A stretch of 58,982 bases of DNA from Acidisoma sp. L85 (lineage in GTDB: Bacteria > Pseudomonadota > Alphaproteobacteria > Acetobacterales > Acetobacteraceae). Below, in pieces: positions 1-58,982 of this stretch. Position numbers and translations under genes: made by a program. The stretch covers positions 43,322 through 102,303 of the forward strand of contig NZ_LMUQ01000022.1 of NCBI RefSeq assembly GCF_009765865.1. The letters are read 5' to 3'. A model generated the notes under the pieces. The model saw only the letters and a list, made by a program, of their open reading frames with translations. It searched no databases and was not told the origin of the DNA. How positions within the stretch are numbered: position 1 is the first letter of the stretch; every line of letters begins with the position of its first letter.

Positions 1-2477
1 ACATCTAGCGCGCTGATGGGGGTCTCCTCAAGCCGGGATCGCATCGGGATTGTGAAACTGAACTTGGCGCCCGCACCCTCGTTGGGTTCCGCCCAGAGGC
101 GACCGTGATGACTTTCGATGATTGATCGACTTACGGCAAGGCCGATGCCCATGCCTCCGTCCTTCATCGTATAGAACGGCTGGAAAAGTCGCTCTGCCAC
201 CTGCGGGTCGAAGCCCACACCCGCGTCTTGAACGGTTAGGCATGCATGATCGTCGTCTACCAGCGCAGTCCTGACGACCAGCCATCGGGGGCGATCATCG
301 ACTTCCTGCATAGCCTCGGCCGCGTTCAGGATAAGGTTTAGAATGACCTGCTGCAGCTGCACGCGGTCTCCCACGATAGGGGGAAGGTCATCGTCGAATT
401 CCAGGCGCAGGACTGCGCGGCTTGTCTGAAGCTGGCTGCGCGAAAGCGTCAGCACCTCTCGTGCCGCTTCATTTAGATCGAGCTGCTCGCTTGCAGGTTT
501 CTTCTTGCTAAATAATGAGCGCAGCCGGGCGACGACATCGGATGCGCGGTTTCCATCACGGATCGTGCGCCGCAGGGTTTCCCGTGCACCGACGAGATTG
601 GGAGGATCGGCAGCCAGCATCCGCAGGCAAGTGTTGGCATTAGTGATGATACCCGCGAGCGGTTGATTGACCTCATGGGCAATCGACGCCGTCAGCGCCC
701 CCATTGTCATTACGCGAGTGACATGTGCCAGCTCGGCCTGGGTGTTGCGCAACTCCTCCTGCGCCTGTTTCCAGTCGTGCATGTCCACGACCGTCCCGTG
801 CCATTTCAAGATGCGGCCCTCCCGATCACGCAACGGCAAGGCGCTTATCACACACCAGCGGTGGCTGTGATCGGCGGCACGAAGTATACGGACCTCAGCA
901 CGATAAGGTGCGCCGGATGATACACACGACATCCAGGCCTGTGTCATCTGGTCTACATCATCTGGATGGAGCAACCGGCCCCAACCGGCCCCCATAATTG
1001 TTTCAACGGGCAAGCCGGTATAGTCAAGCATGCGAGCGTTACAGTAATCGAGATTGCCGTCTGGCGTCGCGCTCCAAAGCATTTCCGGGATGGTCTCGGT
1101 CATTTCGCGGAGCTTGAATTCGCTCTCTCGAAGTTTGCCTTCCGCGAACTTAGACTCCGTGATGTCACGAATGAAAGCGCTGAATACCCAGTCGTGACCA
1201 AGCCGCATGGGCACGACTTGGAGTTCGGCGGGAAACTCGGCTCCATCACGGCGGATCGCCGAAACCTCGATCCTCCGCCGCAAGATTGGCCCTTCGCCCG
1301 TGAGCAAGAACTTCCGCAGGCCAGTTTCATGAGCCGACCGATACCGCGCCGGCATGACCACCTCGGACATACGCTGGCCAATAACTTCGCTGGCGCTATA
1401 CCCGAACATGAGCGCGGCTTGCCCGTTCCAGCTCGTTATCATTCCTCCCGCATTCATGGTGATCACCGCATCCAAGGCAGTGTCGATGATTAAACTTGTT
1501 CTTTCCTCGGCTCGCTGAAGATCTTCCTGCGACTGCTTGAGCTCTTCAATATCGGTCGATGTACCGACAAATCTCTGGACATTTCTATCAGCGCCATACC
1601 ACGCTACGGCGCGATTAAGATGCCAGCGGTAGGCTCCGTCCCGAGCCCGACGAAAGCGGACTTCGAAGGTAAAATCGCGCCCCGAACCTACCCCCTTCCA
1701 GAAGGCTCGCGATGCAATATCCCGATCGTCGGGGTGTAAGGCAGTCATCCAGGCCTCAGGCTGAGATTGAACGTAGGCACTCGACTGCCCGGTGTATTCC
1801 AGCCAGCTCTGATTGACGAAGTCCGGTGTGCCATCAGGCGCGAAGGTCCATGCCGCGACCGGAAGATGTTGCAGCAAACCGACCTGGAGCCGCAGTTCTT
1901 CATTTGCGGACGCGAGCTGGCTGGTCCGCTGCGCCACTCGTCGATCGAGTTCTTCGGCTACCTGCTTACGCTCCGTCAACCGCCGCGCTCCGTCCAGTCC
2001 TATCGCCGCCTGGTTTGAGGCCGATCGTAACACGACAGTTTCATGATCCCGCGGAAAATCCGGACGCGCAGAGCCGGTCACCAGCATACCGAACTCGCCA
2101 TGGAGCCCCAGTTGCAAGGGCACGGCTACAATGGCGTCATCCGCGAAGACTCTGCATGACCCTGCGGTCCAGCTTCGTGGCTCGTCTCCCAAACAACGAC
2201 GGAGGATTTCGCCCAGTTCCTGCGGTGAAGGTTGTGGGCGGGTTCCCGCCCTCATTCTAGCCAGCTCGACATGAGCTTCAGCCGATACATCAGTCATTCT
2301 GATGTAAGCGAAATCCAACTGAAGCATGCCATAAAGCGAGTCAATAAGAATTTTGGCGATTTGTCTCGGCTCGCAACCCGCCCAAACGGCCGGAAGTGCG
2401 AGTACGCCGACCAGATCACTGATGCAATTCTGAAGGCGCCTGGTCTCTGCCGCAGCCCGCTGCAGAGAATCGTCCAT
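1..2477 (-). CDS. Multi-PAS sensor histidine kinase, C-terminus off the window
   Basis: Soluble sensor kinase expected to autophosphorylate on His and pass phosphate to a response regulator. The frame is open from the ATG at 2477 to the window edge (825 codons), so only the extreme C-terminus is missing. Order seen: GAF-like segment (about residues 15-165), three PAS domains (about 180-300, 320-440, 455-575), HisKA with H-box IAHEVNQPL (His near 600), HATPase with N-box VILNLILNAAEAM (near 710), G1 DAGVGFDP and G2 GGMGIGLAVSR (near 775). No membrane segments. The HEVNQPL H-box is the kind found in FixL-like kinases. It starts one base after the stop of the MEDS gene, so the two are probably co-translated. 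That the divergent regulators at 3.8-4.9 kb are its partners is inferred from position only. Confidence 0.9.
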   Translation of the reverse strand, partial: MDDSLQRAAAETRRLQNCISDLVGVLALPAVWAGCEPRQIAKILIDSLYGMLQLDFAYIRMTDVSAEAHVELARMRAGTRPQPSPQELGEILRRCLGDEPRSWTAGSCRVFADDAIVAVPLQLGLHGEFGMLVTGSARPDFPRDHETVVLRSASNQAAIGLDGARRLTERKQVAEELDRRVAQRTSQLASANEELRLQVGLLQHLPVAAWTFAPDGTPDFVNQSWLEYTGQSSAYVQSQPEAWMTALHPDDRDIASRAFWKGVGSGRDFTFEVRFRRARDGAYRWHLNRAVAWYGADRNVQRFVGTSTDIEELKQSQEDLQRAEERTSLIIDTALDAVITMNAGGMITSWNGQAALMFGYSASEVIGQRMSEVVMPARYRSAHETGLRKFLLTGEGPILRRRIEVSAIRRDGAEFPAELQVVPMRLGHDWVFSAFIRDITESKFAEGKLRESEFKLREMTETIPEMLWSATPDGNLDYCNARMLDYTGLPVETIMGAGWGRLLHPDDVDQMTQAWMSCVSSGAPYRAEVRILRAADHSHRWCVISALPLRDREGRILKWHGTVVDMHDWKQAQEELRNTQAELAHVTRVMTMGALTASIAHEVNQPLAGIITNANTCLRMLAADPPNLVGARETLRRTIRDGNRASDVVARLRSLFSKKKPASEQLDLNEAAREVLTLSRSQLQTSRAVLRLEFDDDLPPIVGDRVQLQQVILNLILNAAEAMQEVDDRPRWLVVRTALVDDDHACLTVQDAGVGFDPQVAERLFQPFYTMKDGGMGIGLAVSRSIIESHHGRLWAEPNEGAGAKFSFTIPMRSRLEETPISALD

Positions 2478-2478
2478 T

Positions 2479-3111
2479 TTACGCCCCGGATCGACGGCCG
2501 CGGAATTCACGCAGAAACTCCTGCGGCGGCAAATAGAATGGGTTTTCTTGCAGAATGCCTCCGATCAGGACCATCGGGTGCGTCCGCATAACATCGATCA
2601 CCGTGTCGCCGCCGAATTTCGACAAATGATATGTGCAGATGACCGCATCGTCGTGTTGACACCACACATCGTTGACGCGCGATTCGAATTCGATCAGGTC
2701 GTCAATATACGACCGATCTTCCGCGGCCCAATCCATGCGGCAGACAATCCGACTCAGGCCGTTCGGTGAATCGGCGCTTCCCTTGGCCAGTTGCTCGAAA
2801 GTTTGTAGCATCTGGTTCTGATCGAAATGCCCGTCGCGCAGGTAGGTCTCAACATTGGTTCTGAGCTCGAATTGACCACGTCGTTCGGCCGCCGCTGCGT
2901 CGATGCCCGCCGTGGTCAGACGCAACAAATGGTCGTCGCGCTGGCCCGGATTGACGACATGAACTGCCCTATCGCCGAGTTCAAACCCCTCCTTTATAAA
3001 AGGGAGCAGAACGTCGTATTCTTCCTCGTTGCTATTGAAGAAGGCGCAGACATGTCGCGCCCTATCAAGCTTCGATCCGGCAAACCGGATTTCTGGCGCA
3101 GCGTGCTTCAA
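2479..3111 (-). CDS. MEDS-domain (DcmR-like) sensory protein
   Basis: 210-residue protein that is almost entirely one MEDS domain, the sensory domain named from methanogen and methylotroph regulators such as DcmR. Typical features are RHVCAFFNSNEEEYDVLLPFI near the N-terminus, a central CRMDWAAE and a late VICTYHLSKF. It has no DNA-binding domain, so it presumably signals through the kinase directly downstream (1-base gap). The start is TTG at 3111: the sequence AGGGAG lies 6-7 bases upstream and an in-frame TAG just beyond it excludes a longer form. The ligand is unknown. Stand-alone MEDS proteins next to hybrid or PAS kinases are known in alphaproteobacteria; the function here is inferred. 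Confidence 0.85.
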   Translation of the reverse strand: MKHAAPEIRFAGSKLDRARHVCAFFNSNEEEYDVLLPFIKEGFELGDRAVHVVNPGQRDDHLLRLTTAGIDAAAAERRGQFELRTNVETYLRDGHFDQNQMLQTFEQLAKGSADSPNGLSRIVCRMDWAAEDRSYIDDLIEFESRVNDVWCQHDDAVICTYHLSKFGGDTVIDVMRTHPMVLIGGILQENPFYLPPQEFLREFRGRRSGA

Positions 3112-3808
3112 TGAGCGCTCCCTCTACCGGAATTTGCCGTCGCGCAAGTTGCGTCTAGGTGAATAGCCTATTTTTTGAGCAGCCGTACATAGTGCTTTGA
3201 ACTCTCCCGGGCGACGGTGTCAACCCTTCATGCCCCGTTACCCTTCGTCAATCGCCGCGATTTCTCGACCAGGCCGTCCTTAATCCCGCCGGCATGGGAA
3301 TCACTCTATGTTCAATATGTTAGGGCAGGCTCCTGTGCGTGGACTTGAGCCGGAGTGATTTGCGCAAGACGGTCCATCGCTTCCAAAGGTCCTAGCGGGA
3401 TCCTCACCCAGCGCGCCTGATTCGAAGCAATTTAGAAGCCGCCCTCTGCGAAAGACTTGGGCTTCACAGGCCCGGCGAGGCGACAAAACTTCAAAACCAA
3501 CACCTAGGTATAATGCCCGTGCAAGCCCCATCTGGGGCATTGTCGAACAGCAAGAGGAGTTTGGACCGGAGGCGCAAACCGTCTCCTCCGGGAACCGTCG
3601 CGATTTGATTGAACACGCTTTGGCAGAGATGGCTCCCGATACCCAAGACCGGAATGCTTATGGCTCGAATTCTCGTACACCGCGGAAGCCTCGACGCTTT
3701 GACTGACACCTTGAGGCTGCTTTTTCGTTCCCGAATTGTGTATGGGAGGATCGCGTGCACGTCGTTCGCTCCAGCCCAATCTCATTGCACTGGCGGAGTG
3801 GAATAACG
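3112..3808. other. Divergent intergenic region, no gene recognised
   Basis: About 700 bases between the divergent MEDS-kinase pair and the response regulators. Several short overlapping frames exist on both strands, but none has a recognisable motif, a convincing ribosome site or a domain. The region must hold the promoters of both operons. I see no strong palindrome and no convincing sigma-54 element. Confidence 0.5.
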
Positions 3809-4180
3809 TTGCCGAAACGGCCTTATGTTGCGGTGGTCGATGACGACGAGTCCGTAAGGGAGTCTCTGCCGGACCTCCTGCGGGAACTCGGCTACGATGC
3901 CCAAGCGTTCTCTTCCGCCGAGTCATTCCTGACGTCGGACCGGCTAAGGCAAGCCGCGTGTTTGGTTCTTGATTATGCAATGCCGGGGATGTCCGGCTTC
4001 GATCTCCAGAGCGAGCTGATCCAGCGAAAGCGGAATGTGCCGATCGTGTTTATTACGGCACACGGTGAAGAGGTAATCCGTCTGACGGTCCGCGAACGCG
4101 GCGCCGTCGCGTGCCTCCTCAAGCCGTTTAGCGATACCGCGCTGCTGACGGCTCTGGAAACAGCGCTGAAGCCAAAATAG
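3809..4180 (+). CDS. Receiver-only response regulator
   Basis: Single receiver domain of about 123 residues without an output domain. Acidic pocket VVDDDESVRE at the N-terminus, phospho-acceptor Asp in LVLDYAMPGMSG (about residue 55), switch Thr in FITAHGE and conserved Lys in LLKPF. I start it at TTG 3809 (MPKRPYVAVVDDD) because the domain begins there and GGAG lies upstream; a longer frame opens at 3755. The segment after the switch Thr (VIRLTVRERGAVA) departs from the MSVRAMKAGA consensus kept by the next gene. It lies 14 bases before the FixJ-like gene in the same direction, so it could act as a phosphate sink or relay in the same pathway. That role is inferred. Confidence 0.85.
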   Translation: MPKRPYVAVVDDDESVRESLPDLLRELGYDAQAFSSAESFLTSDRLRQAACLVLDYAMPGMSGFDLQSELIQRKRNVPIVFITAHGEEVIRLTVRERGAVACLLKPFSDTALLTALETALKPK

Positions 4181-4194
4181 TTCAATCTCCTTGC

Positions 4195-4878
4195 GTGCAA
4201 AGATTAGCGAGGAGTATGGGTGAACTTGTCGTGACAGAAAATAAGACGGATCATTTGTCAATGCGAAGCGCCGACTCGGTCGTTTACATTGTTGACGACG
4301 ATATCTCGGTGCGGGAATCGCTGGAAGGCCTAATCCTCGAAGCAGGCTGGCAGCCATCCGCATTCGCTTCCGCATCCGATTTCCTTGCTTCGCCGCCTGC
4401 CGCGTCTCCCAACTGCCTTGTCCTTGATGTGTCTTTGCCGGATCTGAATGGTCTCGATCTTCAACAGATGATCGCTGGCGAGCGGGCGGACATGCCAATC
4501 ATATTCATAACGGGATATGGCGATGTTCCAATGAGTGTGCGCGCGATGAAGGCAGGCGCTGTCGAGTTTCTGACAAAACCTTTCGGGGACGAGGCGCTTC
4601 TGTCCGCAATCCGCGGCGCTCTGGAGCGCAGCGCCAACCGGCAGGAGACGGCGGCGGATATGCAGTCCTCGCGGTGTCGCTACGACCTCCTCAGCCGCCG
4701 CGAGCGCGAGGTCATGGCGTTGGTCGTTTCCGGGCTCATGAACAAACAAGTCGCTGGCAAACTTGGCATAAGCGAAATTACGGTCAAGGCGCATCGCGGT
4801 CGTCTCATGCGGAAGATGGAGGCCGCTTCTCTCGCTGATCTGGTCAAGCTCGCGGCCAAACTTGAAGTACCTGGGTGA
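4195..4878 (+). CDS. FixJ-family response regulator (receiver + LuxR HTH)
   Basis: Two-domain transcriptional regulator. Receiver: VYIVDDDISVRESL, acceptor Asp in LVLDVSLPDLNGLDLQ (about residue 78), switch region FITGYGDVPMSVRAMKAG and LTKPF. Output: LuxR/FixJ helix-turn-helix from LLSRREREVMALV through ISEITVKAHRGRLMRKM. Length (about 220 aa) is normal for FixJ/NodW-type regulators. The start is uncertain: GTG 4195, ATG 4216 (with AGGAG almost touching it) or GTG 4231 are all in frame and do not affect the domains. It follows the receiver-only gene and faces the kinase operon, which suggests one signalling unit. Targets are unknown; the AraC gene downstream is one candidate. Confidence 0.88.
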   Translation: MQRLARSMGELVVTENKTDHLSMRSADSVVYIVDDDISVRESLEGLILEAGWQPSAFASASDFLASPPAASPNCLVLDVSLPDLNGLDLQQMIAGERADMPIIFITGYGDVPMSVRAMKAGAVEFLTKPFGDEALLSAIRGALERSANRQETAADMQSSRCRYDLLSRREREVMALVVSGLMNKQVAGKLGISEITVKAHRGRLMRKMEAASLADLVKLAAKLEVPG

Positions 4879-5236
4879 CTGCAGTGCGACTATCCGCGAG
4901 ACAAACTCAGCGATAGTTCTGCGCAAACTGTTCGATGGCGAAAAACGCTTAGACCGCTACACTTCTTCTAAGCTAACCCCCATCTCTGCGCCGGCCGTTG
5001 CGTTCCGCCACTAGTGGCACTTCAAGGACATCTGCTTGAGCCGCAGTATTCTACACTCCGTTCCTGCTCGACGAATGATATTCCACGTCTCGATGCAAAA
5101 TCTCGAACATCTGCGCCAACCATCGACGTCGTCAATCTCACGTAGACCATAGTCTCATTGACCTCATCTATCGCAAAGCCTTTCATTCACGGGCCGGTTA
5201 AGAGGCTTGGCATACACGATAGACGATCTGGGAAAT
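4879..5236. other. Intergenic region with a 12-bp palindrome
   Basis: About 360 bases between the FixJ-like gene and the AraC gene with no supported gene. The only structure that stands out is the perfect palindrome GCCACTAGTGGC at 5007-5018, a possible operator. Confidence 0.4.
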
Positions 5237-6259
5237 ATGATTATGTGCGGCGGGTATGTTGGTGACGCTGGCGGCAGTTCTGCAATGAGAACCGCTTGTG
5301 AATCTCGATACAAAACCGGCCTAAGCATCGCCGCGCCAAAACCAGTCTCCGGCCGCAATGCTTACTACGGTGCTGCGGTTACCCGCCGCTTTGGCATCTC
5401 CGAGCCTCCTCCCACGATTGTTCGAGAGATTCGCAACTCTATCTTCGCCGTCACTAGAATTGATTGTAAGTTACCTCGTTGCGACGTTACCGCACCGACA
5501 CCGACCGAGAACGCATATTCACTTACTGTCAGGCTGCGCGACGTGACGCAGTCGCGGGCGTGGATCGGCGGGCGGCTTCAACCTGACGAGGAACGTCCAA
5601 AGAACAGTTCAGCCTTCTATGACTTAACAGACGAGATCAGGTTTGCCATTTGCGAGCCGATAGATAGCTTAAATTTCTACATTCACAGAGATACTCTGAA
5701 CGAGGTCAGTCGTGAGACCGACAAAAGGTCGATCGACCGTTTAATGGTCAGTTTCGGGTCTACGGTATCCGATCCTACGATCGCCGGCCTAGCTGCAAGC
5801 TTACTGCCAGCTATGGAGCGCCAACATGAAGTTAACGAGCTATTTGTCGATCACATCGCTTACGGTTTGCTCGCTCATCTAACGGGCCAATACGGCGCTA
5901 CAGTCGCTGGCAAAATCGCCACGTCCGGCGGTCTGGCGCCCTGGCAGCTACGAAGGGCGAAGGAGCTCATCAGAGGAAATTTAAATGGCGCGATGCGGTA
6001 TTCGGAAGTCGCCGCCGAATGCAGGCTGTCCCCAGGCCACTTTAGCCGCGCCTTCGCACGTAGCACAGGATTGCCGCCACATCGTTGGCTAATGAGCCTA
6101 AGGGTCGATTTAGCGAAAGAATTACTTCTGCAGACTGGGATGCAAATCGCCGAAATTGCCTTGAATTGCGGCTTCGCTGACCAAGCGCATTTTACTCGAG
6201 TATTCTCTTCGTCGGTGGGATCGACTCCAGGTCGCTGGCGCCGGGAGTGCCGAGGTTGA
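5237..6259 (+). CDS. AraC-family transcriptional regulator
   Basis: The C-terminal third carries the two AraC helix-turn-helix motifs (LRRAKELIRGNLNGAM, then VAAECRLSPGHFSRAFARSTG and IAEIALNCGFADQAHFTRVFSSSVGSTPGRWRR). The N-terminal 200 residues look like the ligand-binding part of AraC proteins that sense aromatic or host-derived compounds, but no ligand can be named. The frame is open from TTG 5207; I prefer ATG 5237 or 5243 because GGGA precedes them. It is the last intact gene before the IS graveyard, and an IS3-like remnant begins at its stop codon, so its original downstream neighbour may have been lost. Confidence 0.85.
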   Translation: MIMCGGYVGDAGGSSAMRTACESRYKTGLSIAAPKPVSGRNAYYGAAVTRRFGISEPPPTIVREIRNSIFAVTRIDCKLPRCDVTAPTPTENAYSLTVRLRDVTQSRAWIGGRLQPDEERPKNSSAFYDLTDEIRFAICEPIDSLNFYIHRDTLNEVSRETDKRSIDRLMVSFGSTVSDPTIAGLAASLLPAMERQHEVNELFVDHIAYGLLAHLTGQYGATVAGKIATSGGLAPWQLRRAKELIRGNLNGAMRYSEVAAECRLSPGHFSRAFARSTGLPPHRWLMSLRVDLAKELLLQTGMQIAEIALNCGFADQAHFTRVFSSSVGSTPGRWRRECRG

Positions 6260-6674
6260 ACGACGCGGCGCCCCGAGAGTGTCTGCGGGCACTGGCCATG
6301 GAGCGGCGCCGGTTCGGCTATCGGCGACTGCACATCTTCCATGTCACCGATTGTCGCTCGCATCATGCGCCCGCGCCATCGCCTAAACCTAGAGCAGGCG
6401 ACGCCGCGGTGTTCTCGTGCTGCCTGGTCCGGCTATTCGGGCATCCCGGCGAGACGTAGTCATACATCTACATCCGATTGAAGCAGGTGCATTGCCGTCG
6501 TGTGTCAAACCGGATGGGGAGTGGCCGCGCGATCAAGGAGCCCGGGGTCCCTGCGACCGGCAATCGCGACCGCGAAGCTCAAACGCCTGCGAATTCATCT
6601 GTCAGCGATGGACGATCCAGCTCGAGCGCTTCAAAACCAGCCCGCACCATCACAATGCGGGACTAAACAATTAG
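6256..6674 (+). pseudogene. IS3/IS481-type transposase remnants
   Basis: Two disconnected pieces. At about 6256-6345 the frame reads LRALAMERRRFGYRRLHI, matching the RRFGYRRLH region of IS3-family OrfB integrases. At about 6585-6674 another frame reads FICQRWTIQLERFKTSPHH ending AGLNN, which resembles the C-terminus of the same kind of transposase. The catalytic core between them is missing and frames differ. This is an old deleted element, not a functional transposase. Confidence 0.55.
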
Positions 6675-6745
6675 GTCTCGAACTCATAAACGGAATTCCG
6701 CTGGCAAGGAAGTCTGATTCAAGCTGCTTGTAGTAGGGAGCGAAC

Positions 6746-7397
6746 ATGACCCCGCGCCGATATGAGCTGACGGACTTTGAGTGGTCGATCTTGAACCACT
6801 GCTTCCGAATAAGCCTCGTGGCGTACGACGCGCCGATGACCGCCGTGTCTTGAATGCCATCTATTGGCGGCTGCGCACGGGTTCACCGTGGGCAGATATC
6901 CCAGAGCGGTATGGTCCTCCCACGACCTGCTACAACCGCTTCGTCCGCTGGCGGAAGGTGGGTGTTTGGGACAAGGTCTTCGAGGCTGTCTCGCGAGCCT
7001 TTGACGGTGATCTTCAAATGATCGATTCTTCCTCGATCCGGGTCCATCAGCATGCGGCGAACGTCAAAAAGGGGGCCCGCCGGAAACCGACGAAGGTCAC
7101 GACACTCCATCCCGATGCATGGGGCGCTCGCGCGGCGGACTGACGACAAAGATCCACGCTCTCGTCGATGCCAACGGCAATGCCATTGCCCTCAAGCTGA
7201 CCGAAGGCCAAGCCCATGACGGCACGAGCGCGCGTGACATGCTGGACACCATCGGCGCGGGTCAAATCCTTCTGGCTGATCGGGCCTACGACAGTGACGC
7301 TCTTCGGGGACTTTGACGGACCGTGGCGCCTGGGCCAACGTCAAGCCTATGCAACGAAGGTTCAACATTCCCGCCTTCAGTCCGTTCCCTTATCACT
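6746..7397 (+). pseudogene. IS5-family transposase, frameshifted and truncated
   Basis: Starts at ATG 6746 after GGGAG with MTPRRYELTDFEWSIL, the usual IS5-family N-terminus. Near 6793 a G is missing and the reading continues in the next frame (PLLPNKPRGVRRADDRRVLNAIYWRLRTG, then IDSSSIRVHQHAANVKKGARR). It shifts again near 7120 (GRSRGGLTTKIHALVDANG, LLADRAYDSDALR) and again near 7315 (DRGAWANVKP, FNIPAFSPFPYHCRN). It stops abruptly at about 7397, where IS110-type sequence begins; the region normally encoding LVERFFNKIK is absent. Three frameshifts and the truncation make it a remnant. Confidence 0.85.
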
Positions 7398-7901
7398 GCC
7401 GCAACCCGCGAACTCGATCGCCTGCAACTACTGCTCGCGCAGATCAAAATGGTGGAGGTCGAGCGGGATACCTTGCTTGACGCTGAACGCGCCGCTACGC
7501 CGGCGGCGATGGTGTGCTCGACATCAAGGGCATCGGGTCTGAATTCGCCGCTGTCCTGTGGTTGGAGGGGCCGTTCCGACATTTCGACAACCGGTGACAA
7601 GTTGCGGCTTATGCGGGCCTGGCTCCAACGCCTTGGCAGAGCGGATCGATCGATCGGGAACGGGGCGTATCGAAGGCCGGCAATCCCAGACTACGAACAA
7701 CATTGCTCCAGCTCGCCTGGCTCTGGCTTCGTCATCAGCCAGAGTCAGCGCTCAGCCACTGGTTCAAGGAACGGGTCACGCGCAGCGGCGGCCATCTTAA
7801 GAAAACAACGATTGGCAATGGCGCGAAAGCTGCTGGTCGCACTTTGGAAATATGTGACCGCTGGTGTCGTAATCGATAGGGTTGTGATGAAGACCGCCTG
7901 A
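7398..7901 (+). pseudogene. IS110/IS1111-type transposase C-terminal remnant
   Basis: Decayed C-terminal half of an IS110-family (DEDD) transposase, readable only by switching frames: LDRLQLLLAQIKMVEVERD, then LDIKGIGSEFAAVLWLEGPF, AAYAGLAPTPWQSG, RGVSKAGNPRLRTTLLQLAW and finally ARKLLVALWKYVTAGVV. The GLAP and GNPRLR motifs are the conserved transposase_20 region. The N-terminal catalytic half is absent, and the piece abuts the truncated IS5 remnant, so one element probably inserted into or recombined with the other. Confidence 0.8.
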
Positions 7902-8209
7902 CGATAGGCGTGAACCAAATTTCGCAATCTTTTAGAACCTGATCAGTCCTGGCGGATCCAACTGGACGAACCGATGAACATATGGCTTGAACAGCCGATA
8001 AGTAGAATGGTCTCGTTCTCTCGAGCCTCGCCCGCCGCAAGCGAGATATTGGTGTAGCCGTTGGAGCGGCGACCGGATGTGAGCTTGATCGTGCTCGGAA
8101 CGGGCAGCGTCATATCGAATGCGCTCAGAACTTAGGTGCCGATTTGAAACACCATAGGAGACTGACCAATGTCGCCTTGGTAAGACTTCTTGACCGGAAA
8201 CTCCTCATG
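7902..8209. other. Unassigned sequence between IS remnants
   Basis: About 310 bases joining the IS110 remnant to the next IS5 remnant. Short frames are present on both strands but none matches a family I recognise. It probably contains terminal parts of one or both elements. Confidence 0.4.
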
Positions 8210-8450
8210 TGAGTGATCCACCGTGCTGCGCGGCGGCGGGTCCTTCGGAATCGCGCGCCACTGACAGCCAGTGCTCAGCACATACATCAGGCCGTTCGTC
8301 ACATCGCGCACATTCACAATCCGCTTGTTGCCCGCCACGCTTGGCCCGCGGGATCTCCGTCTTGCCCAGAGCCCATTCCTCATCTGTTAGGTCGCTCGGG
8401 TAGCGCAGTTTGCTCCAGTTATAGCGAGCGCGGTTCTCGACAATCCACAT
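8210..8450 (-). pseudogene. IS5-family transposase N-terminal fragment
   Basis: Reads MWIVENRARYNWSKLRYPSD and LTDEEWAL from 8450, then continues in another frame as NKRIVNVRDVTNGLMYVLST and GCQWRAIPKDPPPRSTV. This is the well-known N-terminus of one IS5 subgroup. It ends at about 8210, where YDYFDLWSWDG would be expected, and unrelated sequence follows. A frameshift lies near 8365. It belongs to a different IS5 subgroup from the copy at 6.7 kb. Confidence 0.8.
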
Positions 8451-9160
8451 CGGGGGGCTCCAGCGAATCGGGGCAGCCGCTATCGAATCATAATCGTCTC
8501 TCAAGACTCAAGATGATCTTGGACCGAAACTTAGTGAATTCATCGCATTAGCCGTTCAGGCCGCATCCGCCATACGATAACAACCATCAGGTTCGACCAA
8601 CTCAACGACTATATCGATCTAGTGAGGACGGGTGCGGTAATCAGTATGAAGTTTTGATAAACCTGGTCCGCCGGGCTGGAGCATCCAACCTCAAATGCCC
8701 GGCGAGCACAGAGGGCCTTCGGACATTGTTCCGACCGGATTTTCGTCGTGCTCGCAAGTATTGTAACTCGCGGCCGGTCGAGGGCATGCCCGCCTATGAA
8801 ATTCTTACCTCTTTTACCTGCCGTCCATCCGCGCACTAATGGGGCGCAGCGGCGGAGTGCTCGATGAACGCGGCGACCTGGCTCGGATGGGATAAGATAC
8901 CGGCATGGCTGCTGACTATCTCGACCGTATGCGCGTGTGCGCGCGTAGCCATTTCGCGCTGCTGGGGCGTGGGCGCCCGCATCGGGTGCGTACGCGGCAA
9001 TGTAGCTTGCGGGCGTTTTTTCCAGCGCTGAGGGACGTGTTCCGGTGTCGGCGATTGCCGTGTGACGGCTCTCGTCGCCGTCGAGCGCGGGCTTCAGGCC
9101 GAGCAAGCCCCCAAATGAACGTCGGCCAGGGGACGTGCAAATAGGCGAGCAAGTCTCGAA
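8451..9160. other. Degenerate region, no gene recognised
   Basis: About 700 bases of high-GC sequence with overlapping frames on both strands. A minus-strand frame stays open through much of it, but its composition (Arg/Pro/Ala-rich, no motif) looks like chance read-through of a broken gene. I see nothing functional. Confidence 0.4.
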
Positions 9161-9211
9161 GGTGCTGACCTTCCCGCCCAGCACGAGGTGTCTAGTTTTT
9201 GCTCGCGGACG
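9161..9211. repeat. 51-bp repeat, copy 1
   Basis: This 51-bp segment recurs in inverted orientation at 38007-38057 with 48 of 51 positions identical; both include CACGAGGTGTCTAGTTTTTG. Both copies sit at break points inside decayed genes, so they may mark the end of a mobile element. The element itself is not recognisable. Confidence 0.8.
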
Positions 9212-9521
9212 CGTCTCTGTGACGCTATGCCCGTTTGGGCCGGTTTTCGCCACTGTGCCGGTTGAGGTCGCACCGTTGAACCCGGTGATGGCTCGGCTAT
9301 CGGTTATCGTCCAATTGGTTACCCTTCGGTTGAACGAGCTCGTCGCTGTCGCGCCATTCGGGCGGGTCGCGGTGATCGTTCGTCCGAAGTTGCCACCGCC
9401 ATTGTCCGAGGGCGTGAACGTCCGGCTGTAGGTCCATGCCCGCAGAGCCGGTATAAAAGCAGCCACGCGCGTTGGCAGGCGTGATCGATGCGACAAAGGC
9501 TACGAGGATCGACAAGCTCAC
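9205..9521 (-). pseudogene. Broken secreted protein with TRPNG-type repeats
   Basis: The leading part (from 9521) reads SILVAFVASITPANARGC, like the end of a signal peptide. After a frame change near 9435 the sequence reads WTYSRTFTPSDNGGG, then ITATRPNGATATSSF, AITGFNGATSTGTV and KTGPNGHSVTETRP. These look like loose repeats of the kind T-x-T-R-P-N-G-x-T found in low-complexity secreted proteins of Rhizobiales. It runs into the 51-bp repeat at 9161-9211 and loses identity there. Upstream the leading frame continues open to about 9650 and could belong to a different truncated gene. The function is unknown and the present sequence is unlikely to give a normal protein. Confidence 0.45.
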
Positions 9522-9710
9522 TCCCAGCGTACGGTTGCTGAAATAAGTCAGATCTAACTCCGCTTTAACGCGGTCGACCTTGACGAGCTCGCCCGGGAAA
9601 TGGTCCGAACGGCCGCGTGCGAGACAGATGACCCGTGCGCCTCGATTTGTCAGCCGATCGGGCAGCGCTCGCCGATACCCTGGCGCCGTTGATGAGAACG
9701 GCCGCGCGCG

Positions 9711-10016
9711 TCACGGCAGTTTCTCCGCGATGAGGTCGACCTTATGGATCTCGGGCGCAGCCGCAAGAAGGTCGCTCGATATGACGCCGAGCGCCGCAGC
9801 GACGGGGCCGTTGAGATGGGCGTCCCGTCCCGCCTCATCGTCGAACGTGTCGAAGATCATGAAGCTCTTCGTGTCGAGCCGACCGGCGAACCAGGCAATC
9901 GTGCCGGGCTCCCCGTCGACTAATGTTCGTGCGGAGGCCAGGAAGGTGGCGACTTCTTGTTCGTGGCCGACAGCGGCCTTGAGGTTGACGAGAAGGGCAA
10001 AGCGCCTCATCGGCAT
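9711..10016 (-). CDS. Antibiotic biosynthesis monooxygenase (ABM) domain protein
   Basis: Small protein of about 101 residues with one ABM ferredoxin-like fold: RRFALLVNLKAAVGHEQEVA, then EPGTIAWFAGRLDTKSFMIF and DTFDDEAGRDAHLNG. ABM proteins act as cofactor-free oxygenases or quinone-handling enzymes, usually as dimers. I choose ATG 10016 (or 10010) because AGGA lies just upstream and the domain begins there; a longer open frame to 10178 is Arg/Pro-rich and unlikely. It follows the SDR gene in the same direction after about 130 bases and is probably co-transcribed. With the SDR, GST and peroxiredoxin-like genes it suggests quinone or electrophile detoxification, which is an inference. Confidence 0.8.
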   Translation of the reverse strand: MPMRRFALLVNLKAAVGHEQEVATFLASARTLVDGEPGTIAWFAGRLDTKSFMIFDTFDDEAGRDAHLNGPVAAALGVISSDLLAAAPEIHKVDLIAEKLP

Positions 10017-10146
10017 GGTTCCTGTTCGAAGTAAATTGGGACCGCCGCCGGTTCGGCGGGGGTCTCGGAACGGCCGCCTCGGCGGACGGCCAGAAGTTGC
10101 TGGGACGGCAGGTCGGGTCCAACCGGCCGTCCCCTTTGGGGGTCGA

Positions 10147-10884
10147 TCAGTACTGGGAGACGCCGCCATCGACATCAAGCTCGATGCCGGTGATGTAGGC
10201 GCTGTCGTCGGAGGCTAGGAACACGGCCGCCTTGCCCAGGTCCTCGGGCGTGCCAAGGCGCGAGAGCGGGATCATATTGATGATTCCGGCATGTGCCTCT
10301 TGTGGGATCAACGACTGAAGACCCGGGGTCAGCGTATGGCCAGGGCTCAGCACGTTGATGCGGATACCCAGTTCCTTTGTGTCATGCAGCCAGCCGCGAG
10401 CCAGGTTACGGACAGCTGCCTTGGTCGACGCGTAGACCGACATGTTGGGAATGCCGATCGAGCCGGCGATCGAGCCGGTGAAAATCACCGACGCACCCTT
10501 CGGCAGCAGCGGCAGCGCCTTCTGGAATGCGAAGAGCAGGCCCTTGACGTTGACGGCGTAGGTCTTGTCGAAGTGCTCTTCGGTGATCTCGCCGACCTTC
10601 ATGAATTCATAGAACCCGGCGTTCAGCATCAGCACGTCGATACGGCCGGCCTTCTCCCTGACCGTCGCGTAAACGCGGTCGAGATCGGCGAGCTTCCCTG
10701 CGTCGCCCTGGATGCCAACGCTGCCATTGCCGATCTCGGCCACGGCCTTATCAAGTTCTGACTGCCGGCGGCCGGTGAGGAACACTCGCGCACCTTCATT
10801 GGCGAACGCCTTGGCAATACCGAGGCCAATGCCGGCGCTGGCCCCGGTCACGACGGCGACCTTGCCCTCTAGTTTTCTGCTCAT
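10147..10884 (-). CDS. SDR-family NAD(P)-dependent oxidoreductase
   Basis: Classical short-chain dehydrogenase of 245 residues. Cofactor motif TGASAGIG (13-20), NAG (88-90), catalytic Ser138, Tyr151 and Lys155 in YASTK, and a C-terminus IELDVDGGVSQY usual for the glucose-1-dehydrogenase-like group. The substrate cannot be read from sequence. The gene begins 143 bases downstream (minus direction) of the palindrome at 11027-11041, which resembles the operator in front of the nearby LysR gene, so control by that regulator is likely. The ABM gene follows. Confidence 0.92.
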   Translation of the reverse strand: MSRKLEGKVAVVTGASAGIGLGIAKAFANEGARVFLTGRRQSELDKAVAEIGNGSVGIQGDAGKLADLDRVYATVREKAGRIDVLMLNAGFYEFMKVGEITEEHFDKTYAVNVKGLLFAFQKALPLLPKGASVIFTGSIAGSIGIPNMSVYASTKAAVRNLARGWLHDTKELGIRINVLSPGHTLTPGLQSLIPQEAHAGIINMIPLSRLGTPEDLGKAAVFLASDDSAYITGIELDVDGGVSQY

Positions 10885-10960
10885 ATAAGCGAATCCTTCG
10901 ATCTCTATTATCCCACGCGCTCGTCACTGGTGCGGCGCGGGGCGTCGGGGCGCCGGGATC

Positions 10961-11042
10961 GGCGCCAGAGCTTGAGAATAAGAGATCGAGGGGACAGCCT
11001 GTAGTTCGGAGACGAGACTAAAGTTTATTCTGCTCTGGAATG
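10961..11042. repeat. Duplicated regulatory block, copy A
   Basis: An 82-bp stretch upstream of the SDR gene that aligns by eye with 14292-14372 (about 56 of 82 positions identical, including GGCGCCAGAG, GAGATCGAG and the terminal GGAATG). The palindrome at 11027-11041 is at its far end. Two such blocks in the same orientation suggest a duplicated promoter region. Confidence 0.6.
11027..11041. promoter_or_regulatory. Putative LysR operator A (ATTCT-N5-GGAAT)
   Basis: ATTCTGCTCTGGAAT, an imperfect palindrome with the T-N11-A pattern of LysR-type boxes. The same element occurs at 12791-12805 and 14357-14371. It lies 143 bases upstream of the SDR start. Binding by the LysR protein at 12810-13745 is inferred. 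Confidence 0.55.
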
Positions 11043-11328
11043 ATGCGAAACCGAGCGTGATCAGCGACAGCTTGGTGCCGCCGCGTTTCAAAACGCCGAT
11101 GCTCTGTGCATCGAGCATCGTCGAGGTGGGGGCATGCCGAAGATCGGTGATTGCGAGTTCGTCCCGCGCAGCCGGATCAGCAACGTCGCTGGCGCCCGAC
11201 GACGGGCTCGAGGCTAATCACGAGGTTAATATCGGGAACTTCTCGAAGTCCTCCATGTCGACAGCTTCTCATGAGGCCGCCCGCTTCGGCTGGCTGCCGC
11301 ACATCCGCCGGCACGAGGGCTTGGACGA
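11043..11328. other. Intergenic region upstream of copy A
   Basis: About 290 bases downstream of the GST stop with no supported gene. A 14-bp piece of the GST 3' end (GCCGGCACGAGGGC-like) occurs twice around 11310-11345, possibly a small tandem duplication. Confidence 0.35.
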
Positions 11329-11967
11329 TCAGGCCGGCGGCACGAGGGCAGTGACTTTGGCGATACCAGCCTGGACGCCCGGCCGTGCCGCGATCATTTC
11401 ATACCAGCGCGCAATATTCGGCGAATTGTCGAAGTCGATGCCAGCGAACTCCCGACGCCACAACCAGCCGAAATGCACGATGTCTGCGATGCTGAATGCG
11501 TCACCGGCGACGAATGTGCGCTTAGCCAACAACCCATCGAGCACAGCGAAGACGCGCTCGGACTCGGCTTGGAAACGGTTGATCGCTAACGGGACCTGCT
11601 CAGAAGCCTGACGCTTGAAGAACCCGACTTGGCCGAGCGCCGGGCCAATGCCAGTCAGATGGAAGAACATCTGTTCGAAGACCCGTGCCCGGTAGACTCC
11701 GTCCTTTGGCAGCAGCTTGCCGCTCTTCTCCGCGAGGTAGATCAGAATGGCGCCCGACTCGCTGAGGGTCAGTGGCTGGCCGTCAGGTCCTTCGGTATCA
11801 ACCAATACCGGGACCTTGCCGTTCGGATTAACGGCGAGGTAGTCGGGCTGCTTTTGTTCGCCCTTGCGCACGTTGATCGGCTTGAGCTCGTATGGAAGCC
11901 CCATTTCCTCAAGCGCGATCGGCACGCGCACGCTGTTCGGAGTCGAAAAGGCATAAACTTGGTACAT
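11329..11967 (-). CDS. Glutathione S-transferase
   Basis: 212-residue GST. N-terminal thioredoxin-like domain with YAFSTPNSVRVPIALEE (the Ser/Thr-Pro-Asn of YfcG/nu-like GSTs), cis-Pro segment NGKVPVLVD and the glutathione contact LSESGAILIYLAE; C-terminal helical domain with the N-capping box AGDAFSIADIVHFGW. The start is ATG 11967 (MYQVYAF), preceded by GGAAG; an upstream extension would overlap the previous gene. It begins 28 bases after the peroxiredoxin-like gene, so the two form an operon. Such GSTs often have disulfide-bond reductase activity, fitting a redox-stress role. Confidence 0.92.
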   Translation of the reverse strand: MYQVYAFSTPNSVRVPIALEEMGLPYELKPINVRKGEQKQPDYLAVNPNGKVPVLVDTEGPDGQPLTLSESGAILIYLAEKSGKLLPKDGVYRARVFEQMFFHLTGIGPALGQVGFFKRQASEQVPLAINRFQAESERVFAVLDGLLAKRTFVAGDAFSIADIVHFGWLWRREFAGIDFDNSPNIARWYEMIAARPGVQAGIAKVTALVPPA

Positions 11968-11995
11968 CGGTGCTTCCGTCTGTTCGGGGTGGGAC

Positions 11996-12697
11996 TCAGG
12001 AACGTCGCCTGGAGGGCGGCGGGTTGGCAGCTGCGGAAACTGCAGTGGCAGCAACGCGCGTGGACTGCAGGCGGCGCAACGCGATCAGGATCTCGGCCGG
12101 CTCGATCCGCTTGGTGAAATCACTATCGAGGTACGAGAAGACAATCCGCCCGGACGAATCGGCTACGTAGGTTGCGGGGATCGGAAGCGGCGTGCGACAG
12201 CAGGCGCTGTCGGGACGGCCGAGTGCCCTGTAGTCATTGTGGAGCTCGTCGGCCGGCATGAAGGCAATGCCGAAGCTCGTGGCCACCTTGGCGCCGACAT
12301 CGGCCAACAGTGGAAACGGCGTGGGCACTATTTGGCACAGAAGTCGAACTTTACTGACTTGGGGGGCGATCGCGATGAGGGAGGCTCCGAGGACGGTGAC
12401 TTCGCCAGTTACGCGGGTCAGGGCTTCGAGTTCGAGAGCGCAGAATTGGCACCAGCCACCTCGATAGAAGCAGATAGCGACGGGTCCGCCTTGCAATAGA
12501 GAGCGGAGCCGAACCAGGGCGCCTTGCCCGTCCCGCAGCCGAAAATCCGGCACTGTGTCGCCTGCCCTGAGTGCTCGCCGCAGCATACCCGAAGCGCGCA
12601 GGCGCGCCGCTTCCGCCTGCAAGCGGTCGAAGGTGCCCGGGGGAAGGTCGCTCTCGGCTTGGCTGCGCAGCGCTGCCAGTCGCGACTTCAAAGACAT
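11996..12697 (-). CDS. Peroxiredoxin-like (AhpC/TSA) family protein
   Basis: 233-residue member of the peroxiredoxin-like family. Thioredoxin fold with AICFYRGGWCQFCALELEAL, whose C-x-x-C replaces the single peroxidatic Cys of standard AhpC, and the late segments LLADVGAKVATSFGIAF and PATYVADSSGRIVF. An N-terminal helical region (about 60 residues) is usual for this group. I start at ATG 12697 (MSLKSRLAAL); an open frame continues upstream through the operator region but has no domain. Divergent from the LysR gene across about 110 bases that contain the palindrome at 12791-12805, and upstream of the GST gene in one operon. Confidence 0.9.
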   Translation of the reverse strand: MSLKSRLAALRSQAESDLPPGTFDRLQAEAARLRASGMLRRALRAGDTVPDFRLRDGQGALVRLRSLLQGGPVAICFYRGGWCQFCALELEALTRVTGEVTVLGASLIAIAPQVSKVRLLCQIVPTPFPLLADVGAKVATSFGIAFMPADELHNDYRALGRPDSACCRTPLPIPATYVADSSGRIVFSYLDSDFTKRIEPAEILIALRRLQSTRVAATAVSAAANPPPSRRRS

Positions 12698-12790
12698 CGG
12701 GGGAGCCTCGGTTGGATGTTCGAAGAGCGTCTCAACCGTATCTGCCCATGTGCACTTGACGAGAGGAGGCTGCATAAGGAGATATCCTTC

Positions 12791-12805
12791 ATTCCGACGG
12801 GGAAT
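12791..12805. promoter_or_regulatory. Putative LysR operator C (ATTCC-N5-GGAAT)
   Basis: ATTCCGACGGGGAAT, a perfect 5+5 palindrome with T-N11-A form, 94 bases upstream of the peroxiredoxin-like gene and ending 4 bases before the LysR ATG at 12810, so it overlaps the LysR ribosome site. That placement fits autorepression plus control of the divergent operon. Confidence 0.6.
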
Positions 12806-12809
12806 GACG

Positions 12810-13745
12810 ATGAATCGACTGGCCGCCATGGACGCCTTTGTGCGCGTCGTCGATACCGGCTCTTTCACCGGTGCGGCGCGTCAGCTCCGCGTCGGCCAAC
12901 CGGCGATTTCCAAGATCATCGCCCAGCTCGAGGACCGGGTTGGTGTGAAGCTTTTGCTGCGTTCGACCCAAGGGCTAACACCGACGGAAGCTGGCGAAAC
13001 TTTCTACGAACACGCCAAGCGGTCGGTCGAAGAGGCCGACGAAGCGGAAGTCAAGGCCCGCGGGGCGGCCGCAGCGCTCTCTGGCCGGCTGCGAATCGGC
13101 GGCGCTGTCACCTTCTCTCGGCTCCACGTCGTGCCACGGCTTCGCAAATTCATGGCGATGCATCCGGCTCTCGACCTCGAGGTGTTTCTCGACGATCGCG
13201 ACGTCGATCTGGTCGAGGCCGGCATCGATATTGCGCTCAGGATGGGTGACCAACAGGATTCGTCACTAACGGCACGCAAGATCGGCAGCAGCCCGCGTGT
13301 CGTCGTTGGTGCGCCCAGCTATCTCGAGGAAGCCGGAATTCCGGTAACGCCGGCGGACCTCGTGGCGCATCAGTCGGTAATTTACGACCGGCGCGGCGGA
13401 GGCATCGTCTGGACGTTCACCCAAGGCACGGCCGAAAGCGCCGTCACGCTCAAGGGTCGGGTTCGCCTCACGGCAGCTGAAGGCGTGCGGGAGGCAGTGA
13501 TCTCGGGGATAGGCCTTGCGGTCGCTTCGGAGTGGATGTTCTCGCCCGAGATTGCGTCTGGGCGCGTGGCACGCGTCCTAGCGGACTGGTCGTTGCCGAA
13601 GATTGATCTCTGGGCCGTATTCCCGTCGGGGCGCAACGTCAGCACGAAGGCGCGGGCGTTTGCGAGCTTTATCGAACAGGAGCTCGGATCGAAATTCGCC
13701 GATGACGAGAAGGAGGCCGGCGACGAAGTGGTCGCTACCGGCTGA
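12810..13745 (+). CDS. LysR-family transcriptional regulator
   Basis: 311-residue LTTR. N-terminal winged HTH: MDAFVRVVDTGSFTGAARQL, then VGQPAISKIIAQLEDRVGVK and LLLRSTQGLTPTEAG; the rest is a LysR substrate-binding domain (RLRIGGAVTFSRLHVVPRL, DIALRMGDQQDSS, VREAVISGIGLAVASEW). The start is ATG 12810, with GGGGA 6 bases upstream; ATG 12804 in the same frame has no spaced ribosome site. Divergent from the peroxiredoxin-GST operon. Three palindromes of one sequence type around this cluster make a local regulon likely. The inducer is unknown, perhaps a quinone or electrophile. Confidence 0.93.
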   Translation: MNRLAAMDAFVRVVDTGSFTGAARQLRVGQPAISKIIAQLEDRVGVKLLLRSTQGLTPTEAGETFYEHAKRSVEEADEAEVKARGAAAALSGRLRIGGAVTFSRLHVVPRLRKFMAMHPALDLEVFLDDRDVDLVEAGIDIALRMGDQQDSSLTARKIGSSPRVVVGAPSYLEEAGIPVTPADLVAHQSVIYDRRGGGIVWTFTQGTAESAVTLKGRVRLTAAEGVREAVISGIGLAVASEWMFSPEIASGRVARVLADWSLPKIDLWAVFPSGRNVSTKARAFASFIEQELGSKFADDEKEAGDEVVATG

Positions 13746-14291
13746 TTAAGCGGCCGACCCCTTACTGAAAGCCCAAAGCTTGCTAGTGCGACGAGTGCCA
13801 GCCCGACCGAAGGTTCACCGCTACTGTTCTTTGTACCCATACTCGATGTTGTTGCCAATCGCGCCGTATGTTTGAACGGCAAGAATTTGCCGGATATCGT
13901 GAGTTTGACGCGATCACCTATTGGGTTCGGCGGTCGCTCCATGTCGAAGTCGAAGTCGATCGCGGACATTATGCCGTCGCCGAATTCTTACTCGAGTAGC
14001 GCTTCCAGGCCAGTCTGTCGATCATCACTTACTCGTAGAGGCGATAGCTAGCGGATCGCTCCGCGGCATTTTTACGCCCTCACCGGGCATCGGCACCTCA
14101 TTGAGCCTGGTTCGCTCGCCCTCGGACAAGCTAAGCAACTTTGTAGCCGCAACCGCCTGTGGCTCGGTCGACTCATTTGACCCAGTATGGCGCCGACGAT
14201 CAGCACTTCGGAGTGACCGCCGATCTAATTGCAGATATATTTCCAACTCCAGCCGTTCTCGCGTTTGATGTCGAGCTGAGTCGTCGGGACG

Positions 14292-14372
14292 GGCGCCAGA
14301 GCCTCGATTATGAGATCGAGGAGAAGCCCTGTAGGTCGTGAATGGTAATAATCTCTATTCCTGTTTGGAATG
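14292..14372. repeat. Duplicated regulatory block, copy B
   Basis: Aligns with 10961-11042 at about two thirds identity in the same orientation and carries operator B at its end. Confidence 0.6.
14357..14371. promoter_or_regulatory. Putative LysR operator B (ATTCC-N5-GGAAT)
   Basis: ATTCCTGTTTGGAAT, a perfect 5+5 palindrome of the same form as sites A and C. No intact gene follows in the expected direction. Confidence 0.55.
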
Positions 14373-14833
14373 CACTCTAAGGCCAGCAGCAGAAGAAGCG
14401 TCATTTGCCCCCGGGAGGCACGGATACCGCGCGAAAGCGTCCACGATGAAGTCGACAAAGGCCTGACTTTGCGCGCAATCATCTGGATCGGATCACGGCA
14501 TCGATGGGCGTCGCGGTCGCACGTCACCGCTAAATAACTCCGTCGCTGTGCCAGAAGCAAAGTTCGCCCGAAACAGCCGGCGCGGCGACTTTTTACGCTT
14601 CCTCGTTTATTCGCAAACCCGCAGCCGCCAGAGCGCAGGTTAGTATTTTACACCGCAGGCCAGCGGCAGTGGGCTTCGAACCTCAACGCGGGGCCGCACC
14701 ATCGAGCGTGTCCCAGTGCATGCTGAATCGGAATCCGAGACCTCAGCTCGTGCCGGTTATAGCCATGCCGTCAAGCTCGGCGGCGAAGTGGAGCGAAATA
14801 CTGCTTCGTCACGCTACTCGTAGATCCGCATCG

Positions 14834-15460
14834 TCAGGGGGAAAGCGGCTGCGCGCAGTGCTTCGCGTAAGCCGGTCGGGTCAACAATCGATCGTACCAA
14901 GCGCGCAACATCGGCAACTCCGGCCTATCAATTGGCAGCATAAACCAGCGGTGCAAGGACGGCCCGAACGCCACATCGGCGATCGACGGTTGAGCGCCGC
15001 CCAGGAACTCACAGCCAGCGAGCCCCGCCTCCACAATTGTCCATACCCGTCCTGTCTCGAGGGCTGCCGCCGCAATTGCTGCCGGATCGCGCTTCTCCGA
15101 TGGCGTCCGCACGAGCCCGATGAAGACCCGGTTCAACGGCCCCGTCAGCAGCGTTTGCTGGAGGTCTAGCCACGCATCCGTATGAGCGCGCAGCCGCGAT
15201 GTAGCCGGATACCAGTTGCTGTCAGATGCGTATTCGCTGCCCAAATAGCGCAGGATCGCGTTGCTCTCAAACAACGAGAACGCATCTTCCTCCAACGTCG
15301 GCACCAAACCAGCCGGATTCATCGCCAGATATTCTGGCGTGTGCGTTCCGCCAAATGGTCCGCCCACATCAATCCGCTCGAAGTCCAAGCCGAGCTCGTC
15401 CAGCAACCACAAAACCTTCATTACGTTAGAAGACGAAGAACGGCCCCAGATCCGGATCAT
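14834..15460 (-). CDS. Glutathione S-transferase family protein
   Basis: 208-residue GST of a different subgroup from the one at 11.3 kb. N-terminal IRIWGRSSSSNVMKVLWLLD with Ser-rich active-site loop, PAGLVPTLEEDAFSLFESNA with the glutathione-binding ES pair, and C-terminal ADVAFGPSLHRWFMLPID. The start at ATG 15460 is where the domain begins. It stands alone, with block B downstream and a perfect hairpin at 15572-15597 about 110 bases upstream. The substrate is unknown. Confidence 0.9.
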   Translation of the reverse strand: MIRIWGRSSSSNVMKVLWLLDELGLDFERIDVGGPFGGTHTPEYLAMNPAGLVPTLEEDAFSLFESNAILRYLGSEYASDSNWYPATSRLRAHTDAWLDLQQTLLTGPLNRVFIGLVRTPSEKRDPAAIAAAALETGRVWTIVEAGLAGCEFLGGAQPSIADVAFGPSLHRWFMLPIDRPELPMLRAWYDRLLTRPAYAKHCAQPLSP

Positions 15461-15571
15461 ACCGCGGCACCCTTACTTTTCGTATGCAACCAGCCGTAGC
15501 CTCGGCCACCCAACAGCAACACTTGTGGATCCGCCGTGGCTGGGTCAGATGGTTTGCATACCACGTCCCTA

Positions 15572-15597
15572 CTGAGCTCCTCTTGGCAGGAGCTCAG
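15572..15597. promoter_or_regulatory. Perfect 10-bp hairpin
   Basis: CTGAGCTCCT-N6-AGGAGCTCAG, a perfect stem upstream of the GST gene and downstream of the DUF1127 gene. No T-run follows on either strand, so it is not a standard terminator; it could be an operator or attenuating hairpin. Confidence 0.45.
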
Positions 15598-15730
15598 CGT
15601 CAAGATCGCACCGCGCTAACATACCTCCTCCGGACGCTCCCTGCGTTCTAAGCCACCGCAGGCGCAGACCGCGGCACATTTGTCTGACGCGGAATGGCCC
15701 TCCTCACACCGTTGAGCAGATATGGGCGAC

Positions 15731-15979
15731 TCAGGCCACCCGGTCACCGGGTACGCCCGACGCGAGACCGCCATCGTTCTTTCTTCGTGGACGATCGGTG
15801 CCTGAAGCAACAGCGTGAATGTCCACACGGCTTAACCTAAGTTCACGAAGCTCGTGATCGGTATACATCGAGAGCTCATTTGCAATTTGCCGATAATCTT
15901 GACGATTTGCACGCCGGTCTTCCCGGCCTCGACGATATTGTCGAGCTAACCCTGAAAAAATAGTGAGAAGAGTGTTCAT
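15731..15979 (-). CDS. DUF1127 (YjiS-like) small protein
   Basis: 82-residue protein with the short DUF1127 segment IANELSMYTDHELRELRLSR and VDIHAVASG, common in alphaproteobacteria. Small Arg-rich DUF1127 proteins have been linked in other species to RNA binding and carbon or phosphate control; nothing here specifies a role. The start is taken at ATG 15979 (MNTLLTIFSGLARQYRRG) because the family begins with such a helix; a longer frame to 16021 exists. The C-terminal 20 residues after the domain look unstructured. Confidence 0.75.
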   Translation of the reverse strand: MNTLLTIFSGLARQYRRGREDRRANRQDYRQIANELSMYTDHELRELRLSRVDIHAVASGTDRPRRKNDGGLASGVPGDRVA

Positions 15980-16061
15980 CGCATCAAATACGCCCACCGA
16001 ACAGCTCCCGTCGTGCTGCATCGCAACATTAGGCTCAATAGAAGATCAAGGCAGCTTCGGG

Positions 16062-16832
16062 CTAGGTACTTGCGCTGCTCCGCGTCCCGACCGCTTCAAG
16101 CTCAAGGCCTAAGCAGACGAGGACGTGTCGGCCGCGCGGAGCGAATTTGATCATCCCGGCTCGCGGTCGTCCAACGGCACCCAGGTCATGGTCTAGAGCC
16201 TCGCCCAACCTGTTGCCACAAACGTCTTCGAGACGCTCAGAGACGACGAGGCGGTGTTCCCCGGCACTCCAACGGTGGCCTGGGATAAGCTGCGCCGCTG
16301 TTCCATCCGATGTGAGTAAAACACGAGTATGAACGACCTCTCCGTAAGGGGTCCGGACTCCGATCTCATTCTCGCAGAGGGCCGCGTCCATAACCCTGTC
16401 GAAGTGCACAACAGCGGGATCTAGGCTCCCCACCGTCGGTGAGACAATACGCCAGCAGGTCTCCTTGAGCGCTTCTAGAACTGGATCGCTTACGCGGAAG
16501 GTATGGCGAGCCGTCTGCCCGAGCGCCGTGGCGACAAGGCTGTATGACCGCCCGACGACAAGGGCCGGCTCGTGAGCCGGGTCCGCCCCAAGACCGCGCT
16601 TGATCCTTCCTGGCTCCATCAGCACCGTTAGGCGACGCCCATCAGGCGACCAGAGCTCCTGCGACAGGACGAGGAAAGGGTCTCGCACCACCTGCTCCTC
16701 CTCGTTCAGCAGCCAGAGTCGCTCACGATCGAAGTGCGCCTCTCCTGGCCTCGGGAAATGTATATAGAAACGCAGGGTGTTGGCAGGGAGCACCTTGGCT
16801 TGGGGAGAGATGCGGATGGGTATCTCAGTCAT
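16062..16832 (-). CDS. Conserved hypothetical protein, probable beta-sandwich
   Basis: 256-residue protein I recognise only as a conserved hypothetical. It has the flavour of Ig-like domain proteins: LPANTLRFYIHFPRPGEAHF, LWLLNEEEQVV, LTVLMEPGRIKRGLG and a second similar block LIPGHRWSAGEHRLVVSERL with EDVCGNRLGEALDHDL. The start is ATG 16832. No signal peptide is visible in this frame. It follows the large hypothetical gene in the same direction after about 140 bases and may be in the same operon. Function unknown. Confidence 0.7.
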   Translation of the reverse strand: MTEIPIRISPQAKVLPANTLRFYIHFPRPGEAHFDRERLWLLNEEEQVVRDPFLVLSQELWSPDGRRLTVLMEPGRIKRGLGADPAHEPALVVGRSYSLVATALGQTARHTFRVSDPVLEALKETCWRIVSPTVGSLDPAVVHFDRVMDAALCENEIGVRTPYGEVVHTRVLLTSDGTAAQLIPGHRWSAGEHRLVVSERLEDVCGNRLGEALDHDLGAVGRPRAGMIKFAPRGRHVLVCLGLELEAVGTRSSAST

Positions 16833-16970
16833 TCAATTCGCGGCTCTCGCAAAATGACGCTCGACCGTGTACGGACGGCCGAACGCTCGCCTGGCGTGTC
16901 GGTGAACCGACATCGTCGTCAAGCGCTTCCCCGCCGCGGTTTCCACTGCTTCCCTCTCGCTTTCCTTCGG

Positions 16971-18158
16971 TCACGCCGCCTGCTTCGGCGGGAACTGGGC
17001 GCCCGGGAAATCAAATTCTACCCAGATCTTGTCTAGCCGTCCGGGAAGCGGGCTGGTCATCAGGGTCTCAAGTGCCAGATCGCCGGTATCTGCATAGCGG
17101 GTCAGCGAGACGAAGAAGCGGTCGCTGAACAGGTCGGCCCGCAACGACGATCCGACGAACAGCACCTGCTTGCCGACCGGCCCGGCCGGCATGCTGGGGT
17201 GTTGGTCCAGCATCTTGTCCTGGGTCGGTCGGTTCTCGGGCGTGTAGCCTTCAGCGGAGCGGATTCCGGAGAGCGGAACTATCATGGGGCCGCGACTGAG
17301 ATTGGTGATGAACAGCTTGTCCTCGTCCCCATCACGGAAGGCGACCATGCTGATGGGCTGGCCGTTGCCCATGTCGCCGATCGTCTTGCCCCTCACCTTG
17401 GCGCCGTGCTTCAGCTCGGAGACTGGAATGGTGACGAGCGGACTGCAAGCGTAGGCGGCGACGAGCGTGTCCTCGCCATCGATGGTGGCGAACTGCATGG
17501 TCCGGATCGGCGCACGCGTTTCGTAGAGGCCGTGAGCGAGATGGTAGATTTCCAGTTGGGTCTCGCTGGCGGCCCCGGTGAACGGATTGGGGATACGTCG
17601 CAGCGTGGAGGAGAACTCCTGGTTCGAGACGCCGGCGACGTACACGTCGCCGTTGTGAAACTTCAGATCCACGATCGTCATGGACCGGAGCGGCGTACGC
17701 GCCTTCTCGTCGAAGACCGCCGCCGGCGGATATGGGAAAGAGCCGGCCCGCGACCTAAAGGTCTTGCCCTCGTCGGGAACGTCAGTCAGGCGGTGTACTG
17801 TCATCTTCGACGATGAGAGATCGAAGGGCCGGACCTCTCCGGCGAGCGAGACGCTCACGACCGCAGGCTCCAGGCGATCGCCGTTGCGCACTCCGGCGGA
17901 CAGGTATGGCTCGCGCGTGACGGGGTGGACGGCCATTCCATTTATCACCAAGCTCTTCACCGCCACGCCCAGCACGCCGGCGATCTTCTCGTCGATCGAC
18001 TCGAAGAGGAAGGGATCAAGTGAGACTGGAGCCTGGCCCCGTTCCGTCTCGAAGGCGAAGACGGCGCCGAGCTTGTTGTCGCCGACGAAGAGGACCCCGT
18101 CAGGGCTGAAGGCCAGAGCCCCCGCCGCTTGCGGGGTGATTTGTTCAAGCGTTTTCAT
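16971..18158 (-). CDS. Conserved hypothetical protein, probable beta-propeller
   Basis: 395-residue protein with repeated short strands typical of a propeller: GALAFSPDGVLFVGDNKLGA, LVINGMAVHPVTREPYLSAG, TIVDLKFHNGDVYVAGVSN, MQFATIDGEDTLVAAYACSP, SMVAFRDGDEDKLFITNLSR. It has no signal peptide, so it is likely cytoplasmic unless exported otherwise. The start is ATG 18158 (MKTLEQITPQ), with GGAGGT four bases upstream; the in-frame ATG at 18170 lies before that ribosome site. It probably forms a two-gene unit with 16062-16832. No enzyme motif was found. Confidence 0.75.
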   Translation of the reverse strand: MKTLEQITPQAAGALAFSPDGVLFVGDNKLGAVFAFETERGQAPVSLDPFLFESIDEKIAGVLGVAVKSLVINGMAVHPVTREPYLSAGVRNGDRLEPAVVSVSLAGEVRPFDLSSSKMTVHRLTDVPDEGKTFRSRAGSFPYPPAAVFDEKARTPLRSMTIVDLKFHNGDVYVAGVSNQEFSSTLRRIPNPFTGAASETQLEIYHLAHGLYETRAPIRTMQFATIDGEDTLVAAYACSPLVTIPVSELKHGAKVRGKTIGDMGNGQPISMVAFRDGDEDKLFITNLSRGPMIVPLSGIRSAEGYTPENRPTQDKMLDQHPSMPAGPVGKQVLFVGSSLRADLFSDRFFVSLTRYADTGDLALETLMTSPLPGRLDKIWVEFDFPGAQFPPKQAA

Positions 18159-18354
18159 GATGACCTCCATCGTCGCTAACAGCGGCCGTTTAATTAGATA
18201 GATGAGAGATTGCGCACGACGGGGTCAGGCCACGACGCTTGTCGCTCCGGAAGAAAATAAGCCGGATAGTGAAGATCCGACTTGCGTCAATACTTCGACC
18301 CCCGCAGCGTTCCGCTTCCGCCGCGGCCGCCTCGTCGCCAGGTCGCAACGATCT

Positions 18355-18594
18355 TTAGAGCTTGGTGTGGCTGCCATCGCAAAAGACGCCACTTTTGCTG
18401 CTCTTGCAGCCACAAAGGTACGCCGTCTTGGTTTCTATGGCCTCGAATTTTATCGGAGAGAGGCCGCTGCCGGCGTGGCTTCCGTTACAGAAGGGCTGCG
18501 TCTTGCTCAATCCACAGGAACACCAGTAGTAGCTCGCGCCTGCTTCAACTTGAACGGGATATGGACCTTTTTGCGCGATCGTTGGTACTGACAT
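18355..18594 (-). CDS. Double-CDGSH iron-sulfur (NEET-type) protein
   Basis: 79-residue protein with two CDGSH motifs, each a C-x-C-x8-C-x3-H ligand set for a 2Fe-2S cluster: Cys25, Cys27, Cys36, His40 (CSCGLSKTQPFCNGSH) and Cys61, Cys63, Cys72, His76 (CGCKSSKSGVFCDGSH). Such tandem bacterial CDGSH proteins bind labile redox-active clusters and are thought to work in iron-sulfur or redox homeostasis. AAAGGAG precedes the ATG at 18594. Divergent from a MarR regulator, with CCTTGATGAT repeats between them, so MarR control is likely. Confidence 0.9.
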   Translation of the reverse strand: MSVPTIAQKGPYPVQVEAGASYYWCSCGLSKTQPFCNGSHAGSGLSPIKFEAIETKTAYLCGCKSSKSGVFCDGSHTKL

Positions 18595-18633
18595 TTAATC
18601 TCCTTTGCTTGCGCTTCACGTTCTGGTAAACTA

Positions 18634-18687
18634 CCTTGACTAATGAAAGTAAAGCACCTTGATGATATGGTCAAGAGCCTTGATGAT
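18634..18687. promoter_or_regulatory. Repeated CCTTGAT boxes between CDGSH and MarR genes
   Basis: CCTTGACTAAT at 18634 and two exact CCTTGATGAT at 18657-18666 and 18678-18687, 21 bases apart (two helical turns). Between the latter two lies TCAAG, which pairs with CTTGA to form a palindrome CTTGATGATATGGTCAAG (18658-18675). A likely MarR operator array covering both promoters. Confidence 0.6.
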
Positions 18688-18716
18688 TTTTTGGTTCGGC
18701 GACGACGTGGGCGCTC

Positions 18717-19172
18717 GTGAGTAGCTCAAAGGAAGAAAAGGGGGTCAACTTTGCACCGGCCTTGGCTGCCGCCAGCCGTGCCTTAACCGCCACCATGATG
18801 GCCAAGGTTGCTAGTTGTGGGTTCAAAGACATGACCCCCGCCTTCGCGAGCCTCATGCCCCTACTTGATGCGACCGGCGCCCGACCCACCACCTTGGCGC
18901 AGCGAGCCGGAATCACCAAACAGGCGATTAGTCAGCTGGTTCGCGAGCTGGAAGCACGCGGCTATGTCGAGCAGGTGCCCGACGCAACCGACACACGCGC
19001 CAAGATCGTGCGCCTGACGAAGCGTGGGGTCGACATACGCGCGGCCTGTGCGGAGGTGAAAAATGAACTACAGGCCATTGCCGTCGCAAAGCTTGGCAAA
19101 TCACGAGTATCACGATTGCAGCGGGATCTCATAGAGCTTGCCGCCGCTCTTGAGGACATGCACACGCGCTGA
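18717..19172 (+). CDS. MarR-family transcriptional regulator
   Basis: 151-residue winged-helix regulator: LMPLLDATGARPTTLAQRAG, ITKQAISQLVRELEARGYVE and QVPDATDTRAKIVRLTKRGV form the HTH and wing with the family's conserved D-x-R. MarR proteins usually bind palindromes as dimers and are released by phenolics or by Cys oxidation; ligand unknown here. The start is GTG 18717, without a strong ribosome site; an internal ATG pair near codon 27 is an alternative but would trim the first helix. Its divergent CDGSH neighbour and the repeats between suggest autoregulation and control of iron-sulfur or redox stress. Confidence 0.88.
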   Translation: MSSSKEEKGVNFAPALAAASRALTATMMAKVASCGFKDMTPAFASLMPLLDATGARPTTLAQRAGITKQAISQLVRELEARGYVEQVPDATDTRAKIVRLTKRGVDIRAACAEVKNELQAIAVAKLGKSRVSRLQRDLIELAAALEDMHTR

Positions 19173-19766
19173 ATACTGAGGTGGCTTCTGGCACCCGCCC
19201 GAACGCACCAGCGGATTGGAATAGCCGGCCGGTAGAGCGATGCCTCACCCGGCCGCCCTCCCCTCCTCGCTGCGTTCTTAGGGACGCTTCCATCAGCGCA
19301 ACTTCGCCAGCTCAAGCCGCAGCACCAGCCGCAAGCTGAACCGGTCGGTCCGCCCACGCATTAAGCGTCAGTCGATCGGCGACCCGCCGGGTCGCCCAAT
19401 CTCCCTATCGCAAGCAAGGGGGTTTCCGAGCGCTCGAAGGCCAAACACCCACCAACACGCGAGAGGGATCTTATCGCGTGTTGACCGTCAGTTTTCACTT
19501 CGATGGATCACGCGCTGCTCCCGACCCACTGTTCGGCCCGCCAGTCATTACCGACGAGACGGTGAACTTTTCGAGCTGTAGTGCGATAGGAATTCTCATC
19601 GCGGTCAGCTCTATTCTGTCACCGCATGCTCCGCAACGCTCGTAGACACGGTAATAATCGGATCCCCTGCCTTAATGACCCTCGGCCAGTGTGCAGCTGG
19701 AGATTACACGAAACCACCCGATCTGAGGATCTTCCGTTCCAGACCAATCGGCTGCTTTCCTGTCGC
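19173..19766. other. Convergent intergenic region
   Basis: About 590 bases between the 3' ends of the MarR and FAD oxidase genes. No gene is supported. The only strong structure is the inverted repeat at 19453-19483. Confidence 0.5.
19453..19483. repeat. Perfect 10-bp inverted repeat
   Basis: CAACACGCGA-N11-TCGCGTGTTG, a perfect inverted repeat in a gene-free convergent region. A transcription terminator is possible but no T-run follows; an operator for a lost gene or a small RNA hairpin are alternatives. Confidence 0.5.
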
Positions 19767-20894
19767 TCAGCCGACGAACCGCCCGGGACGGAACTTCGCT
19801 AGCAGGGGGTGCGGTGCGCCGGTCATAATTTCGCCTGCTAGGAGTTCTCCCACGATCAGACCCAGCGTCGCTCCGCTGTGGCTAAACGCGAGATAATAGC
19901 CGGGAACCTCGTCCAGCCGGCCGAGCACCGGCACACCGTCCTCCGGTATCGGCTTTGCTCCCATCGCGATATCGTCGAGTTCCAGTGCCGGATGCCCAAC
20001 GAGCACCGCCGAAGCCTCCTCAAGAAGTTCCTCGATGACCCAGTTCTTCACATCGTATGAGCCATCCGGAAGCGCGCTGACGGCTCGCTCGGACCAGGCG
20101 GAATCGAGCACGAGAGCGCCAGAGGGCGTTGGCCGGATCGCAACGCGCGGCGCATTTAAGACGGCGCGTAGCGGAACGTCGATCGGCTTCGTTTTGACGA
20201 GCAACGAGATCAGCGTTCCATCCGGGATACGTTTTCCAACTGCGGCCGCCATCTTCGGCACAGCAGCGCCAGTAGCAACCAGCACCGCATCCGCGGCGAT
20301 ACGGTGTCCATCGGCCATTATTATGCCGCTCGCCCGTCCTGCAGTGACCGCAACCGAGGCAGGTCCGCAATCGCTAATGACCTTGCCGCCAAGTCTTGCG
20401 AATTCAGCGAGCAGTACGGTGATCAGCGAGGGCAGGTCAACCCATCCCTCGCCCGCATTGAATATCGCGCCGGGTTTGCAGATTGCGCTAGCATCGACTC
20501 CCGGGGTTACCCCTGCGACTTCGTCCGCCGCCAGCAGGACGGCATCGTAACCCATGCTACGCTCATGATCGAAGACCTTAGCGATTTTATTGCTTTCATC
20601 ATCCGCATCCCATGTTAGACCACCGTCAAAGCGCAGCCAATTCACCCCGGGACGCTGAGCCGAGAGGGTCCGGTAGCGGTCGATCCCGAGCATGCGGAGA
20701 CGATGATACTCGTTTGAACGCATACGAGATGAGTTCAACCAGGAGAGAGACCGACTCGAGGCTCCATCGCCAGGCTTTCCTTCAGTGACAAGAGTAACCT
20801 CGGCTCCAAGGCGTGCGAGATGCAGGGCTGACGACGCGCCAAAAATGCCACCGCCAATAACGACAACCTTGGAACCCTTGGATAATTCAGTCAT
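19767..20894 (-). CDS. FAD-dependent oxidoreductase (DAO/glycine oxidase type)
   Basis: 375-residue flavoenzyme of the DAO superfamily, which oxidises amines and D- or N-methyl amino acids. N-terminal FAD fold KVVVIGGGIFGASSALHLAR (GxGxxG), LSWLNSSRMRSNEYHRL, and C-terminal VLGRLDEVPGYYLAFSHSGA ending in the second FAD contact. No signal peptide or membrane segment, so cytoplasmic. About 105 bases downstream of the fused amino-acid ABC transporter gene and in the same direction, so the imported compound is probably its substrate. Which amino acid or amine cannot be read from sequence. Confidence 0.88.
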   Translation of the reverse strand: MTELSKGSKVVVIGGGIFGASSALHLARLGAEVTLVTEGKPGDGASSRSLSWLNSSRMRSNEYHRLRMLGIDRYRTLSAQRPGVNWLRFDGGLTWDADDESNKIAKVFDHERSMGYDAVLLAADEVAGVTPGVDASAICKPGAIFNAGEGWVDLPSLITVLLAEFARLGGKVISDCGPASVAVTAGRASGIIMADGHRIAADAVLVATGAAVPKMAAAVGKRIPDGTLISLLVKTKPIDVPLRAVLNAPRVAIRPTPSGALVLDSAWSERAVSALPDGSYDVKNWVIEELLEEASAVLVGHPALELDDIAMGAKPIPEDGVPVLGRLDEVPGYYLAFSHSGATLGLIVGELLAGEIMTGAPHPLLAKFRPGRFVG

Positions 20895-20999
20895 TTTGCT
20901 TTTGCCTTCTAGGAATCTCGATGGGGAGACGGCATCGTGGCCCTATCGGCGTCGTCGCCGCGGAGGACGCTGATTGTTGATGAGAGCGAAGAGACCGCG

Positions 21000-22544
21000 C
21001 TACAGAACCTCTGACAGGAATCGTTGCAGTCGGGGGCTTCTGGGGTTGCCGAAGATCTCTTCCGGGGGGCCGGCTTCTACCACCCTTCCCTCGTCCATGA
21101 AGACCACCTGATCGGCGACCTTCCTGGCGAAGTTCATCTCGTGCGTTACTACGATCATCGTCATGCCGCGGCGGCCGAGTTCGGCCATGAGGGTGAGCAC
21201 GCCCTTGACCAATTCGGGATCGAGCGCGCTAGTCACTTCATCGAACAACATGAGTTCCGGCTCAAGCGCGAGCGCCCGCGCGATTGCCACGCGCTGCTGT
21301 TGGCCACCGGACAGGTTGATCGGTCGATGATCGGCACGAGCAGAAAGTCCTACATCCGCCAAGCGAGAATCTGCGATAGAGAATGCCTCGGCCTTACTCT
21401 TTCCCTGCACCTTCCGCAGCGAAAGTGCGATATTGGCGCGTGCCGTGTGGTCTGGAAAAAGGTTGAAATGCTGGAACACCATGCCGACGCGTCTTCTCAA
21501 CACGTCTGGCCTCACTGTTAGCATGCTTTCGCCGTCGAGCCGGATGTCGCCTCCGCATGGTTCGACGAGGCGATTGAGGCAACGCAACAAGGTAGATTTG
21601 CCAGATCCTGAGGGCCCGATGATGCAGGTTACGGTTCCCGGTTCGACCGAGAGATCAATGCCATGCAGAACTTGAAGTGGGCCGTAGGCCATCTCCAGCC
21701 CAATTGCCTCCAGCCGCCCAAAGACTTGGTCGCTGTCCCGTCTATCAACCGCTGGCCTTCGCGCGCTGTCGCGCCCCGAAATGACTTTCGCGTCCTCCGT
21801 CTCGGTCACTTCTTGTAGACCGCTGACGACATCGGTTGGTCGCCGTCCGGTCCGCAGCCGATTGTCGAGAAAGTTGACGGCATGGGTCAGGGGCACCGTG
21901 ATGAGCAGATAGAAGATACCAGCCAGTAGCAGCGGGGAAAGATTGCCGCTGACCACGGCCTCATCCTGCCCTACCCGGAATAATTCACGTTCGGACGCGA
22001 GGAGGCCTAGAAAGTAGACAAGGCTGGAATCTTTAATGTTGCCAATGAATTGATTGACCAGCGCCGGCAAGACCCGCCTCACCCCTTGCGGGATGACAAT
22101 AAGGCGCATGCTTTTTGGGTAGCTCATCCCAAGCGCACGACAGGCCTCAAGCTGACCGCGTTCGACACTTTGAATACCAGAACGGAAGATTTCCCCGATG
22201 TAAGCACCGGCAATAAGACTCAGTGCCAGAATGCCGAGCGGAAAGGGTGACGGCCCGAATAGCATTCGTCCCAGTCTCGCGAATCCCTGGCCGATGAGGA
22301 GGATTGTCACGATTGCAGGCAAGCCACGGAAAATGTCCGTATAAACTCGTGCCGGGACCTTGATCCAAGGCGAGCGGGAGACCCCCATTACCGCCAGGAC
22401 AAGGCCAATGACGGCGCCGATTGCGGTCGAGCAGACCGCTAGGATCAAGGTGTTCTTCAGCCCGACCGTAATCATGTTGGGTAGAACCGCCAGCATCGAC
22501 GGCCAGTCGAGGAAAGTCTGTTGCAGCGTGTCTAACCAACCCAT
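21000..22544 (-). CDS. Fused amino-acid ABC permease-ATPase
   Basis: 514-residue fusion of two subunits of a polar amino-acid importer. Residues 1-230 are a HisM/GlnP-type permease (LPNMITVGLKNTLILAV at the start, the EAA loop QLEACRALGMSYPKSMRLIV). A linker of about 50 charged residues follows. Residues about 285-514 are a GlnQ-type ATPase with Walker A GPSGSGKSTL, Q-loop FQHFNLFPD, signature LSGGQQQRVAIARAL, Walker B LMLFDEVTSALD and switch His in VTHEM. Such permease-ATPase fusions are a known arrangement. It lies 15 bases after the binding-protein gene, so one operon with it and the FAD oxidase. Confidence 0.93.
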   Translation of the reverse strand: MGWLDTLQQTFLDWPSMLAVLPNMITVGLKNTLILAVCSTAIGAVIGLVLAVMGVSRSPWIKVPARVYTDIFRGLPAIVTILLIGQGFARLGRMLFGPSPFPLGILALSLIAGAYIGEIFRSGIQSVERGQLEACRALGMSYPKSMRLIVIPQGVRRVLPALVNQFIGNIKDSSLVYFLGLLASERELFRVGQDEAVVSGNLSPLLLAGIFYLLITVPLTHAVNFLDNRLRTGRRPTDVVSGLQEVTETEDAKVISGRDSARRPAVDRRDSDQVFGRLEAIGLEMAYGPLQVLHGIDLSVEPGTVTCIIGPSGSGKSTLLRCLNRLVEPCGGDIRLDGESMLTVRPDVLRRRVGMVFQHFNLFPDHTARANIALSLRKVQGKSKAEAFSIADSRLADVGLSARADHRPINLSGGQQQRVAIARALALEPELMLFDEVTSALDPELVKGVLTLMAELGRRGMTMIVVTHEMNFARKVADQVVFMDEGRVVEAGPPEEIFGNPRSPRLQRFLSEVL

Positions 22545-22559
22545 CTGTCGCGTCTGGCG

Positions 22560-23384
22560 TCAGTGGTGGGGCAGATATTGCGGTGTCAGCGGCGAGCCCG
22601 GGAACCACTTGACGAAGAGTTTTTCCCAAGTACCGTCCTGCATTGACGCATGCAGAGCCTTATTGATCGCCTGGCGAAAGGCATTGTTACCTTTCATTAC
22701 AACGAAGCCTGCGGGCGCGTCGAAGGACGGGACATTTATCGCAATCCGAAGCTTGTAGCGCTGTGCCGTCTGCTTCGCCTGCTCGTAATCCAGGAAATGC
22801 GCATCAATCGTGCCATTATTCAGAGCCGAAATGGCCGAGTTATTATCGGGAAACTCGACCAGGTTAGCCTTCTTGAAATGGGCCTTCGCATAAATCTCCT
22901 GCAGCGAGCCTTGTAGAATGCCGAGCCTCTTACCGTCGAGATCCGCAGGAACCTTTATGCCGTTTTCGGCTGTGATCACTGAGAGGAAGCCTGCGAGATA
23001 GCCGTCTGAAAAATCGACCGTTTTCTCGCGTGCGGCCGTCGCGCCGATGGCGGCAGCGGCCACGTCGAAGCGTTCGTTTGCGATCGATGGGATCAACGCC
23101 GAGAAGTCCTGGCCGGTAAAGGTAACGTGCGCGCTGTCGAAGCCTATCCGCTGCGCGACGTCTCGGAATAACTCCACGTCGAAGCCGGTGAAATTTCCGC
23201 TCGCATCGATGAAGGCGTAGGGCTTCGCGTCACCCACGGTGCCCACGCTGATCACCGACCGGTCGATAAGGTGGTAGGGATTGCCGCTCGGCGGAGCGGC
23301 TTGAGCAGGGCTACCGCCACAGTAGAGTGCCGTGACGGCAGCGAACGCGGCAGCGCCGAAAAACCTTCGGGAGCATTGCTTCAT
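22560..23384 (-). CDS. Amino-acid ABC transporter substrate-binding protein
   Basis: 274-residue periplasmic binding protein of the polar amino-acid family (SBP_bac_3). Signal peptide with [17 protein letters not shown] then AQA cleavage; mature part has [40 protein letters not shown] and [14 protein letters not shown] use ATG 23384 because GGAG lies 8 bases upstream; GTG 23390 would leave no spacing. It heads the operon binding protein, fused permease-ATPase, FAD oxidase, and its promoter region holds the LacI palindrome at 23443-23458. Confidence 0.92.
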
Positions 23385-23442
23385 CGTCACGACTCCATTC
23401 TGGCTCTGGTTGAGGTCTGTCTACATCTAACCTTGCCATCGA

Positions 23443-23458
23443 TTGAGACCGGTCTCAA
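23443..23458. promoter_or_regulatory. LacI-type operator TTGAGACCGGTCTCAA
   Basis: Perfect 16-bp palindrome with a central CG, as in LacI/GalR operators. It lies 59 bases upstream of the binding-protein ATG and 63 bases upstream of the divergent LacI-family ATG, so it can control both. Confidence 0.8.
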
Positions 23459-23520
23459 CATTTAATTTTAGTAACCGAGAGGACCTTGACGGTGGCCCAG
23501 AAACTCAGTTAGGGCGCCGA

Positions 23521-24588
23521 ATGGCCAAGGATCAGGGGCTACGCAGACCCGCTACCGTCCAGGACGTTGCAAACCTGGCGGAAGTCTCGAAAGCGACAGC
23601 TGCGAGAGCGCTGGGCCAGTATGGGGCGGTCAGCGCGAGAGTCATGACCAAGGTCACCGCCGCCGCGGCCGCCCTCGGTTACCTTCCCAACGACCTTGCA
23701 AGGACAATGACGACTGGACGATCCGGGACGATTGGCGTCATCGTGGGCGATATCGAGAACCCGTATTTCGGACTGGCCGTTCGAGGCGTGAGCGACGGTG
23801 CGAAGGCACGCGGCTTCAATGTCGTCTTAGTGAACTCCGGAGAGGATGTGGCCGAGGAAAAAGCCGCCCTCGAGGTTTTGGTGCGTAAGCAAATCGACGG
23901 TTTCATTATCGCGCCGGCTGCTTCAGGGGATACCGCGCACCTGCTGAATATCGCCACGATCGGACGCCCGGTCGTGTTGATGGATCGCGAAATCCCAGCG
24001 CTTGGGTTCGATGCCGTGGTGCTAGACGACAAAGCCGCCGCGAAGCGCGCAACAGAGCTGCTGATCGCTGCGGGCCACACTCGCCTATCCTACATTACAG
24101 CAGCTGGCATGAAGCAGCACACGCTTTGCGATGCGACAGGAATCGGTCTGTCCACGGTTGCCAATCGTATTGCGGGATTTTCAGAGGCCTTAGCAGACGC
24201 CGGCATTCCCGATCCCCATCGGTATATCCGCTTCGGCGTCACGGATCGCCAAGGTGCCCAGCATGTCATCGCTGACCTCTTAAATTTGAGCGACCGACCT
24301 ACTGCCATATTGGCGTCTGACAGCCTCATAGCTCTTGCCATACTACGCACTACGAAGGATGTCCGATTGATAATACCGAGAGACATTTCACTGATCAGCT
24401 TCCACGACGCCGACTGGACGAGTGCAACCACACCTTCTGTGACCGTCGTGGCACAGCCGGCGTACGACCTTGGTCGGGAAGTTGTTAGTATGCTGATAGA
24501 ACGCATTGAAGGCTTGGCTGAGCCGCCAAGGCGGCGTGAACTCCCGACACGCTTGATCGAGCGCGAATCCGTTTCCGCCCCGAAGTAG
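23521..24588 (+). CDS. LacI-family transcriptional regulator
   Basis: 355-residue LacI/GalR repressor. HTH and hinge: ATVQDVANLAEVSKATAARA, VMTKVTAAAAALGYLPNDLA; effector domain with GTIGVIVGDIENPYFGLAVR, DGFIIAPAASGD, PVVLMDREIPALGFDAVVLD and FHDADWTSATTPSVTVVAQP. The start is ATG 23521 (MAKDQGLRRP); the frame is open upstream to 23443 but that would run through the operator. Divergent from the amino-acid importer and FAD oxidase operon. LacI-family regulators mostly sense sugars or nucleosides, so one in front of an amino-acid-type importer is less common and hints at an amino-sugar or sugar-amino conjugate. Confidence 0.93.
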   Translation: MAKDQGLRRPATVQDVANLAEVSKATAARALGQYGAVSARVMTKVTAAAAALGYLPNDLARTMTTGRSGTIGVIVGDIENPYFGLAVRGVSDGAKARGFNVVLVNSGEDVAEEKAALEVLVRKQIDGFIIAPAASGDTAHLLNIATIGRPVVLMDREIPALGFDAVVLDDKAAAKRATELLIAAGHTRLSYITAAGMKQHTLCDATGIGLSTVANRIAGFSEALADAGIPDPHRYIRFGVTDRQGAQHVIADLLNLSDRPTAILASDSLIALAILRTTKDVRLIIPRDISLISFHDADWTSATTPSVTVVAQPAYDLGREVVSMLIERIEGLAEPPRRRELPTRLIERESVSAPK

Positions 24589-24950
24589 AGGGGGGAAAGA
24601 CCCTGCCTACAGGGTTTAAGCTGCAATCGGAGGCAACGTCCCCCGACATAATCGAGCGGCGCCTCCAGTGGAAATTGTGTACGAGTGGAGACTCTACTAA
24701 AAGCCGATGCAGCGCCTATCATGAGCTGCGGCGAAAGATCCCCCGAGCTTGAGGTGATTTCATTCGCTTCGCCCCAGGCAGAGTGCCTGATGGTGATGGC
24801 GGCCTATTCCGAGGCAAATCAACAAACCGCGCATGCACTGTGACACCCGGCACTTTGGGTCTTCTCTATCATCGATCAAGCTCGACAGCTGCGTCGGTCC
24901 TTTGGCAAACTGGTGCCTCCTCAACCCCAACCCCCGACAGGACCAACGTG
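24589..24950. other. Intergenic region, nothing recognised
   Basis: About 360 bases between the LacI regulator and the small secreted protein. An open frame extends upstream from the latter but has no motif. It presumably contains the promoter for that gene. Confidence 0.4.
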
Positions 24951-25379
24951 ATGAGCCTCCTCCGCTTCGCGGCGGCCTTTTTGGTCGCCGCCACCGCCGC
25001 AACCGCGACGGCGCAGACGCCTCCTGCGCCAGAAATGCCAAAAATCGCGCCGCTTGTAACGCCGGCAAACGATGACACTTTCCTGCTGACTATCTTCCTG
25101 CGGCACGACGAGTCGAAGCCGCTTGGTAAGATTAACCAGGAGCTGAAGGAGCAAGGTTTCTTCGCAGCCTTCCCGCCCCCAGGCGTAGATGTGGTGTCTT
25201 GGTACGTCCTGATGGGGATAGGCCAGGTGGTGACGCTACGCGTTCCTGCAGCGAAGCTCAGAGAGGTGAATCGCGCCATCGAAACTACCGCCTGGGGTGG
25301 GTTTAGGACCGACTTCTATCCGACCTACGATTACAAGGCCGTGGCCTTGGGACTTCATCGGGGTGTTGACACTCAATAG
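24951..25379 (+). CDS. Small secreted conserved hypothetical protein
   Basis: 142 residues with a signal peptide (LLRFAAAFLVAATAATATA, cleavage near TAQ-TP). The mature part is a single compact domain: LLTIFLRHDESKPLGKINQE, FAAFPPPGVDVVSWYVLMGI, VVTLRVPAAKLREVNRAIET, TDFYPTYDYK. I recognise it as a conserved alphaproteobacterial hypothetical without known function. ATG 24951 is preceded by AGGA. It is a lone gene, convergent with the MFS exporter. Periplasmic location is predicted; no catalytic motif is seen. Confidence 0.75.
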   Translation: MSLLRFAAAFLVAATAATATAQTPPAPEMPKIAPLVTPANDDTFLLTIFLRHDESKPLGKINQELKEQGFFAAFPPPGVDVVSWYVLMGIGQVVTLRVPAAKLREVNRAIETTAWGGFRTDFYPTYDYKAVALGLHRGVDTQ

Positions 25380-25497
25380 TCCGCCACGCCACGCCAGATG
25401 TTCCGCGAGAGCCCCTTCGTCTGACGGCGGACCTAACAGGTTTCGCGACGGCTACCGGCTACGACTTGGCGCTCGCTCGTCCATTTGCCGAAAGGGC

Positions 25498-26730
25498 TCA
25501 GTTCGCTGCCGGGTCCTGGTGCGATTCTCTGGTCAGGCGTTGCCTTGGAAGAAAGGCCGTCAGCAGTCCCACCAGGGGCAAGAATGAGCAGATCCGATAC
25601 ACGCTTTCGATGCCGATCACGTCAGTTAGTCCGCCGAGAAAGGCGGCGGCTAGACCACCTACAGCAAAATTCAAGCCGTAGAAGATTCCGCCGATAAGCC
25701 CGATCCGGCCGGGAACCAAATCCATGGCGTAGATCATAATGGAAGCAAACGCGCTGGCCATGATGATATTGATGAGCACGGTCAGCACGCCGGTCCAAAC
25801 AAAATCGACATGGGGAAGTAGCAGCGTCAGCGGAAGAGGACCTAGGATCGAGATCCAGATAATGCGATAGCGGCCAATTCGGTCCCCGACGATTCCACCA
25901 AGCAGAACCCCAATCGCGGATGACAGAAAAAATACGAAGAGCATGACCTGAGAGGTAGGAATAGACACGCCAAACTTTTCGATGAGGTAGAACGTATAAA
26001 ACGAACGAAAGCTCTCGAGATAAGAAAGCTTCGACGACATGAGAACAATAAGCACGATCAAGCCAATCAAAACCGTCTTTCGTGATGGCCGCCCATCAGT
26101 CTCATGTTTGCCAGAACGTGCAGTCGCGGCTTCGAAGTGCGCGCGCATCCCCGCATGGTGGCGCGCGGTCCAGGTCATCAGCGCCATAGCGAAGATCGCC
26201 ATTAGTGAAAACCATTGAAGACTCGTCTGTCCACGAGACATGATAACGACAGCTGCGAGCAAAGGACCGAGGGCACCCCCTGTCTGGCCGCCAACCTGAA
26301 AGATACCCTGTGCAAGACCCTGTTTCCCACCGGAAGCGTAGCGCGCCGACCGCGTGGCCTCCGGATGGAATATTGATGATCCGATACCGACGAAGGTGAC
26401 CGAGACAAGTGTCAGGAAGTAACTCGAGGCGTGAGCTAAGCCAATCAAACCAAAAAATGTGAAGACAAGCCCGACGACGGTGGAATAAGGAAGAGGATTT
26501 CGATCCGTGTAAAGTCCCACCGCGGGCTGGAGGAGCGATCCGGCTATCTGAAAGGTCAAAGTGATGATCCCAATCTGAGCGAAATTTAGCTCGAATCTCG
26601 CTTTCAGCAGCGGATACACAGCGGGAATAAGTGATTGGATGGTGTCGTTTAGAAGATGGGAGAGGCCGAGGGCGACTAGCACCCCCATGTAAACAGTAGG
26701 CTGAACGATAGCAGTGCGATGGGTATCCAC
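25498..26730 (-). CDS. MFS exporter, fosmidomycin-resistance (Fsr) type
   Basis: About 410-residue, 12-TM major facilitator. LSHLLNDTIQSLIPAVYPLL near the N-terminus and GLYTDRNPLPYSTVVGLVFT after TM2 are typical of the Fsr group, which exports drugs such as fosmidomycin; related members have other substrates. A hydrophilic loop around residue 200 separates the two six-TM halves, and GGIVGDRIGRYRII marks the second half. I start at GTG 26730 (VDTHRTAIVQP), with GGAG about 9 bases upstream; a TTG at 26802 in frame is an alternative. Lone gene; no regulator is adjacent. Confidence 0.88.
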   Translation of the reverse strand: MDTHRTAIVQPTVYMGVLVALGLSHLLNDTIQSLIPAVYPLLKARFELNFAQIGIITLTFQIAGSLLQPAVGLYTDRNPLPYSTVVGLVFTFFGLIGLAHASSYFLTLVSVTFVGIGSSIFHPEATRSARYASGGKQGLAQGIFQVGGQTGGALGPLLAAVVIMSRGQTSLQWFSLMAIFAMALMTWTARHHAGMRAHFEAATARSGKHETDGRPSRKTVLIGLIVLIVLMSSKLSYLESFRSFYTFYLIEKFGVSIPTSQVMLFVFFLSSAIGVLLGGIVGDRIGRYRIIWISILGPLPLTLLLPHVDFVWTGVLTVLINIIMASAFASIMIYAMDLVPGRIGLIGGIFYGLNFAVGGLAAAFLGGLTDVIGIESVYRICSFLPLVGLLTAFLPRQRLTRESHQDPAAN

Positions 26731-27463
26731 TTTGAATGGCTCCGAAGTGCAAGCAGCGGCAAGGATTAGTTGAGGCCTACCAGTCCCTGGTATTGACCGC
26801 AACGAGCAACGCCGCCCGCTCGAGTCACGATGCAGATCGGGCCTTCGTCGGCGCCACTACGCCGGACCCCGGGGCAATTGGCAAGAAATCGCGCACCATC
26901 CGGCACGATGACTGACGCCCGGAGCGCGTATACGCAACGCGACTTCGTCGGCGGCGATCGAGAAATCGCGTACCGCAGTTGAACATGCGGCCCGAGCTGC
27001 GAGCATTCTTCGGCGAAGCTTGGGTCAATTTGACGGCGGCTAGCAGTCACTAAGGACGTATCTTCAACATGCCATTTTACCAGCATTTGCAGGCGCGACC
27101 AACGCTTGGTGCGCGTCCGTGTCGCCGAGATCAGCCGCAAATCTTATCAGGGCGAGTTTCCGAGCATGATTTTGGTGCCACTCCCGAAAACCCTTCGACT
27201 CTAGATCGGCAGCTTCGAGTGACTTTGTCTCGGCGTGCTGTTATGGCGTCTTTGAGGACCACCTAGCAGCAACCCCCGGCACGTGATACCTGCGAGACAC
27301 CGATCCACCGATCAAATTCTCTGCCGATCAGAAGCGGCGACTGATCCTGCTCCTGCAGCCGATGCTCAGCGAGATCATGGCGCCGACAAGCGGGGAGGTC
27401 GGCGATGCATGGGGCGCCGCAGTGTTCTGCTGTGATGCGGGACTAAACAGAACCCTCATTCAT
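26731..27463. other. Gap with probable IS debris
   Basis: About 730 bases with no supported gene. A plus frame near 27310-27460 (FSADQKRRLILLLQPMLSEI, then CCDAGLN) resembles transposase debris, and its 15-mer ATGCGGGACTAAACA at 27435 also occurs at 6655 at the end of the IS3/IS481 remnant. Weak evidence for an old insertion. Confidence 0.35.
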
Positions 27464-29164
27464 TCACGCGGCAGCCGAACCACGTGCAGCGCCTACGAGC
27501 GCCCGTTCCTGTTGGTGCCGCATCCAGTTATTGATCGCGTCGCCTTCAACATCGAGTGCGTTCAGAATCGCTGCTGTAAAATCCAGGCCTGGTGGGAAGC
27601 TACGGTCTACGACGGCGCGCACGCCCAGCAGGTCAAAACGCTCGACTTCGCTCTCTCCGATCACCGCCGCAAACCGCGTGAGACCCGGGTAGAGCGACCG
27701 GCTGAAGGGTATGATTTCCTGGGCTGTCTCGTGGGAAACGCCAGTCCAGGCGTTGATTTTCCGACCATGCGATGCGATCGAATTCCAGAGTCTCGGATCG
27801 GCCATATCGCCAAACACTGCGGTATAACCATCGGCAATGGCCTCGCTCAACCTGCGCTGATCACGCTCGACAGCGATATAGCGGATATCGAATTCCTTCA
27901 ATCCATCGGCCAATGTTCGCCCAATCCGGCCCATCCCGATGATCAGAACGGGGGCCGCGAGCTCCTTGAGCTCCAGCTCAGGGTCGTTGATTCTTGCTTT
28001 TCGACGACGCAATTGACCGGCCACCTGCCTTCCGATCTGCGCGATATTTGGCGTAAGCGCGAGGCTGAGCGCCACTGCCGCAACGACGATTGAGACCCGA
28101 ACTGGCCCCAGAAGCGCTCGAACAGCAGGCAAGCTTAATACAACAAAAGCAAATTCGGACCCCTGAGCCAGCAGGAAGCCCAACTGCAAAGATCCGGGCA
28201 CCGACCAGCGGAAGACCAAACTCGCCGCCGCATTGGTCAGGACTTTCGCCGCGACGAGGGCCGCACTGACCCCGATCACCGCAGGCCACAGTCGCAGAAG
28301 CGGACCAACGTCAAGAGACAAGCCCACCGAGATGAAGAAAAAGCCGAGCAACAATCCTCGAAATGGTTTGATTTCAGATTGGATAACGGCCCGGTAGGGT
28401 GTTTCGGCTACGGCCATCCCACCAAGGAAGGCTCCCAGCGTCAGTGACAGCCCAATCTGCCCCGTAGCCCAGGCCGCCGCCAGCGCGACCAGCAACGCCA
28501 TAGCGGTAAAGACTTCCTCCTGTCCTGTGTGAGCGACAAGCCTAAAGAGTGGCTTAACAACTAGGCGCGCCAATACCACCGCAACCGCAAAGGCTGCGGC
28601 AGCTTTGACGAGAGCGAACATCGCTACTGGAAGAATCGAGCCCCCACCTAGCGCCCCGGCTACAATGAGAAGGAATATTGCTGCTACGTCCTGAAAGACC
28701 AAGATTGCGGTAGCCGTTAACCCAACAGGGCAACTCTGTTGGTGACGCTCAGCGATCAGAGGCGCAACTACGGCGGTCGAGCTCAGCGCTAAAACGGCTC
28801 CCAGGAAAAGGGCCGGCAGCGGCGCCAGCCCGGTCGCAAATGCCAGGATACCAAGTAGAACTGTGCCAAACAAAATCTGCACCGGGCCAAAGCCGAAGAT
28901 GTCTCGGGCCTGCCGTCGGACGTGGGTTAGCGAGAAATGGAGGCCAATATCAAACAAAAGAAAGACGACTCCCAGCTGAGCAAGGAGGCCGATGGTGCTG
29001 CTGTTGACAACCATTGACGCGCCGGCGGCTCGTAATGCCAAGCCGAGCACCAGGTAGCCGACAATGGGACTCAGCCTTCCTGCGCGACTTGCGATTACCG
29101 CCACAACACCAAACGCAAGCAAGAGGATGACAGGCACCAGGGCCGCAAGGATAGGGTTGTCCAT
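27464..29164 (-). CDS. CPA2 cation:proton antiporter with RCK domain (KefB/C type)
   Basis: 566-residue inner-membrane antiporter. About 12-13 membrane segments in residues 1-395 (FGVVAVIASRAGRLSPIVGY, FLLFDIGLHFSLTHVRRQA, LALSSTAVVAPLIAERHQQ, LGAFLGGMAVAETPYRAVIQ). Then a TrkA-N/RCK nucleotide-binding domain with VLIIGMGRIGRTLADGLKEF (residues about 415-435), usual for Kef/YbaL proteins that exchange K+ or Na+ for H+ and respond to nucleotide or glutathione adducts. Several glutathione-related genes are in this window but none is adjacent. Lone gene. Start ATG 29164 as read. Confidence 0.9.
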   Translation of the reverse strand: MDNPILAALVPVILLLAFGVVAVIASRAGRLSPIVGYLVLGLALRAAGASMVVNSSTIGLLAQLGVVFLLFDIGLHFSLTHVRRQARDIFGFGPVQILFGTVLLGILAFATGLAPLPALFLGAVLALSSTAVVAPLIAERHQQSCPVGLTATAILVFQDVAAIFLLIVAGALGGGSILPVAMFALVKAAAAFAVAVVLARLVVKPLFRLVAHTGQEEVFTAMALLVALAAAWATGQIGLSLTLGAFLGGMAVAETPYRAVIQSEIKPFRGLLLGFFFISVGLSLDVGPLLRLWPAVIGVSAALVAAKVLTNAAASLVFRWSVPGSLQLGFLLAQGSEFAFVVLSLPAVRALLGPVRVSIVVAAVALSLALTPNIAQIGRQVAGQLRRRKARINDPELELKELAAPVLIIGMGRIGRTLADGLKEFDIRYIAVERDQRRLSEAIADGYTAVFGDMADPRLWNSIASHGRKINAWTGVSHETAQEIIPFSRSLYPGLTRFAAVIGESEVERFDLLGVRAVVDRSFPPGLDFTAAILNALDVEGDAINNWMRHQQERALVGAARGSAAA

Positions 29165-29669
29165 CGTGTAAATGAGCTCATTTGTTGGAAGTTGTGGGGT
29201 CGACAGGTCCTAGCACAGGCGATTCGGCTAATCCGAGAAGCCGCTGCAACGACCCGCCGCAATGACGTCACCTCCTCACGGCAGCTCAGGCCAACCGGGC
29301 TAAAGCTACGATCTAGAAAGACCAGGCGGGCAGGATGCCATGCTAGCCAACCCTAAGATTTGGTCAAATGGACGGGTGACCGCAAGTCCACCAGGAGATC
29401 TGAATGCGCCATCGACCAACGGCCGCCGAGTGGCTGAACTGGCTGAGCGGGCACGCGGACTACCCACCCGGCCCATCCGTAGGGGCCGCCGTTTGAATGT
29501 AGCGTTTCCGAAAAGCTGCATCGTGATATATCTTAAGAAGCGCTAGTGAAGATGCTTGTCATGAAGCCGAACGCGAGCTCGGCCGCGATGAAGAGGCCGA
29601 TTCTGCCGGGGATTACCTACAGATTTTTTAATAAGCACTGAACGTGTTGCCAGCCAAAATGTCCACTCC
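29165..29669. other. Intergenic region, nothing recognised
   Basis: About 500 bases with one short plus-strand frame (29340-29546) that has no motif or ribosome site. No clear repeats or palindromes. Confidence 0.4.
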
Positions 29670-30218
29670 TTACGCTTGCCAAGCGTGTGGCTGGAAGGGC
29701 TTTTCTAGCGGCGTTTCCGTGACGCTCCCGGTGTAGTTTGTGATCGTGGACGCGGCGACCACAGCAATCACCTCAAGCGCAAGATCCTTGCCGAACCCGG
29801 CGGCGATGAAGCGCTCGATGTCCTGATCCTCGAGTCGACCCCGTTTCTGGATCAACGCCTTTGCGAGAGCCGACAAGGCAGCAAGCGTCTCGTCCTTGGG
29901 CAGTCGTCGGTCACGGATGGACTGAACGTCAGACGGGTCCAGTCCTTCCTTGAGCGCCAGGGCCGTATGGAACGCGACGGCCCAGGAACACTCATTGGTC
30001 ACTGCATTGGTCAGCAGCAGTGTCTGTATCTGGGCTTCAGTAAAGCTGCCGCCATGGACATTTTCGAACAGGCCGACCAAGCTATTGATCAACACTGAAG
30101 ATGTCGACATGGACCCCAAAATATTGGGAATCATCCCGAAGGTCGCTTGCAACTTTTGGAGAGCAGCCTTCGAACGTTCGGGCGCAGTATCGATGGTGTT
30201 AACCGGAAAGTCTGTCAT
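29670..30218 (-). CDS. Carboxymuconolactone decarboxylase (AhpD-like) family protein
   Basis: 182-residue all-helical protein of the CMD/AhpD family. Core: SFTEAQIQTLLLTNAVTNEC (Glu76, Cys77), SWAVAFHTALALKEGL with His84. AhpD-type peroxidases use C-x-x-C followed by His; here the second Cys is replaced by Ala80 (C-S-W-A), so a disulfide-based peroxidase mechanism is unlikely. Many such proteins sit beside regulators and act on unknown peroxides or lactones. ATG 30218 begins the domain. Divergent from an XRE/MLTR regulator with an inverted repeat between; this pairing is frequent and suggests direct control. Confidence 0.87.
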   Translation of the reverse strand: MTDFPVNTIDTAPERSKAALQKLQATFGMIPNILGSMSTSSVLINSLVGLFENVHGGSFTEAQIQTLLLTNAVTNECSWAVAFHTALALKEGLDPSDVQSIRDRRLPKDETLAALSALAKALIQKRGRLEDQDIERFIAAGFGKDLALEVIAVVAASTITNYTGSVTETPLEKPFQPHAWQA

Positions 30219-30321
30219 GTGCGCTTGCCTCCAGGGAGATGAAAGTGAACGGAGTCACGGGCACATCGCGCAGTGACTGCTCGTTCGACACTCTGAGTAG
30301 AGCTTGGCAGGAATGAATTCA

Positions 30322-30338
30322 ATTACATGAAAGGTAAT
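30322..30338. promoter_or_regulatory. Inverted repeat ATTAC-N7-GTAAT
   Basis: ATTACATGAAAGGTAAT lies 35 bases before the XRE gene and about 104 bases before the CMD gene, in their shared promoter region. A probable operator for the XRE regulator. Confidence 0.6.
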
Positions 30339-30372
30339 CGAGCCCAAGCTTTATCGTGGTAGACAGCGGGGA

Positions 30373-31293
30373 ATGAAGACTGGAATGAGAAATAACGCGA
30401 TGGGGCCTGACAGACGCGGGGCCGGGCGCCCCGAGAGCGGGCTGGGCAAACTCATGCGCTACTGGCGTGAAGCGCGCGGCAAGAGCCAATTCGATCTGGC
30501 TCTCGAAACTGGCGTTTCTCAAAGACATATCAGCTTCATCGAAAGCGGGCGTAGCATCCCGAGCCGGGAGAAACTGATGCACATCGCTGAGGGGCTGCAT
30601 GTCCCGCTCCGAGAGCGCAATGGGTTCCTGCTGGCAGCCGGGTATGCGCCCATCTATCCCGAGAGTCCGCTCGATGGACCAGAGATGGAGAGCATTGTGA
30701 ATGCCCTCAGACGCGTGTTGTATCAACATGAGCCATTTCCCGCAGTAGTCATGGACCGCTACTGGAATGTGGTCATGACTAACGACGCTGCGCCGCGCTT
30801 CTTTGGAAAATTCATCGACATGGAGTCGCGCCCAAAACCGCGTAATCTGCTGCATCTGATGTTCGATCCCAACGGAATGCGTCCTTTTATCTCCAATTGG
30901 GGCAATGTTTCGGAGAGCCTTCTCGCACGTATTCACCGTGAGGCGATCGGGCAAATAGTCGATCGGAAAACGACGGAACTGATTCAAGCATTGCTCGATT
31001 ATTCTGGTGGCGAAGCTAGAAACATCCAGGGTGTCACCGCTCTTGCGCCCGCCTTACCCATGATACCGATTGGATTTATGAGAAACGGTCGTACATTGAG
31101 TTACTTCTCAATGATCACGACGGTTGGAACACCGCTAACGATCGCGGCCCAAGAACTTCGGATTGAGTGCATGTATCCAGCGGATTCCACTACTGAGACG
31201 CAGCATCGAAAGCTGATGGGACGGCCGCGAAAGAGTCAACAGCGTTCTACAAGATCCCACGCCAGACTCCCGAGAGCGACCATTCAGACATAG
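30373..31293 (+). CDS. XRE regulator with MmyB-like (MLTR) ligand domain
   Basis: 306-residue regulator. N-terminal Cro/CI helix-turn-helix: LGKLMRYWREARGKSQFDLA, LETGVSQRHISFIESGRSIP, SREKLMHIAEGLHVPLRERN. The rest is the MmyB-like ligand-binding domain: FPAVVMDRYWNVVMTNDAAP (PAS-like), LLHLMFDPNGMRPFISNWGN, and a late LTIAAQELRIECMYPADSTT. Members often control a neighbouring oxidoreductase and may bind fatty acids or redox ligands. The divergent AhpD-like gene is the likely target. The C-terminal 35 residues (basic, low complexity) look like an extension. Start ATG 30373 or 30385. Confidence 0.9.
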   Translation: MKTGMRNNAMGPDRRGAGRPESGLGKLMRYWREARGKSQFDLALETGVSQRHISFIESGRSIPSREKLMHIAEGLHVPLRERNGFLLAAGYAPIYPESPLDGPEMESIVNALRRVLYQHEPFPAVVMDRYWNVVMTNDAAPRFFGKFIDMESRPKPRNLLHLMFDPNGMRPFISNWGNVSESLLARIHREAIGQIVDRKTTELIQALLDYSGGEARNIQGVTALAPALPMIPIGFMRNGRTLSYFSMITTVGTPLTIAAQELRIECMYPADSTTETQHRKLMGRPRKSQQRSTRSHARLPRATIQT

Positions 31294-31417
31294 GTTTGCT
31301 TTGCCATTCCGGGATTTTCGGTCGAAATGTGCGAACTAGCCCCGGGAGCGTTCGGTCACCTGATGCCGCAAACCGTGCACCAGCCCTGTAGGTCGGGCAC
31401 CGGAGGGCTCAGATGGC

Positions 31418-32758
31418 CTATCGTGCCGACGCTGGAGATGACGCCACTCGTACATGGTCCCCGTCCCTCAAATCCGCCGGCGGCGTAAGCGCGACTTGGT
31501 CGCCCTTTGCAATTCCACCCAGAAGTTCCACGGTAGTCCCGAAATCACGGTAGATCGATACGCGGTGTAGATGCACGATCTTGTTTTTCACGACCATAAC
31601 CTGCATTCCTTGTGCGTCGAATACCAGCGCGTCGGAGGGCACAATCAAGCCGGGTTTGACGCGCGGGATAGCTAGCGAGACATTGGCGTAAAGTCCGGGG
31701 TTCAAACGATGCGCCCTATTGTCGATGTCGGCCTCTACTCGCAACGTTCGAGATGCGGCGGAAAGCGCCACAGCCGTTCGGGAAATAACACTGTCAAACT
31801 GCTGCCCTGGAAGTTCCGGGACTGAAATCGTCGCCTTCAGCCCTTCCCGCAGGTTGACCGCCCCGCTCTGCGGGACATCGATGACGACCCGCAAAATGTC
31901 GTCCCGCTGGACAACAAAAAGCGGTTGCCCCGAGGCGGCGTCCATGGTCACAAGGTCGCCGGAATCGACGTTCCGCGCCGTTACCACTCCGTCGAAGGGC
32001 GCCGCTACCCGCTCGAAACTGGTGAGCTGCTGGAGCCGGTTGAGCGTCGCGGTCTGCGCCTCAACATTTGCCTGGGCCACCTGGACGCTCGCCTGGGATG
32101 CCGCGACATTAGCCCCCTGAGCGCTGACGTTGGCCGCGTCGTTGTCGGCACTCTGCTTGGTCGCCCAGCCCTCGGCCGCGAGTGTCCCTGTGCGGCCATT
32201 GGTGACCTTGGCGAGCTTTGAATCGGCCTCGGCTTGCGCCAGACGCGCCTGCGCCACCACGAGCTGCGCCTTCATCTGCCCGAGCTGGGCGTGCGCCTGA
32301 TCCGCCTGGGCGTCGAGATCCGGCGCGGCTATGCGGAGGAGAAGCTGTCCTCGGGTTACGCGGCTGCCGATATCGACAAGACGCTGCGAGACGTAGCCGG
32401 TCGCGCGCGAGAAAATCGAGGCCGTGTCGTAGGCCATGGTTTCGCCAGGCAAAGTCAGCCGGATCGGCGAGTTATCGCTGCGCACTGTCGCGACATGCAG
32501 TGTTGGAGCGAAAATTGCGGTCGCCTTTTGTGTCTCGGAAGCGGCGGCGCCACGCTGCACGCGATTGTAGACCCCGAGGCCCAATAGACCAGCGATCACC
32601 AGTCCAGCGCCGATGAAAACGTGCGCGCGCGGCGGTGCGGGGGGCGGTTCCTCCGAGGTCTCCTTTTGCGTGGTCTTATCATCCGATGCCCTCTCGTCGT
32701 GATCCGAGCCGGAGTCGGGGTCGTCCTTCTCAGGCTGCGACAGCTGGGCGTCGGTCAC
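31418..32758 (-). CDS. RND efflux periplasmic adaptor (MFP)
   Basis: 446-residue membrane-fusion protein linking an RND pump to an outer-membrane channel. A cytoplasmic charged tail of about 45 residues, one TM segment (VFIGAGLVIAGLLGLGVY), lipoyl halves around GYVSQRLVDIGSRVTRGQLL and FDGVVTARNVDSGDLVTMDA, a coiled-coil hairpin rich in Ala/Gln between them, and the beta-barrel domain GLYANVSLAIPRVKPGLIVP. The start is GTG 32758, overlapping the permease stop by four bases (GTGA), so translation is coupled. No outer-membrane factor gene lies nearby; the pump would need one from elsewhere. Confidence 0.9.
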   Translation of the reverse strand: MTDAQLSQPEKDDPDSGSDHDERASDDKTTQKETSEEPPPAPPRAHVFIGAGLVIAGLLGLGVYNRVQRGAAASETQKATAIFAPTLHVATVRSDNSPIRLTLPGETMAYDTASIFSRATGYVSQRLVDIGSRVTRGQLLLRIAAPDLDAQADQAHAQLGQMKAQLVVAQARLAQAEADSKLAKVTNGRTGTLAAEGWATKQSADNDAANVSAQGANVAASQASVQVAQANVEAQTATLNRLQQLTSFERVAAPFDGVVTARNVDSGDLVTMDAASGQPLFVVQRDDILRVVIDVPQSGAVNLREGLKATISVPELPGQQFDSVISRTAVALSAASRTLRVEADIDNRAHRLNPGLYANVSLAIPRVKPGLIVPSDALVFDAQGMQVMVVKNKIVHLHRVSIYRDFGTTVELLGGIAKGDQVALTPPADLRDGDHVRVASSPASAR

Positions 32759-35700
32759 AGGTAATTCTCCGGCGTTTTTGGGGCGCGCTGGCGTAGGAGG
32801 ACATAGAGGTAGGGGACGAAAAGCAAAGTGCCGCATGTGCCGACGGCGATGCCGCCCATGACCGCGCGGGCGAGCGCCGCGTTTTGTTCGCTGCCCTCAC
32901 CAATGCCGATCGCCATGGGGATCAGCCCGACGAACATGGCACCCGCCGTCATCAACACGGGACGCAGCCTTTCGGCACCCGCGGCGATGGCGGCCTCCAT
33001 GGCGGAAGAGCCATTACGCTCCCTGTGCTCGCGCGCGAAGGTCACAAGGAGGATGGAATTCGCGGAGGCGACGCCGACACTCATGATCGCGCCCATCAGC
33101 GATGGGATGGAGAACGTCGTGCCGGTGATGAAAAGGCTGGCCGCGATGCCGCAGAACGCAATTGGCAGAGCGCAAAGCACGACGATGGGGTCACCCCAGC
33201 TTTGGTAGTTGACCGCCATGAGCAGGTAGACGGCGACCACCGCAATCATCAATCCAATGGCGATGTTCTGAAACGACTGGTCCTTGCTCTCCACCTGCCC
33301 GCGTATCGCTATCTTGTCAGGCGGCGCGAGGCTTTTCTGCGCCGTGGCGACGATGCGGTCGATTGCGCGTTCGACACTGCCGAGGTCGCGCTGCTGCACG
33401 TTCGCCATGATGTCGAAGGTTGGTGCCATGTTGATGTGAGTCGCGACCGTCGGTTCGGCGCGCCGGGTCATCGTCGCGACATTGGACAATAGCTGAACCG
33501 TGCCGCCATTGCCGACAGAACTTGGCAGCAGCGGGGTATTTTCGAGCGCGGCAAGGGAATCGTTGCGGAATTCCGGCGTTTGAACCCAGACCTGATACGG
33601 CACCCCGGTTTTAGGGTCGTTCCAGAAATTGGGGGTAATCTGGAAACTGCCGGATAGCGAGACATCGAGATTGTTGGCCACTTGCTGCTCCGTCAGGCCA
33701 AGCTCGGAGGCGCGTTGGCGATCGACATCCACGAAATATTCTGGACCATAATTGATTTGCTGGAGGTGCACGTCGGCGGCGCCCTCGACATGGGTGAGCG
33801 CTCTCTGGATCTTGCCCGCGACTGCCATGTCCTTGTCCAGATGACGGCCGGTGACTTGAATATCGATGGGCGCGAGGGACCCGAAATCGAGAATCTGGGT
33901 AATCATGTCGGCGGGCTGAAAATAGAAGACAGTGTTGGGAAACCTGTCGCGCAGGATGGGGCGCAGCGTGTTCATGTAGGCTATGGAGGATTTATGGCCG
34001 TCCTTGAGGGTCACGAGCACCTGGCCATCGTAGAACGCGACGAAGGAGCCATCGTTGAAGGCGAGGTTGTAGTTGATCGACGGTAGGCCGATGTTGTCGA
34101 TAATGGTGCCGAGTTCTTTCGCTGGGATCACCTGACGGATGCTGTCCTCGACTCCCTGAAAAAGCTGTTCGGCGACCTCGATTCGGGTACCGGGCGGCGC
34201 GCGAACATGCAGCGTCATCTGGTCGGAATCGACTTGGGGGAAATAATCGGTACCGATGAAGGGAACCAGGCTACCGCCGACGAGGAGAGTGAGCCCAGCG
34301 ACAATCGCAGTCGCCAGCGATGGCGCAAGATGGCGTAGAGGAGGCCGATGTAGGCTGTTCGGAAGGCCTGGAACCGCCGCTCAAAACCCTCATGGAAGCG
34401 GCCGAAGCTTCCCTTCTTGCCGGATGATGTGTGGTCATCCTGGCGCGCCGCATCGCGTTTCTCGTATTCACGCTTGACCAGCACATCGATAAGGATCGGC
34501 ACGAGTGTGCGAGAGAAGAAATACGAGGCGAGCATAGCGAAGACGACGGCGAGCGCCTGCGGGGTGAAGATGTATTTCGGTGCTCCTGTAAGGAAGAGCA
34601 ATGAGACGAAGGCGCCGCAAATCGAGAGGGTGGAGATGAGGGCCGGTTTCGCGATGCCGGCCGCGCCTTTGGCCACTGCCTCTCGGAAGGGTTTCCCCTG
34701 ATCCATGAGGCGATAGCTGTTTTCGATGGCGACTGTGACGTCGTCCACCAATATGCCGACGGCCAGCGCGAAGCCGCCCAGCGTCATGATGTTGATGCTC
34801 TCGCCCATCGCGCCGAGTATCGCGAGGGATGTCAGGATCGCCAGTGGGATCGAGATCAGAACGATCAACGTCGAGCGCCATGAACCTAGAAACAAGAGAA
34901 TCATCAGGGCCGTCAGCGTGGCCGCGATCACGGTCTCCCGGATCACATCCCCGATGGCGCCTGAGACGAAGACAGATTGATCAAAGACCGGGGTGATCTT
35001 CATGTCCCTTGGTCCGCCGCCTGGATGGAGGGCAGCATCCTCTTGACGTTGTTGACCACTGATAGAGTTGAGGCATCGCCGTTCTTTAGAACCGTGAGCA
35101 GGACCGAGGGTCTGCCGTCCTGACGGACGATGTTCTGTTGCGGCGGTCCGCCATCCCGAACATAGGCAACGTCCTGCATCAGCACGGGCGCGCCATCGAT
35201 CTGCTTGATGGGGATTTGGTTAAGCGCGCTTATCACGCTTGGCACGGAGTTCATGTGAATGACGAACTGAGTCGTGCCAATCTTGGCGAGTCCGGAGGGG
35301 ACGGTGACGTTCTGGGCAGTGATCGCGTTGGTGACATCTTGCGGCGTCAGGCCGCGCGCCTGCAAGGCGTGAAGGTCGAGATCGACCATGATCTGACGCG
35401 GTGTGCCCCCATAAGGCGGCGGCATAGTAGCGCCGGGATTGGTCGCGAGCGTCTGACGGATGCGGTATTGGGTGTAGTCGTAAAGCTGCTGCTGCGTCTC
35501 CTTCAAGGAAGACATGACCAACTGGATGACCGGTACTGAGGACGCCGTAAAGCGCATGATCACCGGCGGTTGAATTCCAGGAGGCAGAACCGCACGGACC
35601 GAGTTTGTGGCGGCAACGATCTGGGAGATCGCGAGGTCTATACTGACACTGGGTTGAAAATAAATCCGCTGGATCGTAATTCCCTGCAAAGTAGTACTTT

Positions 35701-35944
35701 GCATCGACTTGATGTCGCTGACATTGTTGCTGATTGAAACCTCGGTGTAGGTTGTAACCCGGCTCTCCATCTCGGGCGTATCAAGGCCTGTGAATGTCCA
35801 GACGAGCGTGATGACAGGAATGTCGACCTCGGGCAGAACGTCCTTCGGCATCACGACGGCCGCGCCTATCCCTGCCAGCATCACCAGCACGGCGATAACG
35901 TAGAAGGTAATGCGGAACTTCAGAGCATATGCGACTAAGCCCAT
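32755..35944 (-). pseudogene. RND efflux permease broken by two frameshifts
   Basis: Together the three frames make a full-length HAE1/AcrB-like inner-membrane pump of about 1060 residues. Frame 1 (35944-35000) has the N-terminal TM and porter region (PKDVLPEVDIPVITLVWTFT). Frame 2 (from 35003) begins inside the second porter region and carries TM4 GGFALAVGILVDDVTVAIEN with the proton-relay Asp pair. Frame 3 (from about 34300) carries LVGGSLVPFIGTDYFPQVDS and the C-terminal half to 32755. At both joins the homologous reading continues if one base is added (CAAGGGACATG near 35000; CGCTGGCGACTG near 34300). Either the gene is inactive or both are sequencing errors. Followed by the coupled adaptor. 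Confidence 0.85.
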
Positions 35945-36448
35945 CCGGCGGTAATCTCTCCCAACAAGTAAAGCCTCTCATGCTGGTTGCAGGTGAGGCG
36001 GTCACTTGAGGGTTCCAAGGCGTCGTTTAGTCACAAAGCGTCACAGCCCGGCCAGCTTCCCAAGAAGAGCCTACTTCGGCCCCCACGCCAGGCCTTAGCG
36101 CGGCTGGTTGTGCCCTCCCGGCGGAATGGGGGCTTTCCGGCATCACCATCTAACGCAGCAGGAGGCGGGGCAGAGCGCTTCGCGCGCGAGCTCCAGCCCG
36201 GCCAAGAGGTGCCGGGAGCTACTGCCCCTAGGCGAAGCGGTGGGTCCAGTGCCTTCTCGGGAACAGGTGGCAGAACGCAACGAGGTTGCCGCAAGGCGCA
36301 CGGCAGGTGGCGGGCGGATTCACGCCAACGCATCCACCACACGCCAATCGGGGGTGTCGGCCTCTGGTTATCTTTGAAGGTGGGACGAGCCGACCGGCAC
36401 TGATCTCGTCGTGGCGAATGGAACGAGACGCCACTTTAGACTGGCCGT
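35945..36448. other. Gap between RND pump and phosphoesterase
   Basis: About 500 bases, open in several overlapping frames on both strands as expected for GC-rich sequence, none with a family I can name. It would contain the RND promoter. No strong palindrome was found. Confidence 0.35.
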
Positions 36449-37876
36449 TCATGGTCGCGTCGCGGACCGTGACCGGCTGAAGCCAGCGCTGGAGGCGGTT
36501 TTTCTGATCCCATGTCGGAAGTGGGCGGCAACGCGAGCAGTTGTGCCGAGAAGGGTGGCCGCAATGCCACTCATGCTGAGTTGCAAGCCACTCTCATTAT
36601 CCACTTTTCGTAGACGCTGCACCTCCGCCGGGGTCGGCCACACGGGAACGAAGTCGACGCGTGGCGGTCCGGCGTTGGTCGGGCCGGCATCGCCCAGCAA
36701 GGGGAGCAGTGACGGTGCTGCGGCAACACGCTCGGTCAGCGGCGCGCCGAGACCAAAGAGCTCCTGCACCGTCTTGATGATCGAGGTGTGGTCGAAAGGT
36801 GTTCCGGAACCATCCTCGTCAAGTGGCGGACGCAAGACGCTGCCGGCGGGGATGTGCGGCGAGACGATCACGGCCGGAACGCGGACACCGAAGCGGTCGA
36901 AGGTGAAGCCGTCCGGATAGGGGCCGCCGGGCGGCGTCGCGGATGGTGGCGGCACGTGGTCATAGAGGCCGCCATGCTCGTCATAGGTGATGACGAGCAG
37001 CGTCTTATCCCATTTCGGTCCCTGCCGCAGCGCGTTGTAGGTTCGGGCGATAAGTTCCTCAGCATGCACTAGGTTGGTGGGCGGATGCTGATCGTTCGGA
37101 ATTTTGTTGTGGACCCGTGAGACGAAGTAGCGCGGCTCAATGAAGGTGTAGGACGGCAACTCGCCATTCAGCGCATCCTGTTCAAACTGTTTGTGGAACA
37201 GTCGGAAATGCGTCGTCGCAAGCTTGCTCCACATATCGGCGAGCATCGCGGTGTTCGGCAGGTCGTGGAAATAGATCGCCCAATCGCGCTTATGATCCGA
37301 GAGGCGGCGGAAAATCGTGGGCATGCGATAGGGCCAATGCGGCGGATCGTTGTTGACCCAGCCGCCAGCTGTGCCGGTGTGCATGAAGAAGCGGTTGGGC
37401 CAGGTTTGGCACGGCGCCGAAGCGAACCAGCGGTCTGAAACGCCGAATGAGCGCGCGAGGAGGCTCAGTATCGGCACCTGAGCGGGGGAATGGCAGTGCA
37501 TGACCGCGGCGGGGTTCGGCTCGGCACCATCCGGGCTGCGGGGCTGACGCATGTAGTTGTCGACAAAGCCGCTCATTGATGGCGTGCCTTGGCCGTGGCC
37601 ATTGATGCCCACGCTGTCGGCCCCCCATAGCTGTGCCTCGATATCGTCGAACAGCTCGCCTGGATCGGGGTCGGGGCCGCGGGCTTCGGTCCGGCTCATG
37701 CCAAGGTCGTTCCACACTGGCACGGTCACAACGCCGCCATCGCGGTGCCAGGGATTGGTCTCCCGCCCTGTCAGTCCGTCGAAATCGGGGCGGTCAGGGT
37801 AGAGCCAGCCAAGCATGCTGTCGAAGGAGCGATTTTCCAGCATGAGCACGACGATATGTTCTATCGGGGCCGCCAT
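36449..37876 (-). CDS. Phospholipase C/acid phosphatase-type phosphoesterase
   Basis: 475-residue member of the alkaline-phosphatase-like phosphoesterase family (PF04185). N-terminal IEHIVVLMLENRSFDSMLGW holds the metal-binding Glu-Asn typical of phospholipases C and AcpA; later motifs are FMHTGTAGGW, VITYDEHGGLYDHVPPP (metal-binding Asp-Glu-His) and PFDHTSIIKTVQELFG. It hydrolyses phosphate esters or phospholipid head groups. No signal peptide or Tat motif is seen at this start, which is unusual because most relatives are exported; GGAG before ATG 37876 supports the start. The last 60 residues are basic and poorly conserved. Lone gene. Confidence 0.9.
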   Translation of the reverse strand: MAAPIEHIVVLMLENRSFDSMLGWLYPDRPDFDGLTGRETNPWHRDGGVVTVPVWNDLGMSRTEARGPDPDPGELFDDIEAQLWGADSVGINGHGQGTPSMSGFVDNYMRQPRSPDGAEPNPAAVMHCHSPAQVPILSLLARSFGVSDRWFASAPCQTWPNRFFMHTGTAGGWVNNDPPHWPYRMPTIFRRLSDHKRDWAIYFHDLPNTAMLADMWSKLATTHFRLFHKQFEQDALNGELPSYTFIEPRYFVSRVHNKIPNDQHPPTNLVHAEELIARTYNALRQGPKWDKTLLVITYDEHGGLYDHVPPPSATPPGGPYPDGFTFDRFGVRVPAVIVSPHIPAGSVLRPPLDEDGSGTPFDHTSIIKTVQELFGLGAPLTERVAAAPSLLPLLGDAGPTNAGPPRVDFVPVWPTPAEVQRLRKVDNESGLQLSMSGIAATLLGTTARVAAHFRHGIRKTASSAGFSRSRSATRP

Positions 37877-37996
37877 GAGGTCTCCACTTGATACGCGGCA
37901 AGCGCCGTAGCCTTGCAGGTGACACCGATCCGGTTGCGCGCGACTGGCAAAAGCAACGCGAGAACGGCTCGCAAATCGCCCTTGTCGTCGCCCGTA

Positions 37997-38170
37997 TCAG
38001 CTGGGACGTCCGCGAACAAAAACTAGACACCTCGTGCTGGGCAGGAAGATCAGCACCCGAATGCCAGGGAATGGCTCCCTGCCCCTTTCCGCCGCCTGCC
38101 GCAGGGCCGCGACGTCCTCCGGCGGTCCGGTGACCGCGAGGTCGTGCCGCAGCCAGTCGGTTTGAGGCAG
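37997..38170 (-). pseudogene. C-terminal remnant of an uncharacterised plasmid protein
   Basis: Reads LPQTDWLRHDLAVTGPPEDV, then AALRQAA and GREPFPG, ending IRVLIFLPSTRCLVF inside the 51-bp repeat. The DWLRHDLxVTGP segment is one I associate with conserved hypothetical proteins on alphaproteobacterial plasmids. The start and C-terminus are missing. Function unknown. Confidence 0.45.
38007..38057. repeat. 51-bp repeat, copy 2
   Basis: Inverted copy of 9161-9211, differing at three positions; includes CAAAAACTAGACACCTCGTG. Confidence 0.8.
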
Positions 38171-38449
38171 CGCGAGCGCGCCCCCCGCCCGGCACGAAGT
38201 CTTCTGAGCCCTGCGTGCGAGCCTCGGCGGGCGTCTCGGTCACCGTCAGAGATCCAGCAGCTTGGTCGTGCTGGCGGCCACGGTTTTAGCGGCGCGCCGC
38301 AGGTAAAGGCTGGTCCGCGGTAAGCGGCAGAGCCGCAATGCCCGTCTTAGCCGCCATGCTGCCCCAAAGCCCCCGCACACTTGCTCACGACGCCGTCGGC
38401 ACCGTGCCAGTCTGAATCCATCCGGTGACTATGGCAATTGATCCTTCTT

Positions 38450-38493
38450 GCGCGGACAGGCACGGTAAACGTGATCTACCGTGCCTGTCCCGC
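38450..38493. repeat. Long perfect inverted repeat (14-bp arms)
   Basis: GGACAGGCACGGTA (38454-38467) and TACCGTGCCTGTCC (38477-38490) with a 9-base loop; GC-rich pairs extend the stem after one mismatch. No T-run follows on either strand. Candidate recombination or termination site near the replication module. Confidence 0.6.
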
Positions 38494-39016
38494 AGAAAAA
38501 TGCTGATAGTCGGTGGTTAAAATAGGGCTGTACGCCCACGACGGCCTGACGTCTGTTGCTCGCGAGCGGAATAGTGAATCGTCGTCTGATCGACCAGGCA
38601 GCCACCCTTCCCGGAGTTAAGCCCCGGTTGGTCAGAATTCGGACGGGTGCGGACAGATTCTGTTGCCTAGAGCTCGACCAACTGCGCTGTTCGCTTGTCA
38701 TTGGCGCGCCTTCGCTCTCCCACTTCCCGCCCACTCCTATCAACGGTTTGCTAGCTGATGGTCTCGAGCTCCTGGGTGAGGAACCGCAGCTGCATGCCGG
38801 TCGCAGAGGCTGAAACGGGACATCGAGTTGAACTATGCGGCGTATTGCGGTCACCTCAGGCGCGACTCGGATTACACTTGCCTACATCGCCGCTGTCGGT
38901 CGGGCTAGCCGATCGTTGCGGCGATGGGTGTACCCGTCAGCGGGTCGAACTGGTCGATCGAGTGTGGACTCTTGAGAGCAAGCTGGAGTGGACTCTTGCG
39001 AGTCGCACCAGCCCGG

Positions 39017-39943
39017 TCAGCGGGCCGCGGCGACACCTTGCTTTTGAGGTACTGGTGGTCGCGAGGGCCGAAGTGTCAGCCCCTTTTCGTCGATGTCGAC
39101 CTTTGCATCCCTATAGACCGCCATGGCGAGAGACAGGTTCTCTAGAAATCGCGGTTTAAAGTGGAACTGCTCCTTATACCCGCCACCAAACTGACCCATA
39201 AGTGCCTTCCACGTTACTTGGCGTGGCCCAGTAAGCACATGAAGACGATAGGCCAGCCAGCAGTAAAGGTCGAGCGCCATAGAGTTATTATTTATTGCTC
39301 TGATCGCCGCTTCCTCTAGGGGGACCGGGTGCTTTCGCAGTTGCTCGTAGAATGTTTCCGACAACTTTGCAGTTTCGAGAAATAGACTGCCCTGGGCTGG
39401 GTCGGCCCCATCCACAAACATCGCGGTATCCATGATGTTTTGGTTCACCAGGCCCGCCCGTCCGGCCGCTTGAACATGAAACGTTAGCCTGCACCGGGAA
39501 ATCCGCTCAGCCTGCTCCCTAACGTCCTTGAGTGACTTTCCGCCGATGGGAATACCTAACCGGCTAAGCCAGTTGCGCAGTGATTTCCCAAGCTCTATTT
39601 CCCGCGAATTCGTTCGCAGTGCTTCGGTTTGTAGATAGAGCATGATGAGCCTGGCGCGGGATCCATATGGTACTCCCACCCAGATTGGATCACCTACCTC
39701 CGTTGCCCGGCGACCGGGTTCTATGAGGAGTTTAACGTGGTCAGAGTTTATCTGCCATGTCTGATCGTCTTTTAGACGACGATGAGGAAGTGCAGCTTGC
39801 GCCCACCCTGAATAGACAAAGCCGATTCCGTTGTCTTCGTCTGCCATGTAGTTGGCCGCAGTTTCGACAATGCGACGGTCAAAATCGAAACCAAGGGCCC
39901 CTAAACGGCCTCTGCTTTCAATCAACGTATGCACCGTTCCCAT
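39017..39943 (-). CDS. repA: Plasmid replication initiator RepA (RepA_C type)
   Basis: 308-residue initiator of the plasmid RepA family found in alpha- and gammaproteobacterial plasmids. Conserved stretches: NGIGFVYSGWAQAALPHRRL, PYGSRARLIMLYLQTEALRT, SLRNWLSRLGIPIGGKSLKD, ISRCRLTFHV and the late LDLYCWLAYRLHVLTGPRQV. It should bind the iterons upstream and open the origin. ATG 39943 follows AGGTGA closely; TTG 39967 in frame is less likely. It is the third gene after parA and parB on this strand, separated by the iteron region. An inverted iteron (40006-40020) covers its promoter, suggesting autoregulation. Confidence 0.88.
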   Translation of the reverse strand: MGTVHTLIESRGRLGALGFDFDRRIVETAANYMADEDNGIGFVYSGWAQAALPHRRLKDDQTWQINSDHVKLLIEPGRRATEVGDPIWVGVPYGSRARLIMLYLQTEALRTNSREIELGKSLRNWLSRLGIPIGGKSLKDVREQAERISRCRLTFHVQAAGRAGLVNQNIMDTAMFVDGADPAQGSLFLETAKLSETFYEQLRKHPVPLEEAAIRAINNNSMALDLYCWLAYRLHVLTGPRQVTWKALMGQFGGGYKEQFHFKPRFLENLSLAMAVYRDAKVDIDEKGLTLRPSRPPVPQKQGVAAAR

Positions 39944-40005
39944 TGGATCACCTAGGACACTTATCAACTGACATTAGCCTGCCAGAAGCCGAGGTCGCCG
40001 TCCGC

Positions 40006-40369
40006 ATGGACTTTTGCGAGGTAGCCTATTCGAAGCTTATTAGAAGACTACTATTAGTATAATCGTTAAAGTCCACAGGATAAGTCGCGTAAAGCGTTGA
40101 TTTCCCTTGGTTGCTTCTCGCAAAAGTCCACGGCTATCTCGCTACAGTCCATACTCGGGCTGTTGGCGTTTTCCACGGGTCTTTGACAGCTGTTGGGGGC
40201 GACTCGGGATGGAGATACCGATCGATAGGCCAGCCTCGCAACAGTCCACGGCTGCGGAGTCCGCGGACGCAAGCCCCTTTTGCCTCGCGAGAGTCCACAC
40301 AGTGAGACCTAGATGCGGCTTGGGTAGGGGCTATCGGTCGTCGCGAGCGGCCGCATCGCCAAAGTCCAC
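40006..40369. repeat. Iteron array, probable oriV
   Basis: Seven copies of a 15-bp element with consensus CTCGCAAMAGTCCAC: direct at 40062-40076 (diverged left half), 40117-40131, 40138-40152 (21 bases from the previous), 40235-40249, 40284-40298 and 40355-40369 (diverged left half), and inverted at 40006-40020. The core AGTCCA is present in all. The region between parB and repA carries no gene. This is the expected layout of an iteron-controlled origin, with the inverted copy at the repA promoter. Confidence 0.85.
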
Positions 40370-40373
40370 ACAG

Positions 40374-41369
40374 CTATCGATGGTTGAAACCGGCGAGGAG
40401 CTCAGGAAGCTTGTCTAACAGGTATCTGTCGAGACCAGGCGCAGCGTTGACATCGACGAGAAATCGGTAGCCGAGGGCACTGCTTTCCGCCCTGACGACG
40501 ATACGACCTTTAGCGTCATGAAATAAAACGGGTGGGTTTAACTCGGTCCTTGTAGCGCGCAAACAGCCGATAGCGAGGTCGAACCGAGTGTCTGAACCGA
40601 CCTGCCTAAAGGATGCCTTGGTGACTAGATCTTGAAGCACCTCGTGTGCCTTCGGGTGCCCCAAGAGTTCGGCAAGTTCCATCCACCTCGGTCGTCCTGC
40701 TCGGGGTGCCGGACCGATGGCGGCTATCACCGCTTGAGGGATTCCCTTGGCCACCGATAAAAGTCTCGTCATCTCGGCGGGATGGACAGCAAGGGCGGCC
40801 TGGATGACGGCCCGTTCGAAGCCCTGTTGTTCGAGATGAGCGGCGAACACGGCTCGTTCTATGAATGACAAATTCCTCCGTTCAGCGTTCTCCTTCCCTT
40901 GCGCAACGACCAGTTCTTCATTGTTGAGGTTGCGGACAAGCGCCTTCACGGGCTGTTTAAGCTCTAGGCAGGCTCCGAGCCTGCGATGGCCATAGGCAAC
41001 CTGGTACCGGCCGCTGGCGGTGGGGTGCGGCCGCACCAGGATGGGAACCTGCTGTCCTGAGGAGCGGATGCTGTCCACCAGCCGCCGGAAATCGGGGTCC
41101 GCGGTTCGGTCGATCCGATCGTCGACGAATGATGGCTCCACGACCTCGGGATCAAGGGCGTGGACCAGCTCCCCCCGAGCGAGGCTATCTGATAAAGCGT
41201 CAACCCGAGCGGCATCTTCCTCGATACGGCCCAAGGTCAGTCCCATAGCGCGCACAGCAGCCGAGGGTACTCGCATGGAGGTATCGGGCACCTGGGGGAC
41301 CAAACCCGTGTCAGGAGCAGGCTGGTCTTTGTCGAACGCGGCCCGCAGCATGTCTCTACGTCTTGTCAT
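40374..41369 (-). CDS. parB: ParB/RepB-type plasmid partition protein
   Basis: 331-residue centromere-binding protein, close in pattern to RepB of repABC plasmids. ParB nuclease-like domain: DPDFRRLVDSIRSSGQQVPI, LVRPHPTASGRYQVAYGHRR, LVVAQGKENAERRNLSFIER; HTH region: AVFAAHLEQQGFERAVIQAA, LAVHPAEMTRLLSVAKGIPQ; RepB-like C-terminal half. Starts at ATG 41369, one base after the parA stop (TGACATG), so it is coupled to parA. It would bind parS and CTP and work with ParA to segregate the replicon. The palindromes at 42692 and 43706 are candidate binding sites. Confidence 0.93.
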   Translation of the reverse strand: MTRRRDMLRAAFDKDQPAPDTGLVPQVPDTSMRVPSAAVRAMGLTLGRIEEDAARVDALSDSLARGELVHALDPEVVEPSFVDDRIDRTADPDFRRLVDSIRSSGQQVPILVRPHPTASGRYQVAYGHRRLGACLELKQPVKALVRNLNNEELVVAQGKENAERRNLSFIERAVFAAHLEQQGFERAVIQAALAVHPAEMTRLLSVAKGIPQAVIAAIGPAPRAGRPRWMELAELLGHPKAHEVLQDLVTKASFRQVGSDTRFDLAIGCLRATRTELNPPVLFHDAKGRIVVRAESSALGYRFLVDVNAAPGLDRYLLDKLPELLAGFNHR

Positions 41370-41370
41370 G

Positions 41371-42567
41371 TCAGCGGCCCCATCCTTTGGAAATAAGCGT
41401 TTCAATTTCCCCGTTGACTGCGTCCAAAGCCTCAACCGCACGGGAATACGTCGATCGTCCCATGCTCTGACGAGAAATTTCGTAGAGCGTTTGTTTTGTC
41501 AGGCCGGCGTCTGAAACGGCCGTCGATTTAAGCATCGGATTTGTGAGCACTCGTTCCGCGAAGAGATTTCGCAGGAAGCCGACGACCTGAGTCTGCGGGC
41601 CATCTTGAGGCTCATATCGTGTAATGAGGTATCGGAGGAAATCGTATCGGAGTTCGCCGCCAGCTTTGCGCACGACGCTCAGCAAATCAGCGGTCATAAG
41701 CAGGAATTGAGACATGCTCGCGACGTCAAGCATCTGAGGGTGGACGGTCACAAGAACGCCTGTGGCTGCGCACAACGCTCCAAGAGTCAGAAAACCTAGT
41801 TGAGGAGGACAATCCACGATGACGACGTCGTAATTGCTCTCTACTTCCGACAGAGTCTCCCGCAGCCGATTGAAAAAGAGACTGTGCTTTCCCCGCTGAC
41901 CGGCAGCGAGGATTCTCGGGGTATCGTGCTCGAACTCCTGAAGTTCAAGATTGGCGGGAATTAGGTCGACGCCGGTAAAATACGTCGTCCGAATGACCTC
42001 CTGTAGAGGGCGCCGTGTTTCATCATAGCGAATTGCGGCATAGAGGGTCTCGTTCTCGGCGAGGTCGGTCTCTGACTGAAACCCGAATAAGGTCGAAAGG
42101 CTTGACTGAGGGTCCAGGTCGATCGCGAGGACTCGGAACCCACGCAAAGCGAGGTACTGCGCCAAGTGCGCCGAAGTGGTGGTTTTGCCTGAGCCGCCCT
42201 TGAAGTTCGTGACCGCGATCACCTGGAGCTGATCTCCAGCTCGACGTCTGGGAAAATAGTCGCGCCCTTCGCGGGAAAGGTGGCCGCGATATTCATTGAT
42301 TTGCTGCAAGGAATAAGATCGGCGTCCTCCATTGACGCTGATTGCCTGAGGGCCGAAACCCGCAAGCGAAAGTTGGCGTAAATAGGCGTCACTTATCCCG
42401 ATAAGAGCAGCGGCTTCGCCACTTGAAAAAAGTCTAAGTGGCTTGGCTGCTGAAGGTGGGAAAAGCCGCGCCCGCAGATTGAACAGCTCTGCGCTCAACG
42501 CGTCGGCGTCGGCGCGGATCGCCTCATCAACCGGCTCAAACTCGGGCGCTACACCGTGATCTGGCAT
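41371..42567 (-). CDS. parA: ParA/RepA-type partition ATPase
   Basis: 398-residue ParA of the large, HTH-containing kind seen as RepA in repABC plasmids. N-terminal MerR-like HTH (LFSSGEAAALIGISDAYLRQ, GGRRSYSLQQINEYRGHL) lets it repress its own promoter. Deviant Walker A KGGSGKTT (residues 123-130), LAIDLDPQSSLSTLFGFQ, and DVVIVDCPPQLGFLTLGALC. It drives plasmid segregation through ATP-dependent DNA binding. First gene of the parA-parB-repA set; a palindrome at 42692-42705 lies about 125 bases upstream of the start and may be its operator. Confidence 0.94.
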   Translation of the reverse strand: MPDHGVAPEFEPVDEAIRADADALSAELFNLRARLFPPSAAKPLRLFSSGEAAALIGISDAYLRQLSLAGFGPQAISVNGGRRSYSLQQINEYRGHLSREGRDYFPRRRAGDQLQVIAVTNFKGGSGKTTTSAHLAQYLALRGFRVLAIDLDPQSSLSTLFGFQSETDLAENETLYAAIRYDETRRPLQEVIRTTYFTGVDLIPANLELQEFEHDTPRILAAGQRGKHSLFFNRLRETLSEVESNYDVVIVDCPPQLGFLTLGALCAATGVLVTVHPQMLDVASMSQFLLMTADLLSVVRKAGGELRYDFLRYLITRYEPQDGPQTQVVGFLRNLFAERVLTNPMLKSTAVSDAGLTKQTLYEISRQSMGRSTYSRAVEALDAVNGEIETLISKGWGR

Positions 42568-42691
42568 CTACGCTAAACTTTCCTGGTTTCGCCCATTCTC
42601 CGTTACTAATCATCGCGCAGTGAAAACGCAACAGGTTCTCTTTTTTGTTGTCCAGAGCGACCAGGAGCCAACGCTGCGAGGCGTGGCGTAG

Positions 42692-42705
42692 TTGACACCT
42701 GTCAA
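42692..42705. promoter_or_regulatory. Palindrome TTGACACCTGTCAA, copy 1 (candidate parS/operator)
   Basis: Perfect 6+6 palindrome (centre CC) 125 bases upstream of parA. With flanks (GTTGACACCTGTCAAA) it is 16 bases, the size of repABC parS sites, which begin GTT and end AAC. The same 14-mer occurs at 43706-43719. Confidence 0.6.
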
Positions 42706-42742
42706 AAAGCGAGTTGCTGCCAATGCGCCATCGTTTAGCTAG

Positions 42743-43579
42743 GCTCAGGACTCGTTACGGCAGCCAGAAGATAACGGTTGCGGGGATGCAGATGGCGGAG
42801 AAGAACGTGTGGGCGCATCGGTCGTAGCGCGTGGCGATGCGGCGCCAGTCTTTGAGGCGGCCGAATGCGTTCTCGATACGGTGTGGCCGTGTCGATAGAG
42901 CGTGCTGTCGTGCGGTATCGCGGTCTTCCGCTTTCTGGTGAACGGGATGCAGGGCTGGATGCCTCGCGCCAGGATGTCGGCATGAAAGTCCGCGCTATCG
43001 TAGCCGCGATCGCCGAGCAGCTCGCGCGCCTGTGGGAGAACCGGCAGGCGCATCGCAGCGCCTTTATGGTCGCTGGTCTGGCCTGCGGTCAGCAGTAGGC
43101 GGACGAGCCGGCCTTTCTCATCGCAGACAGCATGAAGTTTCGAGTTCGGCCCGCCGCGCAGGTGCGTCCGATGCAGCGTGAAGCATCCCCTTTTTTGCCA
43201 GCTGGCGGCTGTCCGGTGCGCCTTGAGGTGGGTGCTGTCGATCATCAGCCGTTCCGGTATGCGCGGCCCGCGCCACTAGGGCTTTGAAGATGCGGTCGAA
43301 CACGCCGAGCCGGCTCCAGCGGACGAAGCGATTATAGAGCGTCCTGGTGCGGGCTGTAGCCGCGTAGGCGCGTCCTTCCACTGCAGGCTGTTTGCGGATC
43401 ACGTTAGATGATCCCGCTGATGACACGGCGGTCATCGACGCGCCGCAGCCCGCGCGAGATCGGGAAAAACGGCTCGATCCGGCGCATCTGCGCCTCGGTC
43501 AGCAGTGGCACTCGGGACATCGAACACCTCCGTTGCCCCCAGAATCACACCGCGTCGAACCGTGTAAAGGGTCCTGAAC
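42743..43579 (-). mobile_element. IS5-type insertion sequence, 837 bp
   Basis: Inverted ends GCTCAGGACTCGTTAC (left) and the complement of GTAAAGGGTCCTGAAC (right) match at 13 of 16 positions; with the flanking CTAG, 17 of 20. CTAG stands directly outside both ends (42739-42742 and 43580-43583), fitting the YTAR target duplication of IS5 elements. Contains one frameshifted transposase. It sits between the two TTGACACCTGTCAA palindromes, so it inserted into the region upstream of parA. Confidence 0.85.
42745..43520 (-). pseudogene. IS5-family transposase, frameshifted
   Basis: Starts at ATG 43520 with MSRVPLLTEAQMRRIEPFFP, then is interrupted by a stop near 43405. It continues in other frames as TLYNRFVRWSRLGVFDRIFK, MIDSTHLKAHRTAASWQKRG (DDE first Asp), LHAVCDEKGRLVRLLLTAGQ, LLGDRGYDSADFHADIL (second Asp) and a final CAHTFFSAICIPATVIFW. 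At least three frameshifts; transposition would need help from another copy. Confidence 0.85.
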
Positions 43580-44829
43580 CTAGTTACACTGCTGTCATCC
43601 GCACTCCTGTGCGGCGGCATTTCTGTCATGGGTTCAACCCACGGAGCTGGTTTGGCGGACCGATCGTCTCTTAGCGACTATCGCTACGCTGATGCCGTGT
43701 CGGCATTGACACCTGTCAAAAGGGTGTGCGGCAGAGGGTTGAAGACCTTAGCTGGACATGGGCTGGCTGGGCCAAAGGGGCGACGTAGAGGGCCGCAACA
43801 ACAGGAATTATTGATCTGCGCGGCTCGCCAAACGAGCATGCTATTGGCATGCTCGCCTGTCTTTTTGGGCCAAACGAACTTGGCCGCGATCGTTCTTTCC
43901 TCGAACGGCTCGCTTGCGAGCCGCATTGTTGCGCGTAGCTCAGGTCGCCGTCTTATGACTCCATTTAATTGTCCCCCTGCTAGTAAATCGCTGTTCGATG
44001 CCGCGCGTTCAAATTCCAATGAGACAGCGCCCGCTAGCAAGTTTGTTAGCGACTGCTGGTGTCGGCTCACGAGTGGAGATGGCTGCGTTAATTGACAGGC
44101 GAATTTAGCGGCCCTGTTGCGTTGTGCCGGTAGTGCAATCGATAATCCAGCTTGAGTATTCGCGCGCGTTTCCCGCTACGCTGTTTCTCAGGATTGCCGA
44201 GCATGATGACCCGCATCTCATATCAGTCTAGCAATGACCTATACCGAATTGATCGTTCGCTGCGTCTGGACGCGGAGGGAGCCGGGACGACGTAATTGAG
44301 GATGCGGTGCATTTCGCGCCGCTACGGCAGTAGCGCCGACCGGGCTCACTTCGATGTCGGGAGGACGGGAAGAGGAGGGGAGTGGAGAGCCGAACTCCCG
44401 CAATTGAGATTGAAGCAATAACAGGCGGCGGGCGACTCGCAGTCGCGGGCGGGTTTGCCGCGCCGACCGAGCCGTGTGCCGGCGCAGGTATGCTGCCGCT
44501 GCAAGGCATTCAACCACCCGGACCGAATCGCGCGATCGGGATCCGCTGCCAGTCGATGCCGGTGTGGATGAAAGTGGCCATAAATGGACGCGTATAAGGA
44601 GAGGAAGTCCGGAGCCTGCTCGAGCGATTACAATTGCCGCATCTGCCGTCCCGGAGGTCGTCTCGGCCGATGTGAGTTTTCGGCCCCGTGGTTCAGAATA
44701 GCGGCTTTGTCGATGATTGACGTCGGCAGGACCCGCCGCTTCGCTGCATCGTAGCTCCTTAGCCTGTCGGTCATAATCACGGCGGCACGCATTGCGGCCT
44801 TGTGGCGGCGGCCTGAGGAAACGCCTCAG
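43580..44829. other. Gap right of the IS with palindrome copy 2
   Basis: About 1.25 kb with no recognisable gene. A 128-residue minus-strand frame (43684-44070) spans the palindrome at 43706 and has no motif I recognise; other frames overlap it. The region was probably contiguous with the parA upstream region before the IS came in. Confidence 0.4.
43706..43719. promoter_or_regulatory. Palindrome TTGACACCTGTCAA, copy 2 (candidate parS)
   Basis: Exact second copy of the 14-bp palindrome. Without the 837-bp IS and its 4-bp duplication, it would lie about 170 bases from copy 1 and about 300 bases upstream of parA. Confidence 0.55.
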
Positions 44830-45795
44830 TTACCGTGGCAACGCGTGCGCTACGGCTTGAGCATCGCCGCCGCCGGCGGCTCGCCGGATCGCCAGTGGTG
44901 GTTGTCCAAAGGTCCGCAGGAAGGCGCGCCGCATCCGGTCACGATCAGCGAAGCCTGTCTGCTGCGCCACCACGTCCATCGGATGAGTCGTGTCCTCCAT
45001 CAGGGTCCGCGCGGCTTCGAGACGCAGATGTTCGATCGCCTTTGCCGGCGACTGGCCTGTTTCGTTGTGAAATGCCCGGCTGAACTGGCGCGGCGACAGA
45101 TGTGCGACTTCGGCAAGGTCCTCGACGCTTAGCCGTTCCGTCAGATGGCGGCGGGCGTGGGTGAGAACAGATTGGATCCGGTCACTCTTGGGATTTAGTT
45201 CGAGCAATGATGAGAATTGCGACTGGCCGCCGGCCCGCCGGTGGTAGAGCACGAGTTTGCGCGCAACACTGCGCGACACCTCGATCCCGAGATCCTCCTC
45301 GATCAGCGCCAGAGCTAGATCAATGCCTGCCGTCATGCCGGCGGAGGTCCAGATTCGACCGTCGGCGATGTAGATTCGGTCCTCTTCGACGCGCACCTTC
45401 GGATAGCGCGTCTGCAACTCACGGGCGCGCATCCAATGGGTGGTTGCACGCCGCCCGTCGAGCAGCCCTGCCTCGGCCAGGACGAAGGCCGCCACGCAAG
45501 TCGCAGCTACACGTCGCGCGAACTGTGGGGTACACCGGACAAAATCGACGGTCTCCGATGACGCATCCTCCATCGCACCGCCGATGACGATGAGATCGTA
45601 AGGCGTGGTTGCGAAGGCTTCCGTCACCACTTCGAAACCCAAGGAAGTTCGAACGGGGCCGCCGTGCTCGGATAGCATACGGACGTCGTAATGCATCCCA
45701 CCTGTGACGAGGTTCGCCACTTCGAAGGCTGTGCTGACGGCGAAGCCCATCGGCGAATATCCCCGATGAATGATGAACCCGACCTTCCGCATCAC
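44830..45795 (-). CDS. GlxA-family AraC regulator with DJ-1/PfpI domain
   Basis: 321-residue regulator. N-terminal DJ-1/PfpI-like domain (FIIHRGYSPMGFAVSTAFEV, YDLIVIGGAMEDASSETVDF, AATCVAAFVLAEAGLLDGRR with the nucleophile-elbow Cys, THWMRA), then a C-terminal AraC double HTH (LTERLSVEDLAEVAHLSPRQ, FSRAFHNETGQSPAKAIEHL, VVAQQTGFADRDRMRRAFLR). GlxA-type regulators are transcription factors, not proteases. It is divergent from an SDR gene across about 100 bases containing a 7-bp inverted repeat, so it probably controls that gene. Inducer unknown. Confidence 0.92.
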   Translation of the reverse strand: MMRKVGFIIHRGYSPMGFAVSTAFEVANLVTGGMHYDVRMLSEHGGPVRTSLGFEVVTEAFATTPYDLIVIGGAMEDASSETVDFVRCTPQFARRVAATCVAAFVLAEAGLLDGRRATTHWMRARELQTRYPKVRVEEDRIYIADGRIWTSAGMTAGIDLALALIEEDLGIEVSRSVARKLVLYHRRAGGQSQFSSLLELNPKSDRIQSVLTHARRHLTERLSVEDLAEVAHLSPRQFSRAFHNETGQSPAKAIEHLRLEAARTLMEDTTHPMDVVAQQTGFADRDRMRRAFLRTFGQPPLAIRRAAGGGDAQAVAHALPR

Positions 45796-45803
45796 TCGCT
45801 CCA

Positions 45804-45835
45804 GAATGTCCTGAATTGCCGTTTATATGACATTC
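45804..45835. promoter_or_regulatory. Inverted repeat GAATGTC-N18-GACATTC
   Basis: Perfect 7-bp arms centred between the GlxA-type regulator (start 45795) and the SDR (start 45899). The spacing puts the arms on the same face of the helix. A possible binding site for the regulator. Confidence 0.5.
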
Positions 45836-45898
45836 AAGCCGTAGACGGACAAGGCTAGCCTCTCTCGACCGGGCATGACGGCCGCGACGGAGGGACAA

Positions 45899-46714
45899 AT
45901 GACCAATTCTCAAAGCAGGGGCACCGCTCTTATCACTGGCGCCTCGAGCGGCATCGGCGCCGTCTACGCCGACCGATTGGCGAGGCGTGGCTACGACCTG
46001 ATTCTGGTCGCGCGCAACACTGACAAACTGCAGGCGGTCGCTCGGCGCGTCAGCAACGAGACTGGCCGCGCGGTCAACGCGATGACGGCCGACCTCAACA
46101 ATGCCGCCGATCTGCGCCGGATCGAGGATGTCCTGGGTAGGAACGCAACGATCGCGCTCCTCGTCAATAATGCCGGTTTCGGCGCAGCAACGCCACTGCT
46201 GCAGTCCGACGTCGGCAAGATCGAGGAGATGATCGGGATCAACGTCACCGCGCTGACCAGACTGACCTACGCCGCAGCGCCGGCCTTTGTCGAACGCGGC
46301 ACCGGAGCGATTATCAACATCGCCTCGATCGTTGCCATTGGCCCTGAGATCCTCAACGGCGTCTATGGCGCAACCAAGGCCTATGTGCTCGCGCTGACCC
46401 AGTCCCTCCAGCACGAGCTATCTGAGAAGGGGATCCGGATCCAGGCAGTGCTTCCCGGCGCGACCGCGACCGCCTTCTGGGACATCCCCGGCGTCGGCGG
46501 TCACCATAACCTGCCGGGCGAGATCGTCATGAGCGTCGAGGATCTGGTTGCCGCCGCACTCGCGGGCTTTGACGCCGGCGAGGTAGTTACTATCCCTCCT
46601 CTGCAAGACGGTCAGGAATGGACGTCCTACGAGGCCGCTCGCCGCGTTCTAAGCGGCCATCTCGGCAATTCCCATCCCGCTCCACGCTATCTGACCTCGC
46701 CGAAGGCGGTTTGA
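45899..46714 (+). CDS. SDR-family oxidoreductase
   Basis: 271-residue short-chain dehydrogenase. TGASSGIG (13-20), NNAGFG (90-95), Ser143, Tyr156 and Lys160 in YGATK. The C-terminal part (FWDIPGVGGHHNLPGEIVMS, VEDLVAAALAGFDAGEVVTI) places it with the DltE/YqjQ-like SDRs of unknown substrate. ATG 45899 follows GGAGGG; a frame upstream to 45875 lacks one. Divergent from, and probably regulated by, the GlxA-type gene. Confidence 0.92.
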   Translation: MTNSQSRGTALITGASSGIGAVYADRLARRGYDLILVARNTDKLQAVARRVSNETGRAVNAMTADLNNAADLRRIEDVLGRNATIALLVNNAGFGAATPLLQSDVGKIEEMIGINVTALTRLTYAAAPAFVERGTGAIINIASIVAIGPEILNGVYGATKAYVLALTQSLQHELSEKGIRIQAVLPGATATAFWDIPGVGGHHNLPGEIVMSVEDLVAAALAGFDAGEVVTIPPLQDGQEWTSYEAARRVLSGHLGNSHPAPRYLTSPKAV

Positions 46715-46921
46715 CCTGTTGCGAGCCCGTGCGGCAGTCTCTACGCGATTCCGACTGCCGGACATGTCAGCGGAGGGCACGCGCCAGCTCTACAATGCGT
46801 TGCTCGATCTTTGCGAGGACTCGTCAATCCGGGCTCGCTCTGGGGCGCGAACATCGCCGAGAAGCGGGCGTGGATCGTGTTCCTTCGTAAGCGATGGTTC
46901 AACCTGCAAAGGGATGCCGAG

Positions 46922-47449
46922 ATGCGCAACATGCTTCTTTTCGCCGTTACCGCTCTGGTTCTTTCCACTCGGGCTGTCGTGGCGGCTCCCGCCGTCAGCA
47001 ATGAGCCGTTGAATTTTGTGACCCTGAAAACGATCAAATCGCAGTTCGGCAAGCTCATGGAATTGGCCAACAAGCACGATTTCAAGGCTCTCCACGGGAT
47101 GTTCTGGCAATCGCCCTCGACCCTTCTGGTGGCGAAGAGCGCGATCCCGTCCGAGGGGAACTGGGCCGGCTTCTGGGGCAACAAGGCCATCGATCAGAAG
47201 CTGCACGACATCGGCACCTCCGGCCCGGTCGTGCTCGAGCCGGACTATTCGAAGCTCAAAGTCGTTGGCCTGACAAGCGACGTCGCGGAGTCGTACGTGC
47301 CTATGAACATTACGGTCTCATATGCGGGGCAGAGTGGAGCACCCAAGCCGTTTCTGATGATCATCAATTGGCTTAGCGTCGGAAAGGACTGGAAGATCGC
47401 TTCCGAAATCATTTTGCCGGTACCGCCGGCACGTGCCGCGGAGCGCTAG
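46922..47449 (+). CDS. Secreted NTF2/SnoaL-like protein
   Basis: 175 residues with a signal peptide (MLLFAVTALVLSTRAVVAA) and a mature domain that looks like the nuclear-transport-factor-2 fold: IKSQFGKLMELANKHDFKAL, FWQSPSTLLVAKSAIP, GFWGNKAIDQKLHDIGTSGP, YVPMNITVSYAGQSG, INWLSVGKDWKIASEIILPV. The fold call rests on this pattern and is moderate. ATG 46922 has a weak GGGA upstream; an open frame to 46811 is not supported. Same direction as the SDR, 207 bases downstream. Role unknown. Confidence 0.7.
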   Translation: MRNMLLFAVTALVLSTRAVVAAPAVSNEPLNFVTLKTIKSQFGKLMELANKHDFKALHGMFWQSPSTLLVAKSAIPSEGNWAGFWGNKAIDQKLHDIGTSGPVVLEPDYSKLKVVGLTSDVAESYVPMNITVSYAGQSGAPKPFLMIINWLSVGKDWKIASEIILPVPPARAAER

Positions 47450-47573
47450 GCGCCCCAAGTGCCATCCGAGCCGGGCGCAACGTACCCATACCGGCTGAGC
47501 TTGGAGCGTCAATCCGCGCCCGCATCCTGAAGTAGTGAGCCTGCTCCCAATCGCCGGCGTCAGTATTCGCACA

Positions 47574-48614
47574 TCACTCAGGCGAGCGTGGCGCTGTCGA
47601 TCCGCGAACGACAAGGTGCAATTCAACAGTGCGTCGGACGGGTGTGGTGGGGAGACTTCCGGCGATTCGCGCCGAGAGCGTGTCGATTGCCAGCTCCGCG
47701 AGAGCGTGCTGCGGCTGGACGACCGTGGTGAGATTGATGCGTGCAAGCCGTGCCAGCAGAATATCATCAAAGCCGACCACCGAAAGATCCTCGGGAATCC
47801 GAATGCCAAGCCGGTCGGCGCAATCCAATATTTCGATGGCGCCTAGGTCGTTGGAGGAGAAAATGGCAGTAACCCTGCGTTCCCCCAGCAGAAGACTCTC
47901 GGGCGAGACTTCGCGATTGTTGCGCAGCAGCCCAGGAGGGGAGCGGCGCCAGCGATACACGTTTGGCTGGAGATCTGCCTCTTCCATGACCGCGCGATAA
48001 CCTGCCCTGCGCGCCCGATCCGCGGCATCCTCGACGATCGGGTCGGCGAAATAGGCGATGCGCCGGTGGCCAAGGGAGATCAGGTGGCGCGTGGCAACTT
48101 CGGCTCCCCGATGGTCGTCGCCCGATACGACATCGCCCCAATCCGCGCTGCAGGTGACGAAAACGACCGGCAACTTGCCCGACACGAGCAGGCGCGCGCG
48201 TTCGGACATGCCGGCATGGGCGAGGAATAGGATTCCCGCGACCCGATATTCCAAGAGCTGCTCCAGACTCGCCTCATCGACCTCGTCCGCATGCGTATTG
48301 ACGAACATGACCCGATAGCCTTTCGCGGCTGCATGCTGCTCGATCTGCTTTGCCATCTCCGCGTGGAAGGGGTTGGCAAGGTCGCCGGCCACTGCCCCAA
48401 ATATCTTTGTGCGCTGCTGTACGAGTTGACGCGCCAATACATTAGGGCGGTAGTTCAGCGCGGCCACGGCATTGGTCACGCGGGCACGCATCGCTGGCGC
48501 GACGCAGGCGGCATCACGGATGACGTTCGAGACGGTCGATTTGGAGACTCCGGCTAACCGGGCGACATCGACAATGGTGGGAAGCCTTGTGGGCTCCAAA
48601 GGTTTACGTTTCAT
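47574..48614 (-). CDS. LacI-family transcriptional regulator
   Basis: 346-residue LacI/GalR repressor. HTH and hinge: PTIVDVARLAGVSKSTVSNV, ARVTNAVAALNYRPNVLARQ; effector domain: KIFGAVAGDLANPFHAEMAK, GILFLAHAGMSERARLL, VVFVTCSADWGDVVSGDD, GFDDILLARLARINLTTVVQ. It is the last gene of the minus-strand catabolic operon; its ATG lies inside the final codons of the Rieske gene (overlap 48604-48614), so it is translationally coupled. A LacI repressor encoded by the operon it probably controls implies self-limiting expression. Effector likely a sugar or sugar-acid pathway compound. Confidence 0.93.
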   Translation of the reverse strand: MKRKPLEPTRLPTIVDVARLAGVSKSTVSNVIRDAACVAPAMRARVTNAVAALNYRPNVLARQLVQQRTKIFGAVAGDLANPFHAEMAKQIEQHAAAKGYRVMFVNTHADEVDEASLEQLLEYRVAGILFLAHAGMSERARLLVSGKLPVVFVTCSADWGDVVSGDDHRGAEVATRHLISLGHRRIAYFADPIVEDAADRARRAGYRAVMEEADLQPNVYRWRRSPPGLLRNNREVSPESLLLGERRVTAIFSSNDLGAIEILDCADRLGIRIPEDLSVVGFDDILLARLARINLTTVVQPQHALAELAIDTLSARIAGSLPTTPVRRTVELHLVVRGSTAPRSPE

Positions 48615-48999
48615 CCGCTCGTGGGCTTGCCAACCAACGCCTCGAGCCCGCGCCGATTTCGACTAGCACGCGGTCGGCGACGATCTTGACCGGAAATGTG
48701 CGGACACGCACGGCCGGGTCCCAGATCGCCTCTCCGGTGCAGACATCGAATTCCCATCCATGCCAGGGGCAGGCAATCACAGGAGCGGCGTCTTCGAGCG
48801 TCATGTCTCCAGGCGCGGTCCCGGCGAGGCGGCCGGAAAGAACCCCGCGGCAGAGCGGGCCGCCTTGATGTGTGCAAATTCCGCTCACCGCATAGACTTT
48901 GCCAGACCATCGGATGATGCCGACCTCGATACGTCCAAGGGTGATAATTGAGACCTGGCCGTCAGGAAAACTCTCGACCGGGCCGACATCCGTCGTCAC
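48604..48999 (-). CDS. Rieske [2Fe-2S] ferredoxin-type protein
   Basis: 131-residue protein that is a single Rieske domain: C-T-H at residues 42-44 (ICTHQGGPLCRG) and C-P-W-H at 77-80 (ACPWHGWEFDVCTGE). Size and sequence fit Rieske ferredoxins that feed electrons to ring-hydroxylating or O-demethylating oxygenases, but no oxygenase or reductase gene is nearby. GTG 48999 is chosen: its GTGA overlaps the amidohydrolase stop. The frame upstream belongs to the antisense of that gene. Between amidohydrolase and LacI genes in one tightly overlapping operon. Confidence 0.9.
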   Translation of the reverse strand: MTTDVGPVESFPDGQVSIITLGRIEVGIIRWSGKVYAVSGICTHQGGPLCRGVLSGRLAGTAPGDMTLEDAAPVIACPWHGWEFDVCTGEAIWDPAVRVRTFPVKIVADRVLVEIGAGSRRWLASPRADET

Positions 49000-50111
49000 T
49001 TCGCGTTTCTCCCGCCTACCGGCGCCAGATCGGCTTCCTGCCAGCCATAGAATTTCAAGGCATTCTCGAAGAAAACGCGGCGGTGCCAAGATGCGGGCAA
49101 ACGGCTCGCGATATAGTTCGTCTCGTCGGCGTCCCAGTGTGGATAATCCGACGAATAGCAAAGACGGTCGGCGCCATTCACCCATCCCAGCAACTCGGCC
49201 ACCTGTTCCCGCTTTGGCGAGATCTCGAGCGGCTGTGTCGTCAGCCAGACATGGTCCCGGACATATTCGCTCGGCAGTTTCTTGAGCCAAGGAACCTCCC
49301 GGCGCAGACCTTTGTAGTCAGTGTCGAATCGCCAGAGCAGGCTGGGCAACCAGGCCGCGCCTGCTTCAATCAGCAGCAGGCGGAGGCGAGGGAATCTCTC
49401 GAACACACCGTGGCTGATGAAAGAGACAAGATGCGTCATGACGACTTGAGGCCAAAGGGTATGCGCCTCGAAATAAAAATTGACCTTGCCGCCACCAGTA
49501 CTGGCGGGATTGGCCCATCCGCCGGCACCGCCATGGATCGCGATGGGGCGCCCAATTTCCTCCGCGGCCGCATAGATCGGATGAAACACGGGATGGCCGA
49601 ACGGATAGCGATGGGGGTTATCCACCAACATCACCTGGACCATCCGCGGGTTATCGGCATGACGGCGGATTTCGGCGACAGCTTGCTCGGGGAGTTGAGT
49701 GGCCACCATGATTGATGAGACAAGGCGTTCGTCACGGCTGAGCCAACGATCGATCGACCAGTCGTTCAGCGCACGGGCCAGTTCCGCGGCGAAATAGGGG
49801 TTGTGATGGCCGGCCACATGGCTGTCGTCGCCAAAGGTCAAAATGGCGCGGCGCACATCGCCACGGTCCAAGACCTGCTGACGGAGCATTTCGAAGTCCG
49901 AGCCTGGCGGACTGCCATCGGGAGGAAAAGTGTCGGCACGCATAAAACCGTGTGGGTTCGGCAGCCCATCCTGTACGGTGAGCGGCATGATGCCGGCCGG
50001 TCCGCGATTTGAGATGAATTCGTGCCAGCCCCGAGAAAGAAAGGGCAGAAGCTCTTGGTCTGTCGCGCGCGCGTGGTGCACGTCGCAGTCAATCATCGGG
50101 CCATCGTACAT
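48996..50111 (-). CDS. Amidohydrolase (ACMSD-like, amidohydrolase_2) family protein
   Basis: 371-residue TIM-barrel metal hydrolase or decarboxylase. MIDCDVHH at the N-terminus supplies metal ligands; later AIHGGAGGWANPAST, LLIEAGAAWLPSLLWRFD and LCYSSDYPHWDADE are usual for the COG2159 group, which includes ACMSD, gamma-resorcylate decarboxylase and lactonase-type enzymes. ATG 50111 follows AAGGGG; the open frame further upstream is antisense to the enolase gene's downstream flank. It begins 115 bases after the enolase-superfamily gene, with its own promoter-like sequence (50147-50176), and overlaps the Rieske start by four bases. Substrate unknown. Confidence 0.92.
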   Translation of the reverse strand: MYDGPMIDCDVHHARATDQELLPFLSRGWHEFISNRGPAGIMPLTVQDGLPNPHGFMRADTFPPDGSPPGSDFEMLRQQVLDRGDVRRAILTFGDDSHVAGHHNPYFAAELARALNDWSIDRWLSRDERLVSSIMVATQLPEQAVAEIRRHADNPRMVQVMLVDNPHRYPFGHPVFHPIYAAAEEIGRPIAIHGGAGGWANPASTGGGKVNFYFEAHTLWPQVVMTHLVSFISHGVFERFPRLRLLLIEAGAAWLPSLLWRFDTDYKGLRREVPWLKKLPSEYVRDHVWLTTQPLEISPKREQVAELLGWVNGADRLCYSSDYPHWDADETNYIASRLPASWHRRVFFENALKFYGWQEADLAPVGGRNAK

Positions 50112-50146
50112 CTTGCCGCGCCCCTTGGATCGTTCCAAACTCCCGT

Positions 50147-50176
50147 TGGATACTTTTTGTTGGTTAGAAATGTCAA
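50147..50176 (-). promoter_or_regulatory. Promoter-like TTGACA-N18-TATCCA
   Basis: On the minus strand TTGACA (50176-50171) and TATCCA (50152-50147) with an 18-base AT-rich spacer, 36 bases before the amidohydrolase ATG. It could drive amidohydrolase, Rieske and LacI genes separately from the enolase gene. Confidence 0.5.
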
Positions 50177-50226
50177 GCAAAAGGGTATCTGTGGCGCGAG
50201 TGATCGTGCCGGCGCATGTGAGAGGT

Positions 50227-51381
50227 CTACCCGAATTCGGCAACGGTGTAGTGGCTGATACGATCCTCATCGAGGATGAAGCCGAAACCGGGCCTGTCGG
50301 GAACCGCGACCAAGCCTTGCGCATCGATCGATAGTGTCTCTCGCAGCATCTGGTCCCGGCTGGACGCGGTGAAGCCGCTGGGTGGGTCGTGCGGAAACTC
50401 GAGCCATGTGCAGTTCGGCGTCGAGGCGGCCAAATGCAGATTGGCGAGAAGGCCGATACCGTTGCCCCAGGTATGGGGCGCAATTTCCAGATGTGCTGCT
50501 TCGGCCATCGCGGCCACCTTGCGCAATTGGAAGATGCCCTCGGAAAGAAGCGCGTCGGGCTGAAGGATGTCGAAGCAGCCGCGGTCGATCAGAAGCTTGA
50601 ATTCGTGAATGCCGTGATTGTCTTCGCCGCCAGCGATCTTGATTCCGTCTAATTTCTCGCGCAGCCGGGCGAGGCCAGCATAGTCGTATCGAGGCAGCGG
50701 TTCCTCCAGCCAGAGCACGTCGAGTTGTTCCAACTCGCGTGCGACGGCGAGCGCGCGTTGGAAGCCCCAGATGCGGTGCGCAGTCAGCCCCGGCTCGATC
50801 CCGGCCTGATTGGCATCGATCATGATTTCGATACGGTTGCCGACGGCCTTGCGGATGGCTTCCACGACTCCCAGGTCGCGCCGGACATCATCATGATGGA
50901 AACGGAGTTTCACCGCGCGATAGCCCTGGTCGAGCATAAGATGGATATCTTCGACCCGCTGCTCCGGCGAACGCAGCTCAGCTGTGGCGCAATAGGCGGC
51001 CACTTGGTTCTGCGCACCGCCCCATAGCTTGTAGACCGGAAGCCCAGCTTGCTTGCCGATAATGTCCCAGAGCGCAATTTCCATAAAATACGCCGGGGGA
51101 CCGAGAATCTCGGCATCTCGGAGGACAGCGGACAGAGGCTCGACCCCGGTCGGATCCTGGCCGATCCAATATGGCGATATGAAGCGTTCGACAGTGATGG
51201 CGGCTTCGAGCCCAGCATGCGCCGCGCTGTGACCGATGAGTCCGGCATCGGTTTCCACCGACACCAGAACCAGAAGGACGTTGGTCTGATTGCGTCCGCG
51301 CGCCCAGGCGGGATGGAATGGAGCGGGCAGTGGCAAGTCGACGACCCGGCTATGCACGCGAGTAATGCGCATCACACTCAT
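50227..51381 (-). CDS. Enolase-superfamily (mandelate racemase/MLE) enzyme
   Basis: 384-residue protein with an MLE N-terminal capping domain and an enolase-type barrel. Metal ligands Asp189 (IMIDANQ), Glu226 (LWLEEPL), Glu253 (AGGEDN); the general base pair Asp271 and His303 (APHTWGNG) is that of the mandelate racemase subgroup, which mostly dehydrates sugar acids. On the second strand the usual K-x-K reads K158-L-R160. First gene of the minus-strand set, divergent from the ABC importer, so the imported compound or a product is probably its substrate. Likely reaction: dehydration of an aldonate or related acid, not proven. Start ATG 51381 or 51372. Confidence 0.9.
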   Translation of the reverse strand: MSVMRITRVHSRVVDLPLPAPFHPAWARGRNQTNVLLVLVSVETDAGLIGHSAAHAGLEAAITVERFISPYWIGQDPTGVEPLSAVLRDAEILGPPAYFMEIALWDIIGKQAGLPVYKLWGGAQNQVAAYCATAELRSPEQRVEDIHLMLDQGYRAVKLRFHHDDVRRDLGVVEAIRKAVGNRIEIMIDANQAGIEPGLTAHRIWGFQRALAVARELEQLDVLWLEEPLPRYDYAGLARLREKLDGIKIAGGEDNHGIHEFKLLIDRGCFDILQPDALLSEGIFQLRKVAAMAEAAHLEIAPHTWGNGIGLLANLHLAASTPNCTWLEFPHDPPSGFTASSRDQMLRETLSIDAQGLVAVPDRPGFGFILDEDRISHYTVAEFG

Positions 51382-51887
51382 TCCATGCTTTGTTCATGGC
51401 AGGCAGGATCAGCGGCTCGAGCGCGCGAGTAGATGAGCCGGATCTCGATGCTTTTCAGAACCGAGAGCTTTCCACCCATTCGTCGCCCCAGCTGTGGAAC
51501 GCTCCACGAGATAGATCAGATGCGAGGGAGCTGCAACTTGAGTTTCCTGGGCGACGAAAATATCGGGTTGTTTTGGCTGGATTTCCCCTGAGTGCCTCGA
51601 AGCAAGTCGGTCGGATCGGAATATCGGCTCTCGATCGCACAAGGGCGTCCCAGATCGGGCGAACACAATCGTGAGCCAGTCCTGGCATAATGCTTGACAG
51701 GGAAACCGGGCTGTCCCTACCGTTCTGTCACGTTCCAAAGCGGTTTTGTTGCCGTTCGGAGGTAGTCCGCCACAAACCGGTCGATTGATCGGCAGTGGTG
51801 GGTCGCAGGTGCGTTGGGATTGCGAGTTCGAGACAGGATCGACGCACGTGCTGAGCTGAACGATATTTGTCGGGACGGGCTTCATCA
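51382..51887. other. Divergent promoter region of the catabolic island
   Basis: About 500 bases between the enolase-superfamily gene and the ABC importer, with no supported gene. TTGACA at 51694 and an inverted GACAG-N10-CTGTC around 51696-51715 hint at a promoter with an operator for the plus strand. I found no classic LacI palindrome here. Confidence 0.4.
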
Positions 51888-52787
51888 ATGGGAAGCGATA
51901 CAAGGTTCCAACTAGGCCATCGGCAGGATAAGCCGCGCTTTGAGCTCAGCAGCGCCGCTCTTTTGGCTTTACCTGGCGGCTTTCTGTTCTTCCTGTTCGT
52001 CGGGCCGATCGTCTATGCGCTATTTCTCGGGTTCACGAACCTGCAGCTTATCGGCCCGCATGCGCAGAGATGGTGGTTCACCGGGCTCGCCAACCCGACC
52101 CGGCTCATGCACGACACGGTTTTCTTCACTTCGGTCAAGCTCACTCTGATCTTCGTCGTCGGTTCCGGAATGGTGGGCCAAACGCTGGTCGGATTGGCTC
52201 TTGCACTACTTATGCGGCGGTCGTTGATGCCGATCCGGCTCTCGGTCGGAGTATTGGTTGTCGCGGCATGGGTCATTCCCGAGGTTACCGCAGCGTTTGT
52301 CTGGTATGCCTTCTCGCAGGCCGGCGGCACGCTAGGCATATTGACGCGATCTCCGCACACCAACTTTCTGTTTTCCGCTCCGATGACGACCGTCTCTGTC
52401 GCCAATCTCTGGCGCGGTACGGCATTTTCGATGCTCGTTTTTTCTGCGGCGCTCCGCAACATACCCAGTGAAGTGTTGGAGGCGGCTGATGTCGAGGGCG
52501 CTTCCCGGTTCCGAAGACTCTGGTCGATCACTCTTCCATTGCTCGGGCCGACACTTGTGACCAATTTATTGCTTGTGACGATTCTCAATCTCTCAGATTT
52601 TACGCTGATCTACACGCTGACGCAGGGCGGTCCAGGAAATTCGACTATGACTCTGCCGGTCTATATTTACCAGGAGGCCTTCAACTACTATGAGCTCGGC
52701 TACGGCACCACGATTTCGCTTGTGCTGATCCTTATCGGGGCAGCGCTGTCGCTCTTATTCGTGCGAACATCGAGGTCGGCGGCATGA
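51888..52787 (+). CDS. Sugar ABC transporter permease 1 (MalF-like)
   Basis: 299-residue inner-membrane permease of carbohydrate importers. Six membrane segments beginning ALLALPGGFLFFLFVGPIVY, and the EAA loop EVLEAADVEGASRFRRLWSI that contacts the ATPase. ATG 51888 begins the protein; a TTG at 51867 is possible. Its stop overlaps the next permease by four bases, so they are co-translated. First gene of the plus-strand importer operon. Confidence 0.92.
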   Translation: MGSDTRFQLGHRQDKPRFELSSAALLALPGGFLFFLFVGPIVYALFLGFTNLQLIGPHAQRWWFTGLANPTRLMHDTVFFTSVKLTLIFVVGSGMVGQTLVGLALALLMRRSLMPIRLSVGVLVVAAWVIPEVTAAFVWYAFSQAGGTLGILTRSPHTNFLFSAPMTTVSVANLWRGTAFSMLVFSAALRNIPSEVLEAADVEGASRFRRLWSITLPLLGPTLVTNLLLVTILNLSDFTLIYTLTQGGPGNSTMTLPVYIYQEAFNYYELGYGTTISLVLILIGAALSLLFVRTSRSAA

Positions 52788-53668
52788 GGTTTTTGAACCG
52801 GAAGGCCCCACCGACGCTACAGCCTACCGGGCCGTTGATCGTTGTCGACTATCCGAGACTTTCTCCGACAGGCATCGCCACCAACACGACCCTGGTCATT
52901 GTTGGAGTAGCCTTTGCCCTGCCGCTCCTTTGGTTGGTTCTGGCAGCCGTCGATAAAAACGCGGATTGGAGCATCCGCCTGCCGAACTTGACCATCGAGA
53001 ACTTTCGGGCGGTTCTAACCGCCCATGGCCTGCAGCCATTTGTGAACAGCCTCTATCTGGCTCTGGTGACGACGGTCGTCGCAACCGGACTTGCCTTGCT
53101 GTCTGCCTATACGCTGTCGCGGCGGCACGTGCCTGGGAAACGCACGGTGATGCTCCTGGTGCTCTTTGCCTCCGGCCTGCCGGTGACGATGATGTTGGTT
53201 CCCATTTATCAGATATACGCGACGCTGCACTGGTTGGACTCCAGGTTCACCACCTCTCTGTTTTTAGCCGCGAGCGCGCTGCCATTCGCGATCTGGCTGC
53301 TGAAGAATTATATCGACGCGGTGCCGATGGAGCTTGAGGAAGCCGCAGGCATTGAGGGTGCTGGCACCCTGCGCGTCCTCCTCCATGTTGTCCTGCCGCT
53401 GGTTCTGCCGGGGCTCGCGGTCGCGGCGGTCTTCAACTTCATCAGTGCGTGGGGGGCCTTTGTCGTTCCCCTGGTTTTGGATGCCAATCCCGACGACCAG
53501 CCTGGAACGGTCGCGATATATCAATTCCTCGGATCGCATGGCTACATACAGTTCGGCCAGTTGGCTGCATTCTCTCTACTGTTTTCACTTCCGGTCGTGG
53601 TTCTCTATCTCCTGATCGCCAGGATCTTCAGGGGTGGCTTTGCCTTCGGTGGGGGGGTGCGTGGCTGA
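52784..53668 (+). CDS. Sugar ABC transporter permease 2 (MalG-like)
   Basis: 294-residue permease with a short cytoplasmic N-terminus, six TM segments (TTLVIVGVAFALPLLWLVLA first) and EAA loop LEEAAGIEGAGTLRVLLHVV. Pairs with the preceding permease. ATG 52784 overlaps the previous stop (ATGA). Confidence 0.92.
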   Translation: MRFLNRKAPPTLQPTGPLIVVDYPRLSPTGIATNTTLVIVGVAFALPLLWLVLAAVDKNADWSIRLPNLTIENFRAVLTAHGLQPFVNSLYLALVTTVVATGLALLSAYTLSRRHVPGKRTVMLLVLFASGLPVTMMLVPIYQIYATLHWLDSRFTTSLFLAASALPFAIWLLKNYIDAVPMELEEAAGIEGAGTLRVLLHVVLPLVLPGLAVAAVFNFISAWGAFVVPLVLDANPDDQPGTVAIYQFLGSHGYIQFGQLAAFSLLFSLPVVVLYLLIARIFRGGFAFGGGVRG

Positions 53669-53707
53669 TGACATGGAACTTCGCGATGATAGCGACGGCG
53701 AACGTCG

Positions 53708-54865
53708 ATGGCTGATGTGCAGTTCGAGCACGTTTATAAGCTGTTCGGAGACCATCCCGTGGTCAACGACCTGTCACTCGACATTGCAGATGGCGAGTTT
53801 CTGGTTCTGCTCGGTCCGTCAGGCTGCGGAAAAACGACGAGCCTGCGAATGCTAGCGGGTCTGGAACGGCCGACCTATGGGCGCATTGCGATAGGGCAGC
53901 GGACAGTCAATGCGCTACCATCGAAAGCGCGCGACGTCGCCATGGTGTTCCAGAACTACGCGCTATATCCGCACAAAACCGTCCGTGGGAATCTGGCTTT
54001 CGGGATGAAGTTGCGGCGGGTGCCCAAAGCCGAAATGAACCGACAATTGGACGAGGTCGCGACACTGCTCGGCCTTAAACGCTTGCTCGACAGTCGGCCC
54101 GCGGAGCTTTCGGGGGGTGAGCGCCAACGGGTAGCGCTAGGGCGGGCATTGCTACGCCGACCCAAGGTGTTTCTGATGGATGAGCCTCTGTCAAATCTGG
54201 ACGCCACTTTGAGGGCGCAGATGCGCGCCGAACTCATCCGGCTGCACACGAAGCTCAATGCTACAATCGTCTACGTGACCCACGACCAGGCGGAGGCCAT
54301 GACGATGGCTACTCGGATTGCCGTGATGTCCAAAGGACACCTTGCTCAGGTGGGTACGCCACAGCAGATCTACGATAGCCCAGCGGATCTGTTCGTCGCG
54401 ACCTTTGTCGGATTGCCGAAGATGAATGTCGTGACGGGACGATTAGGTAGCGTCGACAATTCGCCCGTGCTTGAGGTCCTGGGCCGGACGATCCGGATGG
54501 ACCCGGCGAGTTTTGTGTCTCCCAACTCGTCTTCATCCGCCGAGGTGTTTGTCGGGATTCGACCCGAGGACGTCTTATGCGATCCAGGGAATCCACAAGA
54601 TGCCATTTACGGCGATGTTGAAGTCGTCGAGCCGCTGGGGTCCGAGACCCTCGTTACCGCTCGCTGTGACGAGACCACAACGCTAGTGGCCCGCGTGCCT
54701 CCCCGTACTCCGATTGCGATCGGCGACCGAATTAGGATCCAAATCAATACGCAGCATCTCCACTTATTCGATAAGACAACACAGCAAAGCCTACTATTGC
54801 CGACGACATCGGGCCCGGTGAAGACGTGGCAGCCGGAGGTGTTTGCTGAGGTTAGAGCAAACTAG
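53708..54865 (+). CDS. Sugar ABC transporter ATPase (UgpC/MalK-like)
   Basis: 385-residue ATPase. Walker A GPSGCGKTTS, Q-loop FQNYALYPHKT, signature LSGGERQRVALGRALL, Walker B VFLMDEPLSNLD, switch His in YVTHDQAEAMT. The C-terminal 130 residues form the MalK-type regulatory (TOBE/OB) domain with FVGIRPEDVLC. Such ATPases power carbohydrate import. ATG 53708 begins 39 bases after the second permease. Confidence 0.93.
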   Translation: MADVQFEHVYKLFGDHPVVNDLSLDIADGEFLVLLGPSGCGKTTSLRMLAGLERPTYGRIAIGQRTVNALPSKARDVAMVFQNYALYPHKTVRGNLAFGMKLRRVPKAEMNRQLDEVATLLGLKRLLDSRPAELSGGERQRVALGRALLRRPKVFLMDEPLSNLDATLRAQMRAELIRLHTKLNATIVYVTHDQAEAMTMATRIAVMSKGHLAQVGTPQQIYDSPADLFVATFVGLPKMNVVTGRLGSVDNSPVLEVLGRTIRMDPASFVSPNSSSSAEVFVGIRPEDVLCDPGNPQDAIYGDVEVVEPLGSETLVTARCDETTTLVARVPPRTPIAIGDRIRIQINTQHLHLFDKTTQQSLLLPTTSGPVKTWQPEVFAEVRAN

Positions 54866-54883
54866 AACCATAACAGGAGATAG

Positions 54884-56269
54884 ATGAAGATGCTCGGAAC
54901 ACGTAGGCTGACGTCGCGGAATGCGATGTTGAGCGGGGCCACGGCAGTCGCGGCTTTGCTGGCTACCTATGGCTGGGCGAGCGCCGCCTCGGCCCAAACG
55001 ACCATCAAGGTCGGGTACTCCTCCGCCTATGTCTTCGACGAAGATGCGGACTCGGTCTCATATTGGAATGACATCAAGAAGGAGTTCGAGGCTGCACATC
55101 CGAACGTGACATTGGAACTGCAGCCGCACGGCGGCACCGACACCGATGAGATGAACGCGATTGCCCTGCAGTATCGCTCGCCATCCACAACGCCTGACGT
55201 CATCCAGCTTCCCACAACCTATATCGGTCAGTTCCAAAGCTCCGGCTATTTGTTGCCGCTCGATAAGTATCTAAGCTCTAGCGCGTTTTGGAACCGATTT
55301 CCAAAGAATATCCAGGATGAAGGCCGGATCGACGGAAGTGTCTATGCCGCGGACATTGGCGAGAACAATACGGGCATGTATTACAACAAGGAGATGCTGC
55401 AGAAGGCCGGCATTGCCGTGCCGTGGAGCCCTCACAATTGGGATGATATTCTGACGGCGGCCCGGGCGATCAAAGAGAAGGTTCCCGGGGTTGTTCCACT
55501 GTGGATCGCCGCTGGCACCAGCGCGGGACCGACCGGTGTCCTGCAAGGTTCTGGTGCAGTCATCTTTTCGTCCAAAACGCCCATCATCTATGATACGAAA
55601 ACGAAAAAATACGTGATTGACAGCCCCGGTCTGCGGGACGTCCTGCAATTCTACAAAGACGTGTATTCGGCGGGGCTCGGGGCGCAGCTTTCCGATCTGT
55701 TTTCGCCTAAAGCAGTTGCGGTACCGGTCAGCCTAATGGCGCAGCAAAAGCTGGCGATCGCACTTGGGTCCAACTGGTATGGCGGTGCTTGGAAGGAGAA
55801 GAATCGGCATTGGGCCGAGGCGGCGACAGCGGCGGGCGCGACAGCGTTTCCGACGTCACAGGGTCAGTCCCCTGGTCAAGGTGGTACCTTGGGAGGATGG
55901 GATGTCGCGATTTCGAAAGCAAGCAAGAATCCCGATCTGGCCTGGGACTTGGTCAATCTCCTCCAACAAAGAAAATACATGGTCTTTATCGCCACCAAGG
56001 CGGGTTTCGTTCCGCCCGATACCGAGGTCGCCAAATCGCCCGACTACGTGAATTATGCGCCGCCATTCAATGGCGAGTTCGCGACATTTCTTCCTTATGA
56101 CAAGCTACTTCCTTCGAACGACGGATTCGCTGTCTGGGCCCGTGGTATAGAAGAGGCCACCGGCCAAATCGCGCAAGATCCGACGACATCGGTCTCGGCG
56201 GCACTCAAGACCCTGCATGACACGGTCGTAAATCAACTTGGTGCGGATGAGGTGGAGACCATGCAGTAA
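54884..56269 (+). CDS. Sugar ABC transporter substrate-binding protein
   Basis: 461-residue periplasmic binding protein (SBP_bac_1). Signal peptide with TAVAALLATYGWASAASA followed by Q; mature parts IKKEFEAAHPNVTLELQPHG, MYYNKEMLQKAGIAVPWSPH, GGTLGGWDVAISKASKNPDL. Size and order match family-1 carbohydrate importers. AGGAGAT precedes ATG 54884, 18 bases after the ATPase. Unusually it is the last gene; in many operons it comes first. The ligand is not readable; the neighbours favour a sugar acid or oligosaccharide. Confidence 0.93.
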   Translation: MKMLGTRRLTSRNAMLSGATAVAALLATYGWASAASAQTTIKVGYSSAYVFDEDADSVSYWNDIKKEFEAAHPNVTLELQPHGGTDTDEMNAIALQYRSPSTTPDVIQLPTTYIGQFQSSGYLLPLDKYLSSSAFWNRFPKNIQDEGRIDGSVYAADIGENNTGMYYNKEMLQKAGIAVPWSPHNWDDILTAARAIKEKVPGVVPLWIAAGTSAGPTGVLQGSGAVIFSSKTPIIYDTKTKKYVIDSPGLRDVLQFYKDVYSAGLGAQLSDLFSPKAVAVPVSLMAQQKLAIALGSNWYGGAWKEKNRHWAEAATAAGATAFPTSQGQSPGQGGTLGGWDVAISKASKNPDLAWDLVNLLQQRKYMVFIATKAGFVPPDTEVAKSPDYVNYAPPFNGEFATFLPYDKLLPSNDGFAVWARGIEEATGQIAQDPTTSVSAALKTLHDTVVNQLGADEVETMQ

Positions 56270-56417
56270 CAGCTACTATCTTTTACGGGAACCGTGCGTC
56301 AAACCCCCGCGAGAGTGATGCCGGTCTCCCTTCCGCTCGGGGCCGGCGCACGGCCGCCTGGCTTACATTGCCAGTGCGGTCGCGTAGCCGCCGCTTGAAG
56401 CGACATGAGGCTGCATA

Positions 56418-57410
56418 TCACTCCATGGCTCGGTGAGGAGAGGCAGAAGCAGTACCCGCGGCAGGTTTGACTGCCAAGAGTTTCGCGGCGGCCTTGATAC
56501 CAAGTTCGGGCGCAACGAACGGATCTTCGTGTTCAATCGCGATGGTGCGGGCGCGGCCGAAGGTGGATAACTGCGCTTTGAAACCGTGCCACCAATGAGC
56601 GTCATGGCCGCTCCCGACCGTCGCAAAGGTCCAGGGCATTTCCTCTGGGGGCATCGGCCAGCGGCGGTCCAGCAGTCCGTTCAGCGCAAGCTGCTTCGTG
56701 TTGAAGACGACATCTTTCGCGTGCGCATGGCCGACACGTCCAGCGAGTCGGTCCACCACGGCGCCGGTATCCATGCCCATCCAGAATAAATGGCTCGGGT
56801 CGATATTCGCGGCGATCATGGGGCTCAGCCCTGCCAACTGCTCGAAGCTTTCGACGTTGTACGCGACAGTGCCGGGGTGAAGCTCAAGGCAGATCAGAAG
56901 CCCAGGATGGGTGCGTTGCGCAAATTCGCTCAGGTTGCGCCAATAACCCATGGTGACATCCTGCCACTGCTTGAGATGGGCATTTTCCAGATAGGGAAGC
57001 CAGCCGCCGGCGGCGAAGACCGGCGTGACATCGCCCGGAGCGCCCGCAGGACAGCCGGCCATCGCTACGATCCTGTCCACACCAAGCGCCGCCGCAAGCG
57101 TGATCGTGTCACGAAGGGCCTTGTCGTGCGCCTGTGCGATTGCGACATCAGGGTGCAGCGGGTTGCCCCATGCGTTGAGAGCGGCGATGCGAAAGCCGCG
57201 AGCGACGATCTCCCGCTGCCAGGCGGCGCGGACGCTCTTATCCGCCAGGAGTTGAGGCATGTCGCAATGTTGGGTGGGTGCGTAGGCGCCGGTCCCGATT
57301 TCGAGGTCGGTGATCTCGGGCACGTCATGCTCGAGCCAGTCCATGACATCGGGTAAGGGCCACTTGATCAGAGCTTCGGTGACGAGGCCGATCCGCAAGT
57401 CGTTTGGCAT
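56418..57410 (-). CDS. Sugar phosphate isomerase/epimerase (AP-endonuclease-2 fold)
   Basis: 330-residue TIM barrel of the xylose-isomerase-like family. Metal-binding residues appear in LLICLELHPGTVAYN (Glu), ANIDPSHLFWMG (Asp, His), VGHAHAKDV (His) and IAIEHEDPFVA (Glu). Relatives are IolE/IolI-like dehydratases or epimerases and other sugar-processing enzymes. ATG 57410 starts the domain. It is convergent with the importer and may be part of the same pathway. The last 30 residues are Ala/Ser-rich and unstructured. Confidence 0.9.
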   Translation of the reverse strand: MPNDLRIGLVTEALIKWPLPDVMDWLEHDVPEITDLEIGTGAYAPTQHCDMPQLLADKSVRAAWQREIVARGFRIAALNAWGNPLHPDVAIAQAHDKALRDTITLAAALGVDRIVAMAGCPAGAPGDVTPVFAAGGWLPYLENAHLKQWQDVTMGYWRNLSEFAQRTHPGLLICLELHPGTVAYNVESFEQLAGLSPMIAANIDPSHLFWMGMDTGAVVDRLAGRVGHAHAKDVVFNTKQLALNGLLDRRWPMPPEEMPWTFATVGSGHDAHWWHGFKAQLSTFGRARTIAIEHEDPFVAPELGIKAAAKLLAVKPAAGTASASPHRAME

Positions 57411-57477
57411 ATTCTATCCAGTCCTCTCGCCGTTGAGAACGGCTTAGTAGCCGAGCAACCCGGTGGGTGACAGCGAT

Positions 57478-58499
57478 CTACGAGTCTTCCACGAAAACGA
57501 TGTCCTCTTGGCGCCAATGCAACTCCAAGTATGAGTCCGGGTGGAGACTCTCCTCGCCCAACATCGAAACTTCCTCGATCGTCAGCGCCGCGCGAACCTC
57601 CAGCCCTTCGATCACTCGCACGTGCGTATTGAAGACGGAGCCGGTGAAGACAAAACGCTCGACAGTTCCCCGCACCGCATTTGCTTGATCGCTCGATCCC
57701 TTCGCGAGGCTCACCTTGATCCTGTTGCGCGGAAGCACTGCAGTGATCGTTTGCGCCTCATTTAGGTATGATGGAATCTTCCCTGTCAACGTCATGTCGG
57801 GGTGGGATATCTCGACGGAGCTTCCGCGACGGTGTTCCTGCCGCGAACGATCGTTCCGGCGTCGATGAAGCCGGCCACGTAGGAACTCCGAGGCGCCCTG
57901 CATAAAGCCTCGGGCGTGTCGACCTGGGCGATCAACCCGTCCTTCATGACCGCGATGCGGTCCGCGATAGCGCAAGCTTCCTCCTGATCGTGCGTGACAT
58001 GGACCAGCGTGGTTCCGGTGGATCGCTTGATGCGGACAAGCTCATCCTGCATCTGGCGCCGCACCCTGAGATCGAGCGCGCCTAGCGCCTCGTCGAGCAG
58101 GAGGACCGCCGGCCGCTTTACTAGCGCACGAGCGAGCACCACGCGCTGCTGCGCGACAATCGCGTTCAACTCGTGCGTCACACGAATCCGCAGCGATCCA
58201 AAAATATAGAGCGGCAGGGTCTGTTGCGAGCCGGTCACGAGGAAGGTGAGGATGAACTCATCCATCGAGATCGCCAGGGCGATCATCGTGCCGGCGAGTA
58301 TGCCCGGCAGGGCTTGCGGCACCGATACGGTCAGAAAAGCGCGCCATGGTCGCGCTCCCGAGTCCAACGCCGCTATCTCCTGGTTGCGATCGAGCCCCTC
58401 CAGCCGCACGAGGACGAGAAGAGTCACGACCGGAAGGGTCAGAATCGTGTGGCCGGCGATAATCTTCCACAGCCTGCGGGGGACCCCAAGCGCATTCAA
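57478..58499 (-). pseudogene. Deletion-fused PotC permease-PotA ATPase remnant
   Basis: A chimera of two spermidine/putrescine-type transporter genes. From 58499 it reads as the late part of a PotC-like permease (IIAGHTILTLPVVTLLVLVR, LPGILAGTMIALAISMDEFI, LTFLVTGSQQTLPLYIFGSL). Within HELNAIVAQQRVVLARALV it changes into an ATPase just after the signature motif, continuing LLLDEALGALDLRVRRQM, VHVTHDQEEACAIADRI and AGFIDAGTIVRG. The Walker A region and the permease C-terminus are lost. The TOBE part continues in another frame (57975-57478: AVLPRNRIKVSLAKG, FVFTGSVFNTHVRVIE). The permease N-terminus is missing. Not functional as a transporter. Confidence 0.85.
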
Positions 58500-58908
58500 G
58501 CCGATGGTGATTGCAAGGCCGCGTCAACCACTTCAGCGTTCCGGCGCCGTATTCCTAGAAATCGCTATGGGATGAACGAAGGGGAAGGTGATCCTGCAGG
58601 GAGCGGGCGACGACTTCCTCGGGCTCGCGGGTCTCGCTTTGGGCGTGCCGAGACCCGAAATCTGATCGACGTCAAGAAATGTCGGCGCACGATTTGATGG
58701 GATACGCGGTGAGGATTTTGCTCAGCGCCGCAGTTCTTTTTCGCGAAGCGCGAGTAGGCTCCGCCTTTGTTTCGGGTCGTATCAGGAACCTCGAGGAGGA
58801 TCGCAACCTTGTCAGACAGATAGGTAGTCGCCGTTCTCTCCGCTCAGATTTGGTTCGCCAATCCTGCCACCAGGATCGTTGCGGGTCTTACAGTCCGTTT
58901 GAGAAAGG
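58500..58908. other. Right-end gap
   Basis: About 400 bases with no supported gene between the transporter remnant and an IS end. The permease's missing N-terminus is not found here, so the break is abrupt. Confidence 0.4.
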
Positions 58909-58982
58909 TCAGTCATGGGCGATCCGGCGTAAAAGCAGGCTTCCCATGGCGACATGGATCATGGCCTCGGACACGTCCAGCC
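58909..58982 (-). CDS. IS5-family transposase C-terminus (runs off the window)
   Basis: The frame is open from the window edge to TGA at 58909-58911 and reads LDVSEAMIHVAMGSLLLRRI then AHD. The EAMI-x-AM-x3-L-x-RR pattern is the C-terminus of a common IS5 transposase group. Only 24 residues are present. Confidence 0.6.
   Translation of the reverse strand, partial: LDVSEAMIHVAMGSLLLRRIAHD

What the first reader, a model, noticed from the sequence alone, without database searches (positions are those of the whole stretch)
16062..18158. Two-gene unit of uncharacterised proteins (propeller plus Ig-like)
Seen: two adjacent co-directional genes without recognisable enzymes, one with repeated propeller-like strands and one with Ig-like pattern, neither with a visible signal peptide. 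A cytoplasmic propeller with a beta-sandwich partner is an unusual pairing.
Basis: partly seen in the sequence, partly recalled or inferred. Interest (0 to 1): 0.4.

Follow-up and report, generated by a model that had tools for sequence, protein, structure and literature searches.

The report
Exported protein pair moved into cytoplasm
Two neighbouring genes of unknown function form a strongly conserved pair that looks exported in many bacteria; the copy in this window belongs to a branch that has lost both export signals, has jumped between bacterial phyla, and sits with stress-handling genes, so it may mark an undescribed two-part redox protein.

Summary
In detail: two co-directional minus-strand genes, 16971-18170 (399 aa) then 16062-16832 (256 aa), without Pfam or NCBIfam matches and without visible signal peptides. 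The second is a tandem Ig-like protein. The first is probably a beta-propeller, but its model is poor, so that fold is supported, not shown. They are a real unit: 32 of 35 propeller genes examined have the Ig gene directly downstream. Relatives show three export states: signals on both proteins; a Tat-type signal on the propeller only; no signal on either. The window is in the third state, one clade in both trees, under purifying selection and spread between phyla. Linked genes include an SDR, a peroxiredoxin, GSTs, LysR/TetR regulators and MFS transporters. The propeller carries an invariant HxxH...E...YxC cluster (33 of 33) that holds its only cysteine. Best reading: an obligate two-protein complex with a metal- or thiol-based redox site, recruited into mobile detoxification cassettes. 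Complex, location, metal and activity are inferred. The HxxH plus Glu set resembles the copper site of SELENBP1 (methanethiol oxidase), but no sequence match to a known family was found.

The parts
16971..18170 (-). probable beta-propeller protein, 399 aa, no visible signal peptide
16062..16832 (-). tandem Ig-like (Big_5-type) partner, 256 aa, no visible signal peptide
17445..17543 (-). codons of the invariant cluster H210, H213, E217, Y240, C242 of the propeller
   Evidence: invariant in 33 of 33 aligned propellers
10147..10884 (-). short-chain dehydrogenase/reductase, shared with the M. ciceri cassette (75%)
11329..12054 (-). glutathione S-transferase, shared with the M. ciceri cassette (78%)
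11996..12868 (-). AhpC/TSA-family peroxiredoxin-like protein (start uncertain)
   Evidence: PF00578 E 8.6e-18; relatives in L017, L003, L004, L005
12813..13745 (+). LysR-type regulator, shared with the M. ciceri cassette (59%)
14834..15460 (-). second glutathione S-transferase, next to the pair
15731..16021 (-). 96-aa ORF directly downstream of the Ig gene, no family match; whether it is a gene is open

Best explanation
The two genes encode an obligate two-protein complex: a probable beta-propeller with an invariant HxxH/E/YxC site (the working subunit) and a tandem Ig-like protein (its scaffold or lid). In many relatives both proteins carry export signals. In one alphaproteobacterial group only the propeller has a signal, of Tat type, which suggests that the Ig partner is carried out already bound. 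In the window's clade both signals are gone and the pair works in the cytoplasm. There it travels with regulator, peroxiredoxin, SDR, GST or efflux genes and most likely performs a metal- or thiol-dependent redox or electrophile-detoxification step. Shown here: pairing, conservation, absence of both signals in one clade, spread across phyla, purifying selection, gene context. Inferred: physical complex, cytoplasmic location, metal site, redox chemistry.
For: Pairing: 32 of 35 propeller genes have the Ig gene directly downstream on the same strand; 11 of 11 plasmid records with one have the other. Signals: absent in both partners in the window's clade, judged by hydrophobicity, one clade in the propeller tree (8 rows, 100/99) and in the Ig tree (9 rows, 100/100). 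Tat-type signal on four propellers, with no signal on the Ig partner in the three that can be read; Tat export of heterodimers with the signal on one partner is known (PMC10924467, PMC4273604, start of abstracts). Selection and transfer. Site: H210, H213, E217, Y240, C242 invariant in 33 of 33, C242 the only cysteine. Context: SDR relative in 5 of 9 and peroxiredoxin in 5 of 9 clade loci, one or the other in 8 of 9; pirin, FMN reductase, MauG-like and HxlR genes beside other members. HxxH with Asp and Glu is the proposed copper site of the propeller SELENBP1 (PMC10362175, passages).
Against: No interaction, metal or activity was measured. The propeller model is too poor to place the conserved residues in one pocket. 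No neighbour is universal, and other members lie beside unrelated metabolic genes. SDR genes are common in this genome (148 domain matches in 6.38 Mb), so an SDR near the pair is weak evidence by itself; three of the five peroxiredoxin loci are related Acidobacteriaceae. One weak Ig-only match exists (G291, E 5e-4), and in L066 the two genes lie 4 kb apart on opposite strands.
Confidence: 0.5

Rival explanations
1. A non-catalytic binding pair: the propeller binds a protein or small ligand as sensor, chaperone or store, the Ig protein is a structural spacer, and the linkage to stress genes is incidental.
For: Propellers are often binding platforms (general knowledge); no match to an enzyme family; neighbours are not uniform.
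Against: A cluster of His, His, Glu, Tyr and the single Cys invariant in 33 of 33 sequences, down to 27% identity to the window protein, is more than a binding face usually needs (judgement).
Confidence: 0.3
2. Two independent proteins of one regulon that act in the same compartment without forming a complex.
For: Co-regulation alone can keep genes adjacent; no interaction data.
Against: Both signals are absent in the same clade, and a signal-less Ig partner beside a Tat-type propeller in three readable loci is hard to explain without binding.
Confidence: 0.12
3. The window pair is exported after all, by a signal that was missed or by another route.
For: Signals were judged only by hydrophobicity and start-codon choice; the propeller frame is open 18 aa upstream of its ATG (417 against 399 aa).
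Against: No clade member scores above 1.1 at the N-terminus even with the longest start (L008 lacks the start of its propeller), while the second pairs in L002 and L017 have clear signals on both proteins.
Confidence: 0.08

Closest known systems
SELENBP1 / methanethiol oxidase (SBP56 family), copper-dependent propeller thiol oxidase (PMC10362175, passages seen)
   Same: Propeller (probable here) with a conserved HxxH motif and acidic residues; there His137, His140, Asp189 and Glu252 are proposed to bind copper
   Different: No sequence match found; here a conserved Cys and Tyr, a two-gene system with an Ig-like partner, and export signals in many relatives; metal and activity untested
Bacterial Ig-like Big_5 domains and tandem Ig modules such as LdtMt2 domains A and B
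   Same: Ig-like tandem fold
   Different: LdtMt2 domains are joined to a transpeptidase domain (recalled); here the Ig protein stands alone and is tied to a propeller gene
Tat hitchhiker complexes (PMC10924467, PMC4273604; start of abstracts seen)
   Same: In four relatives the propeller has a twin-arginine signal; the Ig partner has none in the three that can be read
   Different: Inferred from sequence only, in relatives, not in the window pair
Cargo of ICESym-like conjugative plasmids, here pMc1192 of Mesorhizobium ciceri CC1192 (PMC8627217 and PMC8090884, passages seen)
   Same: Same pair with SDR, GST, LysR and peroxiredoxin, between traG and the relaxase gene
   Different: No conjugation genes of that kind were found beside the window copy, and the M. 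ciceri relaxase has no match in the window's genome

Membership tests
Beta-propeller proteins | Repeated four-stranded blades closed into a ring | tested here: inconclusive
   Poor model, Foldseek hits mostly propellers with low TM-scores, weak internal repeats
Bacterial Ig-like (Big_5) proteins | Match to the Big_5 profile | tested here: inconclusive
   Not in the window protein, but in 8 of 16 family members, best E 4.5e-8
Bacterial Ig-like (Big_5) proteins | Ig-like beta-sandwich fold | tested here: met
   Model of moderate confidence with tandem Ig modules as best Foldseek hits, TM-scores low
SBP56 / methanethiol oxidase | Sequence match to the family | tested here: not met
   33 family members against Pfam-A give no such match up to E 0.1; no solved structure matched by sequence
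SBP56 / methanethiol oxidase | HxxH motif with conserved acidic residues | tested here: met
   H210, H213, E217 in 33 of 33, D168 in 31 of 33; equivalence of position was not testable
SBP56 / methanethiol oxidase | Copper-dependent thiol oxidase activity | not testable with these tools
   Needs purified protein
Propeller lactonases and paraoxonases | Sequence match to a lactonase family | tested here: not met
   No such Pfam match; only low TM-score structural hits
Tat hitchhiker complexes | Twin-arginine signal on one partner only | tested here: not met
   Not met in the window pair, which has no signal; met in 3 of 3 readable relatives
Tat hitchhiker complexes | Joint export of the bound partners | not testable with these tools
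   Needs an export assay

The most novel reading that the evidence does not exclude
A new two-subunit propeller/Ig metalloenzyme that works like copper thiol oxidases, assembles in the cytoplasm even in lineages that export it, and was turned into a cytoplasmic enzyme by one mobile lineage that dropped the export signals of both subunits; its peroxide and aldehyde products are handled by the co-travelling peroxiredoxin, SDR and GST.
Probability: 0.12. Interest if true: 0.75.

Novelty: new variant of a known kind. Interest (0 to 1): 0.5.

Why it matters
A protein pair found in several phyla has no Pfam or NCBIfam model that matches the window proteins and no paper turned up in the searches made (open-licence library only). 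Absence of both signals in one clade, and a Tat-type propeller beside a signal-less partner in another group, form a natural experiment that predicts a stable complex made in the cytoplasm; the invariant site gives a short list of residues to test. If the redox reading holds, it adds a new enzyme type to bacterial stress cassettes, in at least one case carried on a conjugative plasmid.

Tried and rejected
Phage or defence origin: no match in phage records or, by the short-peptide scan that finds close relatives only, in viral contigs. PADLOC and PHROGs were not searched. Known enzyme family: none by Pfam or NCBIfam for the window proteins; 33 propellers of the family against Pfam gave one family, one member at E 0.018, RskA_C, taken as chance. 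Solved structures by sequence: no significant propeller match; for the Ig profile a weak E 0.0087 to 2yn3. A fixed third gene: rejected, no neighbour is universal. The CDGSH gene as part of the unit: among the loci held, found only in the window's own locus. A conjugative element like that of M. ciceri in the window's genome: its relaxase has no match there (an empty answer without a positive control). Promoter scan of 15400-18800: 1 site against 0.9 expected. Literature: five protein and locus identifiers gave no paper; keyword searches gave none or, by title and abstract start, none on this pair.

Full report
What is there. Neither protein matches Pfam or NCBIfam up to E 5. The window's genome has one copy.

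Folds. Ig protein: AlphaFold2 mean pLDDT 71.7 from nine sequences; best Foldseek hits are tandem Ig modules and LdtMt2, E down to 6e-8 with TM-scores of roughly 0.25; Pfam Big_5 matches 8 of 16 family members, best E 4.5e-8. Propeller: mean pLDDT 42.9 from eight mostly close sequences. Of the 50 Foldseek rows listed, most are propellers as far as I recognise them (sema domains, glucose dehydrogenase, 6-phosphogluconolactonase, paraoxonase, DDB1), with TM-scores of 0.19-0.36. Profile searches of solved structures gave only non-significant hits, 3 of 3 and 4 of 5 of them WD-repeat or WD-like proteins. Internal repeats are weak, and the shuffle is a lenient control. I treat the propeller as probable.

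Pairing. Sources: one genome-contig scan for close relatives (7 loci), plasmid records (11 records), and samples of whole genomes with a propeller match: 4 of 398 of the phylum, 3 of 385 of the class, 3 of 299 of the family, 13 of 199 of the Acidobacteriota, one of them a short fragment, G1049, 4 of 101 of the Mucilaginibacter family; these counts include the genomes from which the search started. I analysed 35 propeller genes in 33 loci; the fragment and 7 further Vibrio plasmids are not among them, and L019 and L020 are near copies. In 32 of 35 the Ig domain follows directly on the same strand. The exceptions: L063, where the contig ends; the first pair of L002, where a second pair and an MFS gene lie between; L066, where the Ig gene is 4 kb away on the other strand. 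The 11 plasmid records with the propeller are the 11 with the Ig protein. In the phylum sample 4 genomes have both and a fifth has a weak Ig-only match (G291, E 5e-4).

Export states. Of 26 propellers outside the window's clade, 24 have an N-terminal stretch of 1.48 or more on the 11-residue scale; the exceptions are L021, whose start looks odd, and L070, scored over 22 residues only. For the Ig proteins the script's window often ran into the domains, so I judged the printed N-termini by eye: 18 of 25 outside the clade show a signal-like hydrophobic start, several with a cysteine in a lipobox-like place (recalled motif); L061, L062 and L065 are unclear, L032 is cut by an N run, and L023, L031 and L033 have none. 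Four propellers, all from the window's class, carry a twin-arginine signal (L023, L031, L032, L033). In the three whose partner can be read the Ig protein has no signal, and in L023 and L031 stop codons just upstream exclude one. In the nine loci of the window's clade (window, first pair of L002, L003-L008, first pair of L017) the scores run from -0.08 to 1.03 (8 propellers; L008 lacks its propeller start) and from -0.59 to 1.09 (9 Ig proteins). These loci form one clade in both trees (100/99 and 100/100). Next to them stand the signal-bearing second pairs of L002 and L017, with weak support in the propeller tree (80/55) and good support in the Ig tree (98/93). The trees are rooted at the midpoint, so 'loss' is the simplest reading, not a proof.

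Transfer and selection. Clade members come from the window, M. ciceri pMc1192, two Granulicella strains, a Terracidiphilus and a Mucilaginibacter strain, and three MAGs labelled Methylacidiphilales, Bacteroidetes and Puia (binning is a caveat). Synonymous distances between phyla are unsaturated (window to Granulicella 0.53, to the Methylacidiphilales MAG 0.41), and the Mucilaginibacter propeller gene has 51.9% GC in a locus of 41.5%. No housekeeping gene was run as a control. Within the clade dN/dS is 0.05-0.17 for the propeller and 0.14-0.29 for the Ig protein, in the pairs computed among six members. In pMc1192 the cassette lies between traG and the VirD2-type relaxase gene; [quoted passage not shown]

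Context. Window and M. ciceri share SDR (75%), GST (78%), LysR (59%), Ig (80%) and propeller (93%), and a peroxiredoxin of the same group (37%). Across the nine clade loci an SDR 48-75% identical to the window's is present in five (window, L002, L006, L007, L017), the peroxiredoxin in five (window, L003, L004, L005, L017), one or the other in eight; the ninth, L008, is a 4.7-kb fragment. In this genome SDR domains are frequent (148 matches in 6.38 Mb) and AhpC-TSA domains rare (14), so the peroxiredoxin is the more telling neighbour; three of its five loci are related Acidobacteriaceae and the background is one genome. Among 44 selected neighbour ORFs of the clade: SDR 9, TetR 7, MFS 5, AhpC-TSA 4, GST 3, LysR 2 (the window's peroxiredoxin was not in that set). 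Among 55 selected ORFs beside 20 other loci: AraC-type 4, LysR 4, pirin 3, PD40 propeller 3, CCP/MauG 2, FMN reductase 2, LUD 2, HxlR 1, and many single families. The HxlR regulator of L018 resembles the redox regulator RrpB but scores below its cut-off. The context leans to redox and electrophile stress; it is not uniform.

Site. Across 33 aligned propellers F186, S188, P196, F197, H210, H213, E217, P221, A238, Y240, C242, P244 and G268 are invariant; D168 is kept in 31, R219 in only 20; C242 is the only cysteine of the window protein. In the predicted strand order these lie at strand ends and loops that follow each other, where propeller sites usually are (inference from a poor model). In SELENBP1, a copper-dependent propeller thiol oxidase that turns methanethiol into H2O2, H2S and formaldehyde, His137, His140 (HxxH), Asp189 and Glu252 are the proposed copper ligands (PMC10362175, passages). 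The likeness is a lead, not membership.

Judgement. Firm: a conserved, uncharacterised pair, with a horizontally spread clade that lacks both export signals. Likely: an obligate complex. Open: the chemistry. The combined reading stands at 0.5, resting mainly on pairing and evolution; the copper thiol-oxidase-like reading at 0.12.

Noticed in passing
window 18355-18594 (-): A 79-aa CDGSH iron-sulfur protein (PF09360, E 3.7e-16) lies just upstream of the propeller gene and opposite a MarR-type regulator (18717-19172); it is missing from the other loci held.
   Followed up: partly
window 6781-7316 (+): Pieces of an IS4/IS5-type transposase in two frames, about 3 kb from the cassette's SDR gene: a broken mobile element.
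   Followed up: no
window 13382-13969 (-): An ORF whose first 33 residues match the end of the cyanate lyase domain (PF02560, E 1.9e-9): probably a gene fragment between the LysR gene and the second GST.
   Followed up: no
window 8609-9496 (-): An ORF rich in Asn, Thr and Gly with repeat-like stretches and no Pfam match.
   Followed up: no
L002:4960-10522 and L017:8001-16999: Signal-less and signal-bearing pairs side by side in one DNA molecule, in a Verrucomicrobiota MAG and in M. ciceri pMc1192: perhaps two compartments served by one cassette.
   Followed up: partly
L019 and L020, about 8.6-12.0 kb: On Vibrio plasmids the pair follows pirin and FMN-reductase genes beside a LysR gene; a pirin gene also lies upstream in L062, L064 and L069, with a MauG-like gene downstream.
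   Followed up: partly
Ig and propeller trees: The stem branch of the signal-less clade is 1.42 for the Ig protein against 0.50 for the propeller: the partner changed faster around the loss of the signals.
   Followed up: no
L021:7191-8327 (+): This propeller has an odd, non-conserved N-terminus and a long tree branch (1.27), as if its start were broken or replaced.
   Followed up: no
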